A stretch of DNA of 40,512 nt from Chitinophaga pinensis (GTDB taxonomy: Bacteria > Bacteroidota > Bacteroidia > UBA4408): positions 1-40,512 of the forward strand of contig CAMBZU010000023.1 in the NCBI GenBank assembly GCA_945872355.1. The letters are read 5' to 3'. The notes below the pieces were generated by a model. The model saw nothing but the letters and a program-made list of their open reading frames with translations, ran no database searches and was not told the origin of the DNA. Numbering within the stretch: position 1 is the first letter of the stretch; every line of letters starts with the position of its first letter. The translations under genes and the position numbers were made by a program. This document shows, piece by piece, positions 1-40,512 of this stretch.

Positions 1-563
1 CCAATATTGAAAATTTGCCCACCCGGACCGCCACCACCACTCATTCTTTTCATGATAAAAATCCAAATGCCAATCATGATAACAATTGGAAGAATCCAAC
101 CTAAGATATCGCCACCCCAATTTTTGCGCGTTTCATACTTTGGAATTAACTTGGTATTATCATCTTTATTTTTTTGAGCTTCTTCTAAATCTTTTCTAAA
201 AGAATCATCGGAGCCAATATTAAAATAATAGTGCGGCCCATAATTCTTTGCATTTCCTATTGATTTTTTAGCAACCTCTTTGTAAGCTGGTTTTTCTAAG
301 GCACTTGGTTTAAGATATACTTCACACTGCTCTTTGTTTACAACAATTAATTTATCAATATCATCAGTTTGTTGTATGATGGTGCTAAATTTCCTAAAAT
401 CAATTTCTCTAGAAACTGCATTAAAATCTAAAAAATTAAGACCTAAAACAATAACAACTATAACTACATATATCCAATAAAAATTGAAACCGTTTTTTGG
501 TAATTGTGGTTTTTTAGGAAGTTTATTTTTAATTGATTTCTTATCTTTTTCTTGTTCAGACAT
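1..563 (-). CDS. ftsH: ATP-dependent zinc metalloprotease FtsH, N-terminal part (cut by window edge)
   Basis: The reverse strand reads from an ATG at 563 to the window edge without a stop, giving about 187 residues. It begins MSEQEKDKK, has a basic Lys/Pro-rich stretch, a first membrane segment (FYWIYVVIVVIVLGL), about 100 periplasmic residues containing DFRKFS, and a second membrane segment followed by the Gly-rich MSGGGGPGGQIFNIG. This is the standard FtsH N-terminus just before the AAA domain; the AAA and M41 protease domains lie outside the window. FtsH is an inner-membrane hexameric protease that degrades unneeded and damaged membrane and cytosolic proteins. It follows rsfS by 85 bp on the same strand, a gene order I know from Bacteroidota. 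Identification rests on the N-terminal architecture only. Confidence 0.9.
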   Translation of the reverse strand, partial: MSEQEKDKKSIKNKLPKKPQLPKNGFNFYWIYVVIVVIVLGLNFLDFNAVSREIDFRKFSTIIQQTDDIDKLIVVNKEQCEVYLKPSALEKPAYKEVAKKSIGNAKNYGPHYYFNIGSDDSFRKDLEEAQKNKDDNTKLIPKYETRKNWGGDILGWILPIVIMIGIWIFIMKRMSGGGGPGGQIFNI

Positions 564-648
564 ATAAGGTTTTTAAGATATTTTTTTATAACGAAGTGCT
601 GGTTTTCAAATAACATACCAATCATCAAAAGGTTTGTTTTTGTGTCAC

Positions 649-1023
649 TTAGTCGTTAATCCATTTGCATTCGGCATCTGCCCATAGCTTTTCAATTTGA
701 TAATATTCTCTAACTTCGGGTTGAAATATATGCACCACAACGTTTACATAATCCAATAATACCCAAAGCGAATTTTGATAACCTTCGGTATGCCAAGGAT
801 TTTCGTCAAGTTCTTTTCTAACTTCATCCTCTACTGAATCTGCTATTGCTGCAACTTGTGTGGTTGATTCTGCGCTGGCGATCACCATAAAATCTGTAAC
901 CGAATGTGTTAAACCGCGCATATCCATTACCAAAATGTTACTTCCTTTCTTTTCTTGTATACCCTTTACTACGATATCTGCTAAAATGGCAGCGTTGTCA
1001 ACTGCTTTTTTCTTTTTTGTCAT
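649..1023 (-). CDS. rsfS: Ribosomal silencing factor RsfS
   Basis: The 124-residue length is normal for RsfS (Iojap/DUF143 family). The diagnostic parts are visible: DIVVKGIQEKKGSNILVMDM near residues 16-35, then VTDFMVIASAES, and later the sequence around WVLLDYVNVVVHIFQPEVREYY. The protein binds uL14 on the large ribosomal subunit and blocks subunit joining when nutrients are short. The conserved Glu-Gly pair of the family is seen as HTEGYQNSLWVLLDY. It is 85 bp upstream of ftsH on the same strand and probably co-transcribed with it. A -7-like box lies 22 bp ahead of the ATG. Nothing is odd about it. Confidence 0.93.
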   Translation of the reverse strand: MTKKKKAVDNAAILADIVVKGIQEKKGSNILVMDMRGLTHSVTDFMVIASAESTTQVAAIADSVEDEVRKELDENPWHTEGYQNSLWVLLDYVNVVVHIFQPEVREYYQIEKLWADAECKWIND

Positions 1024-1045
1024 TGACTGAATTTTGAATTATGAG

Positions 1046-1053
1046 CAAAAGTA
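1046..1053 (-). promoter_or_regulatory. Putative -7 box of rsfS-ftsH
   Basis: Read on the minus strand the bases are TACTTTTG, a full match to the Bacteroidota -7 consensus TAnnTTTG, 22 bp before the rsfS ATG. No clear TTG -33 element was found at the usual spacing. Confidence 0.5.
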
Positions 1054-1265
1054 AGTTTTTAAATGGTAGTTCTAAATATTAAAAGCATATTTTATATCTT
1101 TTTAGTTTATTGGTAAGTAGTACCAATCAATTAAACCTAAATTCTGCATTAGCATTGCCAAATAGCTTTAACAATTTTAATTCAAATCATTATAAACCAA
1201 GGTAACTCAGTTTAACTCATCGCCAATTTGGGGGCAATGGTAGAAAAATTTGATGGGAATGATTG

Positions 1266-1304
1266 GCCTCAACAATTCAATGGTTCAACCATTTGAGGCT
1301 TTTT
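1266..1304 (+). terminator. Hairpin with T-run, upstream of the POT transporter gene
   Basis: GCCTCA (1266-1271) pairs with TGAGGC (1294-1299). Inside, AATGGT and ACCATT form a second perfect 6-bp stem around the loop TCA. A run of five T follows at 1300-1304. On the opposite strand the hairpin is not followed by T, so it acts on plus-strand transcripts. No annotated plus-strand gene precedes it, so it ends either a small RNA or the leader of the transporter gene. Confidence 0.7.
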
Positions 1305-1405
1305 AATGATCAATTTGGGTATGACACATTTTTTAAAAGCAGATTAAATTTTCTATTATTTCAAAAAAAACAATGCGTATTGAGGGCATCTTTTAAATTA
1401 AATAA

Positions 1406-1413
1406 TACATTTG
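1406..1413 (+). promoter_or_regulatory. Putative -7 box of the POT transporter gene
   Basis: The bases are TACATTTG, a full TAnnTTTG match, 41 bp upstream of the ATG. A TTG at 1380-1382 lies 23 bp before it, slightly farther than the usual 19-21. If this is the promoter, transcription starts downstream of the 1266-1304 terminator. Confidence 0.45.
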
Positions 1414-1454
1414 AAAACAATTATCATTGTTATTAATAAATTTCAGATTTTAAA

Positions 1455-3089
1455 ATGAATAAAAAACACCCCAAAGCATTGCCATACCTGTTCATGTCTG
1501 AAATGTGGGAACGATTTGGTTTTTATCTTATGCTGGGCATTTTCTTTTTGTACATGACAGATACACAAAAGGGTGGTATGGGCATGGATAAAAAACAAGC
1601 CAGTGATATCTTTGGAACCTTCATTGCATTGGTTTATCTTACTCCATTTATTGGTGGTTTATTGGCAGATAGGGTACTTGGCTATAGAACATCCATTACC
1701 ATTGGGGGGATTTTAATGGGAATAGGATACTGTGGTTTGGCTTTACCTGGCATGACTGCATTTTACACCTCCTTGTTTTTAATATGCATTGGTAATGGCT
1801 TCTTTAAACCAAATATCTCAACCATTTTAGGAAATGTATATAATCACCCTGATTACAAACATCTGAAAGATTCGGGCTACAATATTTTTTATATGGGGAT
1901 TAATATTGGCGCTTTTATTTGTAATTTTTTTGGTTCGTATTTAAGAAATTCATTCAGTTGGGGGGCCGCTTTTATGGCTGCCGGTATAGGAATGTTTTTA
2001 GGTGTTATTATATTTTGGACAGGCAATAAACACTTTAAACATGCCGATATCATAAAGCCCACAAAACCTGAAGATATGCCGGTTTCTAAAATACTTGGGG
2101 TTACTATTTTACCAATGATTGTTGCTGGTTATATTGGATGGATTATACCCGATAATATTTTTGGAAGCGATAGTACCGATGCTTTTATACTTGGAGCATT
2201 GCCTGTGGCTGGCTACTATGTAAACATTATGTTAAGAAGTGATGTCGCAGATCGCAAACCAATAGCAGCCTTGTTATCTGTTTTTGCAGTAGCCATTATT
2301 TTTTGGGCCATCTTTAAACAAAACGGCACAGCGCTTACAACTTGGGCAGAGAGTTATACTGATAGGGAAATTACACCCTCATTGGTTGCACCTGCTGCAG
2401 CTTTAGGCATGGTTCAAGAAGTTACCTACTCAAAAGATTCGGTGCCCTTGGTTGATGCACAATTTAAAGTAGCTCGAGATGCCAATGATAAAGCAATAAA
2501 AACATGGGATTACCCCATCTATTTTAAAAATATCCCAAAAGAAAAGTTACCAGCAGCCGGTGAAAGCGTAAAATTAGTTTCTACTGAATTAGGTCAAAGT
2601 ATCAATCCCTTTTGGGTCATCCTTTTAACGCCTATCGTGGTTGGATTTTTTGCATTCTTAAAAAGAAGAAATAGAGAACCAGGCACACCTTGGAAAATAT
2701 TTTACGGTTTGTTTATTACCGCCTTATCAACTTTAGTAATGGTAGGCGCTACCTATGCATGTTATAATGGTATGGAAAAAAGCAGCATGCTTTGGTTGAT
2801 AGGCGCTTATGGCGTAATAACAGTAGGAGAGTTATGCTTAAGTCCAATGGCACTTTCTTTAGTATCTAAATTAGCACCGCCAAGATTAACTGCATTAATG
2901 ATGGGAGGTTGGTTTTTATCAACTTCAATAGGAAACAAGTTGAGCGGTGTATTGGCCAGCATGTGGGATGGATACGCACATAAAGGTAATTTCTTTTTAG
3001 TAAATTTAGTTTTAGCCTTAGCCACATCCATCATTATTTTATTGATGATGAAGTGGTTGAATAAAATTACCAAAGAGTATGGTGTATAA
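1455..3089 (+). CDS. POT/PTR-family proton-dependent oligopeptide transporter
   Basis: This 544-residue polytopic membrane protein belongs to the proton-coupled oligopeptide transporter branch of the major facilitator superfamily. The family marks are present: the ExxER motif in the first helix (EMWERFGFYLMLGIF, residues 16-30), the loop motif GGLLADRVLGYR, and the helix-5 region FYMGINIGAF. The C-terminal half has a GELCLSPMALSL stretch typical of the family. A hydrophilic insertion of about 90 residues lies around 305-390, as in many Bacteroidota homologues. It should import di- and tripeptides across the inner membrane. folD follows 43 bp later and may share its transcript. Substrate range cannot be told from sequence. 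Confidence 0.92.
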   Translation: MNKKHPKALPYLFMSEMWERFGFYLMLGIFFLYMTDTQKGGMGMDKKQASDIFGTFIALVYLTPFIGGLLADRVLGYRTSITIGGILMGIGYCGLALPGMTAFYTSLFLICIGNGFFKPNISTILGNVYNHPDYKHLKDSGYNIFYMGINIGAFICNFFGSYLRNSFSWGAAFMAAGIGMFLGVIIFWTGNKHFKHADIIKPTKPEDMPVSKILGVTILPMIVAGYIGWIIPDNIFGSDSTDAFILGALPVAGYYVNIMLRSDVADRKPIAALLSVFAVAIIFWAIFKQNGTALTTWAESYTDREITPSLVAPAAALGMVQEVTYSKDSVPLVDAQFKVARDANDKAIKTWDYPIYFKNIPKEKLPAAGESVKLVSTELGQSINPFWVILLTPIVVGFFAFLKRRNREPGTPWKIFYGLFITALSTLVMVGATYACYNGMEKSSMLWLIGAYGVITVGELCLSPMALSLVSKLAPPRLTALMMGGWFLSTSIGNKLSGVLASMWDGYAHKGNFFLVNLVLALATSIIILLMMKWLNKITKEYGV

Positions 3090-3132
3090 GGTTTTTATTA
3101 AACAATAAATTAATATTATTAAAATTATTAGC

Positions 3133-4017
3133 ATGAAATTGATAGATGGAAGAAAGGTTTCAGAAGAAATATATCAATCATTAAAAATTGAAGTTGATAA
3201 AATTAAATCGGCAGGAGGGAAGGTGCCACATTTAGCAGCTGTATTGGTTGGTAATAATCCTGCCAGTCAAACTTATGTGAATGCAAAAGTAAAAGCCTGT
3301 GAGCAAGTAGGTTTTGGCTCTACTTTAGTTAAACTAGATGAAAGTATTTCAGAAATTGAATTATTAGCAGCCATTCAAAAATTAAATGACAATACAGAAA
3401 TTGATGGCTTTATTGTGCAATTGCCGCTGCCAAAGCAAATCAATGAAAACAAGGTAACGCAGGCTATTTTACCACAAAAGGATGTTGATGGATTTCATCC
3501 CACCAATTTAGGAAGAATGGTTTTGAACTTGCCATCATACTTGCCTGCAACACCTTTTGGCATTGTAAAATTATTAGAAGCCTATGAAATAGACACAGCG
3601 GGTAAACATTGCGTAGTGATTGGCCGCAGCCATATTGTTGGCTCTCCAATGAGCATTTTATTAGCAAGAAACAGCAATCCAGGAAACTGCACGGTAACAC
3701 TTTGCCACAGTCGCACACAAAATTTATCACATTATACACAACAAGCCGATATCATTATTGTGGCCTTAGGAAAACCTTATTTTTTAAAAAAGGAAATGAT
3801 TAAAGAAGGTGTTGTTGTGATTGATGTTGGTATTAGCAGGGTTGAATCTTCAAGCACCAAAAGTGGCTTTAAGCTTGCTGGCGATGCCGACTTTGATGAC
3901 ATTGCAGAAAAATGCAGTTATATTACGCCAGTGCCAGGTGGAGTTGGGCCTATGACGATTGCAAGTTTGATGTTTAATACGCTATTGGCGAATAGAAAGG
4001 AAATTTATAAAGATTAA
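3133..4017 (+). CDS. folD: Bifunctional methylenetetrahydrofolate dehydrogenase / methenyltetrahydrofolate cyclohydrolase
   Basis: The 294-residue protein has the normal FolD length. It converts 5,10-methylene-THF to 5,10-methenyl-THF with NADP, then hydrolyses this to 10-formyl-THF in the cytosol, feeding purine and formyl-Met synthesis. Visible signatures are the catalytic-lysine region SQTYVNAKVKACEQVG, the substrate motif QLPLPKQI, QKDVDGFHPTNLGRM, the nucleotide-binding VVIGRSHIVGSP, and the C-terminal TPVPGGVGPMTIASLM. The ATG start directly precedes KLIDGRKVSEEI, the usual FolD N-terminus. It lies 43 bp behind the POT transporter on the same strand; no functional link to it is evident. 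Confidence 0.97.
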   Translation: MKLIDGRKVSEEIYQSLKIEVDKIKSAGGKVPHLAAVLVGNNPASQTYVNAKVKACEQVGFGSTLVKLDESISEIELLAAIQKLNDNTEIDGFIVQLPLPKQINENKVTQAILPQKDVDGFHPTNLGRMVLNLPSYLPATPFGIVKLLEAYEIDTAGKHCVVIGRSHIVGSPMSILLARNSNPGNCTVTLCHSRTQNLSHYTQQADIIIVALGKPYFLKKEMIKEGVVVIDVGISRVESSSTKSGFKLAGDADFDDIAEKCSYITPVPGGVGPMTIASLMFNTLLANRKEIYKD

Positions 4018-4361
4018 TTTAAATTTATTAAGATTTAATTTGAGTCTACTGAACTACTGATTAGAAGCAGATTATCTTGCATTATCATTTTTTTTTGCTA
4101 CATTGCCTTGGAAAAAGAAAGTATGGCTTAAGCGTGAATTCAATGAGACTGGATGGGTGATTATACATTTTATAATTCGCAATTTGGTTTTAGAGCTATA
4201 GCAGAGTGAGAAGTTAAGTACAATTTTAAAAATAAGGATGGTCTTTTAAAAGGCCCATTGAAAAGGATAAGAAAATTATAAAAAGTGGAGACCAGCAAAC
4301 ACTTTAAAAACGGGGCGCATTCCGAAAGGCCTTATGAGTAGGAAATTTAATTTTAAAAATT
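4018..4361 (+). pseudogene. Intergenic region with a decayed reading frame (MORN-like remnant)
   Basis: No intact gene lies here. One frame from 4153 to 4341 reads like protein but is broken by internal stops: MGDYTFYNSQFGFRAIAE (4153-4206), stop, then KYNFKNKDGLLKGPLKR (4216-4266 and on), stop, then KHFKNGAHSERPYE (4297-4338), stop. The last two pieces resemble MORN-variant repeats (aromatic-x-N-G...G-P-aromatic), which in intact proteins recur every 22-24 residues. Here they also lie about that far apart and in the same frame. I infer a gene relic, but the pieces are short and the assignment is weak. Confidence 0.3.
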
Positions 4362-4844
4362 ATGACAAATAGAGCATTTTTTAAAACTTGTCTTGTAAAT
4401 GAACTAGCGGCAACAGTTGCTGTTATAGAAGCTTTACCAAATGAAAATCTTAATTATAGACCTCACCCGAATAGCAGGAGTGCCTATGAAATTGCAGAGC
4501 ACATTATTGCTCATGCATTTGATTTTAATGTAATTTTAACTGAAGAAAAATGTGATGAATGCCTCGTAATGCCCTTCAAGGAAAGTAAAGAAGGAGCAAA
4601 AACGCTCGCTGATTATTGGGAAAAAGCAATAAAAGTTGTTGACACAATGAGTGAAGATGCTTTTGAAAACATCAATGTTGAACTGCTTCTTTCGGGCAAT
4701 CCACTTTTAACAATGCCTAGAAATGGCATGCTTTGGTTTTTCCTTTTTGATGTCATTCATCACAGAGGGCAATTAAGCAGCTATATTAGACCAATGGATG
4801 GAAAAAACCCTGCAGTTTACGGTTGGAGTTTTGATACGAAATAA
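4362..4844 (+). CDS. DinB-family (YfiT-like fold) putative metal-dependent protein
   Basis: The 160-residue protein has the DinB-superfamily pattern. A first-helix segment, MTNRAFFKTCLVNELAATVA, is followed by HPNSRSAYEIAEHIIAH, with a likely metal-ligand His at 47. Near the end comes FDVIHHRGQLSSYIRPM, with His133/134, the hallmark HHxGQ helix. These three His positions usually bind Ni or Zn in a four-helix bundle. Members include damage-inducible proteins and thiol transferases that use bacillithiol or mycothiol, but the substrate is unknown for most. It is a single gene that converges on the glycosyltransferase at 4967. Family membership is secure; function is not. Confidence 0.88.
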   Translation: MTNRAFFKTCLVNELAATVAVIEALPNENLNYRPHPNSRSAYEIAEHIIAHAFDFNVILTEEKCDECLVMPFKESKEGAKTLADYWEKAIKVVDTMSEDAFENINVELLLSGNPLLTMPRNGMLWFFLFDVIHHRGQLSSYIRPMDGKNPAVYGWSFDTK

Positions 4845-4966
4845 CCAACTTCTTGAAGCTGCAAAGCATTATTGTCATTAAAAGGAGCGAGGTATAGTTT
4901 AAGAAAAAGGTGACTCAACAAATTAAAAAGAGCAACATGAAGTTCAGTTGGCTTGCTGTCTTTTGC

Positions 4967-6949
4967 TTATGCAATACCACCCAATTTTTTGAATGCAACT
5001 ACAATAATTTTTAAATCTTGCCAAACAGTATAATCTTTACTGTATAACAAGTTTAACTTATTAATATTGCTGTTATTGGTTTTAACTTTAATGCCATCTG
5101 CTGGCGTTAAAACACCTTTTTTAATTACGGGTAAGGGCTTTAGCACAGGCTCATCTTGATGCTGCAGCGCATTATAGCCCACCCAAGATTTTAGTCCAAA
5201 CAACACGCTGAAAATATTTTTTATTAAGCCTTTCTTTTGAGCTACAAACATCAAGAGTATTGGAAACATTGAAAGCATTAACAATGAGGTAAAAATATCA
5301 AACAGCCTTTTGCTACGCTTGTTTTCTGGTTTGGCTATTGAATTAATGTCTATCACATACAAATCGCCTGCACTATCAATACTATTGCTGCCAACTAAAA
5401 ATAAGCTTTCTGGCGGTGCTATTTTAAAATCAACATTGGTTTGCACCAAGCGACTCATCAATTCAATAATTCTTTGAGAACTTAAATCTTTAGCACAAAA
5501 AATAATTTCATCAATTTTATGAATCATGATGCTTTCTTCTAACTGTGAAAGGCTTCCTGTAAAGTAGTCGGGATGTTTTTCCCAATCTTCCTCAACACTT
5601 AAAAATAAAATAGAAGAAGGGACAATACTTGTTTTTTCTAGTAACTCAGCTACTCTTTTCGATTCCTCATAATTACCTGCAATCAAAAACCTTTTATATT
5701 GTGCATTTCCCAAAGTATAGCCATTTATTTTTAAGCCATGCAGAATAAATCTTAAGGTTAAAGTAATGCCAATTGCAGCTGCGGCACCTAATAAAATTAA
5801 GGCCCTTGAAAATCGGAATGCTTCTGGAATTAAGGCATAGGCCACCAATATGAGTGCTGTACCAATACCAAAACCTTTAATAATTTTTACCAACTTTATG
5901 GGTTTATCATAGCCTCCCGAAATCCAAACAGCCAACAACCAAATGAGCAAATAAAAAGGAATAATGATCTCAAGTAAAGCATCTGGATAGTTTCCACCTT
6001 CAATATATTTTACATTTTTTTCCCAATAGTTCACCAATAAATAAAGTGCTGTATAAATCAAAGTTGCTTCAATACCTGGCAACAATAATCTTTTGATAAA
6101 GCGTGTGGCAATAGCTGCGCCAGCGCGCAAATAAATAGCAATGTTAATGAGCAAAGAAAACATATTAGCATGCTTATCGCTAAAATGTTTGCGCGCAAAA
6201 ATGACCATTGCTTTATAAAATACAAAGACATAATTTACACTGCTTTTCTTAGTACTTTCACCTTTATAATGTATGATACTTGTGCCTGGGAAGTAATAAT
6301 TTTTAAATCCACCTTTAATAATACGGTAGCTTAAATCAATATCTTCTCCATACATAAAAAAAGCTTCATCGAGCAAGCCCACCTTATCTAAAACACTTTT
6401 GCGCATTAACATAAAGGCACCAGATAATATCTCAACTTCATGTGTATGTTCTTTGTCGAGATAACCCAAATGATATTTACCAAACATTTTACTTTTTGGG
6501 AATAAAAAAGAGAGTCCAAATATTTTGCAAAATGCGACAGTTGGAGTAGGCAAACCACGCTTCGATTCAGGTAAAAAATTCCCTTTCCCATCAATCATTT
6601 TAACACCTAAACCACCTGCGTTTGGATGCTTATCCATGAACTCAACAACTTTTACAAAAGTATCTTCTTCAACCACTGTATCGGGGTTTAGAAGCAAGCA
6701 ATATTCACCTTTGGCAATTTTTAAGGCTTGGTTGTTGGCAAACGAGAAGCCTGTATTTTGTTTGTTGGCAATCATAACAAACTCAGGGAACTTTTGCTGC
6801 ACCATAGCTACAGATCCGTCAACTGAATTGTTATCAACCACAATCACTTCACCTTGCACATGATGCAGGGCTTTTTTAACTGAATGTAAACACTGCTCCA
6901 AAAAGTATGTTACATTATAGTTAACTATGATTACAGTTATTTTTATCAC
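4967..6949 (-). CDS. Glycosyltransferase family 2 fused to a degenerate polyprenyl-phosphate sugar-transferase module
   Basis: This 660-residue membrane protein has two modules. Residues 1-230 form a GT2 domain of the rhamnosyltransferase (WbbL/RfbF-like) type: IIVNYN, VVDNNSVDGS, LLLNPDTVV (metal-binding NPD), and DEAFFMYGEDIDLSYR. About four membrane segments follow (roughly 290-402), then a Rossmann-like region (418-520). Residues 545-655 resemble the ends of a monotopic phosphoglycosyltransferase: KRLFDIFTSLLML at the front, FGLKSWVGYN in the middle, and LLYSKDYTVWQDLKIIV at the back. The usual 80-odd residues between the first two parts, which carry the KFR.M region and the catalytic Asp-Glu pair, are absent. 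It probably adds a sugar to a lipid-linked glycan and uses the second module as a membrane platform. It lies 89 bp after accC on the same strand, with no clear partner. Confidence 0.85.
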   Translation of the reverse strand: MIKITVIIVNYNVTYFLEQCLHSVKKALHHVQGEVIVVDNNSVDGSVAMVQQKFPEFVMIANKQNTGFSFANNQALKIAKGEYCLLLNPDTVVEEDTFVKVVEFMDKHPNAGGLGVKMIDGKGNFLPESKRGLPTPTVAFCKIFGLSFLFPKSKMFGKYHLGYLDKEHTHEVEILSGAFMLMRKSVLDKVGLLDEAFFMYGEDIDLSYRIIKGGFKNYYFPGTSIIHYKGESTKKSSVNYVFVFYKAMVIFARKHFSDKHANMFSLLINIAIYLRAGAAIATRFIKRLLLPGIEATLIYTALYLLVNYWEKNVKYIEGGNYPDALLEIIIPFYLLIWLLAVWISGGYDKPIKLVKIIKGFGIGTALILVAYALIPEAFRFSRALILLGAAAAIGITLTLRFILHGLKINGYTLGNAQYKRFLIAGNYEESKRVAELLEKTSIVPSSILFLSVEEDWEKHPDYFTGSLSQLEESIMIHKIDEIIFCAKDLSSQRIIELMSRLVQTNVDFKIAPPESLFLVGSNSIDSAGDLYVIDINSIAKPENKRSKRLFDIFTSLLMLSMFPILLMFVAQKKGLIKNIFSVLFGLKSWVGYNALQHQDEPVLKPLPVIKKGVLTPADGIKVKTNNSNINKLNLLYSKDYTVWQDLKIIVVAFKKLGGIA

Positions 6950-7038
6950 CTAAGCTAAAGTAATTATATTGTTTATTGAAGTTACTTGTTTTAAGCTATT
7001 AACTCCAAACTATTAATTTTAGTGTTGTTAAAGGAAAC

Positions 7039-8535
7039 TTAACCTTTCATGTAGGTTTTGCGATTTTGTTTCCAACTGCTGTTTTGTTGCTCAGTTTCGA
7101 CCAATACCGATTCCATTTTATGTTCTTGAAAAGCAATACTTGCAGCTATTGCAGCAATTTGTTGATCTTCTTCTGTCATTAAAGGTTTTATACTGTCTGG
7201 ATTGAAATATTGTTTTACAAAGTGAGTATCAAAATTGCCTGAGATAAAAGCATCATGCTGCATCACAAAGTTACAAAATGGCAAAGTGGTTTCAACACCT
7301 GAAATATGGTAATCATTAATTGCTCTAATCATACGCATTCTGGCTTCTTCGCGATCTTTACCGAAAGTTATCAATTTGGCAATCATTGGGTCATAATAAA
7401 TAGGTATTTGCATTCCTTCTTCAAATCCATCATCAACACGAACACCCAATCCTTGCGGTGTTTTATAGGTGTGAAGGGTACCAATATCTGGCAAGAAATT
7501 ATTCAATGGATCTTCGGCGTACACGCGCACTTCAATGCTATGCCCGTTAATTTTTAAATCTTCTTGTGTAAAGCTTAATTTTTCGCCACGAGCCACTTTA
7601 ATCTGCTCTTTTACTAAATCCAATCCTGTGATTTGTTCTGTTACAGGATGCTCTACTTGCAAACGCGTATTCATTTCTAAGAAATAAAAATTCTTATTTT
7701 CATCGAGTAAAAACTCTACAGTACCCACACCAACATAATCGCAAGCCTTAGCAACATTCACGGCGCATTCGCCCATTGCCTTTCTAATTTCAGGCGTAAG
7801 CACACATGAAGGTGCTTCTTCAATTACTTTTTGATGTCTTCTTTGCACCGAACATTCACGTTCAAAAAGATACACAATATTTCCATGTGTATCGCCTAAT
7901 ACTTGTATTTCAATGTGTCGAGGACCAGCAACATATCTTTCAATAAAAACAGCACCATTGCCAAAGGCAGAAACTGCTTCACTCACGGCCAATTGCATTT
8001 GCTCTTCAAAATCTTCAACACGTTCAACAATGCGCATGCCTTTACCGCCGCCACCTGCCGAAGCTTTTACTAGGATAGGGAATCCCACGGCTATAGCTGT
8101 TTTTTTAGCTACTTCAATATCATCTATAGCACCATCGGTACCGGGCACCATTGGTATATTGTATTTTTTTGCTGCAGCTTTTGCGCTTAATTTATCACCC
8201 ATTATGTTCATAGATTCAGCCGAAGGTCCTATAAATATAAGTCCAGCATCCTTCACCATAGCAGCAAAATTGGCGTTTTCTGATAAAAATCCATAACCAG
8301 GATGTATGCCATCAACACCTAATTTTTTACAAACGTCAATAATTTTTTTACCATCTAAATAACTTTGAGACGAAGCTGGAGGGCCAATGCAAATAGCCTC
8401 ATCGGCATATTTTACATGTGGTGAATTTCTATCTGCTTCACTATATACAGCTACAGTTTTAATACCCATTTCGCGGCAACTTCTCATCACCCTTAATGCG
8501 ATTTCTCCTCTGTTTGCAATTAGAATCTTATTCAT
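7039..8535 (-). CDS. accC: Biotin carboxylase subunit of acetyl-CoA (acyl-CoA) carboxylase
   Basis: This 498-residue protein is an ATP-grasp biotin carboxylase. It carboxylates the biotin on the carrier protein using ATP and bicarbonate, the first step of malonyl-CoA synthesis. Visible are the N-terminal KILIANRGEIALRVMR, the Gly-rich ATP loop ASAGGGGKGMRIV, the ECSVQRRHQKVIEEAPS strand, and the catalytic EMNTRLQVEHPVTE. It has about 50 residues more than the E. coli enzyme; the extra C-terminal tail (near EHKMESVLVETEQQ) is common in acyl-CoA carboxylase alpha subunits. No biotin carrier or carboxyltransferase gene is adjacent, so acetyl- versus propionyl-CoA specificity cannot be settled. 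A full -33/-7 promoter lies just upstream. Confidence 0.93.
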   Translation of the reverse strand: MNKILIANRGEIALRVMRSCREMGIKTVAVYSEADRNSPHVKYADEAICIGPPASSQSYLDGKKIIDVCKKLGVDGIHPGYGFLSENANFAAMVKDAGLIFIGPSAESMNIMGDKLSAKAAAKKYNIPMVPGTDGAIDDIEVAKKTAIAVGFPILVKASAGGGGKGMRIVERVEDFEEQMQLAVSEAVSAFGNGAVFIERYVAGPRHIEIQVLGDTHGNIVYLFERECSVQRRHQKVIEEAPSCVLTPEIRKAMGECAVNVAKACDYVGVGTVEFLLDENKNFYFLEMNTRLQVEHPVTEQITGLDLVKEQIKVARGEKLSFTQEDLKINGHSIEVRVYAEDPLNNFLPDIGTLHTYKTPQGLGVRVDDGFEEGMQIPIYYDPMIAKLITFGKDREEARMRMIRAINDYHISGVETTLPFCNFVMQHDAFISGNFDTHFVKQYFNPDSIKPLMTEEDQQIAAIAASIAFQEHKMESVLVETEQQNSSWKQNRKTYMKG

Positions 8536-8558
8536 TTCTTAAAAGGTTTTAAACTTTG

Positions 8559-8587
8559 CAAAGCTAATAAATTGATTGTGATGACAA
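8559..8587 (-). promoter_or_regulatory. Promoter of accC (-33 TTG and -7 TAGCTTTG)
   Basis: On the minus strand TTG (8585-8587) is followed after 18 bp by TAGCTTTG (8559-8566), a full match to the Bacteroidota -7 consensus TAnnTTTG with near-consensus spacing. It lies 23 bp before the accC ATG. This is the best promoter match in the window. Confidence 0.6.
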
Positions 8588-8716
8588 TGATTTAGCGTTC
8601 TAAAACAGCAGCATTTTTCAAAAAATACAATACGTTTTGACTGTGTTCAAAAAATAATGCCCATCATTTTAGTTCATTAATCAAAAATTTAAAAGCTATA
8701 ATAAACGTTGAATTAT

Positions 8717-9448
8717 TTATTTTACGAGCCCAATCATTACGCCAAAATTACCATCGGTTTGTTTCCAATCTTTCTCTGGCAAATAAGTTCTAGAAACAAA
8801 TCCATCTAAATAGAGCGCATTTTTACAACCTTTAATTTGAAAGAATTTAGCGAAATCGTAAAAGTTTATTTCCTTTTTTGACATTGCAAATAAAACATGG
8901 TTGTTAGGTAAAATGCCAACACCATTTCTGATGTTTAAATTAACCGAACCTTCTTTAAATGCCGGATTAATAATTCCATTCTCTAATAAAATTGGCCCCG
9001 ATTGCGTTGCATATTTTATATCTTTTTGTGCCACAAAATCATTTGTTTTACAAACAATCGCCATCTTTTTATTGGTAATATAAAAAACACCATTCGGTTT
9101 TAAATAGAAGTTACCATCACCACTTCCTATATCTATATTAGCTAGGGTTTTATTATTTTCTATATAAAGTCCTTGCGGAGTAAAATCACTTTTATACATG
9201 CCTGCATTCATGGCAAATAATAAAGTTTGCTGTTTACTTTCAACAAAGTTTTTTAAATTTTGGATACTTCTTAAAGGCTTATCATTGTTATCTTTCCAAA
9301 ATAAATGTAGCGCTTGTTTTTTCAAATCAACTTCATAAGCAAGTATAGTTTCATCAAATGAATTGGATTGGCAATTAAAAGCAATAATTGCGGCAATAAA
9401 AAGAGGAACAAATAACAATGCGCCTATTTTAAATTTTATTTTCATCAT
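8717..9448 (-). CDS. Exported phosphodiester glycosidase (NAGPA-domain) family protein
   Basis: The 243-residue protein starts with a hydrophobic export segment (residues 6-25) ending near AFNCQSN. The Cys there is not in a canonical lipobox, so lipoprotein status is uncertain. The rest matches the NAGPA/phosphodiester glycosidase fold: FAMNAGMY, FTPQGLYIEN, KPNGVFYI, ATQSGPILLENG, and ALYLDGFVSRTYLP. In mammals this domain removes GlcNAc from GlcNAc-phosphomannose; bacterial members act on sugar phosphodiesters, perhaps in cell-wall or envelope polymers. The gene stands alone, 181 bp after the accC start region and in the same direction. The substrate is not predictable here. Confidence 0.85.
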   Translation of the reverse strand: MMKIKFKIGALLFVPLFIAAIIAFNCQSNSFDETILAYEVDLKKQALHLFWKDNNDKPLRSIQNLKNFVESKQQTLLFAMNAGMYKSDFTPQGLYIENNKTLANIDIGSGDGNFYLKPNGVFYITNKKMAIVCKTNDFVAQKDIKYATQSGPILLENGIINPAFKEGSVNLNIRNGVGILPNNHVLFAMSKKEINFYDFAKFFQIKGCKNALYLDGFVSRTYLPEKDWKQTDGNFGVMIGLVK

Positions 9449-9579
9449 TTATTTTAAGTAAGAAAGTTACTAAAAAGTTTGAATCATAAAGAATCAATAA
9501 TAAACTCAAAGTGCATAAATTTAGGAAGAAAAAGGATTGCAATTAATGAAATCAAATAAATTTAAGTAAAAAATACTAG

Positions 9580-9587
9580 TATTTTTG
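9580..9587 (+). promoter_or_regulatory. Putative -7 box of the CDF transporter gene
   Basis: The bases are TATTTTTG, a full TAnnTTTG match followed by CA, 17 bp before the ATG at 9605. A good -33 TTG is not seen at the expected spacing. Confidence 0.5.
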
Positions 9588-9604
9588 CAGCTCAACAAAA
9601 AAAA

Positions 9605-10528
9605 ATGTCCCAACGCGCTAATAGCGTCACAACGCATATTATACAAAGTTTAATCATCAATTTATTAATTGCCGTATCCAAAGCTTTTGCAGCATTTATA
9701 ACAGGTGCAGGTTCAATGTTAGCCGAAGCCATTCATTCTTTTGCAGATTGTGCTAATCAATTATTACTGCTGGTTGGTGTAAAACAGGGCAATAAATTGG
9801 CCGATGATAAGCATCCACTTGGCTATGGCAGGGCTGTTTATTTTTGGTCGTTTATGGTAGCCATGTTGCTATTTTCAATTGGTGGAATGTTTTCCATTTA
9901 CGAGGGTTTTCATAAACTTTCACATCCCCAACCTATTGAGCATATGGCTTGGGGTATTGGAGTGCTTGTGTTTTCAATCATCTTGGAGAGTTATGCTATG
10001 ATTTCCAACATCAAAGAAATTAATACAAGAAAGGGTAAACATCGTTTTTTTGAATATTTAAGAGCTACAAAAGACAGCGATTTAGTGGTGGTTTTTGGTG
10101 AAAATTCAGCGGCTGTTTTCGGTTTAGTTTTTGCAATTTTGGCAATGTTACTTTCCTATTATACGGGCAATGCAATTTATGATGCTTACGGTTCTATAGC
10201 CATAGGTGTGGTATTAATTTTAGTGGCTATATTTTTAGCCATTGAAGTAAAATCTTTATTGATTGGGGAAAGCGCTAATGAAGCTATATTAGAGGGTTTA
10301 AATAAAATCATAGCCAGTCATAAGCAGGTGCATCAGCTCATTAGTTGTATCACCATACAACAAGGGCCAGGTGAAGTATTGATGTGTATTAAAATAAAAT
10401 GCGATGCACACATAAGCACATTAGAATTAAGTATTTTAATCAACAAAATTGAAGCTGAAATAAGAAGCGCCACTCCCGAAGTAAAATGGATATTTGTTGA
10501 ACCTGATATGGAGGAGTGGAGGAATTAA
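9605..10528 (+). CDS. Cation diffusion facilitator (CDF) family metal transporter, SLC30A9-like
   Basis: The 307-residue protein has the CDF layout: six membrane helices in about the first 220 residues, then a cytoplasmic domain of about 80. The helix-2 metal site HSFAD (His44, Asp48) and the following DDKHPLGYGRAVYFW are clear. In helix 5 most CDF proteins repeat HxxxD, but here the sequence is FGENSAAVFGLVFA. This resembles the SLC30A9/ZNT9-like branch, which has an acidic pair followed by SAA. It likely exchanges a divalent cation (Zn, Mn or similar) for protons at the inner membrane; specificity cannot be assigned. It converges with the small lipoprotein gene, only 16 bp apart. Confidence 0.9.
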   Translation: MSQRANSVTTHIIQSLIINLLIAVSKAFAAFITGAGSMLAEAIHSFADCANQLLLLVGVKQGNKLADDKHPLGYGRAVYFWSFMVAMLLFSIGGMFSIYEGFHKLSHPQPIEHMAWGIGVLVFSIILESYAMISNIKEINTRKGKHRFFEYLRATKDSDLVVVFGENSAAVFGLVFAILAMLLSYYTGNAIYDAYGSIAIGVVLILVAIFLAIEVKSLLIGESANEAILEGLNKIIASHKQVHQLISCITIQQGPGEVLMCIKIKCDAHISTLELSILINKIEAEIRSATPEVKWIFVEPDMEEWRN

Positions 10529-10544
10529 ATAAAATTCAATCGCC

Positions 10545-10796
10545 TTATTTTAAAGTGCAATCAGCATTTACAGCACTAAATCCGCTATTGGCAATGTTTG
10601 ATGCTGCATTTTTTTCATAGGTATCGCAGGCATCTTTAGCTTTTTTGTTAGTCTCTGTAAACGTATAATTTAAGGTCTCGGCATAACCAATAGCTGTTAC
10701 GTTACAAGTACAAACTTGATTTTTTTTACAGGCCGCAAAACAAATTGTTACTAAAGCTATTAACACTAAAAAATGTTTGTTACTAAAATATTTCAT
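10545..10796 (-). CDS. Small cysteine-containing lipoprotein of unknown function
   Basis: The 83-residue protein has a textbook lipoprotein signal: MKYFSNKHF, a hydrophobic core, and the lipobox FAAC with the lipidated Cys at 23, followed by KKN. The mature part is about 60 residues and holds four more cysteines (29, 31, 57, 80), which could form two disulfides. A CTCNVT start and a Thr/Asn-rich middle (TLNYTFTETNKKAKDACDTY) suggest a small beta-sheet-plus-helix domain. I know of short lipoproteins of this look in Bacteroidota but cannot name a family. The gene stands alone. Confidence 0.75.
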   Translation of the reverse strand: MKYFSNKHFLVLIALVTICFAACKKNQVCTCNVTAIGYAETLNYTFTETNKKAKDACDTYEKNAASNIANSGFSAVNADCTLK

Positions 10797-10874
10797 TGGT
10801 ATTTATAAAGTTGAAATTTTAATGAATCACCATACAAGAATAAAACAAATTAATTTTTATCCAAAATAAAAGCC

Positions 10875-11076
10875 TATATTCGCGGCATATTACACAAATT
10901 AAACTACTCATTGTTGCATTATTGTAAAATCAATAATCTTCTTCCCTCAATGCTTTCGGAGTATTACAAATTATCCCAAAAATTAGAAGTTTAACAAGTA
11001 TAGCTGTAGCTGTTTCAATGGATCGCTGAAACATCACTATATAACTATTGACGATCTTTAATTTATAAAAAGTATA
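10875..11076 (+). promoter_or_regulatory. Structured 5' leader of the RhlE-type helicase gene
   Basis: A -7-like box TATATTCG lies at 10875-10882, about 195 bp upstream of the ATG, implying a long untranslated leader. Two perfect hairpins sit in it: ATTATTG/CAATAAT (10918-10924 with 10931-10937) and TGTTTCA/TGAAACA (11011-11017 with 11027-11033). Cold-responsive RNA helicase genes in other bacteria often have long leaders; that this one is regulated is inference. Confidence 0.4.
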
Positions 11077-12420
11077 ATGACATTTGAAAATTTAAATTTA
11101 ATTGAGCCCATTCTGAAGGCTTTAAAAACAGAAGGTTACACAACACCAACACCCATACAACAAGAAGCAATACCACTATTATTAGCACGCAAAGATTTAT
11201 TAGGTTGTGCACAAACTGGCACTGGTAAAACTGCCGCTTTTGCAATTCCAATGATACAATTGATGGTGCAAGACAAAAGTCAGGTGCAAGGCAAAAGACC
11301 TATCAGAGGTTTAGTATTAACGCCAACCAGAGAATTGGCTATTCAAATTGAAGAGAGTTTTGCCAACTACGGCAGAAATACACCTTTAAGATATCGTGTT
11401 ATATTTGGTGGGGTAAATCAACATTCGCAGGTTGAGGCTATAAAAGCTGGGGTTGATATATTAATTGCCACTCCCGGTCGTTTAATAGATTTAATGAACC
11501 AACGTTTGGTGGATATTTCTACCATACAATTTTTTGTGTTAGATGAAGCCGATCGCATGCTTGACATGGGCTTTGTGCATGATGTTAAGCGCATCATTGC
11601 TAAATTACCGGCTAAGCGTCAATCGTTATTTTTCTCAGCAACAATGCCTCCAGAGATTGTAACTTTGGCGAACACAATTTTAGTAAATCCTTCAAAAGTA
11701 GAAGTTACGCCTGTAAGTTCAACCGTTGACAAAATAAATCAAGTGGTTTATTTTGTGGATAAAGGCAATAAAAAAAATCTATTGATAGATATTTTAAAAG
11801 ATAAAAACATTGAAAGGGCATTGGTATTTGCACGCACCAAACATGGTTCTGATAAAATAGCTAAAGAGTTGATTAAAGTAGGCATTCAAGCGCAGGCCAT
11901 TCATGGAAACAAATCTCAAAATGCGCGTCAAAATGCATTAAATAATTTTAAATCTAAACTTACGCGTGTTTTGGTTGCCACCGATATTGCAGCGCGTGGT
12001 ATTGATATTGATGAACTTACGCATGTCATTAATTTTGAATTGCCAAACATTCCAGAATCTTATGTGCACAGAATTGGTCGTACAGGAAGAGCAGGCGCAA
12101 GCGGCATTGCCATTGCTTTTTGCGATGCAGAGGAAAAAGAATTTTTAAGAGACATACAAAAATTAATAGGTAAAAAAATACCGGTTAATGATAATCATGC
12201 TTATGAATTAAAAATTCACAATCCTGTTAAAGAACCAACAAAGCAACATCAAAGATCACAGCAACAAAGACCATCAGCCTCAAAACAGGGTGGGAGTGGA
12301 GCATCAAGCAACCGCACTTCACAACCTAAATCTTATGGTGAAGGAAATAGATCAAGCAATCCACGTAGACCAAATAACGAAGGTAGACCAAGGTTTAAAT
12401 CGCCGCACAAGCAAGATTAA
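11077..12420 (+). CDS. DEAD-box ATP-dependent RNA helicase, RhlE type
   Basis: The 447-residue protein carries all helicase motifs in order: Q motif TPTPIQQEAIPLL, Walker A AQTGTGKT, PTRELA, TPGR, DEAD, SAT, ATDIAARGIDI and HRIGRTGRAG. The core ends near residue 370. A tail of about 60 residues rich in Gln, Ser, Asn, Arg and Pro follows (KQHQRSQQQRPSASKQ...), the disordered basic tail usual in RhlE/CsdA-type enzymes and likely an RNA-binding anchor. It remodels RNA in the cytosol, for example in ribosome assembly, RNA decay or cold adaptation. It has a long structured leader and its own terminator. A second DEAD-box gene converges on it. Confidence 0.93.
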   Translation: MTFENLNLIEPILKALKTEGYTTPTPIQQEAIPLLLARKDLLGCAQTGTGKTAAFAIPMIQLMVQDKSQVQGKRPIRGLVLTPTRELAIQIEESFANYGRNTPLRYRVIFGGVNQHSQVEAIKAGVDILIATPGRLIDLMNQRLVDISTIQFFVLDEADRMLDMGFVHDVKRIIAKLPAKRQSLFFSATMPPEIVTLANTILVNPSKVEVTPVSSTVDKINQVVYFVDKGNKKNLLIDILKDKNIERALVFARTKHGSDKIAKELIKVGIQAQAIHGNKSQNARQNALNNFKSKLTRVLVATDIAARGIDIDELTHVINFELPNIPESYVHRIGRTGRAGASGIAIAFCDAEEKEFLRDIQKLIGKKIPVNDNHAYELKIHNPVKEPTKQHQRSQQQRPSASKQGGSGASSNRTSQPKSYGEGNRSSNPRRPNNEGRPRFKSPHKQD

Positions 12421-12493
12421 TCTATAACTAAAATCAATCAATAAAGTGCTGAAGGATTAATTTCTTTGCGTAGGTAATAAGTTTAATTTTTAG

Positions 12494-12523
12494 AAGAGCT
12501 GGGTAAACTATCCGGCTCTTTTA
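12494..12523 (+). terminator. Rho-independent terminator of the RhlE-type helicase gene
   Basis: AAGAGCTGG (12494-12502) pairs with CCGGCTCTT (12512-12520) in a 9-bp stem with one G-U pair, followed by TTTTATT. It is 74 bp after the stop codon. The far side of the hairpin touches the end of the convergent helicase gene, whose stop lies at 12524-12526. Confidence 0.8.
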
Positions 12524-13645
12524 TTATTCAGCCAATTGAAGCGGCACTATTTTTTTCATTTTCTTTTGAATTACACCAAAATGATGTTGCTCTTCTGAAT
12601 TAATAAAACTTATTGCCATTCCAGGTGATTCAGCACGGCCTGTGCGGCCTATACGATGTATGTAATCTTTAGGTGAACGGGGCAATTCATAATTTATCAC
12701 GCAAAGTAAAAATGGAATATCAATACCGCGACTCATTAAATCAGTAGCCACCAATACTTTAATTTTACCTGCTTTAAATTGTGCCAATGCTTCAGTTCTT
12801 GAACCCTGGCTTTTTTTACTGTGCATGGCCAAAGCTGTAATTCCATTAATATTAAGCTTTTCTGCAACAGCATCGGCACGAAAAACAGAGGATGTAAAAA
12901 CGAGTACTTGAGTTAAGTTTTTTTCTTTAATTAACTTTCTTAAAAACGGGCCTTTATCTGCATCTTCAAGTGCAAAGGCTTGCTGGTTAATCAATTCAAT
13001 TGCAATATTTTCGGCAGCTACCACTACTTTTTCAGGAGCCGATAAAACAAGATGAGATAGCTCTTCAATAGCTAAATTAAAAGTTGCTGAAAAGAGTAAA
13101 TTCTGACGTTTTTTTGGGAGCAACTTTAAAATATTTTCCATTTCTGCGGCAAATCCTAAATTCAACATTTTATCAGCTTCATCAAGCACTAAAACTTCTA
13201 AATCGCTCAAATGAACAGCTTTAGCATCTATCAAATCTAGCAATCTGCCGGGTGTGGCAACCAAAATTTGCACACCATTCATGTTTATCATCTGAGGGTT
13301 AATGGAAACACCGCCATATACTGCCATGCTCTTTATTTTTTCGGGCAACGACAAACAAAATGACTTAAATACTTTTTCTACTTGCACTGCCAATTCGCGT
13401 GTTGGAACTAATACCAAAACTTTTACATGTCGGTTTTTTGCATCCGCTTTTCCTATTAATTTTTGAATGATGGGCAAGGCATAAGCAACAGTTTTTCCTG
13501 AACCAGTTGGCGCAATGCCAATCACATCTTTTTCGGCTAAAACCAGCGGTATTGACTGACTTTGTATAGGGTAGGGACTTTTATAAAATTGCTTATTGAG
13601 CAACAAGAGTAAATGATAATTTATACCTAGACTTGAAAAAGACAT
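12524..13645 (-). CDS. DEAD-box ATP-dependent RNA helicase (second, short form)
   Basis: The 373-residue protein is close to a bare helicase core. The motifs are YPIQSQSIPLVL (Q motif), APTGSGKT, PTRELAVQ, ATPGRLLDL, DEAD, SATF, ATDLMSRGIDI and HRIGRTGRAE. It ends soon after the last motif with a Lys-rich stretch (QKKMKKIVPLQ), so it lacks the disordered tail of its neighbour. It is not a recent duplicate: the two cores differ throughout. It lies 48 bp downstream of the DUF7793-like gene on the same strand and may be co-transcribed with it. The role is RNA unwinding in the cytosol; the specific target is unknown. Confidence 0.92.
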   Translation of the reverse strand: MSFSSLGINYHLLLLLNKQFYKSPYPIQSQSIPLVLAEKDVIGIAPTGSGKTVAYALPIIQKLIGKADAKNRHVKVLVLVPTRELAVQVEKVFKSFCLSLPEKIKSMAVYGGVSINPQMINMNGVQILVATPGRLLDLIDAKAVHLSDLEVLVLDEADKMLNLGFAAEMENILKLLPKKRQNLLFSATFNLAIEELSHLVLSAPEKVVVAAENIAIELINQQAFALEDADKGPFLRKLIKEKNLTQVLVFTSSVFRADAVAEKLNINGITALAMHSKKSQGSRTEALAQFKAGKIKVLVATDLMSRGIDIPFLLCVINYELPRSPKDYIHRIGRTGRAESPGMAISFINSEEQHHFGVIQKKMKKIVPLQLAE

Positions 13646-13693
13646 GTTGCTAAAAGAAGATTAATAAAAGTGTAATAATAAATTTCAATGCTT

Positions 13694-14119
13694 TTACTGA
13701 AGGCTCAGCATTTGATTGTTTAACCAATCATAAGCATCTGTTTCGCTGATGAATAATTTTGTGGGTGTGCCTGGCTTGTTGACTTTAATAAAAAAGTTAC
13801 CAATAATTTTTGTCGCCATTGACTTTGTTACAATGGCCAATGCCACTCTATGATCAGTAAATGCTTTACTAGCAAGTAATTGCCTAAATTCACTTGTAGT
13901 TGTAAAATAATTCCCCCCATCTGTTAACACAGCCCATTTGTTTCCTACAGCTATGCTTGCAAAATTTTTACGTATTTCAAAAGCATCTTGTGCATCTAGT
14001 TCAATGTTTTCCTTAGGTTTAAATTTAAAAATATTTTTAGAAAGTATAAAGATTTCAAACTTATCGTTACTAAAAGCAGCTTCATTTACCTTCAATGTTG
14101 TTTTACTTATTGGGCGCAT
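13694..14119 (-). CDS. DUF7793/STAS-SpoIIAA-like domain protein
   Basis: The 141-residue protein has no signal peptide or membrane segment. Its pattern matches the small STAS/SpoIIAA-like (DUF7793) proteins of Bacteroidota: an N-terminal beta-strand pair, a middle with ENIELDAQDAFEIRKNFASIAVGNKWAVLTD, FRQLLASKAFTDHRVALAIV, and an end with NFFIKVNKPGTPTKLFISETDAYDWL. The hallmark is the closing 'P-x-K-LF...DAxxWL'. The function is unknown; STAS folds often act as binding or regulatory domains. It precedes a DEAD-box helicase gene by 48 bp and follows the OmpA-like gene by 62 bp. Confidence 0.65.
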   Translation of the reverse strand: MRPISKTTLKVNEAAFSNDKFEIFILSKNIFKFKPKENIELDAQDAFEIRKNFASIAVGNKWAVLTDGGNYFTTTSEFRQLLASKAFTDHRVALAIVTKSMATKIIGNFFIKVNKPGTPTKLFISETDAYDWLNNQMLSLQ

Positions 14120-14181
14120 TTATTAGCTTATTATTTTATGTTTTTGAAGCATTTTACAATTATGCTAATTTTTTTTTAAAA

Positions 14182-16251
14182 TTATCTACTTAAAATCTTA
14201 AACTCTGTTCTACGATTTAATTGACGGCCTTCATCAGTATCATTTGGCGCAATAGGCTGCGAGAGCCCATATCCTTTGTATTCTAATCTTTCTTTTGCAA
14301 TGCCTTTCCCAATTAAATATTCAACCACCGATTTTGATCTGCTTTCCGATAATATTTGATTGTACTGCATTGCGCCTTTATTATCAGTATGGCCACTAAT
14401 TTCAATTTTTAGGCTAGGCACATCAGTTAAAAGTTTGGTTAAACGTTCTAACTCATTGGTAGATTCTGGTCTGAGCGTAGCTTTGTCAAAATCGAAGAAG
14501 ATATTACGCAAAACAATTTTTTGTCCAACTTGAACATTTTTCAATTGAACATCTTTTACCACTTCTTGATAGGAAGCAGAAAGCGGAATATCAAAATTTT
14601 CTGAGTGAAATAAATAACCTTCAGCTTTTACAGCGATACCATAATTTTTACCAGAAGGCAATGTTACCAGGTATTTACCCGATTTGCTGTTGGATTTAAA
14701 AGTGGCAATTTCAACATTTAAAGTATTATCAATAAGCACAATTTCAGCTTCTAATGGTTTGTTTGTTATGGCATCAGAAATAATACCTTTTAATAAGGTA
14801 ACAGCATTTGCATTTATTTCTACTGCTGGTGAAATATACACTTCACTAATTGGCGCTTCAACACTAGCTAATAAATTATCTTCATTGCTTAAAAGCACGG
14901 GTTTTTCAGGACCTAAAAATGAAATCATATAAATATCTTTTTCACCAAAACCATCATTTTTTACAGAGGCGTAATAACCATGTTTTCCGCTGGCTGAAAC
15001 CACAAAAAACACATCATCATCAGGCGTATTTATTGGATAACCAAGGTTTACAGGTGCGCTCCAAACCCCATTTTTTAATTCACACTTAAAAATATCAAAA
15101 CCTCCAATACTGCTATGGCCTTCAGAACTAAAATAAAGTGTTTTGCCATCTGGAACAATAAAAACACCTTCTTCATTGTATTGGGTATTTATACCAGTGC
15201 CAACATTATAAGCTTCTTCCCATTTATTTTTTTCATTGCGATTGGTATAATAAATATCGCGTCCGCCGTAACTTCCTTCCTTCCTGTCACTCACAAAAAA
15301 TAATGTTTTACCTTCATAAGAAATTGAAGCAGATGATTCATGCTCACTGCTGTTTATGGCTTTTGACATTTTTTCTGGTTCGCTAAATTTATCTCCAATC
15401 AAGTTACTCTGATAAATATTGCCATAACCTTTGTCATCGCGGTAGGTAAACATAATTTGCCCATCTGGCGAAACATTAACAGTGGCATCATGCCCCAGTG
15501 TATTAATGGGAGGCCCAACATTAGAAGGCAATGCCCACTCTTCATTAAATTTATAGGTTACAAAAATATCTTCAAAATACTCATCATAATTTTCATCAAT
15601 ATTACCTCCAGTAGTGGTATTTCTTCTGGAGGTAAAGTACATTACATCTTCATCGGCAGAAATAATTGGCCCATAATCAGGGTATGGAGAATTTACCTTG
15701 TTTCCAATGTTATCGATAAAAACACGCACTGGATTTTTAACCAATTCCTTACCATAATTACATTCAGCAATTTTTTTAGCAGCATCGGCCATCAGAAAAA
15801 CTTGGTCTTTTTTCTTTGGATCGAGCGCTGCTTTGAATGTTTTATATTCAGCAATGGCTTTGTCCCAATCCATATTTAAGTGATAACCTCTACCTAAATA
15901 ATAATGTATTTCAGGATCAATGTTTGCATTTAGTTCATAGGCTTTTTCAAAATGTGCTTTTGCTTTTATTTTAAAACTACTGTTGATATAGCATACACCA
16001 ATTCTAAAGTTTAAAAAAGCATTGTTAGGATTAAATGTTTGTGCTTTTAAATATTGTTCTAATGCAAATTTATAGCGACCAGGCCTGCTGCCCTCATACT
16101 CTTCGTTACCCATTTCAAGTGCTCTTTTGGCTTCCCTCAATTGGTCTTTTTGATTTGGAAAAAAATCTTTTTCAAAAGGTGTTTCTTTTGCTGTTTGTCC
16201 AAAAACAGAAATGCTTAATGTTATAAATAATATAGAAATAATATGCTTCAT
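14182..16251 (-). CDS. PorE-like OmpA-family protein: TPR, WD40-like beta-propeller, regulatory-like domain, OmpA
   Basis: The 689-residue exported protein has an N-terminal signal (MKHIISILFITLSISVFGQ, cleaved near residue 19). TPR-type helices follow at about 35-160 (NPNNAFLNFRIGVCY, DPEIHYYLGRGYH). A PD40 beta-propeller at about 180-430 has repeated DG-LYFSS/GGxDIF blades such as GGFDIFKC. A carboxypeptidase-regulatory-like domain lies at about 490-570 and an OmpA peptidoglycan-binding domain at about 580-689 (FFDFDKATLRPES, ISGHTDNKG, LNRRTEF). This domain order is that of PorE, a periplasmic component of the type IX secretion and gliding machinery. Other Bacteroidota OmpA proteins share it, so PorE function is not proven. 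It follows the TPR gene by 31 bp and probably shares its operon. Confidence 0.85.
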   Translation of the reverse strand: MKHIISILFITLSISVFGQTAKETPFEKDFFPNQKDQLREAKRALEMGNEEYEGSRPGRYKFALEQYLKAQTFNPNNAFLNFRIGVCYINSSFKIKAKAHFEKAYELNANIDPEIHYYLGRGYHLNMDWDKAIAEYKTFKAALDPKKKDQVFLMADAAKKIAECNYGKELVKNPVRVFIDNIGNKVNSPYPDYGPIISADEDVMYFTSRRNTTTGGNIDENYDEYFEDIFVTYKFNEEWALPSNVGPPINTLGHDATVNVSPDGQIMFTYRDDKGYGNIYQSNLIGDKFSEPEKMSKAINSSEHESSASISYEGKTLFFVSDRKEGSYGGRDIYYTNRNEKNKWEEAYNVGTGINTQYNEEGVFIVPDGKTLYFSSEGHSSIGGFDIFKCELKNGVWSAPVNLGYPINTPDDDVFFVVSASGKHGYYASVKNDGFGEKDIYMISFLGPEKPVLLSNEDNLLASVEAPISEVYISPAVEINANAVTLLKGIISDAITNKPLEAEIVLIDNTLNVEIATFKSNSKSGKYLVTLPSGKNYGIAVKAEGYLFHSENFDIPLSASYQEVVKDVQLKNVQVGQKIVLRNIFFDFDKATLRPESTNELERLTKLLTDVPSLKIEISGHTDNKGAMQYNQILSESRSKSVVEYLIGKGIAKERLEYKGYGLSQPIAPNDTDEGRQLNRRTEFKILSR

Positions 16252-16282
16252 GATCTCTGTGTTTTTGTTTATTGCTGCTTAC

Positions 16283-17368
16283 TTATTTACAATCACCCAT
16301 GTATTTACTGGCTGCATCATTTCCCATTAATTGCGCTTTTTCCCAGTCTTTGCAGGCTCCTTTTTGATCTCGTATCATCTCCTTTGCAATACCTCTATTT
16401 AAAAAAGCAGCACCGTAATTGCTATCCAATTGAATTGCTTTTGTAGCATCATCAATGGAGCCATTGTATTCTTTTAATTTAAACTTTGCAGCAGCTCTGT
16501 TATTGTATGCATAAGCATAATCAGCTTTTATTTTGATGGCAGCGGTATAATCATCAATCGCACCTTTAAAATCACCAACATCAAATTTTGCACTACCTCT
16601 GTTGTTGTAGGCGACATAATTATCTGATTTTACAGCTATTGCTTTTGTGTAATTGTCAATCGCACTTTTTACATCACCTTTTTTGCGTAAAGCAGCACCT
16701 AAATTATTGAAAGCAAATGCCATTTGTGCATCTAATTGAACAGCTTTGGTATAGTCTGCAATAGCACCATCATAATCTTCTAACTGACGTTTAGCACTAC
16801 CTCTATCATTATAAGCATAAGCATAATTTGGTTTAGAAGCTATTGCTTCAGTAAAATCAGCAATAGCTTCTTTGTATTTTTTTTCGTTGAAGAATACATT
16901 CGCTCTATAATAATAAGCTTGCGCGATACTTTCTTTGGCTTCAATAGATTTAGTATAATTGATAATGGCTTTTTGATTATCTTTTAATAAGATATATGTT
17001 TGGGCCATGTTGTAATAAACATCTTTTAAGGAATCAATAGGGTTTAAACATTTTTCAAAATCCTCAATCGCTGGTTGAAACATTTTCTTTTCTTTTTTTG
17101 CCACAGCTCTATTGAAATATGCTTTTCCCCAATCTGGTTTAAGTCGAATTGCTTCGTTAAAACTTTCAATGGCTGTTTTATAATCTCCAATTTTCATTTT
17201 CTCGATGCCCAAATTGTAAGCTAATTCTGCCTCCTGCGAAGGCATTAAATTTATAGCAGTAACGCTATCAAGGTCTGTAACTGTTTTTAAGGTATCTTTA
17301 GCTACTTGCGCTTTCGCAGAAACAGAAAAACTCAACATGATAATTATCAGTAATACAGTTCTTGACAT
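16283..17368 (-). CDS. Exported protein of nine tandem tetratricopeptide repeats
   Basis: The 361-residue protein begins with a signal peptide (MSRTVLLIIIMLSFSVSAKA, cleaved near residue 20). From about residue 48 to the end it is nine TPR units of 34-35 residues, with the pattern AYxNRGxAKxxLxDYxxAIxDYTKAIxLxxx. The middle units are very alike (for example YAYAYNDRGSAKRQLEDYDG and NYVAYNNRGSAKFDVGDFKG), suggesting recent repeat expansion. TPR arrays bind protein partners, here in the periplasm. It sits 31 bp upstream of the PorE-like OmpA gene in the same direction, which suggests an envelope scaffold role. The specific partner is unknown. Confidence 0.85.
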   Translation of the reverse strand: MSRTVLLIIIMLSFSVSAKAQVAKDTLKTVTDLDSVTAINLMPSQEAELAYNLGIEKMKIGDYKTAIESFNEAIRLKPDWGKAYFNRAVAKKEKKMFQPAIEDFEKCLNPIDSLKDVYYNMAQTYILLKDNQKAIINYTKSIEAKESIAQAYYYRANVFFNEKKYKEAIADFTEAIASKPNYAYAYNDRGSAKRQLEDYDGAIADYTKAVQLDAQMAFAFNNLGAALRKKGDVKSAIDNYTKAIAVKSDNYVAYNNRGSAKFDVGDFKGAIDDYTAAIKIKADYAYAYNNRAAAKFKLKEYNGSIDDATKAIQLDSNYGAAFLNRGIAKEMIRDQKGACKDWEKAQLMGNDAASKYMGDCK

Positions 17369-17486
17369 AGGATGGTTTATTAAACTTGATTGCTCAAAAT
17401 TAATTACTTCCCGCGAATATCAAAATTGAAAATGCAATTTAATCTTAAATACATTTTTTCACCATAGAATATGAAGAGCAGAATAT

Positions 17487-17494
17487 TACTTTTG
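17487..17494 (+). promoter_or_regulatory. Putative -7 box of the SixA gene
   Basis: The bases are TACTTTTG, a full TAnnTTTG match, 21 bp before the ATG at 17516. A -33 TTG at the usual spacing is not apparent. Confidence 0.5.
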
Positions 17495-17515
17495 GATGCT
17501 TAAAATTTACGCATT

Positions 17516-17998
17516 ATGAAAACTTTAATTATTGTAAGACATGCCAAGGCAGAAGTATTGCCAAGCAACAAAACCGATTATGAAAGAAAATTAACAGCCA
17601 GTGGAAAAGCTGATGCTGAAAAAATGGCCTTGCAATTGACCAATCAAATCGACTGTCCTGATATATTTATAGCAAGCACAGCAAAGAGAGCTTGGAGCAC
17701 AGCCAAAAGATTTGCTGCAGCATTCAATATTGAAGAAACTAAAATTGTTGCTCACAAGAAAATATATGAAGCCTCGGCTGATACTTTGATTGAAATGGTT
17801 CAAAATATTGACAACCAAAATCAAACAGCCATCATTTTTGGGCACAATCCAGGTTATAGTCAGCTTGCTTATTTTTTCTCTGGTAACGAATCCATTGAGC
17901 TTCCTACATGTGGTATGGCAATTATTGAATTCGATTTAAATGATTGGCAACATGTGGCTTATAAAAATGGCAAGCTAACTTATTTTAGCATACCATAA
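17516..17998 (+). CDS. sixA: SixA-type histidine phosphatase
   Basis: The 160-residue protein starts MKTLIIVRHAKAE, with the RHxK signature (Arg8, His9) of the histidine phosphatase superfamily. His9 would carry the phosphate. The second catalytic His is in IIFGHNPGYSQL (His110), and the acid is probably Glu85 in KKIYEAS. Length and the YERKLTASG segment match SixA, which removes phosphate from phosphohistidine in signalling or phosphotransfer proteins. No histidine kinase or HPt gene is adjacent, so its target is unknown. The lytic transglycosylase gene starts 104 bp downstream in the same direction. Confidence 0.88.
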   Translation: MKTLIIVRHAKAEVLPSNKTDYERKLTASGKADAEKMALQLTNQIDCPDIFIASTAKRAWSTAKRFAAAFNIEETKIVAHKKIYEASADTLIEMVQNIDNQNQTAIIFGHNPGYSQLAYFFSGNESIELPTCGMAIIEFDLNDWQHVAYKNGKLTYFSIP

Positions 17999-18102
17999 TG
18001 TTATACCAACAATCAAAGGTTAATAATTGATTAGTGAATTATCGTTTTTTCACAACTTGCAATTGGATATTTGTATTTTAATAAAAAGTGTAAAAACATA
18101 TC

Positions 18103-19689
18103 ATGTTAAAGTTATTCAAGAATTGTTTGTTTGTGTTGTTTTGTTTGAAAGGTATTACAGCTTTTTCATCAAATAAAATTGGCGATTCTACCCATGTTTA
18201 TATTCAAGAAGATCCAATTGTAGCCATGCTCGACAGCTTACAATTGACCAAATATTTTGAATGTAATAGTTATTTATCAGACTCATGCTTGTTTGATATG
18301 GCTAATTACAAAACAGGTTTCATCCCGTATTTTGATGAATTGGTTTATGAAGCGAGGCTAGCTAAATTAGATGAAAGAACACCTTTTGATTTAATATACA
18401 ACAGTGCTGTAAAAGCATATATTGATATGTATTCATTGCGTAAAAGAGTGCTTGTGAGCAGGCTCATTGGCATGTCGCAAATCTATTTTCCAATGTTTGA
18501 AGAAAAATTGGCAAAGTATGAATTGCCTCTTGAACTTAAATATTTAGCCATCGTTGAATCAGCCTTAAACCCTAATGCAATCAGTCAATCAGGTGCGGGT
18601 GGCCTCTGGCAATTTATGTATCCAACGGGTAAAATGTATGGTTTAGAAGTTAATTCATATGTTGATGATAGAAGAGACCCGTTAAAATCAACTGAAGCTG
18701 CTTGCCGTTATTTTAAATATTTATATAAAATGTTTGGCGATTGGCAAATGGTTTTAGCTGCCTATAATTGTGGGCCAGGTGCTTTAAGCAAGGCTATTCG
18801 CAGAAGCGGAAATAAAAAAACTTATTGGGAAATTAGACCTTATTTACCATTAGAAACACAAGGATATGTGCCTGCTTTTATTGCAGTTAATTATTTAATG
18901 AACTTTACCAAAGAACACAATATTTACCCTATTGCTGCCAAGCAATGTTATTTTTATGCCGATACAGTGCATGTCAAACAGGCCTTCACTTTCGAAGCTG
19001 TAGCTCAAACGATTGATATACCTATGGAGGATTTGTTATTTTTAAATCCTGCTTATAAATTAAGGAGAATACCTGGCTATGGTAATTATCGCCATTTATA
19101 TTTGCCAGCAAACAAAACAGGGGCCTTTATAAATAATGAAACAGCCATTTATTCGTATAAGAAAAACGAAGAATTAAGCAGAGATAGTATCATGCTTTTA
19201 GCCATGCAAACAGCGCCTGCTAAAAAATATCACAAAGTAAAGAAAGGAGAGAACCTTCAAAAAATTGCCAGCAAATATCAATGTAGTGCAGCTGACATAA
19301 AAAACTGGAATAAAATAAAAGGAAATGCTGTAAAAACAGGAACTAAATTAGTTGTTTTTGTACCAAATCAAAAATCAGCATTAAAAAGTGTAGCTTCAAA
19401 TAAACATACAGCAAAGCTTTCAGCCGATTCATTATTAGTAAAATCTGACACTTTAAAAACTGAAACATTCTCAGTTGAAGCTACTTCAAGTATGGTGAAC
19501 GCTAATATTAAGCTAGATAAAAATGCGAAGGTGGTTTATCACGTAATTCAAAAAGGCGATACACTATGGCACATCACCAACAAATACAAAATGGGCTCTG
19601 TTGATGAGCTAATGCGTATTAACAATTTTAGTAAGGATTATAAATTGATTCCTGGTGGAAAAATAAAAGTGCTGGTGGCAAGTAATTAA
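18103..19689 (+). CDS. Membrane-bound lytic murein transglycosylase, MltD type, with two LysM domains
   Basis: The 528-residue exported protein has a signal peptide at 1-21 (CLFVLFCLKGITAF). The SLT domain spans about 125-260: LELKYLAIVESALNP contains the catalytic Glu152, followed by GAGGLWQFMYPTGKMYGL, and AAYNCGPGAL at 219-228. An intermediate region with a loosely LysM-like segment follows. Two LysM modules come last, at about 375-418 (KYHKVKKGENLQKIA) and 478-526 (VYHVIQKGDTLWHIT). It cleaves the MurNAc-GlcNAc bond of peptidoglycan to 1,6-anhydro products in the periplasm, and LysM anchors it to the wall. There is no lipobox, so it is likely soluble or signal-anchored. Confidence 0.93.
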   Translation: MLKLFKNCLFVLFCLKGITAFSSNKIGDSTHVYIQEDPIVAMLDSLQLTKYFECNSYLSDSCLFDMANYKTGFIPYFDELVYEARLAKLDERTPFDLIYNSAVKAYIDMYSLRKRVLVSRLIGMSQIYFPMFEEKLAKYELPLELKYLAIVESALNPNAISQSGAGGLWQFMYPTGKMYGLEVNSYVDDRRDPLKSTEAACRYFKYLYKMFGDWQMVLAAYNCGPGALSKAIRRSGNKKTYWEIRPYLPLETQGYVPAFIAVNYLMNFTKEHNIYPIAAKQCYFYADTVHVKQAFTFEAVAQTIDIPMEDLLFLNPAYKLRRIPGYGNYRHLYLPANKTGAFINNETAIYSYKKNEELSRDSIMLLAMQTAPAKKYHKVKKGENLQKIASKYQCSAADIKNWNKIKGNAVKTGTKLVVFVPNQKSALKSVASNKHTAKLSADSLLVKSDTLKTETFSVEATSSMVNANIKLDKNAKVVYHVIQKGDTLWHITNKYKMGSVDELMRINNFSKDYKLIPGGKIKVLVASN

Positions 19690-19983
19690 GTTGATTAGCG
19701 AATTAGCTGATTGGCTTATTCATAGTTACTTCAATAGAGGGGCGGGTAAACTATTGTACTTTTTATCGTCGTGGTGGGCTTGCCCCGCCATCATACAAAT
19801 TGTTTTTAAATGCTTTTATAACCTAAAATTATATTGTCAAAGGTGCTGTGTCCTCGCCAAGCTTATGCATAATAATGATTGTAAAAAGTTGTTCATCCTC
19901 GCCAACCTTTGGAATTCAAACTACTGACTTTATCATCCTGTAAAAGGCTGTGCGTCGGCGCCAACCTTAAGATATACAAGATG
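19690..19983. repeat. Intergenic stretch with three degenerate direct repeats
   Basis: No gene is supported. Three copies of about 30 bases begin at 19836, 19881 and 19940, with shared core GTAAAAGG-TG---TCCTCGCCAACCTT. The spacings of 45 and 59 bp are not a fixed period. Read in reverse each copy encodes a similar decapeptide (KVGEDxQxFT-like), but the copies are not in a common frame. Upstream, at about 19773-19791, lies a GC-rich imperfect palindrome (TGGTGGGC/GCCCCGCCA) unlike the AT-rich surroundings. This may be a family of dispersed intergenic repeats. Confidence 0.55.
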
Positions 19984-20883
19984 CTAATGATTCCCATACT
20001 TTAATTCACCAGCTAAAACCTCAAAAGGCAGTTTGTTTTGGTCGGGTGGGAGCGGGCAGGTGGCGAAATCGGTGAACGTACAAGGTGGGTTGTATGATTT
20101 ATTAAAATCTAAAATTACTTGATTGCCTTCCTTTGGTTTTTTAGCATATATAAACCGACCAGCACCATAGGTTTTGTTACCGTTAGTGTAATCTCCAAAC
20201 ACAATAAATAAATCATCTTCGCCTTCTAAAGTTGCATCGAGCGTGTATGATTTTCCATCAATTTCAAACTTTAAAGTTCCTCCAAATGTTGTTTCAGTAG
20301 TGTTGCCAATCACATCATTAATTGGAATTGTTTTTTTTGAATTTGGTGCTTCAAAAGAGGCATTAACTTTCCATTTTTCTATTACAGGAAAACATTCAAT
20401 ATGGGTAAAGTTTTTTCGCGCATCGCTTTCTAAATCGCGCAAGCGAACGCCATATCTGTTGCCTCTTTTAATGATAAACCAACGCAAGTTTTTGTGAGAA
20501 AGTATCACGCTTTGTTCTTCAATATTTTTATTAAAAATAACACCATTAGTAAACAAGGAATCATTTCTTTTCACATCAACATGAGGTAATATGGTAAGTT
20601 TAACTTCATCATTTGATAAAGCAAAACTTCCTATTTGTGCTGCAGCCTTTCCTGTAGGAAAAACAATTTTATTTTCCATTCCACTTCCAAATGTGTTTTC
20701 ACCTTCCTCTAACCAAAACAAGCCTGAAACCGTGAGCCAGCCTGTTTCTTTTTTTAGGTTAATTTCTCTGTTTTGATGCCAAGTTTCTATTTCATTTATA
20801 TAACTTTCAGAGCTACTTTGAGCATTTAATTGTACAGTACTTTTTATAAAAAAAAGGGTACATAAAAATAATATTTTTTGCAT
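19984..20883 (-). CDS. DUF1684 domain-containing exported protein
   Basis: The 299-residue protein has a signal peptide (MQKILFLCTLFFIKSTVQLNA, cleaved near residue 21). It shows the DUF1684 pattern from about residue 30: IETWHQNREINLKKETGWLTVSGLFWL at the front, RDLESDARKNFTHIECFPVI in the middle, and at the end FNKSYNPPCTFTDFATCPLPP with NKLPFEVLAGELKY. The PPC...TCPLPPxxN segment is the family's most conserved part. The function of DUF1684 is not known; it is widespread in Bacteroidota and actinobacteria. The gene stands alone and is divergent from valS. Confidence 0.9.
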   Translation of the reverse strand: MQKILFLCTLFFIKSTVQLNAQSSSESYINEIETWHQNREINLKKETGWLTVSGLFWLEEGENTFGSGMENKIVFPTGKAAAQIGSFALSNDEVKLTILPHVDVKRNDSLFTNGVIFNKNIEEQSVILSHKNLRWFIIKRGNRYGVRLRDLESDARKNFTHIECFPVIEKWKVNASFEAPNSKKTIPINDVIGNTTETTFGGTLKFEIDGKSYTLDATLEGEDDLFIVFGDYTNGNKTYGAGRFIYAKKPKEGNQVILDFNKSYNPPCTFTDFATCPLPPDQNKLPFEVLAGELKYGNH

Positions 20884-20911
20884 GGCTAAAAATAGGAAAT
20901 TTTAATGTTCT

Positions 20912-20919
20912 CAAAGCTA
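20912..20919 (-). promoter_or_regulatory. Putative -7 box of the DUF1684 gene
   Basis: On the minus strand the bases are TAGCTTTG, a full TAnnTTTG match, 28 bp before the ATG at 20883. No clear -33 was found. Confidence 0.45.
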
Positions 20920-21117
20920 TTTCATGAAATTCGATTTACACATGTTCTCATTCAGGAGGAAACTTGTTAAAAGCGAGCACTAGCGTTAAAAATTTGCTTC
21001 TAATTTTTAAGTCAACAAAAAGGCCACTGCATACTTTTACCTATGAGGCATCAACAAAAAAAGACTCCTCCAAAAAGACAAATAAAACGCGAACAGCAAA
21101 TCTTTCCAAGAATTCCT

Positions 21118-21125
21118 TATTTTCG
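21118..21125 (+). promoter_or_regulatory. Putative -7 box of valS
   Basis: The bases TATTTTCG (then CA) match TAnnTTTG except for one T-to-C change, 18 bp before the preferred valS ATG at 21144. If it is the promoter, translation from the upstream TTG at 20964 is excluded. Confidence 0.4.
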
Positions 21126-21143
21126 CAACCTCAAAATAAAAAC

Positions 21144-23798
21144 ATGGAAATTCCTAAAACATATAATCCCTCGGCAGTTGAAGATAAATGGTATAAATAT
21201 TGGCTCGATAATCAATTTTTTAAATCAACACCAGACGAGCGTGAACCTTACACCATTGTAATTCCGCCTCCTAATGTTACTGGCGTGTTGCACATGGGCC
21301 ACATGCTTAACAATACTATTCAAGATGTGCTCATCAGACGTGCACGTATGCAAGGCAAAAATGCTTGCTGGGTGCCTGGTACAGATCATGCATCTATTGC
21401 TACCGAGGCCAAAGTAGTCAATTTGCTAAAAGAAAAAGGCATCAAAAAAACTGATTTAACCCGTGAAGAATTTTTAAAATATGCCTTTGAATGGAAAGAA
21501 AAGTATGGAGGAATTATCCTCGAACAATTAAAAAAACTGGGTGCTTCATGTGATTGGGACCGCACACGCTTTACCATGGAAGAGGATATGAGTGAAGCTG
21601 TGATTGATGTATTTATAGATTTATTTAACAAAGGACAAATTTACCGTGGTGTGCGCATGGTAAATTGGGATCCTGCAGGTATGACGGCTGTTTCAGACGA
21701 AGAAGTAATTCATAAAGAAAGTAATGCTAAACTTTTTTATGTTAGTTATAAATTAGTGAATGAAGATGGTTCTGCATTAGCTGATGGCGATTCAATAACC
21801 ATTGCCACTACCCGCCCAGAAACTATATTAGGAGATACCGCTGTTTGTGTGCATCCTGAAGATGAAAGATATAAACATCTTAAAGGAAAATACGCGATAA
21901 TCCCTTTTGCAGCGCGTAAAGTGCCTATCATTTTTGATGATTACATTGATATGGAATTTGGGACGGGGGCCTTAAAAGTTACACCTGCACATGATATAAA
22001 CGATTATAATTTAGGGGTAAAACATAAATTAGAAGTAATAGATACCATTGCTGCAAATGGCACCATGAGTGAAGCTGCAGGCTTTTATATTGGTGAAGAT
22101 CGTTTTGCTGTGCGTAAAAAAATTGCCAAAGATTTAGAAGAAGCTGGCCATATTGTTAAAATAGAAGACATCAAAAACAAAGTAGGCTACAGCGAAAGAA
22201 CAGATGCTGTTATTGAACCAAAGCTAAGTATGCAATGGTTTTTAAAGATGGATAAAATCTCAAAACCTGCTTTAGATGCGGTATTAAATGGTGAAGTAAA
22301 ATTAATTCCCGATAAGTTTGTAAACACCTACAAACACTGGATGGAGAATGTACATGATTGGTGTATCAGTCGTCAATTATGGTGGGGCCAACAAATACCC
22401 GCTTGGTATGATGATAAAGGCAATTTTGTAGTGGCGAAAACACATCAGGATGCATTGGTAAAATATAAAACTAATTATCCTGATTCAACTATTTTAAGCC
22501 TAAAACAAGATGAAGATGTAGTAGATACTTGGTTTAGCTCTTGGTTATGGCCAATCAGTGTTTTCGATGGTTTTAAAGATCCAGAAAATGCAGATATAAA
22601 ATATTATTATCCAACAAATGATTTAGTAACTGCTCCTGAAATTTTATTTTTTTGGGTAGCGCGCATGATCATTGCAGGTTACGAATACCGCGGGCAAAAA
22701 CCTTTTACCAATGTTTACCTTACGGGAATTGTACGCGATAAATTAGGACGTAAAATGAGTAAGTCATTAGGAAATAGTCCTGACCCGCTTGATTTAATTG
22801 CAAAAAATGGGGCTGATGCCGTGCGCATGGGAATGTTACTCACTTCGCCCGCGGGCAATGATTTACCTTTTGATGAGAGTTTAATAGAGCAGGGGAGAAA
22901 CTTTAATAATAAAATTTGGAACGCTTTCCGTTTGTTAAAAGGATTTGAAGTTGATGAAAATAAAGCGCAGCCAGAAAATAATAAATTGGCTTGTACTTGG
23001 TTCCAATCAAGATTTAATCAGCAGTTAGCTGTAGTTAACGATTTGTATAGCAAATACCGCATGAGCGAGGTACTCATGACAACTTATAAATTAGTTTGGG
23101 ATGATTTCTGTGCTTGGTATCTTGAAATGATAAAACCTGATTTTGTAGAGGGTAAAGCCATGCCGATTGATGCAAAAACTTATCATCAAACCATTGGCTA
23201 CTTTGGCAATTTATTAAAATTGTTACATCCTTTCATGCCTTTTATAACCGAAGAATTATGGCATTTAATTGAAGACAGAAAAGATAACAATTGTATTATT
23301 GTTGCACAATGGCCTGTTGAAGCAATTATTGATGAGGAAATTTTAGATGGATTTGCTCATGCTTTTGAAGTAATTCAGCAAATAAGAAATATCCGAAACC
23401 AAAAAGGAATTTCGCCTAAAGAACAATTGCAACTGATGATCAAAACAAGTGCAATTGACAATTCACCATTAAATGCTATCATACAAAAATCAGCTAATTT
23501 AAGTAGTATAGCATTGGTAAACGACAAGCCTCAAGCTGCATTAAACTTTATGATAGGCACTGTTGAATATTTTGTTCCAATGGCGCAATCTATTGATATT
23601 GACGCAGAAAAAATAAAGTATCAAGAAGAGCTCAATTACCTCAAAGGATTCTTAGAAAGTGTTAATAAAAAACTTAGCAACGAAAAGTTTGTAGCAAATG
23701 CAAAACCAGAAGTAATTGCCAACGAGCGCAAAAAGATGGAAGATGCCGAAACTAAAATGAAGTTGATTGAAGAGCAATTGGCTGCTTTAATAAACTAG
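21144..23798 (+). CDS. valS: Valyl-tRNA synthetase
   Basis: From the ATG at 21144 the protein has 884 residues, the usual class I ValS size. It charges tRNA-Val with valine in the cytosol and edits mischarged threonine. Visible are the N-terminal [17 protein letters not shown], the signature HMGH (residues 50-53), the editing-domain [17 protein letters not shown], the VNWDP segment, [22 protein letters not shown] (537-541), and a C-terminal coiled coil rich in Glu and Lys. The same frame is open for 60 codons upstream to a TTG at 20964 with an AGGAGGA in front. That extension is Lys/Ser/Thr-rich and has no counterpart in the family, so the ATG is preferred. Confidence 0.96.
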
Positions 23799-23969
23799 AA
23801 AAAGACAGATTCAATTTTCTAAAACTTTCCTGACCTTTTTTATTTCAGCGCTGGCTGCTTTAGCTAAATTAAATCCTTCGCTATTAACAATTGAATTGTT
23901 AATTCATTGTTGCGCTATATGTTTTTTAATATAGACTAATGCTTTAATTTGTATTACAAAGCTATCACA

Positions 23970-25718
23970 ATGAAATACAAAATATCATACAGCAATCCTT
24001 ATACACATTATATTGATATTGAATGTAGCATTGAAAATATTTCGCTACCTCAAATTGAATTGCAGCTCCCATCTTGGCGTCCAGGAAGATATGAATTAGG
24101 AAATTTCGCTAAAAACATTCAGCAATTTAAAGTAATAAACGCCAAAGGCGAAGCTTTAAGTTATAAAAAAACAAGTAAAGATAGCTGGTCCATTAACACC
24201 AAAGGTGAAAGTGTTATCACTGTTATCTATAACTATTATGCTGCTGAGCTAAATGCAGGAAGTACTTGGCTCGACGATAAACAACTTTACATTAATCCAA
24301 TCAATTGTTTACTCTATTGTGAACAAAAATTAGAGGATCCATGCCATATTGAAATAAATGTGCCTTTTGATTACAAATTGGCTGGTGCACTCAAAGTTGT
24401 AAGCACTGCCATCAATAAGGAGATTAAAACTATTAAAGCAATGGCGCATGATTATCATACCCTTGTTGATACTCCTTTTATATGCAGTAATGCATTGCAA
24501 CATAATATGTTTGTGCTTGATGGTGTTGAATTTAATATTTGGTTTCAAGGTGAATGTAAACCCGACTGGGCAAAGCTTATTGGTGACTTTTTTATTTTTA
24601 TAAATGAACAATTTTTATTGTTTAAATCGTTCCCTACAGAGCGCTACCACTTTTTAATACAAGTTTTACCATTTCAATTTTACCACGGTGTTGAACATGC
24701 ATATTCAACTGTAATTGCCATAGGGCCTGCTTACAATTTGATGCGAAAAGATTTGTATGACGAACTTTTGGGTGTGAGTTCTCATGAATTGTTTCACACC
24801 TGGAACGTAAAAAATATTAGACCTAAGGAAATGCTTCCTTACAAATACAACACAGAAAATTATGCAACAACGGGTTATATTTACGAAGGTTTAACAACCT
24901 ATTACGGAGATTTAATGCTGTATCGTTCAGGTATATTTTCTGATGCTGATTATTTCAAAACATTAACACAACAATTTCAAAAACACCTTGATAATCACGG
25001 AAGATTTAACTACAGCGTAGCCCAATCTTCTTTTGATACTTGGCTTGATGGATACGTACCTGGTGTTCCAAATAGAAAGGTTTCGATTTATACTGAAGGT
25101 TGCTTGTTAGCATTTATGGCCGATGCACAAATAAGAGCTCAAACAAATAACAATGCATCACTTGATAACGTATTGCTTGCATTGTACAATGACTTTGGAA
25201 AAAACAACATTGGATATACTGCTAATGATTATCAAACCATAATTGAGCATGTTACGGGTCAAAATTGGAACAACTTTTTTAATAATTACATTGAAGGCAC
25301 TTTGCCTTATAACGATTTGCTCATTTCATCTTTGGCTTATTTTGGATTAGAGCTATCGATTGTAACTTCCAAGAGACCTTATGAATCATTTTTAGGTTTC
25401 AAAGTTAGTGAGCAAAACAATGAAACAATCGTTCAAAATATACATCCCGGTTCTTTGGCAGAAGCTGCTGGCTTAGCTATAAAAGATAAAATTATTGGTG
25501 TAAATGGCTTTGAGGTGCGGAATAACCTCAATGAATGGTGCAATTATTTTTGGAAAGAGACTTTTGTAATTAACGTAATTACCGATGGTAAAACACGTGA
25601 AATAAATTTAAAACCTAGCAAAATCATGTATTATAAAACTTATTTGGTAATAAAATCAAATGATGCTACTGCTGAGCAAGCTGATAATTATAACAAATGG
25701 ATTGGAAGAAAATATTAA
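23970..25718 (+). CDS. M61 (glycyl aminopeptidase) family metallopeptidase with PDZ domain
   Basis: The ATG at 23970 gives 582 residues; an upstream TTG (23949) would add seven and is less likely. The N-terminal beta domain has LPSWRPGRYELGNFAKNI, typical of M61. The zinc site is SHELFHTWNVK (His272, His276, catalytic Glu273), with Glu306 in GYIYEGLTTYYGD as the third ligand. A C-terminal PDZ domain is at about 465-550 (GFKVSEQNNET, IHPGSLAEAAGLAIKDKIIGVNG). M61 enzymes remove N-terminal glycine or alanine. There is no signal peptide, so it seems cytosolic. Nudix, lipoprotein and hydrolase genes follow closely on the same strand. Confidence 0.92.
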   Translation: MKYKISYSNPYTHYIDIECSIENISLPQIELQLPSWRPGRYELGNFAKNIQQFKVINAKGEALSYKKTSKDSWSINTKGESVITVIYNYYAAELNAGSTWLDDKQLYINPINCLLYCEQKLEDPCHIEINVPFDYKLAGALKVVSTAINKEIKTIKAMAHDYHTLVDTPFICSNALQHNMFVLDGVEFNIWFQGECKPDWAKLIGDFFIFINEQFLLFKSFPTERYHFLIQVLPFQFYHGVEHAYSTVIAIGPAYNLMRKDLYDELLGVSSHELFHTWNVKNIRPKEMLPYKYNTENYATTGYIYEGLTTYYGDLMLYRSGIFSDADYFKTLTQQFQKHLDNHGRFNYSVAQSSFDTWLDGYVPGVPNRKVSIYTEGCLLAFMADAQIRAQTNNNASLDNVLLALYNDFGKNNIGYTANDYQTIIEHVTGQNWNNFFNNYIEGTLPYNDLLISSLAYFGLELSIVTSKRPYESFLGFKVSEQNNETIVQNIHPGSLAEAAGLAIKDKIIGVNGFEVRNNLNEWCNYFWKETFVINVITDGKTREINLKPSKIMYYKTYLVIKSNDATAEQADNYNKWIGRKY

Positions 25719-25727
25719 TCAATATAC

Positions 25728-26165
25728 ATGTATAACATCAGAGTTTACGGCATACTAATAGAAAATAATGCAGTGCTGCTTAGTGACGAATTTTACAAAA
25801 ATATTTTTATGACCAAATTTCCAGGTGGTGGGCATGAAGTAGGGGAGAGCTTAATTGCTTGTTTGCATAGAGAATTCAAAGAAGAGCTTGATTTAGAAAT
25901 TGTTATAAAAAGTCATTTTTACACTACTGATTTTTATGTGCCTTCCTTTTTTAATACAAATTACCAGCTCATTTCAATATATTATTTGATTGAAAGAAAA
26001 ATGAATTCAACATTAAAAACAAGCCATATTAAATATGATTTTACGCCTAAGCATGGCGCACAAAGTTTAAGATGGGTGTCAATCAGCGAGTTGCAAGAAG
26101 AAGAGCTGAGCTTTCCGATTGATAAAAAAGTAATTACTATGTTGAAAAATTCACATAATCTTTAA
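25728..26165 (+). CDS. Nudix hydrolase
   Basis: The 145-residue protein carries a full Nudix box from about residue 36: GGGHEVGESLIACLHREFKEELDL, with the expected G-x5-E-x7-REFKEEL spacing and the Mg-binding Glu residues. The preceding MTKFPGGG and the later LRWVSISELQEEELSFP are usual for the fold. It hydrolyses a nucleoside diphosphate linked to another group; the substrate cannot be read from sequence. It begins 9 bp after the M61 peptidase stop, so the two are very likely co-transcribed. Confidence 0.9.
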   Translation: MYNIRVYGILIENNAVLLSDEFYKNIFMTKFPGGGHEVGESLIACLHREFKEELDLEIVIKSHFYTTDFYVPSFFNTNYQLISIYYLIERKMNSTLKTSHIKYDFTPKHGAQSLRWVSISELQEEELSFPIDKKVITMLKNSHNL

Positions 26166-26209
26166 ATTAAAGTTGCTATTTTTTAATCAATAATTCGTTT
26201 ATTTGCCAC

Positions 26210-26884
26210 ATGAAGATGATTTGTTACCGAATTGTTGCCTTATTTTGCTTAATGGCAATACTTGATGCTTGTGCACCTACGCGCGCTGTGTTGCCTTTGT
26301 GCTACAAAGAAAATCAAATAAGCGCTTCTGTTGGTGGACCTCTCATACATTATGGAAATAACATTACGCCCGTGCCATACACAACAGTTACTTATTCGCG
26401 CGGAATAACTGATAGCACAACATTTTTTGCTTCAATACATCCAACTTCTGCCTTATACGGTAATTTGCAAATGGAAATTGGTTTAAACAAATATCTCATC
26501 AACAACGACTCTGCTAAATTCGCTATTACTGTTGCACCTACTTTAAACATTCTCATTAGAGATACCTTGAAAAGGGTTTATCCTCAAATTGATTTCAATT
26601 TTATTAAAAGAAATCCTTTGAATGATAATTATTATTATTTAGGAGTATGTAATTGGTTTGAACCTGCAACTAAAAAAATAAATGGCGAAAAACAAGCTAA
26701 CATTTGGTTCCCAAGTCCGCAAGCTGGCTATGTTTGGAATACAAAAAAAGGTTTAATGCTACAAGCCGAGTTCAAATATTTAGTGCCGTTCAAAAGAAAT
26801 GATATCGGTCCAGTAGAATATGTAAAACCAATTCTTCCATACGGCGGAATGGGGATATACCTTGGAGTAAGCTATAAATTTTAA
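26210..26884 (+). CDS. Putative outer-membrane lipoprotein, beta-barrel-like, unknown function
   Basis: The 224-residue protein has a lipoprotein signal ending in ILDAC (lipid Cys at about 21), followed by APTR. The rest is rich in alternating hydrophobic and aromatic strands with turns: GGPLIHYGNNI, YTTVTYSRGIT, FAITVAPTLNIL, LQAEFKYLVPF. It ends MGIYLGVSYKF, whose terminal Phe is the typical mark of an outer-membrane beta-strand. This fits a small barrel or sheet-rich lipoprotein. I do not recognise a named family. It is 44 bp after the Nudix gene and 4 bp before the alpha/beta hydrolase gene. Confidence 0.7.
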   Translation: MKMICYRIVALFCLMAILDACAPTRAVLPLCYKENQISASVGGPLIHYGNNITPVPYTTVTYSRGITDSTTFFASIHPTSALYGNLQMEIGLNKYLINNDSAKFAITVAPTLNILIRDTLKRVYPQIDFNFIKRNPLNDNYYYLGVCNWFEPATKKINGEKQANIWFPSPQAGYVWNTKKGLMLQAEFKYLVPFKRNDIGPVEYVKPILPYGGMGIYLGVSYKF

Positions 26885-26888
26885 CACT

Positions 26889-27818
26889 ATGAGAAAATTT
26901 AAAATAGTAATCCCATCAGTAATTTTAATTTTTAGTTTTTTTTCGTGTAAGAAAAATTTAAACGATAATCTGTTTAATCCCGCCAAAATCACTGAATACA
27001 AGCTCGATGATTATGGTGGCACTGTAGATTTTGTTTTAAATGACGAATACAACATTCCTGATTCATCTGTTCATGTTTTTCCTCTATGGTCAAAAACAAC
27101 CAATGAAACAGATTCTACAAAAATTTGGGCTATTTATATTGGAAATTTTAAAAAAGGGACTAATAAAGAATTTTTAGAAAAAGACACGGTAATTGTATAT
27201 TTCCATGGCAATAAAGATCATATGGATTTTTACTGGCAAAGAGCCAAATTGTTAGCGAACACAGGTGGTAAATTAAATTATGGCGTGTTAATGATTGATT
27301 ACAGAGGTTACGGAATGTCTGAAGGTAAATCAACCGAAGAAACAATGTATGCAGATGCAAATGCTGCTATTGGGTGGATTAAAAACAAACATATTTTAGC
27401 GCAAAGATACGCTGTTTATGGCTTTAGTTTAGGATGCGCCGCAGCAACTTATGTTGCCTATAACACACCTTCCATTTACAAACCATTATGCATTACACTT
27501 GAAGCGCCATTTGCCTCAGTGGCAACCATTGTAAATGATGGTGCAGGTCTTAATTTAGATCCCTTATTCTTTACCGACTTCAAGTGTGATAATAACGAGA
27601 GAATAAAGAAAATTCAGCAGCCCTTTTATTGGATGCATGGTACAAATGATAAATTTTTACCAATAGAAACCAATGGTGAAGTATTGTTTAAAAATTATAC
27701 AGGTACTATCTCCGAAGCTAATAGGGCAGAGGGCGCAGGTCATAGCGATGTGCCACAAACCATTGGCTTTAAGAAGTATAACCAATTGTTTCACTCATTT
27801 ATTGGGCGAAGGAAATAA
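26889..27818 (+). CDS. Alpha/beta-hydrolase lipoprotein (esterase/peptidase-like)
   Basis: The 309-residue protein begins with a lipoprotein signal: MRKFK, a hydrophobic run and FSFFSC (Cys near residue 20), followed by KKN. The alpha/beta-hydrolase core shows the oxyanion motif VIVYFHGNKDHMDFY, MIDYRGYGMSEGKSTEE, the nucleophile elbow YGFSLGCAAA, the acid in HGTNDKFLPIE and the His in GAGHSD. The layout is that of ABHD13/BAAT-like serine hydrolases. It is probably anchored to an envelope membrane and hydrolyses an ester or amide; the substrate is unknown. Only 4 bp separate it from the beta-sheet lipoprotein, suggesting a joint function. Confidence 0.87.
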   Translation: MRKFKIVIPSVILIFSFFSCKKNLNDNLFNPAKITEYKLDDYGGTVDFVLNDEYNIPDSSVHVFPLWSKTTNETDSTKIWAIYIGNFKKGTNKEFLEKDTVIVYFHGNKDHMDFYWQRAKLLANTGGKLNYGVLMIDYRGYGMSEGKSTEETMYADANAAIGWIKNKHILAQRYAVYGFSLGCAAATYVAYNTPSIYKPLCITLEAPFASVATIVNDGAGLNLDPLFFTDFKCDNNERIKKIQQPFYWMHGTNDKFLPIETNGEVLFKNYTGTISEANRAEGAGHSDVPQTIGFKKYNQLFHSFIGRRK

Positions 27819-28030
27819 TAGGATACGCTTTTTTACAATTTGGCAAAGCCCAGCATTAACATTTCCTGGTGTGTCACATCTTATACCCAAACCTTCGGTG
27901 TGACCTTTATCTTCAATAATCTTATCGTATACAAAAATAAGTTCTTATGAAAATGATTAAGTTTGAAAATGTAAAAAACTAATAGTAAAAATAGGCCTTC
28001 CACTCACGCTCGTAAAAGCTTTAGCATTTA

Positions 28031-28107
28031 ATTAAAAATTCAAAATTAAGAACTCACAATTAAAAATTCACAATTCACAATTCACAATTAAGAATTCACA
28101 ATTAAAA
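28031..28107. repeat. Short AT-rich tandem repeats (AATTCACA type)
   Basis: The bases between 28031 and 28107 are built from AATTCACA and related units (AATTAAGA, AATTAAAA), including several uninterrupted copies of AATTCACA. The period is about 8 bases. Such runs in Bacteroidota intergenic DNA are usually slippage products. They fall just downstream of the gene ending at 28108 on the minus strand. The neighbouring 27819-28030 holds no gene that I can support. Confidence 0.65.
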
Positions 28108-28782
28108 CTATTCTTTGCTTTTAAAATCCCCGCGCTTCCAGGCTTTCACAAATTCAGCCCATTTCAATGGATCCATTATAGTCATAGGAGGTTTACCACC
28201 AGCATAATACATCCTTGTTTGATATTGCTGCATAGTATATTTAAAATTTTCTTGGCCACTCATGCCCATATTCATAGCTATCATTTCCATTTCCTCTTTG
28301 GCTAAATTCTTTTGAGCGCGGGCCATATCATCATTCATGTTATCCATTTTTAAGAAAGCTTGTCTAAATTGCTCCCTTGTTGGCCAAGCATAAACAGTAG
28401 CTTCTCTCAACATAACGGTGTCCAAAAACAAAATTTGAATCATTGAATAACGCGTTTCATTACATGTATCTGGGATAAGAAAATGTGCCTTCTTAAATCC
28501 AACAGCCGAAAAAGTAATCTCAGCACCTTCTTCAGCAGCAAAGGAGAAAAAACCATAATAATCAGAAACAGTAGCAGTGCGAGTTCCAGTTAAAAAAATG
28601 TTGGTAAATGGCACTGGTTTTAAACTATCACCAGTAACAACTACACCACTAAACTGTATCACTTTTTTTTCCTTTTTTTGTGCATAAACAGCTGCATTTA
28701 TTAAAAAGAAAAAGCAAACAATGCTGTTAAATATCAACGCATTGTTTACAAATTTCAATAGAGATAATTTTATATTTTTCAA
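28108..28782 (-). CDS. Exported protein with carboxypeptidase-regulatory-like domain
   Basis: The 224-residue protein has a late-starting signal anchor or signal peptide (ALIFNSIVCFFFLINAAVYA, about 15-34). A CarboxypepD_reg-like beta-sandwich follows at about 42-130: FSGVVVTGDSLKPVPFTNIF, TVSDYYGFFSFAAEEGAEI, TFSAVGFKKAHF. This is the domain that opens TonB receptors, but no plug or barrel comes after it. The last 85 residues are charged and helical, rich in Met (MDNMNDDMARAQKNLAKEEM), and end in KRGDFKSKE. The function is unknown. It follows lpd by 7 bp and is likely in its operon. Confidence 0.78.
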   Translation of the reverse strand: MKNIKLSLLKFVNNALIFNSIVCFFFLINAAVYAQKKEKKVIQFSGVVVTGDSLKPVPFTNIFLTGTRTATVSDYYGFFSFAAEEGAEITFSAVGFKKAHFLIPDTCNETRYSMIQILFLDTVMLREATVYAWPTREQFRQAFLKMDNMNDDMARAQKNLAKEEMEMIAMNMGMSGQENFKYTMQQYQTRMYYAGGKPPMTIMDPLKWAEFVKAWKRGDFKSKE

Positions 28783-28789
28783 TTGTATA

Positions 28790-30178
28790 TTATAAATGTA
28801 TCACTTCGCCATAGGCAGCAGCTGCTGCCTCCATAACTGCTTCACTCATTGTAGGATGCGGATGCACAGCCTTAATAATTTCATGACCTGTAGTTTCCAA
28901 TTTACGCGCTAAAACCAATTCAGCAATCATTTCGGTAACATTGGCACCAATCATGTGTGCTCCAAGTAATTCACCATACTTAGCATCAAAAATCAACTTT
29001 ACAAAACCATCTTTTGCGCCTGCAGCACTCGCCTTTCCTGATGCTGAGAATGGAAATTTACCAACCTTCAGGGTATAACCGGCTTCCTTGGCAGCTTTTT
29101 CTGTCATTCCAACAGAAGCAATTTCTGGACTACTGTAGGTACATCCAGGTATATTACCATAATTTAAAGGTTCTGGATGATGTCCCGCAATTTTCTCAAC
29201 ACAAATAATTCCTTCTGCACTTGCCACATGCGCCAATGCCTGACCTCCAACACAATCACCAATAGCATAATAGCCAGGTTGGTTGGTGGCATAATATTCA
29301 TTTACTTTAATTTTTCCTTTATCAGTGGCAATGCCAGTTTCTTCTAATCCAATATTTTCAAGATTTGATTGTATGCCTACAGCCGATAAAACTATTTCAG
29401 CTTCTATTGTCTTTTCACCAGTTTTGGTTTTAATTTTTACCTTAGCCAATGCGCCGCTCGTGTCAACTGATTCAACTGAAGCTTCTGTCATAACATCAAT
29501 CCCAATTTTTTTGAAAGAACGCTCCAATTGTTTTGAAACCTCTTCATCTTCAACAGGCACAATGCTTGGTAAATATTCAACCAATGTTACTTTGGTTCCC
29601 ATGGTGGCATAAAAGTATGCAAACTCACTACCAATGGCACCAGAGCCAACTACAACCATTGTTTTTGGCAATGCAGGAAGTGTCATCGCTTGACGGTATC
29701 CAATTATTTTTTTACCATCTTGTTTTAAATTTGGCAATTCTCTTGAACGAGCGCCAACAGAAAGAATAATATGCTTGGCTTCATGCATTATTGATTTTCC
29801 TTCCTTGTCTGTTACTTCTACTTTTTTGCCTGGCTTAACTTTACCATTGCCTAATAAAACATCTATTTTGTTTTTCTTCATTAAAAACTGAATCCCTTTG
29901 CTCATACCATCAGCAACTCCTCTGCTACGTTTTACTACAGCAGCAAAATCAGCTTCATGTCCACTCACTTTAATACCATAATCACTTGCATGATTTAAAT
30001 ATTCAAAAACTTGTGCACTTTTTAACAATGCTTTTGTAGGAATGCATCCCCAATTTAAGCAGATCCCGCCAAGTTCTTCTCTTTCAACAATAGCAGTCTT
30101 TAAACCCAATTGCGAAGCTCTAATAGCTGCCACATATCCACCTGGTCCACTACCAATAACAATTAAATCGTAATTCAT
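28790..30178 (-). CDS. lpdA: Dihydrolipoyl dehydrogenase (E3 of 2-oxoacid dehydrogenase complexes)
   Basis: The 462-residue flavoprotein has the FAD motif DLIVIGSGPGGYVAA, the redox disulfide GGICLNWGCIPTKALL (Cys40, Cys45), the NAD motif VVGSGAIGSEFAY, the second FAD motif YAIGDCVGG, and the catalytic HPHPTMSEAV (His441, Glu446) from the partner subunit. It reoxidises dihydrolipoamide with NAD in pyruvate, 2-oxoglutarate or branched-chain dehydrogenase complexes and in glycine cleavage. No E1 or E2 gene is adjacent, so the complex it serves is unspecified. A regulatory-domain protein gene follows 7 bp downstream. Confidence 0.97.
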   Translation of the reverse strand: MNYDLIVIGSGPGGYVAAIRASQLGLKTAIVEREELGGICLNWGCIPTKALLKSAQVFEYLNHASDYGIKVSGHEADFAAVVKRSRGVADGMSKGIQFLMKKNKIDVLLGNGKVKPGKKVEVTDKEGKSIMHEAKHIILSVGARSRELPNLKQDGKKIIGYRQAMTLPALPKTMVVVGSGAIGSEFAYFYATMGTKVTLVEYLPSIVPVEDEEVSKQLERSFKKIGIDVMTEASVESVDTSGALAKVKIKTKTGEKTIEAEIVLSAVGIQSNLENIGLEETGIATDKGKIKVNEYYATNQPGYYAIGDCVGGQALAHVASAEGIICVEKIAGHHPEPLNYGNIPGCTYSSPEIASVGMTEKAAKEAGYTLKVGKFPFSASGKASAAGAKDGFVKLIFDAKYGELLGAHMIGANVTEMIAELVLARKLETTGHEIIKAVHPHPTMSEAVMEAAAAAYGEVIHL

Positions 30179-30210
30179 AATATCTATATTTTTTATAATT
30201 TGCTTGATGG

Positions 30211-30218
30211 CGAAAGTA
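30211..30218 (-). promoter_or_regulatory. Putative -7 box of lpd
   Basis: On the minus strand the bases are TACTTTCG followed by CC, one change from TAnnTTTG, 32 bp before the lpd ATG. It has the same TTCG variant as seen for valS and the helicase gene. Confidence 0.35.
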
Positions 30219-30646
30219 CTAAAAACTTTAATGTATTTGGCTGATAAAAATCATTGTTTGCTCAATTTACAAATATTAACTTTGAATTGCTATTTATACC
30301 ATCTTTTAAAAATTGAATTGAATATTAGGCCTAGAAAATTATTTTCATTGAAAAGCAAACTAAATTGATGCTATACTTAAGCCTTATCAATTCCAAATTA
30401 CTAAGTTAAAAGTAGCACATTGCATATGGCTGTGATATCTTAAAATAAGCATATACCAGCCATTACGCAGCTAAATTTAAATTTAAATACTATGCTGTTT
30501 TTTTTATGTATTTCAACTCTGAAAAATTTTAATGCAGCCAAAAAAGTTAACCATTTTTAATTGGAGATTATTGGATAGCACAGGAATTGTTTTTGTATAA
30601 TTGCACTAAGTTTGCGGTTAAAATTTAGAATTCCATAAATCTAACT

Positions 30647-30654
30647 TATATTCG
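30647..30654 (+). promoter_or_regulatory. Putative -7 box of the PorE-like operon
   Basis: The bases TATATTCG, followed by C, are one change from TAnnTTTG and lie 30 bp before the ATG at 30685. No good -33 was found. Confidence 0.4.
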
Positions 30655-30684
30655 CTTTTTATTATTCGCATAAATTAAATTCCT

Positions 30685-32310
30685 ATGGTGTCAAAAAAAA
30701 TATTTATTTCATGTGTAGCAAGTATTTTATGTATACTTAACGCTGGTGTAAATGCCCAACCCAAAACTACACCTGCATCAAAATCTAAAATTTCAGCAGC
30801 AGCAGCAGCAATGGCTATTGATATGAATGACCCAGTTGCTGTGGCAAACATGAAGTTTAATGCAAAAAACTATGAAGATGCATTGGCTGACTACCTAAAA
30901 TTACTTGAAGGAAATGAAAAAAATGCTTTCTATAACTATAGGGTAGGGGCTTGTTATATCGAAACAAATGTTGACAAACTAAAAGCAAAAACTTTTTTAG
31001 AAATGGCTGCTGCAGATCCCAATGCCGATAAAATGCTATTTTACAACTATGCCAAATCACTTACTTTTCATCTAGAATTTGACAATGCTATTGAGCAATT
31101 CAATAAATTTATGGCAACGCCCAGCGGAAAAATCATGGAAAAAGAAATTCTACATGAAATTGAAATGTGCCAAAATGCAAAGGAGCTAATTAAATTGCCC
31201 GTTGCTGTTGCTTTTGAAAATCTTGGGAAAGAAATTAATTCTCCTTTTGCAGATTACAGTCCTTTTATTTCTGAGGGGGAGGATTTCTTAATGTATAACT
31301 CACAACAACCAGATAATTCAGTAAAAAAAGTAGATGGTAAATATGCCAGCAATGTTTATATCTCATCCGTAAAGGAAGGTAAATGGCAACAAGGTGAAGA
31401 TATTGGACCAAATGTAAATACAAAAGAAGGTGATGAAGAAATTGTAGGTGTGTGTGCTGATGGCAATACACTTATTTTTAGCTTTGATAATTTAGAAGGT
31501 AAAGGCGACGTTTTTATTGGTCCTAAAATGGATAACCAAATCTTAAAACCTTTTAAAATAAACACTAACATAAACAGCCTCAAATTTGAAGAAAGTGCTG
31601 CATCTATTGCGCCTGATGGTAAAACCTTGTACTTTGCTAGCAATCGTCCGGGTGGTATTGGAGGCTTTGATATTTATAGAACACGTATTTTACCCAGTGG
31701 CGAATGGGGCGAAGCTTATAATTTAGGTCCAGATGTAAACACTATCTATGATGAAGATTTTCCAAATATTTCACTCGATGGTTATACCCTTTATTTTAGC
31801 TCAAAAGGGCACAATTCAATGGGCGGTTATGATATTTTTAAATCAGAAATTTTAGTAGATACCTTAAACTTTGGCCCAGCTAAAAATGTTGGATACCCTA
31901 TAAACACGCCATTTGATGATAAAAACTTGTGCATGAGTGGAAAAGGTCGTTACGGCTACATGTCGGCGCTGCGCAAAGAAGGACAGGGTGATTTAGATGT
32001 TTACCGCCTTACATTCAAAGCTGTTGACGCAGAACTAACTGTAGTAAAAGGGAACCTTAAGATCTTTAAAACAGATAAAATCCCAGCTAACTCAATGGTT
32101 GAAGTGTTTGAATCAAAATCAAATAATACTTTTGGCCAGTATAAAGTAAACTCAACAACAGGTAAATTTGTGATGATTTTACCTCCAGGTAAATATAGTT
32201 TAGATGTGATTTCACAGGGGTTCAAAACGCATTCAGAAAATTTAATTATTCTCGATAAAGGTTCATTTGTGCCAACAATGGATATAGAGATGAGTCTTTT
32301 GCCTGAATAG
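30685..32310 (+). CDS. PorE-like TPR/beta-propeller protein without an OmpA domain
   Basis: The 541-residue exported protein has a signal peptide (residues 1-24, ending VNA) and an Ala-rich linker (ISAAAAAMAID). TPR-like helices follow at about 48-170 (KNYEDALADYLKLLEGNEKN, FYNYRVGACYIE). A PD40 beta-propeller at about 185-430 has blades such as DGKTLYFASNRPGGIGGFDIY and DGYTLYFSSKGHNSMGGYDIF. A carboxypeptidase-regulatory-like domain at about 445-530 (FVMILPPGKYSLDV) ends the protein. It is a paralogue of the OmpA protein at 14182-16251, with the same order of domains but no peptidoglycan-binding end. A role in the periplasm or outer membrane is likely. The rhomboid gene starts 7 bp downstream. 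Confidence 0.83.
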   Translation: MVSKKIFISCVASILCILNAGVNAQPKTTPASKSKISAAAAAMAIDMNDPVAVANMKFNAKNYEDALADYLKLLEGNEKNAFYNYRVGACYIETNVDKLKAKTFLEMAAADPNADKMLFYNYAKSLTFHLEFDNAIEQFNKFMATPSGKIMEKEILHEIEMCQNAKELIKLPVAVAFENLGKEINSPFADYSPFISEGEDFLMYNSQQPDNSVKKVDGKYASNVYISSVKEGKWQQGEDIGPNVNTKEGDEEIVGVCADGNTLIFSFDNLEGKGDVFIGPKMDNQILKPFKINTNINSLKFEESAASIAPDGKTLYFASNRPGGIGGFDIYRTRILPSGEWGEAYNLGPDVNTIYDEDFPNISLDGYTLYFSSKGHNSMGGYDIFKSEILVDTLNFGPAKNVGYPINTPFDDKNLCMSGKGRYGYMSALRKEGQGDLDVYRLTFKAVDAELTVVKGNLKIFKTDKIPANSMVEVFESKSNNTFGQYKVNSTTGKFVMILPPGKYSLDVISQGFKTHSENLIILDKGSFVPTMDIEMSLLPE

Positions 32311-32317
32311 AAAGCGC

Positions 32318-32944
32318 GTGTCTATTACTATTACTATAATTATTATCATTATTACCGCAATTATTTCAATTTCGGCTTTTAGCAATGTACAACTTTTTGA
32401 TAAGTTAAAACTTTTTCCAGCAGTGATGAATTCCAGTAAGGAATCATACAGAATAGCCAGTTACGCGCTCATTCATGCCGACTTTCTGCATTTAGCAGTA
32501 AATATGTATGTACTCTACAATTTTGGCAGTGGCACCGAAGAAATATTTAGTATTGCATTCGGCACCAAAGGAGTTTTCTTTTTTATACTGCTATACATTG
32601 GTGGAATTATAACTTCTGTGATTCCATCTTATGAAAAACATAAAGGTAATTTTGGATACACTGCAGTAGGGGCATCAGGAGCTGTATCAGCTATTGTATT
32701 TTCATTTATACTTTTTAATCCATTGGCCATTTTTAATTTTCTTTTTATTCCTTTCGATATCCCTGCCTATGTTTTTGGCGTGTTTTATTTGGGAATTTCC
32801 TATTATTTAGCACAACAAAACAAAGGGAATATTGGACACGATGCCCATTTCTTTGGCGCCTTATTTGGAATAATGTTTACCATCTTACTTGATAAAAATA
32901 TTGCTGTTCGCTTTGTTGAAATACTAAAAGACCATTGGAGCTAA
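32318..32944 (+). CDS. Rhomboid-family intramembrane serine protease
   Basis: The protein starts at a GTG 7 bp after the preceding stop and has 208 residues with six membrane segments. The catalytic Ser is in GASGAVSA (Ser120) and the catalytic His in NIGHDAHFFGALFG (His177). The helix-2 motif HADFLHLAVNMYVLYNFG is the conserved HxxxxHxxxN of active rhomboids. The core is of the minimal bacterial type without an added soluble domain. It cleaves membrane proteins within the bilayer; substrates are unknown. Its stop overlaps the next gene's start (TAATG), so translation is coupled. Confidence 0.93.
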   Translation: MSITITIIIIIITAIISISAFSNVQLFDKLKLFPAVMNSSKESYRIASYALIHADFLHLAVNMYVLYNFGSGTEEIFSIAFGTKGVFFFILLYIGGIITSVIPSYEKHKGNFGYTAVGASGAVSAIVFSFILFNPLAIFNFLFIPFDIPAYVFGVFYLGISYYLAQQNKGNIGHDAHFFGALFGIMFTILLDKNIAVRFVEILKDHWS

Positions 32945-33432
32945 TGAAAAAGCAAGCTTGTGTGTTTTTAGATAGAGATGGCGTAATTAATTTTGAAAGA
33001 GGGGAGCATACCTATTTAATTTCCGATTTTGTTATTAATGATGGCTTTTTTGAAGCGCTTCAAAAACTAAAACAAAAAGGATATATTTTTATTATTATCA
33101 CAAACCAAAGTGGGATTGCTTTAAACAAATACACCGTTGAGCAAATGAACGCTTGTCATGAATTTTTAATAAAAGAAGCAAAATTAATTAACTTAAAGTT
33201 CGAAGCCATTTATTTTTGCCCGCACCACCCAAGTGTTAGTAAGTGTTTATGCAGAAAAGCAGATTCACTACTTTTAGAAAAAGCTATTGATAAGTTTAAT
33301 ATTGATGTGAATTCATCTTGGTTTATTGGAGATAAGCAAAGAGATGCTGAAGCAGCAGAAAGAGTAGGAGTGAAGTCGATGCTGATTAAATCTAACACAA
33401 ATATTAATGAAATATTACATCTTATTTTGTAA
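32944..33432 (+). CDS. GmhB-like HAD-IIIA phosphatase
   Basis: The ATG at 32944, sharing bases with the rhomboid stop, gives 162 residues. The HAD nucleophile motif is CVFLDRDGVINFE (Asp10, Asp12), motif II is IIITNQSGIA, and motif III/IV is FIGDKQRDAEAAERVG. The zinc loop CPHHPSVSKCLC has the Cys-x-His-x-Cys-x-Cys pattern of GmhB and histidinol-phosphate phosphatases. GmhB removes the 7-phosphate from heptose 1,7-bisphosphate in LPS-heptose synthesis. The usual KPxPGM after the loop is replaced by KADSLLLEKA, so substrate assignment is tentative. Confidence 0.85.
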   Translation: MKKQACVFLDRDGVINFERGEHTYLISDFVINDGFFEALQKLKQKGYIFIIITNQSGIALNKYTVEQMNACHEFLIKEAKLINLKFEAIYFCPHHPSVSKCLCRKADSLLLEKAIDKFNIDVNSSWFIGDKQRDAEAAERVGVKSMLIKSNTNINEILHLIL

Positions 33433-33456
33433 TTTTGAAAACACAATAAAGGCTTA

Positions 33457-34338
33457 ATGACAAGTAAATTTATCAAATTTAACAATCAAATAATTGCGAA
33501 GGAAACACCCCTGTTCACCTTAGCCAATCGTTCATTTTGTTATGGAGATGGTTTTTTTGAAAGTATAAGAATCACAGGTGCTGAAATGCCCTTTATCAAA
33601 AATCATTTCGAAAGAATTAAGGAAACAGCCAACATTCTTGAGATAAATTTGGATTCATCGATCACAGTTGAGTGGCTGCAAGAAAGTGTTAAAGAGCTTG
33701 CCATTAAAAATGGCGTTGAACAGGAGGGAAAAGCACGCATAAACTTTTATAGAAACGAAGGGGGCTTATATGCGCCAGAAACTAATAGTAGTTCAGTGAT
33801 TATAGATGTAATGCCCTATCAAGCAAAATCGGGTTACGAGCTCAATAACAAAGGAATTAAAGTTGATTTGTATCAAAAAATTAAAAAACCTTGTAATGCT
33901 TTAAGCAGCATTAAATCATGTAATAGCTTATTATACGTTTTAGCAGGTAAATACAAAACAGATAATGAGCTTGAAGAATGTGTTATACTCAACGATAGGC
34001 AGAATGTGTGCGAATTTACAAGTAGCAACTTATTTATCGTTATCAATGGGGTGCTATACACTCCTGCAATTACAGAAGGCTGCATACAAGGCGTTATGCG
34101 TAAGGTTATTCTTGATTTAGCAGCAAAAGCCAGAATTTATGTGTATGAAACAGAGTTAAAGCCCAATGATTTAATAAGAGCAGATGAAATATTTTTAACC
34201 AATGCCGTGCAAGGCATACAATGGGTGGGCGCTTATAAGGCAAAGCGTTATTTTAATAAGGTTTCTAAAACACTCATAGATGCATTAAACCAACATGTTA
34301 TTTTGGAGCGAGAACTTTTAGAAAATCTTGAAAAATAA
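33457..34338 (+). CDS. PLP-dependent class IV aminotransferase (aminodeoxychorismate lyase or D-/branched-chain type)
   Basis: The 293-residue fold-type IV PLP enzyme has RSFCYGDGFFESIRI near residues 25-40, a typical opening. The PLP lysine is in SSIKSCNSLLYV (Lys153), ECVILNDRQNVCEFTSSNLF holds the conserved Glu and cofactor contacts, and YTPAITEGCIQGVMR the phosphate-binding Thr/Gly. Class IV members include PabC (4-aminobenzoate synthesis), IlvE and D-amino-acid transaminase. The features do not decide, but PabC-like is my first guess. It lies 24 bp after the GmhB-like gene and ends the operon. Confidence 0.85.
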   Translation: MTSKFIKFNNQIIAKETPLFTLANRSFCYGDGFFESIRITGAEMPFIKNHFERIKETANILEINLDSSITVEWLQESVKELAIKNGVEQEGKARINFYRNEGGLYAPETNSSSVIIDVMPYQAKSGYELNNKGIKVDLYQKIKKPCNALSSIKSCNSLLYVLAGKYKTDNELEECVILNDRQNVCEFTSSNLFIVINGVLYTPAITEGCIQGVMRKVILDLAAKARIYVYETELKPNDLIRADEIFLTNAVQGIQWVGAYKAKRYFNKVSKTLIDALNQHVILERELLENLEK

Positions 34339-34421
34339 TTAACAACCGCAGAAGCTTTTAATACTGAAGCCATTCCAAATAGCGTCTTACAACAATTATT
34401 GCAATTAATTGAATCTAAATG

Positions 34422-34952
34422 CTATCTTGAAAATGGACTTATTTTTTGCCCAATCTCGCTTGTGTAATAATCATTAACAATTGAATTATTACCAACTATT
34501 GTTGCCAATTTTAAATAAACATGATTGCCAATATTAGCTTCATGGTCAATGATTACGCCTGAATTAACAATTGTATTTTCTCCAATTTTGCACATGGCAT
34601 TAATAATGGCATTAGCCAAAACAACAGTGCCAACACCAATACTAACTTCACTTCCAATCACCGCATTTTGATGGATGATTGTTGCTGGTTTTAAAAATTG
34701 AATTAATGAAATAAATGCCCGGGCTCTTGCTTCATTATCACCAATAGCAACTATAAAACAATCGACTTTATTGGTCAAAGTTGACACATTTTCTTGTGAG
34801 CAAATTACAGCAACTTTGTCAATTACTAAAGTTCCAATAGCCAATTTATTATCCACAAAACCAAGCACTTCATATTTGTTTTGTGTCAAGATAGCGTCAT
34901 AAACCACTTTACCATGACCCCCTGCACCTATAATTACAATTGATGGCTTCAT
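34422..34952 (-). CDS. NeuD/PglD-type sugar O- or N-acyltransferase, C-terminally truncated
   Basis: The 176-residue protein starts with a PglD-like Rossmann domain (PSIVIIGAGGHGKVVYDAI, VLGFVDNK). It then enters a left-handed beta-helix of hexapeptides (HQNAVIGSEVSIGVGTVVLANA, CKIGENTIVNSGVIIDHEANIG), which forms the acyl-CoA site between trimer subunits. Normal members have about 205-215 residues and close with a GxGxVV...GNPAK segment. Here the frame ends early with an unusual GQKISPFSR. A GMASVLKAS-like piece appears out of frame downstream (about 34350-34380). This suggests erosion or a sequencing frameshift. It is the last gene of the polysaccharide operon, 2 bp after the GT4 gene. Confidence 0.8.
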   Translation of the reverse strand: MKPSIVIIGAGGHGKVVYDAILTQNKYEVLGFVDNKLAIGTLVIDKVAVICSQENVSTLTNKVDCFIVAIGDNEARARAFISLIQFLKPATIIHQNAVIGSEVSIGVGTVVLANAIINAMCKIGENTIVNSGVIIDHEANIGNHVYLKLATIVGNNSIVNDYYTSEIGQKISPFSR

Positions 34953-34954
34953 GT

Positions 34955-36037
34955 TTATATATTGTTGTAACCGCTAATATCCTTATACAAATTAACCATT
35001 TTATTCACATTGTTCTTCCAAAAATATTCATTTTCAACCTTTAATCTTCCTTGTAAGCCCATTTTAATTCTTAAACTTTCATCTAAAATTAACTTTTCGA
35101 GCGCATTTGCAGTTGCTATAAAATCTTTAGGAGGAACTAAAAAACCTGTTTCGTTATTTTGAACAACTTCTGGTAAACCACCTACATCAGTTGCAATTAT
35201 TGGCAAACTGCATGAAGAAGCCTCAACTGCCGCAACTCCGAATGTTTCTGAATCTAAAATAGATAAAATTGCAAAGACATCGAAACTTGACATTAGGTTG
35301 ATATACTTCTCAAAATCAGCATTTTGATTTACATAACCATGAAAGGTTACTTTGTCAAAAACACCTAACTCTTTTGCCAGCGACTCTAAAAATGATCTCA
35401 GCGGACCATCGCCAACAATTTCTAACTTAATATTATCATGCCGCTTACAAACTATTGAGAAAGCTCTAATTAAAAATTCTACTCCGTATTTTTCAGAAAG
35501 TGTTCTTACAGTAGCAATCCTAATAAAATTATCTTTAGCCAAATCACGCTTTTTAAATTTTTCAATATCAACACCAAAAGGAATGAGCGTTACATTTTTA
35601 TTTGTCAATTTTGAAATTTCTGTCTTTGTAATCTTTGACAAAACTGTAACTGCATCGGATTTTTTAAACGAACTAATTAAAAGTTGCTTCATTAAGACAT
35701 TCTTAGGACTATCGAAAATATCTGCTCCCCAACCAGTAATAACAAATGGATGAAAATTTGCTCTCGCACCAAGATATCCATAACTTGTTGCATAATGCGC
35801 GTGAATTAAATCTGGATTTATTAAACTCAGGTATTTTCTTACGGTTCTGGTGTTTAAAAAGAAATCTAATTTATTATTAAAATATATTTTTAGAGGATGA
35901 TAGGTAACTTTATCGAATTTAACTCCTCTATCAAATGAGATTACATGTAATTCAATTTCCTCAAATTCACTAATTGCCTTCACCCATTTTTGTATATGAA
36001 CACTTCCGTTCTCTCCTAATATGACAACCTTTAGCAT
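34955..36037 (-). CDS. GT4-family glycosyltransferase
   Basis: The 360-residue GT-B fold enzyme opens with VVILGENGSVHIQKWVKAIS, has DLIHAHYATSYGYLGA in the N-terminal lobe, and LIPFGVDIEKF and IATVRTLSEKYGVEFLIRAF at the start of the second. The E-x7-E motif is in DSETFGVAAVEASS, followed by PIIATDVGGLPEVVQNNETGFLV. These are the features of retaining GT4 transferases such as WcaL or PglA, which use nucleotide-activated sugars. It would add one sugar to the lipid-linked repeat unit on the cytoplasmic face. It is 13 bp after the polymerase gene and 2 bp before the acyltransferase gene. Confidence 0.92.
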   Translation of the reverse strand: MLKVVILGENGSVHIQKWVKAISEFEEIELHVISFDRGVKFDKVTYHPLKIYFNNKLDFFLNTRTVRKYLSLINPDLIHAHYATSYGYLGARANFHPFVITGWGADIFDSPKNVLMKQLLISSFKKSDAVTVLSKITKTEISKLTNKNVTLIPFGVDIEKFKKRDLAKDNFIRIATVRTLSEKYGVEFLIRAFSIVCKRHDNIKLEIVGDGPLRSFLESLAKELGVFDKVTFHGYVNQNADFEKYINLMSSFDVFAILSILDSETFGVAAVEASSCSLPIIATDVGGLPEVVQNNETGFLVPPKDFIATANALEKLILDESLRIKMGLQGRLKVENEYFWKNNVNKMVNLYKDISGYNNI

Positions 36038-36050
36038 AAAATAAATTTGT

Positions 36051-37505
36051 TTAATGAATCTCTTTTCTAGTGCAAAATGATATGAGTAATATAGGTAAAA
36101 TTACACCTTCAACGATCATGGCTTTATATGCTTCAGGCCCTGCTGTAATAAAGGTTACAATTTGACTACAGATTAAATATGGCATTAAAAACTTCAGAAA
36201 GATGATGAATTTATTTTGATATTTTAAATTTAAAAATTTGATCCTAAACGAGAATACAAATAATAACGCTAGTAATATTGCCCCTATAAAAATGCCCAAA
36301 ATTCCAAAATTAAGATACCATGCTGTAGCATGATGTATTGTATATATCTGTCCAGGAGCCGCATTTACGGACTTCGCATAATAACTATAAATATCAGGTG
36401 GTCTTTTTGCATAAACCGATCTTGGAATTATTGAACTAAATAGATAAATTAAACTTGAACCGTGCGTAATAGGTACCTTTTTTTCTAAAACGCCATACAT
36501 TGAAAAATGAGCGTAAAACAATTCATTGCTAAGGAAAAACGAGCCTAAGGCATGTTTAGACTTTGCTACGCCTGATTCTTGATTATTATTATTTTCCTTT
36601 TTAAGCGATAAACCTTGGTCATATCTTGGATGCGCCAAATTATTAATTAGTTTCGGGATACTGGTCGACCTGAAAAAATTATTCATTAGAAATATACTAA
36701 ATACAAGTAATACTATCGCTCCTAATTTTTTATAATTAATGTTTTTAAACTCATTTAATGAAATTAACAGGCAAATAACTAAACCTGAAAGTATTTCTCT
36801 TCTGTTGCCTAGCATTGCAATATATATTGAAGAAATCGAACAACATAAAAATAAAATGACAAAGCTTAATTTCTTCTTGTTGATATTGATATTGTATTTG
36901 TTATTTTTTAATATTGTAAAAGAATAAGCAATAAAAGGAATAATAATAGCAAATTCATTCGCAAGTTGATGTATAGTATAATATGGATTAGTATTGGCCC
37001 TCGTAATAATATATATCGATTTTTCATTAGCAATAGCATAAAATAGTTCTTTCCTTAAAACATAAATACTTATAAAAATAAAGAACAATGACATCAACAT
37101 TATATAGTTGGTATTGATTGAAAGTTTAAAAGGAATATGTTTCTCATTTAAATTTAATGCATCACCTAAATGTTGCTTTTTTTTCATCAATATAAGATAG
37201 GTAAATTGAAATATGAGAATGAAAAACACATAAAGTAAGCAGGCGTTTAAATAATTAAAATCGAAACTCACTTTAAATAATCTATCGAACATCGGTAAAT
37301 AATGTAATCCAATTTCGGCGCCTTTAAAGCCTAAAAATGCATCTATAGGGAAGAAAATGGCACCGCCTAATGTAAAATAGTATATAAAAAATGTACTAAT
37401 AGGCAAGGTTAAATCTCTATTTAAACGCCACATTTTCAATGCGTTTAAGAAAATTAATCCTGTGGAGCCAAGTAAAAATAAACAAAAGGTAATTAAAAAT
37501 AACAT
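36051..37505 (-). CDS. Wzy-like O-antigen/oligosaccharide polymerase
   Basis: The 484-residue protein is almost entirely hydrophobic, with about a dozen predicted membrane segments. It has a large hydrophilic loop near 285-370 (FRSTSIPKLINN, KSKHALGSFF, IIPRSVYAKRPPD), as in Wzy polymerases. The loop has a KRPPDIYSYYAK segment and the protein ends near SFCTRKEIH. No sequence signature names the family, so the call rests on topology and on position between Wzx and a glycosyltransferase. It would join lipid-linked repeat units at the periplasmic face. It begins 1 bp after the Wzx stop, so the two are certainly co-transcribed. Confidence 0.75.
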   Translation of the reverse strand: MLFLITFCLFLLGSTGLIFLNALKMWRLNRDLTLPISTFFIYYFTLGGAIFFPIDAFLGFKGAEIGLHYLPMFDRLFKVSFDFNYLNACLLYVFFILIFQFTYLILMKKKQHLGDALNLNEKHIPFKLSINTNYIMLMSLFFIFISIYVLRKELFYAIANEKSIYIITRANTNPYYTIHQLANEFAIIIPFIAYSFTILKNNKYNININKKKLSFVILFLCCSISSIYIAMLGNRREILSGLVICLLISLNEFKNINYKKLGAIVLLVFSIFLMNNFFRSTSIPKLINNLAHPRYDQGLSLKKENNNNQESGVAKSKHALGSFFLSNELFYAHFSMYGVLEKKVPITHGSSLIYLFSSIIPRSVYAKRPPDIYSYYAKSVNAAPGQIYTIHHATAWYLNFGILGIFIGAILLALLFVFSFRIKFLNLKYQNKFIIFLKFLMPYLICSQIVTFITAGPEAYKAMIVEGVILPILLISFCTRKEIH

Positions 37506-37506
37506 G

Positions 37507-38778
37507 TTAAACTAGTTTGTTTATTTTCAGTAAAGAATAGTAGGTAATTATGCCTAAAAAATTAATACTAATTGAAAATACGATTAACGTATTTGTCAGT
37601 GTAAATATATCTAAGAATTTTATAGTAAAGAGTGATACGATGAAAAATATGAAGGAAATTGAAATATTTACTGTGTTTTTAGCCTTTGCGTAAAAAGCGT
37701 CAATGATACTTCTAATTATACTAAAAACACTATAGCCAATAACCCCAGTAAATACAATTTTTAAATATAAGGCTGTATTGTTTTCAGCTGAAATACTGAA
37801 AATATTTAACACAAATTCGGCTAAAAAATTAATGGCAATGATTGAAAAAATACCAATTGAAAGCGCGAGTGCTAATAATTTACCACCGATGCGCTTTAGC
37901 TGAACAAAATCTTTATCAAATACAATTTTTGAAGCCTTTGGTAATAAAATAATATTGATTGGTGACATAAAAGCAATAATAATATTGAATAAACTTATAC
38001 AAAATGCAATATTACCAGCTTCTATAATTGAAAAATAATTTGTTGCTATAAAGGTAGGCAAGGCTATAAAGAGGCCTAAAACAACTTCTCCGGGCATTCT
38101 TTGTAAACCATAATTTGTAAGTTTGATAAAATTTTCTTTAAAAAATAAATTCTTAAAATTCAATAAGGGAATTTGAAGCAAATTTATAATCGACAGAAAA
38201 ATTATAGTTGAAACACTCAAAACAATAAAATAATCTAACATATTATCTGCAAAATAGCAACAAATGAGGGGTAAAACGCCTAAATTTATCAATTGAACCA
38301 AGCCCGACATTTTAAAATTAAACTGCCCCCTAAAAAAATTATAAACGCAAGCATGCAACATTAGACTATAAACAAATAGCAAGTTGGCAAAAATCATCTT
38401 TTTATGGAACGCATCTCCAAAAACCATGGAGGAGCAATAATCAGGAAAAAATAAAAATAAAATACTACCAAGCACCAAAAGCATCGTGACAATGATAACT
38501 GCTGTATAATGAATTTGCAACTGTTTTTGTTTTGACTCCAAGGGTAAAAATTTAGGCAATGAAACTCCTAAACCTAGCATGAGTAGGGGCATCAAAAAGC
38601 CAATCAATCGCTTACTTATTGTAAATTCTGAAAAACCCAAAGTTTCAAAGCGGATATTCACTATTCTAAAAAGCAAAATACTTATCACAAGAATTATAAA
38701 CTCTACACCAAAAGTTACAGCATAATCTATGATGATGTGTTTGCCAATTTTTAATTTAAATTTATTGATTATTCCCAT
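37507..38778 (-). CDS. Wzx-like lipid-linked oligosaccharide flippase (MOP superfamily)
   Basis: The 423-residue protein has about 12 membrane segments and reads as a polysaccharide-biosynthesis flippase. It shows an N-terminal basic stretch (GIINKFKLKIGKH), then DYAVTFGVEFIILVISILLF, LGLGVSLPKFLPLES, and PINIILLPKASKIVFDKDFVQL in the middle. That last motif (LP-x-xSK) is common to Wzx proteins. It moves undecaprenyl-linked repeat units from the cytosolic to the periplasmic leaflet. It is 13 bp behind the dimethylformamidase-like gene and 1 bp ahead of the polymerase. Confidence 0.85.
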   Translation of the reverse strand: MGIINKFKLKIGKHIIIDYAVTFGVEFIILVISILLFRIVNIRFETLGFSEFTISKRLIGFLMPLLMLGLGVSLPKFLPLESKQKQLQIHYTAVIIVTMLLVLGSILFLFFPDYCSSMVFGDAFHKKMIFANLLFVYSLMLHACVYNFFRGQFNFKMSGLVQLINLGVLPLICCYFADNMLDYFIVLSVSTIIFLSIINLLQIPLLNFKNLFFKENFIKLTNYGLQRMPGEVVLGLFIALPTFIATNYFSIIEAGNIAFCISLFNIIIAFMSPINIILLPKASKIVFDKDFVQLKRIGGKLLALALSIGIFSIIAINFLAEFVLNIFSISAENNTALYLKIVFTGVIGYSVFSIIRSIIDAFYAKAKNTVNISISFIFFIVSLFTIKFLDIFTLTNTLIVFSISINFLGIITYYSLLKINKLV

Positions 38779-38791
38779 TTCAATATTTTAA

Positions 38792-40078
38792 TTAACTTCT
38801 TAAATAATCAATGCTGTTTTTTGTGATCCGCTGAATGACACTCTTACTCAATGAATTTTTCCAACACCATTTTTCATTTCCTATGATTAGTAATTTTCCG
38901 GATTTCTCACTTCTTTTAATTAAAAATATACCTGTAACTGTTTGTTTACCATTTTGGATACTATGGTCGTATGCCAATATTTCCTTGCTAATAAAATTTG
39001 AATCGTCTTTCAAAGCAATTGGGAACCTTTTAAAATCAATATTGTCAACCGCAATTGAGTTTGTATTTTCATTATTTAGGATTATCAAAGAGTCGCTTAT
39101 AAAATTAAAAATAGGATGTGCCATTTGAATAATTTTAAATCCGCCTAAACTCTTTTCATATACATTTCTTTCATAACCCAATTCATAACTGCAGCCTATG
39201 CTGCTAATGTTGGGTTTAATTTGACTCCATAATCCTAGTGCTTTTTCAGGTTCAATTACTAATTCCTCATTTTTCCATAATTTAAAAGCTAAAGTATTAT
39301 TTTCTGGATTGTATCGAAATTTATTATTCATTAAGTTAGAACATATAGCTAAAACATTTTTTCCGTCATCAATAAAACTATCGAAGTTTTCTCTTTGCTT
39401 ACTGCTCCAGAATGATGAATACCCATAAAGAACCAACATGTTACTTTGTTGGATATTGGCTTGCTCCTCTAAATCTAAATCAGAAATATAATTAACAGAC
39501 TTGCCATGATAAGTACTATCTATCCAATTAATAAAAAAGAAAGGATTGTTTCTTAACCACAAGCCTCTTTTCAAACTTAATACTTCAGCAGCCAATCCAT
39601 CACTCGAATTACCACTATCAAAACTCTTTCCTCCTTCATTAGAAAGCGCCATAAAATTAGCGTAAGGAAAAACTACTGTAATACTATTTTTTATTTGAGT
39701 TTCCTTTACAAGAAAGGGTACAACATTGCCGAACAAATAAATTCCACTTTTCAGATTTTTTGTATTGTAAGAAAACTTATTAATGTAATTATAGCCATGC
39801 TCATATAACTTTTTATCAGAATTAGGTGTCTGCACCTTTAAATCTAAAATTAATGAATCAACTATTTTATTGTGAACATCATAAATACAAACAATCCCTT
39901 TTTTATGATCTGCTTTCGGATTCAGATAAAATTCAACATTTTGCCCTCTTTTGACGGAAAAATTTAATGTATAGCCGCTAATAATTTCGATTCTTTTCGT
40001 GTACTTTTGGTGTTTAAATACATATATTGCCGAAAAAATAAATATAAAAAAATAAACAACCCGAGTAGCAGATTTCAT
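38792..40078 (-). CDS. N,N-dimethylformamidase beta-subunit-like domain protein, membrane-anchored
   Basis: The ATG at 40078 gives 428 residues starting MKSATRVVYFFIFIFSAIYV, one membrane anchor or signal; upstream sequence to 40171 is less protein-like. A beta-sandwich (about 35-130) is followed by a domain that resembles the C-terminal part of N,N-dimethylformamidase large subunits. It has SITVVFPYANFMALSNEGG, NPFFFINWIDS, VNYISDLDLEEQANI, MLVLYGYSSFWSSKQRENFD and KNVLAICSNLMNN, i.e. a GATase-I-like fold. From memory the family motif is HDEYW; here it reads YSSFW, with Phe in place of the Tyr. Enzymatic activity is thus doubtful. It heads the Wzx/Wzy operon, 13 bp before Wzx, so a role in a surface polymer is plausible but unproven. 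Confidence 0.6.
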   Translation of the reverse strand: MKSATRVVYFFIFIFSAIYVFKHQKYTKRIEIISGYTLNFSVKRGQNVEFYLNPKADHKKGIVCIYDVHNKIVDSLILDLKVQTPNSDKKLYEHGYNYINKFSYNTKNLKSGIYLFGNVVPFLVKETQIKNSITVVFPYANFMALSNEGGKSFDSGNSSDGLAAEVLSLKRGLWLRNNPFFFINWIDSTYHGKSVNYISDLDLEEQANIQQSNMLVLYGYSSFWSSKQRENFDSFIDDGKNVLAICSNLMNNKFRYNPENNTLAFKLWKNEELVIEPEKALGLWSQIKPNISSIGCSYELGYERNVYEKSLGGFKIIQMAHPIFNFISDSLIILNNENTNSIAVDNIDFKRFPIALKDDSNFISKEILAYDHSIQNGKQTVTGIFLIKRSEKSGKLLIIGNEKWCWKNSLSKSVIQRITKNSIDYLRS

Positions 40079-40084
40079 AGTAGA

Positions 40085-40512
40085 TTGATAATACAAAATA
40101 ACATAAAAATAGTGAGCATCAGAAATAATTTTATTTGCTTTATTGCTTTTGCTTTGCCGCTCAGTAAGCAATTAGTTCCTCCTTTAATTATCTTAACTTT
40201 AATTCTATGGCTTTTTGAAGGTAAATTAAAGGAAAAAATACAAGCAGCTAAAGCAACATACATTTTACCTGCAATAAGTTTTTATCTTTTGCATCTCCTT
40301 GGCATGGTATACACTTCTGATTTAAAAGCGGGAGGTTTTGATCTTGAGCAAAAACTTACACTTGTTATGCTTCCCCTGCTTTTCCTAACAAAACAAGATT
40401 TTAATAAGGTATTATTTCATCAAATATTAAAAAGTTTTGTTTTCGGGTCTGTATTAGCAGGTATTATTTGTGTCACCAATGCATTGGTCAAGTATTATTT
40501 TTCAAATGAAAT
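40085..40512 (+). CDS. O-antigen ligase-like membrane protein (N-terminal part, cut by window edge)
   Basis: An open plus-strand frame runs to the window edge with at least 133 codons. It reads FICFIAFALPLSKQLVPPLI, LTLILWLFEGKLKEKI, YILPAISFYLLHLLGMVYTS, FDLEQKLTLVMLPLLFL and FVFGSVLAGIICVTNALVKYY. These are strings of membrane helices with the short loops of WaaL/O-antigen-ligase proteins. No ATG fits; candidate starts are a TTG at 40085 and a GTG at 40112, and the TTG is used here. The gene is divergent from the dimethylformamidase-like gene, whose ATG is only 6 bp away. It would attach the finished polymer to its lipid or protein carrier. Confidence 0.7.
   Translation, partial: MIIQNNIKIVSIRNNFICFIAFALPLSKQLVPPLIILTLILWLFEGKLKEKIQAAKATYILPAISFYLLHLLGMVYTSDLKAGGFDLEQKLTLVMLPLLFLTKQDFNKVLFHQILKSFVFGSVLAGIICVTNALVKYYFSNE

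Follow-up and report, generated by a model that had tools for sequence, protein, structure and literature searches.

What does a protein of the dimethylformamidase (DMFase) family do when its gene lies among genes for a surface glycan? The question is posed by an ORF at 38792..40078 on the minus strand of the window, by which we mean the whole stretch of 40,512 nucleotides analyzed here, an entire contig of a 3.4-Mb genome assigned to Chitinophaga pinensis. The ORF begins with an ATG at 40078 and encodes 428 amino acids that match the DMFA2_C family (PF20254) with 51.6 bits and E=1.3e-13, above the curated cut-off of 27 bits; it is the only PF20254 match in the genome. Together with profile and fold matches, this identifies the product as a putative membrane-anchored, metal-less member of the family. 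A first-pass annotation had likened it to the C-terminal domain of DMFase, placed its gene at the head of a Wzx/Wzy polysaccharide operon, and connected it with N-formyl or amide groups on a glycan. The protein and its genomic setting are considered in turn below, and both point to a different role.

Results

The DMFA2_C gene lies in a surface-glycan locus

On the minus strand, the DMFA2_C gene is followed by genes for a flippase-like membrane protein (37507..38778), a polymerase-like polytopic membrane protein (36051..37505), a GT4 glycosyltransferase (34955..36037; PF00534, 9.3e-39), and a PglD/NeuD-like sugar acyltransferase (34422..34952; PF17836, 6.1e-18; TIGR03570, 5e-36, which is below the TIGR03570 cut-off). 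The end of the DMFA2_C gene (38792) is separated by 13 bp from the start of the flippase-like ORF (38778), as the first-pass annotation had stated. A Pfam search of the flippase-like and polymerase-like proteins gave no match; the former is tentatively named from its position and a weak profile match and the latter was assigned by context. The GT4 and PglD/NeuD-like genes on the same strand and a divergent O-antigen ligase gene agree with the surface-glycan locus that had been proposed. The description of the gene as heading an operon holds for the minus strand, but it overlooks the divergent ligase gene on the plus strand, which is the conserved partner. Elsewhere in the window, two PD40 beta-propeller proteins are encoded at 30685-32310 (+) and 14182-16251 (-), the second of which also carries TPR and OmpA domains and resembles PorE-type proteins of type IX secretion.

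The protein has a DMFase-like layout without the pentraxin domain

An AlphaFold2 model built from six sequences (mean pLDDT 74.8, pTM 0.79) reveals three predicted segments. The N-terminal transmembrane helix spans residues 2-23 (40010..40075, minus strand), with no lipobox or obvious cleavage site, and it bears out the membrane anchor suggested earlier. An Ig-like domain at residues 32-125 (39704..39985, minus strand) corresponds to DMFase domain I according to the profile, the model, and the structure alignment, and a GATase1/ThuA-like domain at residues 131-428 (38795..39688, minus strand) corresponds to DMFase domain III by PF20254, the model, and the structure alignment. Comparison of the model with the PDB by VIA-align returned 8I59 (Z 24.1) and 6LVB (Z 23.2), both aligned over residues 31-428, as the best matches, followed by ThuA-like proteins (15.4), OST48 (13.3), and IFT52 (12.9). 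The fold is thus modeled as GATase1-like, in keeping with the GATase-I fold anticipated by the first-pass annotation, and this is a fold common to many families.

Relationship to DMFase is also detected by sequence. While a phmmer search of PDB chains with the window protein alone found nothing useful and profiles were required, a profile of eight relatives found the DMFase large subunit (6lvb) with E=5e-4, and the alignment covers the 'GY..S...G...FY' start of domain I. In the model, the Ig-like domain joins the GATase1-like domain directly, the pentraxin-like domain II being absent. The profile and structure matches together imply that the protein has the layout of the DMFase large subunit minus pentraxin domain II, plus a membrane anchor. 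The likeness to DMFase proposed from the sequence is therefore upheld for domain III, but it was drawn too narrowly, since the Ig-like domain I is present as well. Comparing the window protein with the Paracoccus DMFase large subunit (6LVB, Z 23), both have the Ig-like domain I and the GATase1/ThuA-like domain III, whereas the window protein lacks domain II, the iron ligands, and the catalytic histidine, is membrane-anchored, and is encoded in another genomic setting. Likewise, N-acetyl-(R)-beta-phenylalanine acylase (8HUY/8I59), the top structural match (Z 24), has the same fold but comprises about 770 residues, and the window protein is without the H-x-E metal-site motif of that family. The stretches 146-176 and 266-288 of the model have pLDDT values below 50, and the geometry of the pocket can therefore not be read from it.

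The iron site is replaced by a new set of conserved residues

In Paracoccus DMFase, iron is coordinated by Tyr399, Tyr440, and Glu521, His519 is essential, and each of the single mutants Y440A, E521A, and H519A inactivates the enzyme (PMC7686228). In the profile alignment to 6lvb, the H519-P-E521 columns read Tyr-Ser-Ser, so that H519-x-E521 of DMFase becomes Y220-S-S222 in the window protein. These residues belong to the sequence YSSFW at residues 220-224 (39407..39421, minus strand), which occupies the site of the catalytic H-x-E-Y(W) motif and has lost both the H519 and the E521 positions. Alignment of residues 175-449 of the relative L066 with DMFase 437-755 equates Y440 with the tyrosine of 'GGxS(L/F)Y', which corresponds to D154 of the window protein, within GGKSFD. 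Y399, the tyrosine of 'AYN', corresponds to L145, a mapping that is a little less certain and is based on the shared 'T.T..AY' context. A tyrosine is kept at the Y399 column in L015, L049, L111, and L112, with the other site residues missing. By this alignment, all three iron ligands and the catalytic histidine are replaced in the window protein. The first-pass annotation had read YSSFW for an HDEYW-like motif and suspected an altered metal site; the loss is more extensive than was suspected.

We then compared alignment columns between 12 metal-less members, described below, and 11 proteins that keep the motif. The columns that are invariant in the motif-keeping proteins and lost in the metal-less clade include Y145, Y154, H220, E222, Q253, and R255, among others. 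In the clade, Asn141 is present in 11 of the 12 members, where the motif-keeping proteins have threonine, and Asn252 is found equally often (11/12) in place of their tryptophan. Asn251 occurs in 10/12 and Tyr218 in 11/12, and position 297 is serine or threonine in every member, while in the motif-keeping proteins it is mostly aspartate. Because these near-fixed residues occupy former active-site positions, reuse of the surface is favored over simple decay. The alternative offered earlier, a divergent structural domain, comes nearer the mark than an amidase does, but the new conserved set suggests repurposing. A GATase-type cysteine nucleophile at Cys246 was considered and rejected, the position being Cys, Ser, Asn, or Ala across the clade.

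The metal-less members share an N-terminal anchor

Anchor and lipobox classes were assigned by a simple pattern scan, with four later members judged by eye. All eight clade members scanned have an N-terminal hydrophobic helix and no lipobox, and the four later ones are alike by eye. Among the motif-keeping members, most carry a lipobox or a signal peptide, and several may end in a T9SS tail. We infer that the helix is uncleaved and lies in the inner membrane, which would leave both of the following domains on the periplasmic side.

A WaaL-type ligase is encoded head-to-head with the DMFA2_C gene

The divergent gene on the plus strand (40112..40512) is the 5' part of a Wzy_C/WaaL-type O-antigen ligase gene, cut by the contig end and recognized by a profile of five relatives (3.4e-40). 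Its ORF is open from 40007, and the likely start is a GTG at about 40112, approximately 34 bp from the DMFA2_C ATG at 40078. Full-length orthologues match PF04932 (1.4e-24 and 2.2e-23) and, in a profile search, the WaaL structure 7tpg (4.1e-15); the ligase profile also matches an oligosaccharyltransferase (9rmk, 4.9e-6). The invariant histidine of 'LNxHNQ' is retained. By these matches, the partner is a WaaL-type ligase, which may transfer glycan to lipid A-core or to protein, or may act as a polymerase. The start codons of most divergent pairs are separated by a few to about 40 bp, and by a few to about 35 bp in the window (40076-40114), L111 (4558-4563), L112 (8995-8999), and L049 (8545-8551). 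Between such close start codons, two promoters with their own ribosome sites would not fit, and the 5' ends of the two divergent transcripts probably overlap.

The ligase, and not the flippase and polymerase, is the constant neighbor

A contig scan with the window protein as a single query found no relatives, and an alignment-based scan found five; the relatives of the window protein are from Bacteroidota MAGs. A profile search over 395 genomes of the class then detected members of the DMFA2_C family in 29, and the surrounding stretches were read. Metal-less copies paired with the ligase were the window protein, L011-L015, L045, and L049. A later search of the taxonomic family of G173 (46 genomes), made after the pairing pattern had been noted, added L110, L111, and L112, all metal-less and each head-to-head with a ligase gene, which fit the pattern. 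It also added L114 (genome G401), likewise metal-less, whose neighbors are genes for a WecB-type epimerase, a GT2, and an asparagine synthase and whose ligase is on another contig. Overall, the head-to-head arrangement with the ligase was observed for 11 of the 12 metal-less, anchored members and for none of the 26 other family matches, which were judged within the fetched stretches, some of them shortened by contig ends. Fisher's exact test gives 1e-8 for this pairing, a value that overstates the independent evidence, as the 12 members are related by descent. The 26 other matches comprise 22 proteins that keep HxE, one with KxE, two without HxE (L057 and L059), and the weak ThuA-like match L068. 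The contrast is also seen within a single genome, G413, which has both a ligase-linked metal-less copy (L112, 7775-8995, minus strand) and an unlinked lipoprotein copy with an intact GHNEYW (L113, 8203-9543, minus strand). L113, L044, and L046 illustrate the motif-keeping Bacteroidota proteins, which have the same Ig-like and GATase1-like layout at less than about 30% identity but retain H-x-E-Y-W, carry a lipoprotein signal or signal peptide, and have no ligase nearby.

The ligase is therefore the constant partner of the metal-less clade genes, and the linkage to Wzx/Wzy stressed by the first-pass annotation was rejected as the defining context. Three genomes of a single genus (those of the window, L011, and L012) are alone in having the same flippase, polymerase, and GT4 genes beside the DMFA2_C gene. 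The adjacent gene of L013 is for a flippase of another type, and L014, L015, L045, and L049 have other far-side neighbors, so that these five are without the adjacent flippase/polymerase pair of that genus. The DMFA2_C-ligase pair itself persists down to about 27% protein identity, across families, and amid otherwise different neighbors. One genome of the same genus, G002, has no DMFA2_C match; its ligase gene lies at a contig start, and the absence may be an assembly gap. The ligase family is present in 254 of the 395 genomes of the class (E 1e-30), often within operons that include glycosyltransferase, DegT-type aminotransferase, and initiating sugar transferase genes (names by eye). Most of these genomes are without the metal-less protein, which thus is not generally required by the ligase family.

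Several other family matches have distinct arrangements. L057 (7826-10366) and L059 (6982-9513) carry the DMFA2_C-like domain in the C-terminal half of fused, ligase-unlinked proteins of about 845 amino acids, with NSQ and ESR in place of HxE, and their loss of the motif is perhaps independent of the metal-less clade. L047 (2606-9601) encodes a protein of 2331 amino acids whose N-terminal part is a DMFA2_C region (KSEYW), and the gene is flanked by genes for a DegT-like aminotransferase and a polysaccharide-type dehydratase (names by eye). In L054, neighboring genes (2142-4304 and 5271-7211) encode intact-motif DMFA2_C proteins of 646-720 amino acids, together with a gene for a small PKD-like lipoprotein, and this arrangement partly recurs in L060 and L061.

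The protein and ligase trees split alike

In a DMFA2_C tree with the eight members then known, for which no root was inferred, a branch supported at 100/98 divides the eight ligase-linked proteins from the others. The partner ligases, including that of G002, are split from 19 ligases without a DMFA2_C neighbor at 80/71, and the inner splits of the ligase tree match those of the protein tree (L015 with L049, and L014 with the family of the window). With the tree unrooted, the change is most naturally, though provisionally, read as a loss of the metal site. The 12 metal-less members probably form one clade, and the pairing with the ligase may be a single event maintained by descent.

Discussion

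On the family, fold, metal-site loss, anchor, gene pairing, and matching tree splits indicated by these sequences, we base the proposal that the window protein is a pseudoenzyme descended from the DMFase/N-acyl-amino-acid acylase family, probably a non-enzymatic helper of the ligase rather than a solvent-degrading enzyme. Its N-terminal helix, uncleaved, would anchor it in the inner membrane with both domains facing the periplasm, and its iron site would have been exchanged for the conserved Asn-rich set. There, it would serve the WaaL-type ligase, the product of its head-to-head neighbor, as a non-catalytic partner. Most likely, it would bind the undecaprenyl-linked glycan, or the acceptor, and either position it at the ligase or switch the ligase on. 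Contact with the ligase, glycan binding, and an effect on ligation are predictions of this model. We give about even credence to this reading, in which the pseudoenzyme faces the periplasm from the inner membrane, binds glycan, and aids the ligase.

Other explanations have to be weighed against this one. An active iron amidase, DMFase-like or N-deformylating, with N-formyl or amide groups on the polysaccharide as its substrate, would accord with the family membership and fold. However, Y399, Y440, E521, and H519 are all replaced, and alanine mutants at the last three positions are inactive in DMFase (PMC7686228); the residue map thus largely rules out such an enzyme, which we regard as very improbable, and the N-formyl or amide chemistry raised in the first-pass annotation is unsupported with the iron ligands and catalytic histidine gone. 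Alternatively, the protein could be an enzyme with an altered site, such as a periplasm-facing deacylase or hydrolase, that dispenses with the DMFase iron center and trims or modifies the glycan, or the carrier of the glycan, ahead of ligation. Such an enzyme could draw on N141, N251/N252, and S/T297, which are conserved at former active-site positions together with D200 and D202, and on residue 246, the apparent GATase nucleophile-elbow position, which is Cys or Ser in most members. D200 and D202, however, are equally invariant in the motif-keeping proteins and so look structural, residue 246 varies among Cys, Ser, Asn, and Ala, and across the 12 members no histidine is invariant and no Cys-His-Glu triad was seen. 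We consider this alternative rather unlikely.

The pairing might also be explained if the DMFA2_C gene were a hitch-hiking neighbor with a separate envelope role, held beside the ligase gene by overlapping start codons or promoters. The few to about 40 bp between start codons in most pairs could hinder separation, and the members then known were a single clade. Against this, the pair outlasts divergence to about 27% identity, different families, and changed neighbors, and G401 keeps both genes even though they are on separate contigs, with the DMFA2_C gene still among glycan genes. Mere hitch-hiking is accordingly judged unlikely, and a non-catalytic ligase partner remains the preferred reading.

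A parallel to a non-catalytic ligase partner is offered by OST48/Wbp1, which similarly has a GATase1-like luminal domain, a second luminal domain, and one membrane helix, is non-catalytic, and partners a transferase of lipid-linked oligosaccharide. Sugar binding and the recruitment of lipid-linked oligosaccharide have been put forward as roles of the GIFT domain of Wbp1/OST48 (PMC7226087). The window protein may work in an OST48/Wbp1-like way, which does not imply membership of the GIFT family. Its likeness to OST48 is at the level of the fold (Z 13) with no sequence match, and the partner of OST48 is STT3 and not a WaaL-type ligase. The membrane anchor of OST48 is at the opposite end from that of the window protein. 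No sequence match of the window protein to a GIFT-type family was found, and a sequence search of the PDB turned up neither an OST48 nor a GldG chain, which confines the GIFT parallel to the fold. The relative L049 matches PF09822, the GldG-type family, at 1.1e-7 and 31.9 bits, below the cut-off of 34.7. A further comparison is provided by the N-domain of Agd3, a triad-less, GATase1/ThuA-like domain that was tested as a glycan-binding module and resembles 3RHT and 4JQS (PMC7229062), structures that the window protein resembles too. Agd3, however, is fungal, is fused to a deacetylase, and has no ligase partnership. As a tentative extension, somewhat doubtful at present, a dead iron amidase may have become the dedicated, non-catalytic subunit of a bacterial O-antigen (or protein-glycan) ligase on its periplasmic side, and it would then match OST48/Wbp1 by convergence or through the shared GATase1-like fold.

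Our literature search turned up neither a description of an accessory subunit of WaaL-type ligases nor a paper tying DMFA2_C proteins to polysaccharide loci. Related polymerases that use Und-PP do have membrane-anchored partners, Wzz with Wzy and PBP2 with RodA (PMC10030265, PMC10449877). As a candidate for such a partner, a metal-less relative of an amidase that is linked with a single ligase family can be tested directly, and it would account for a set of genes that annotation would label dimethylformamidase. It would also allow comparison with the OST48 subunit, whose own role is still described only as possible recruitment of lipid-linked oligosaccharide.
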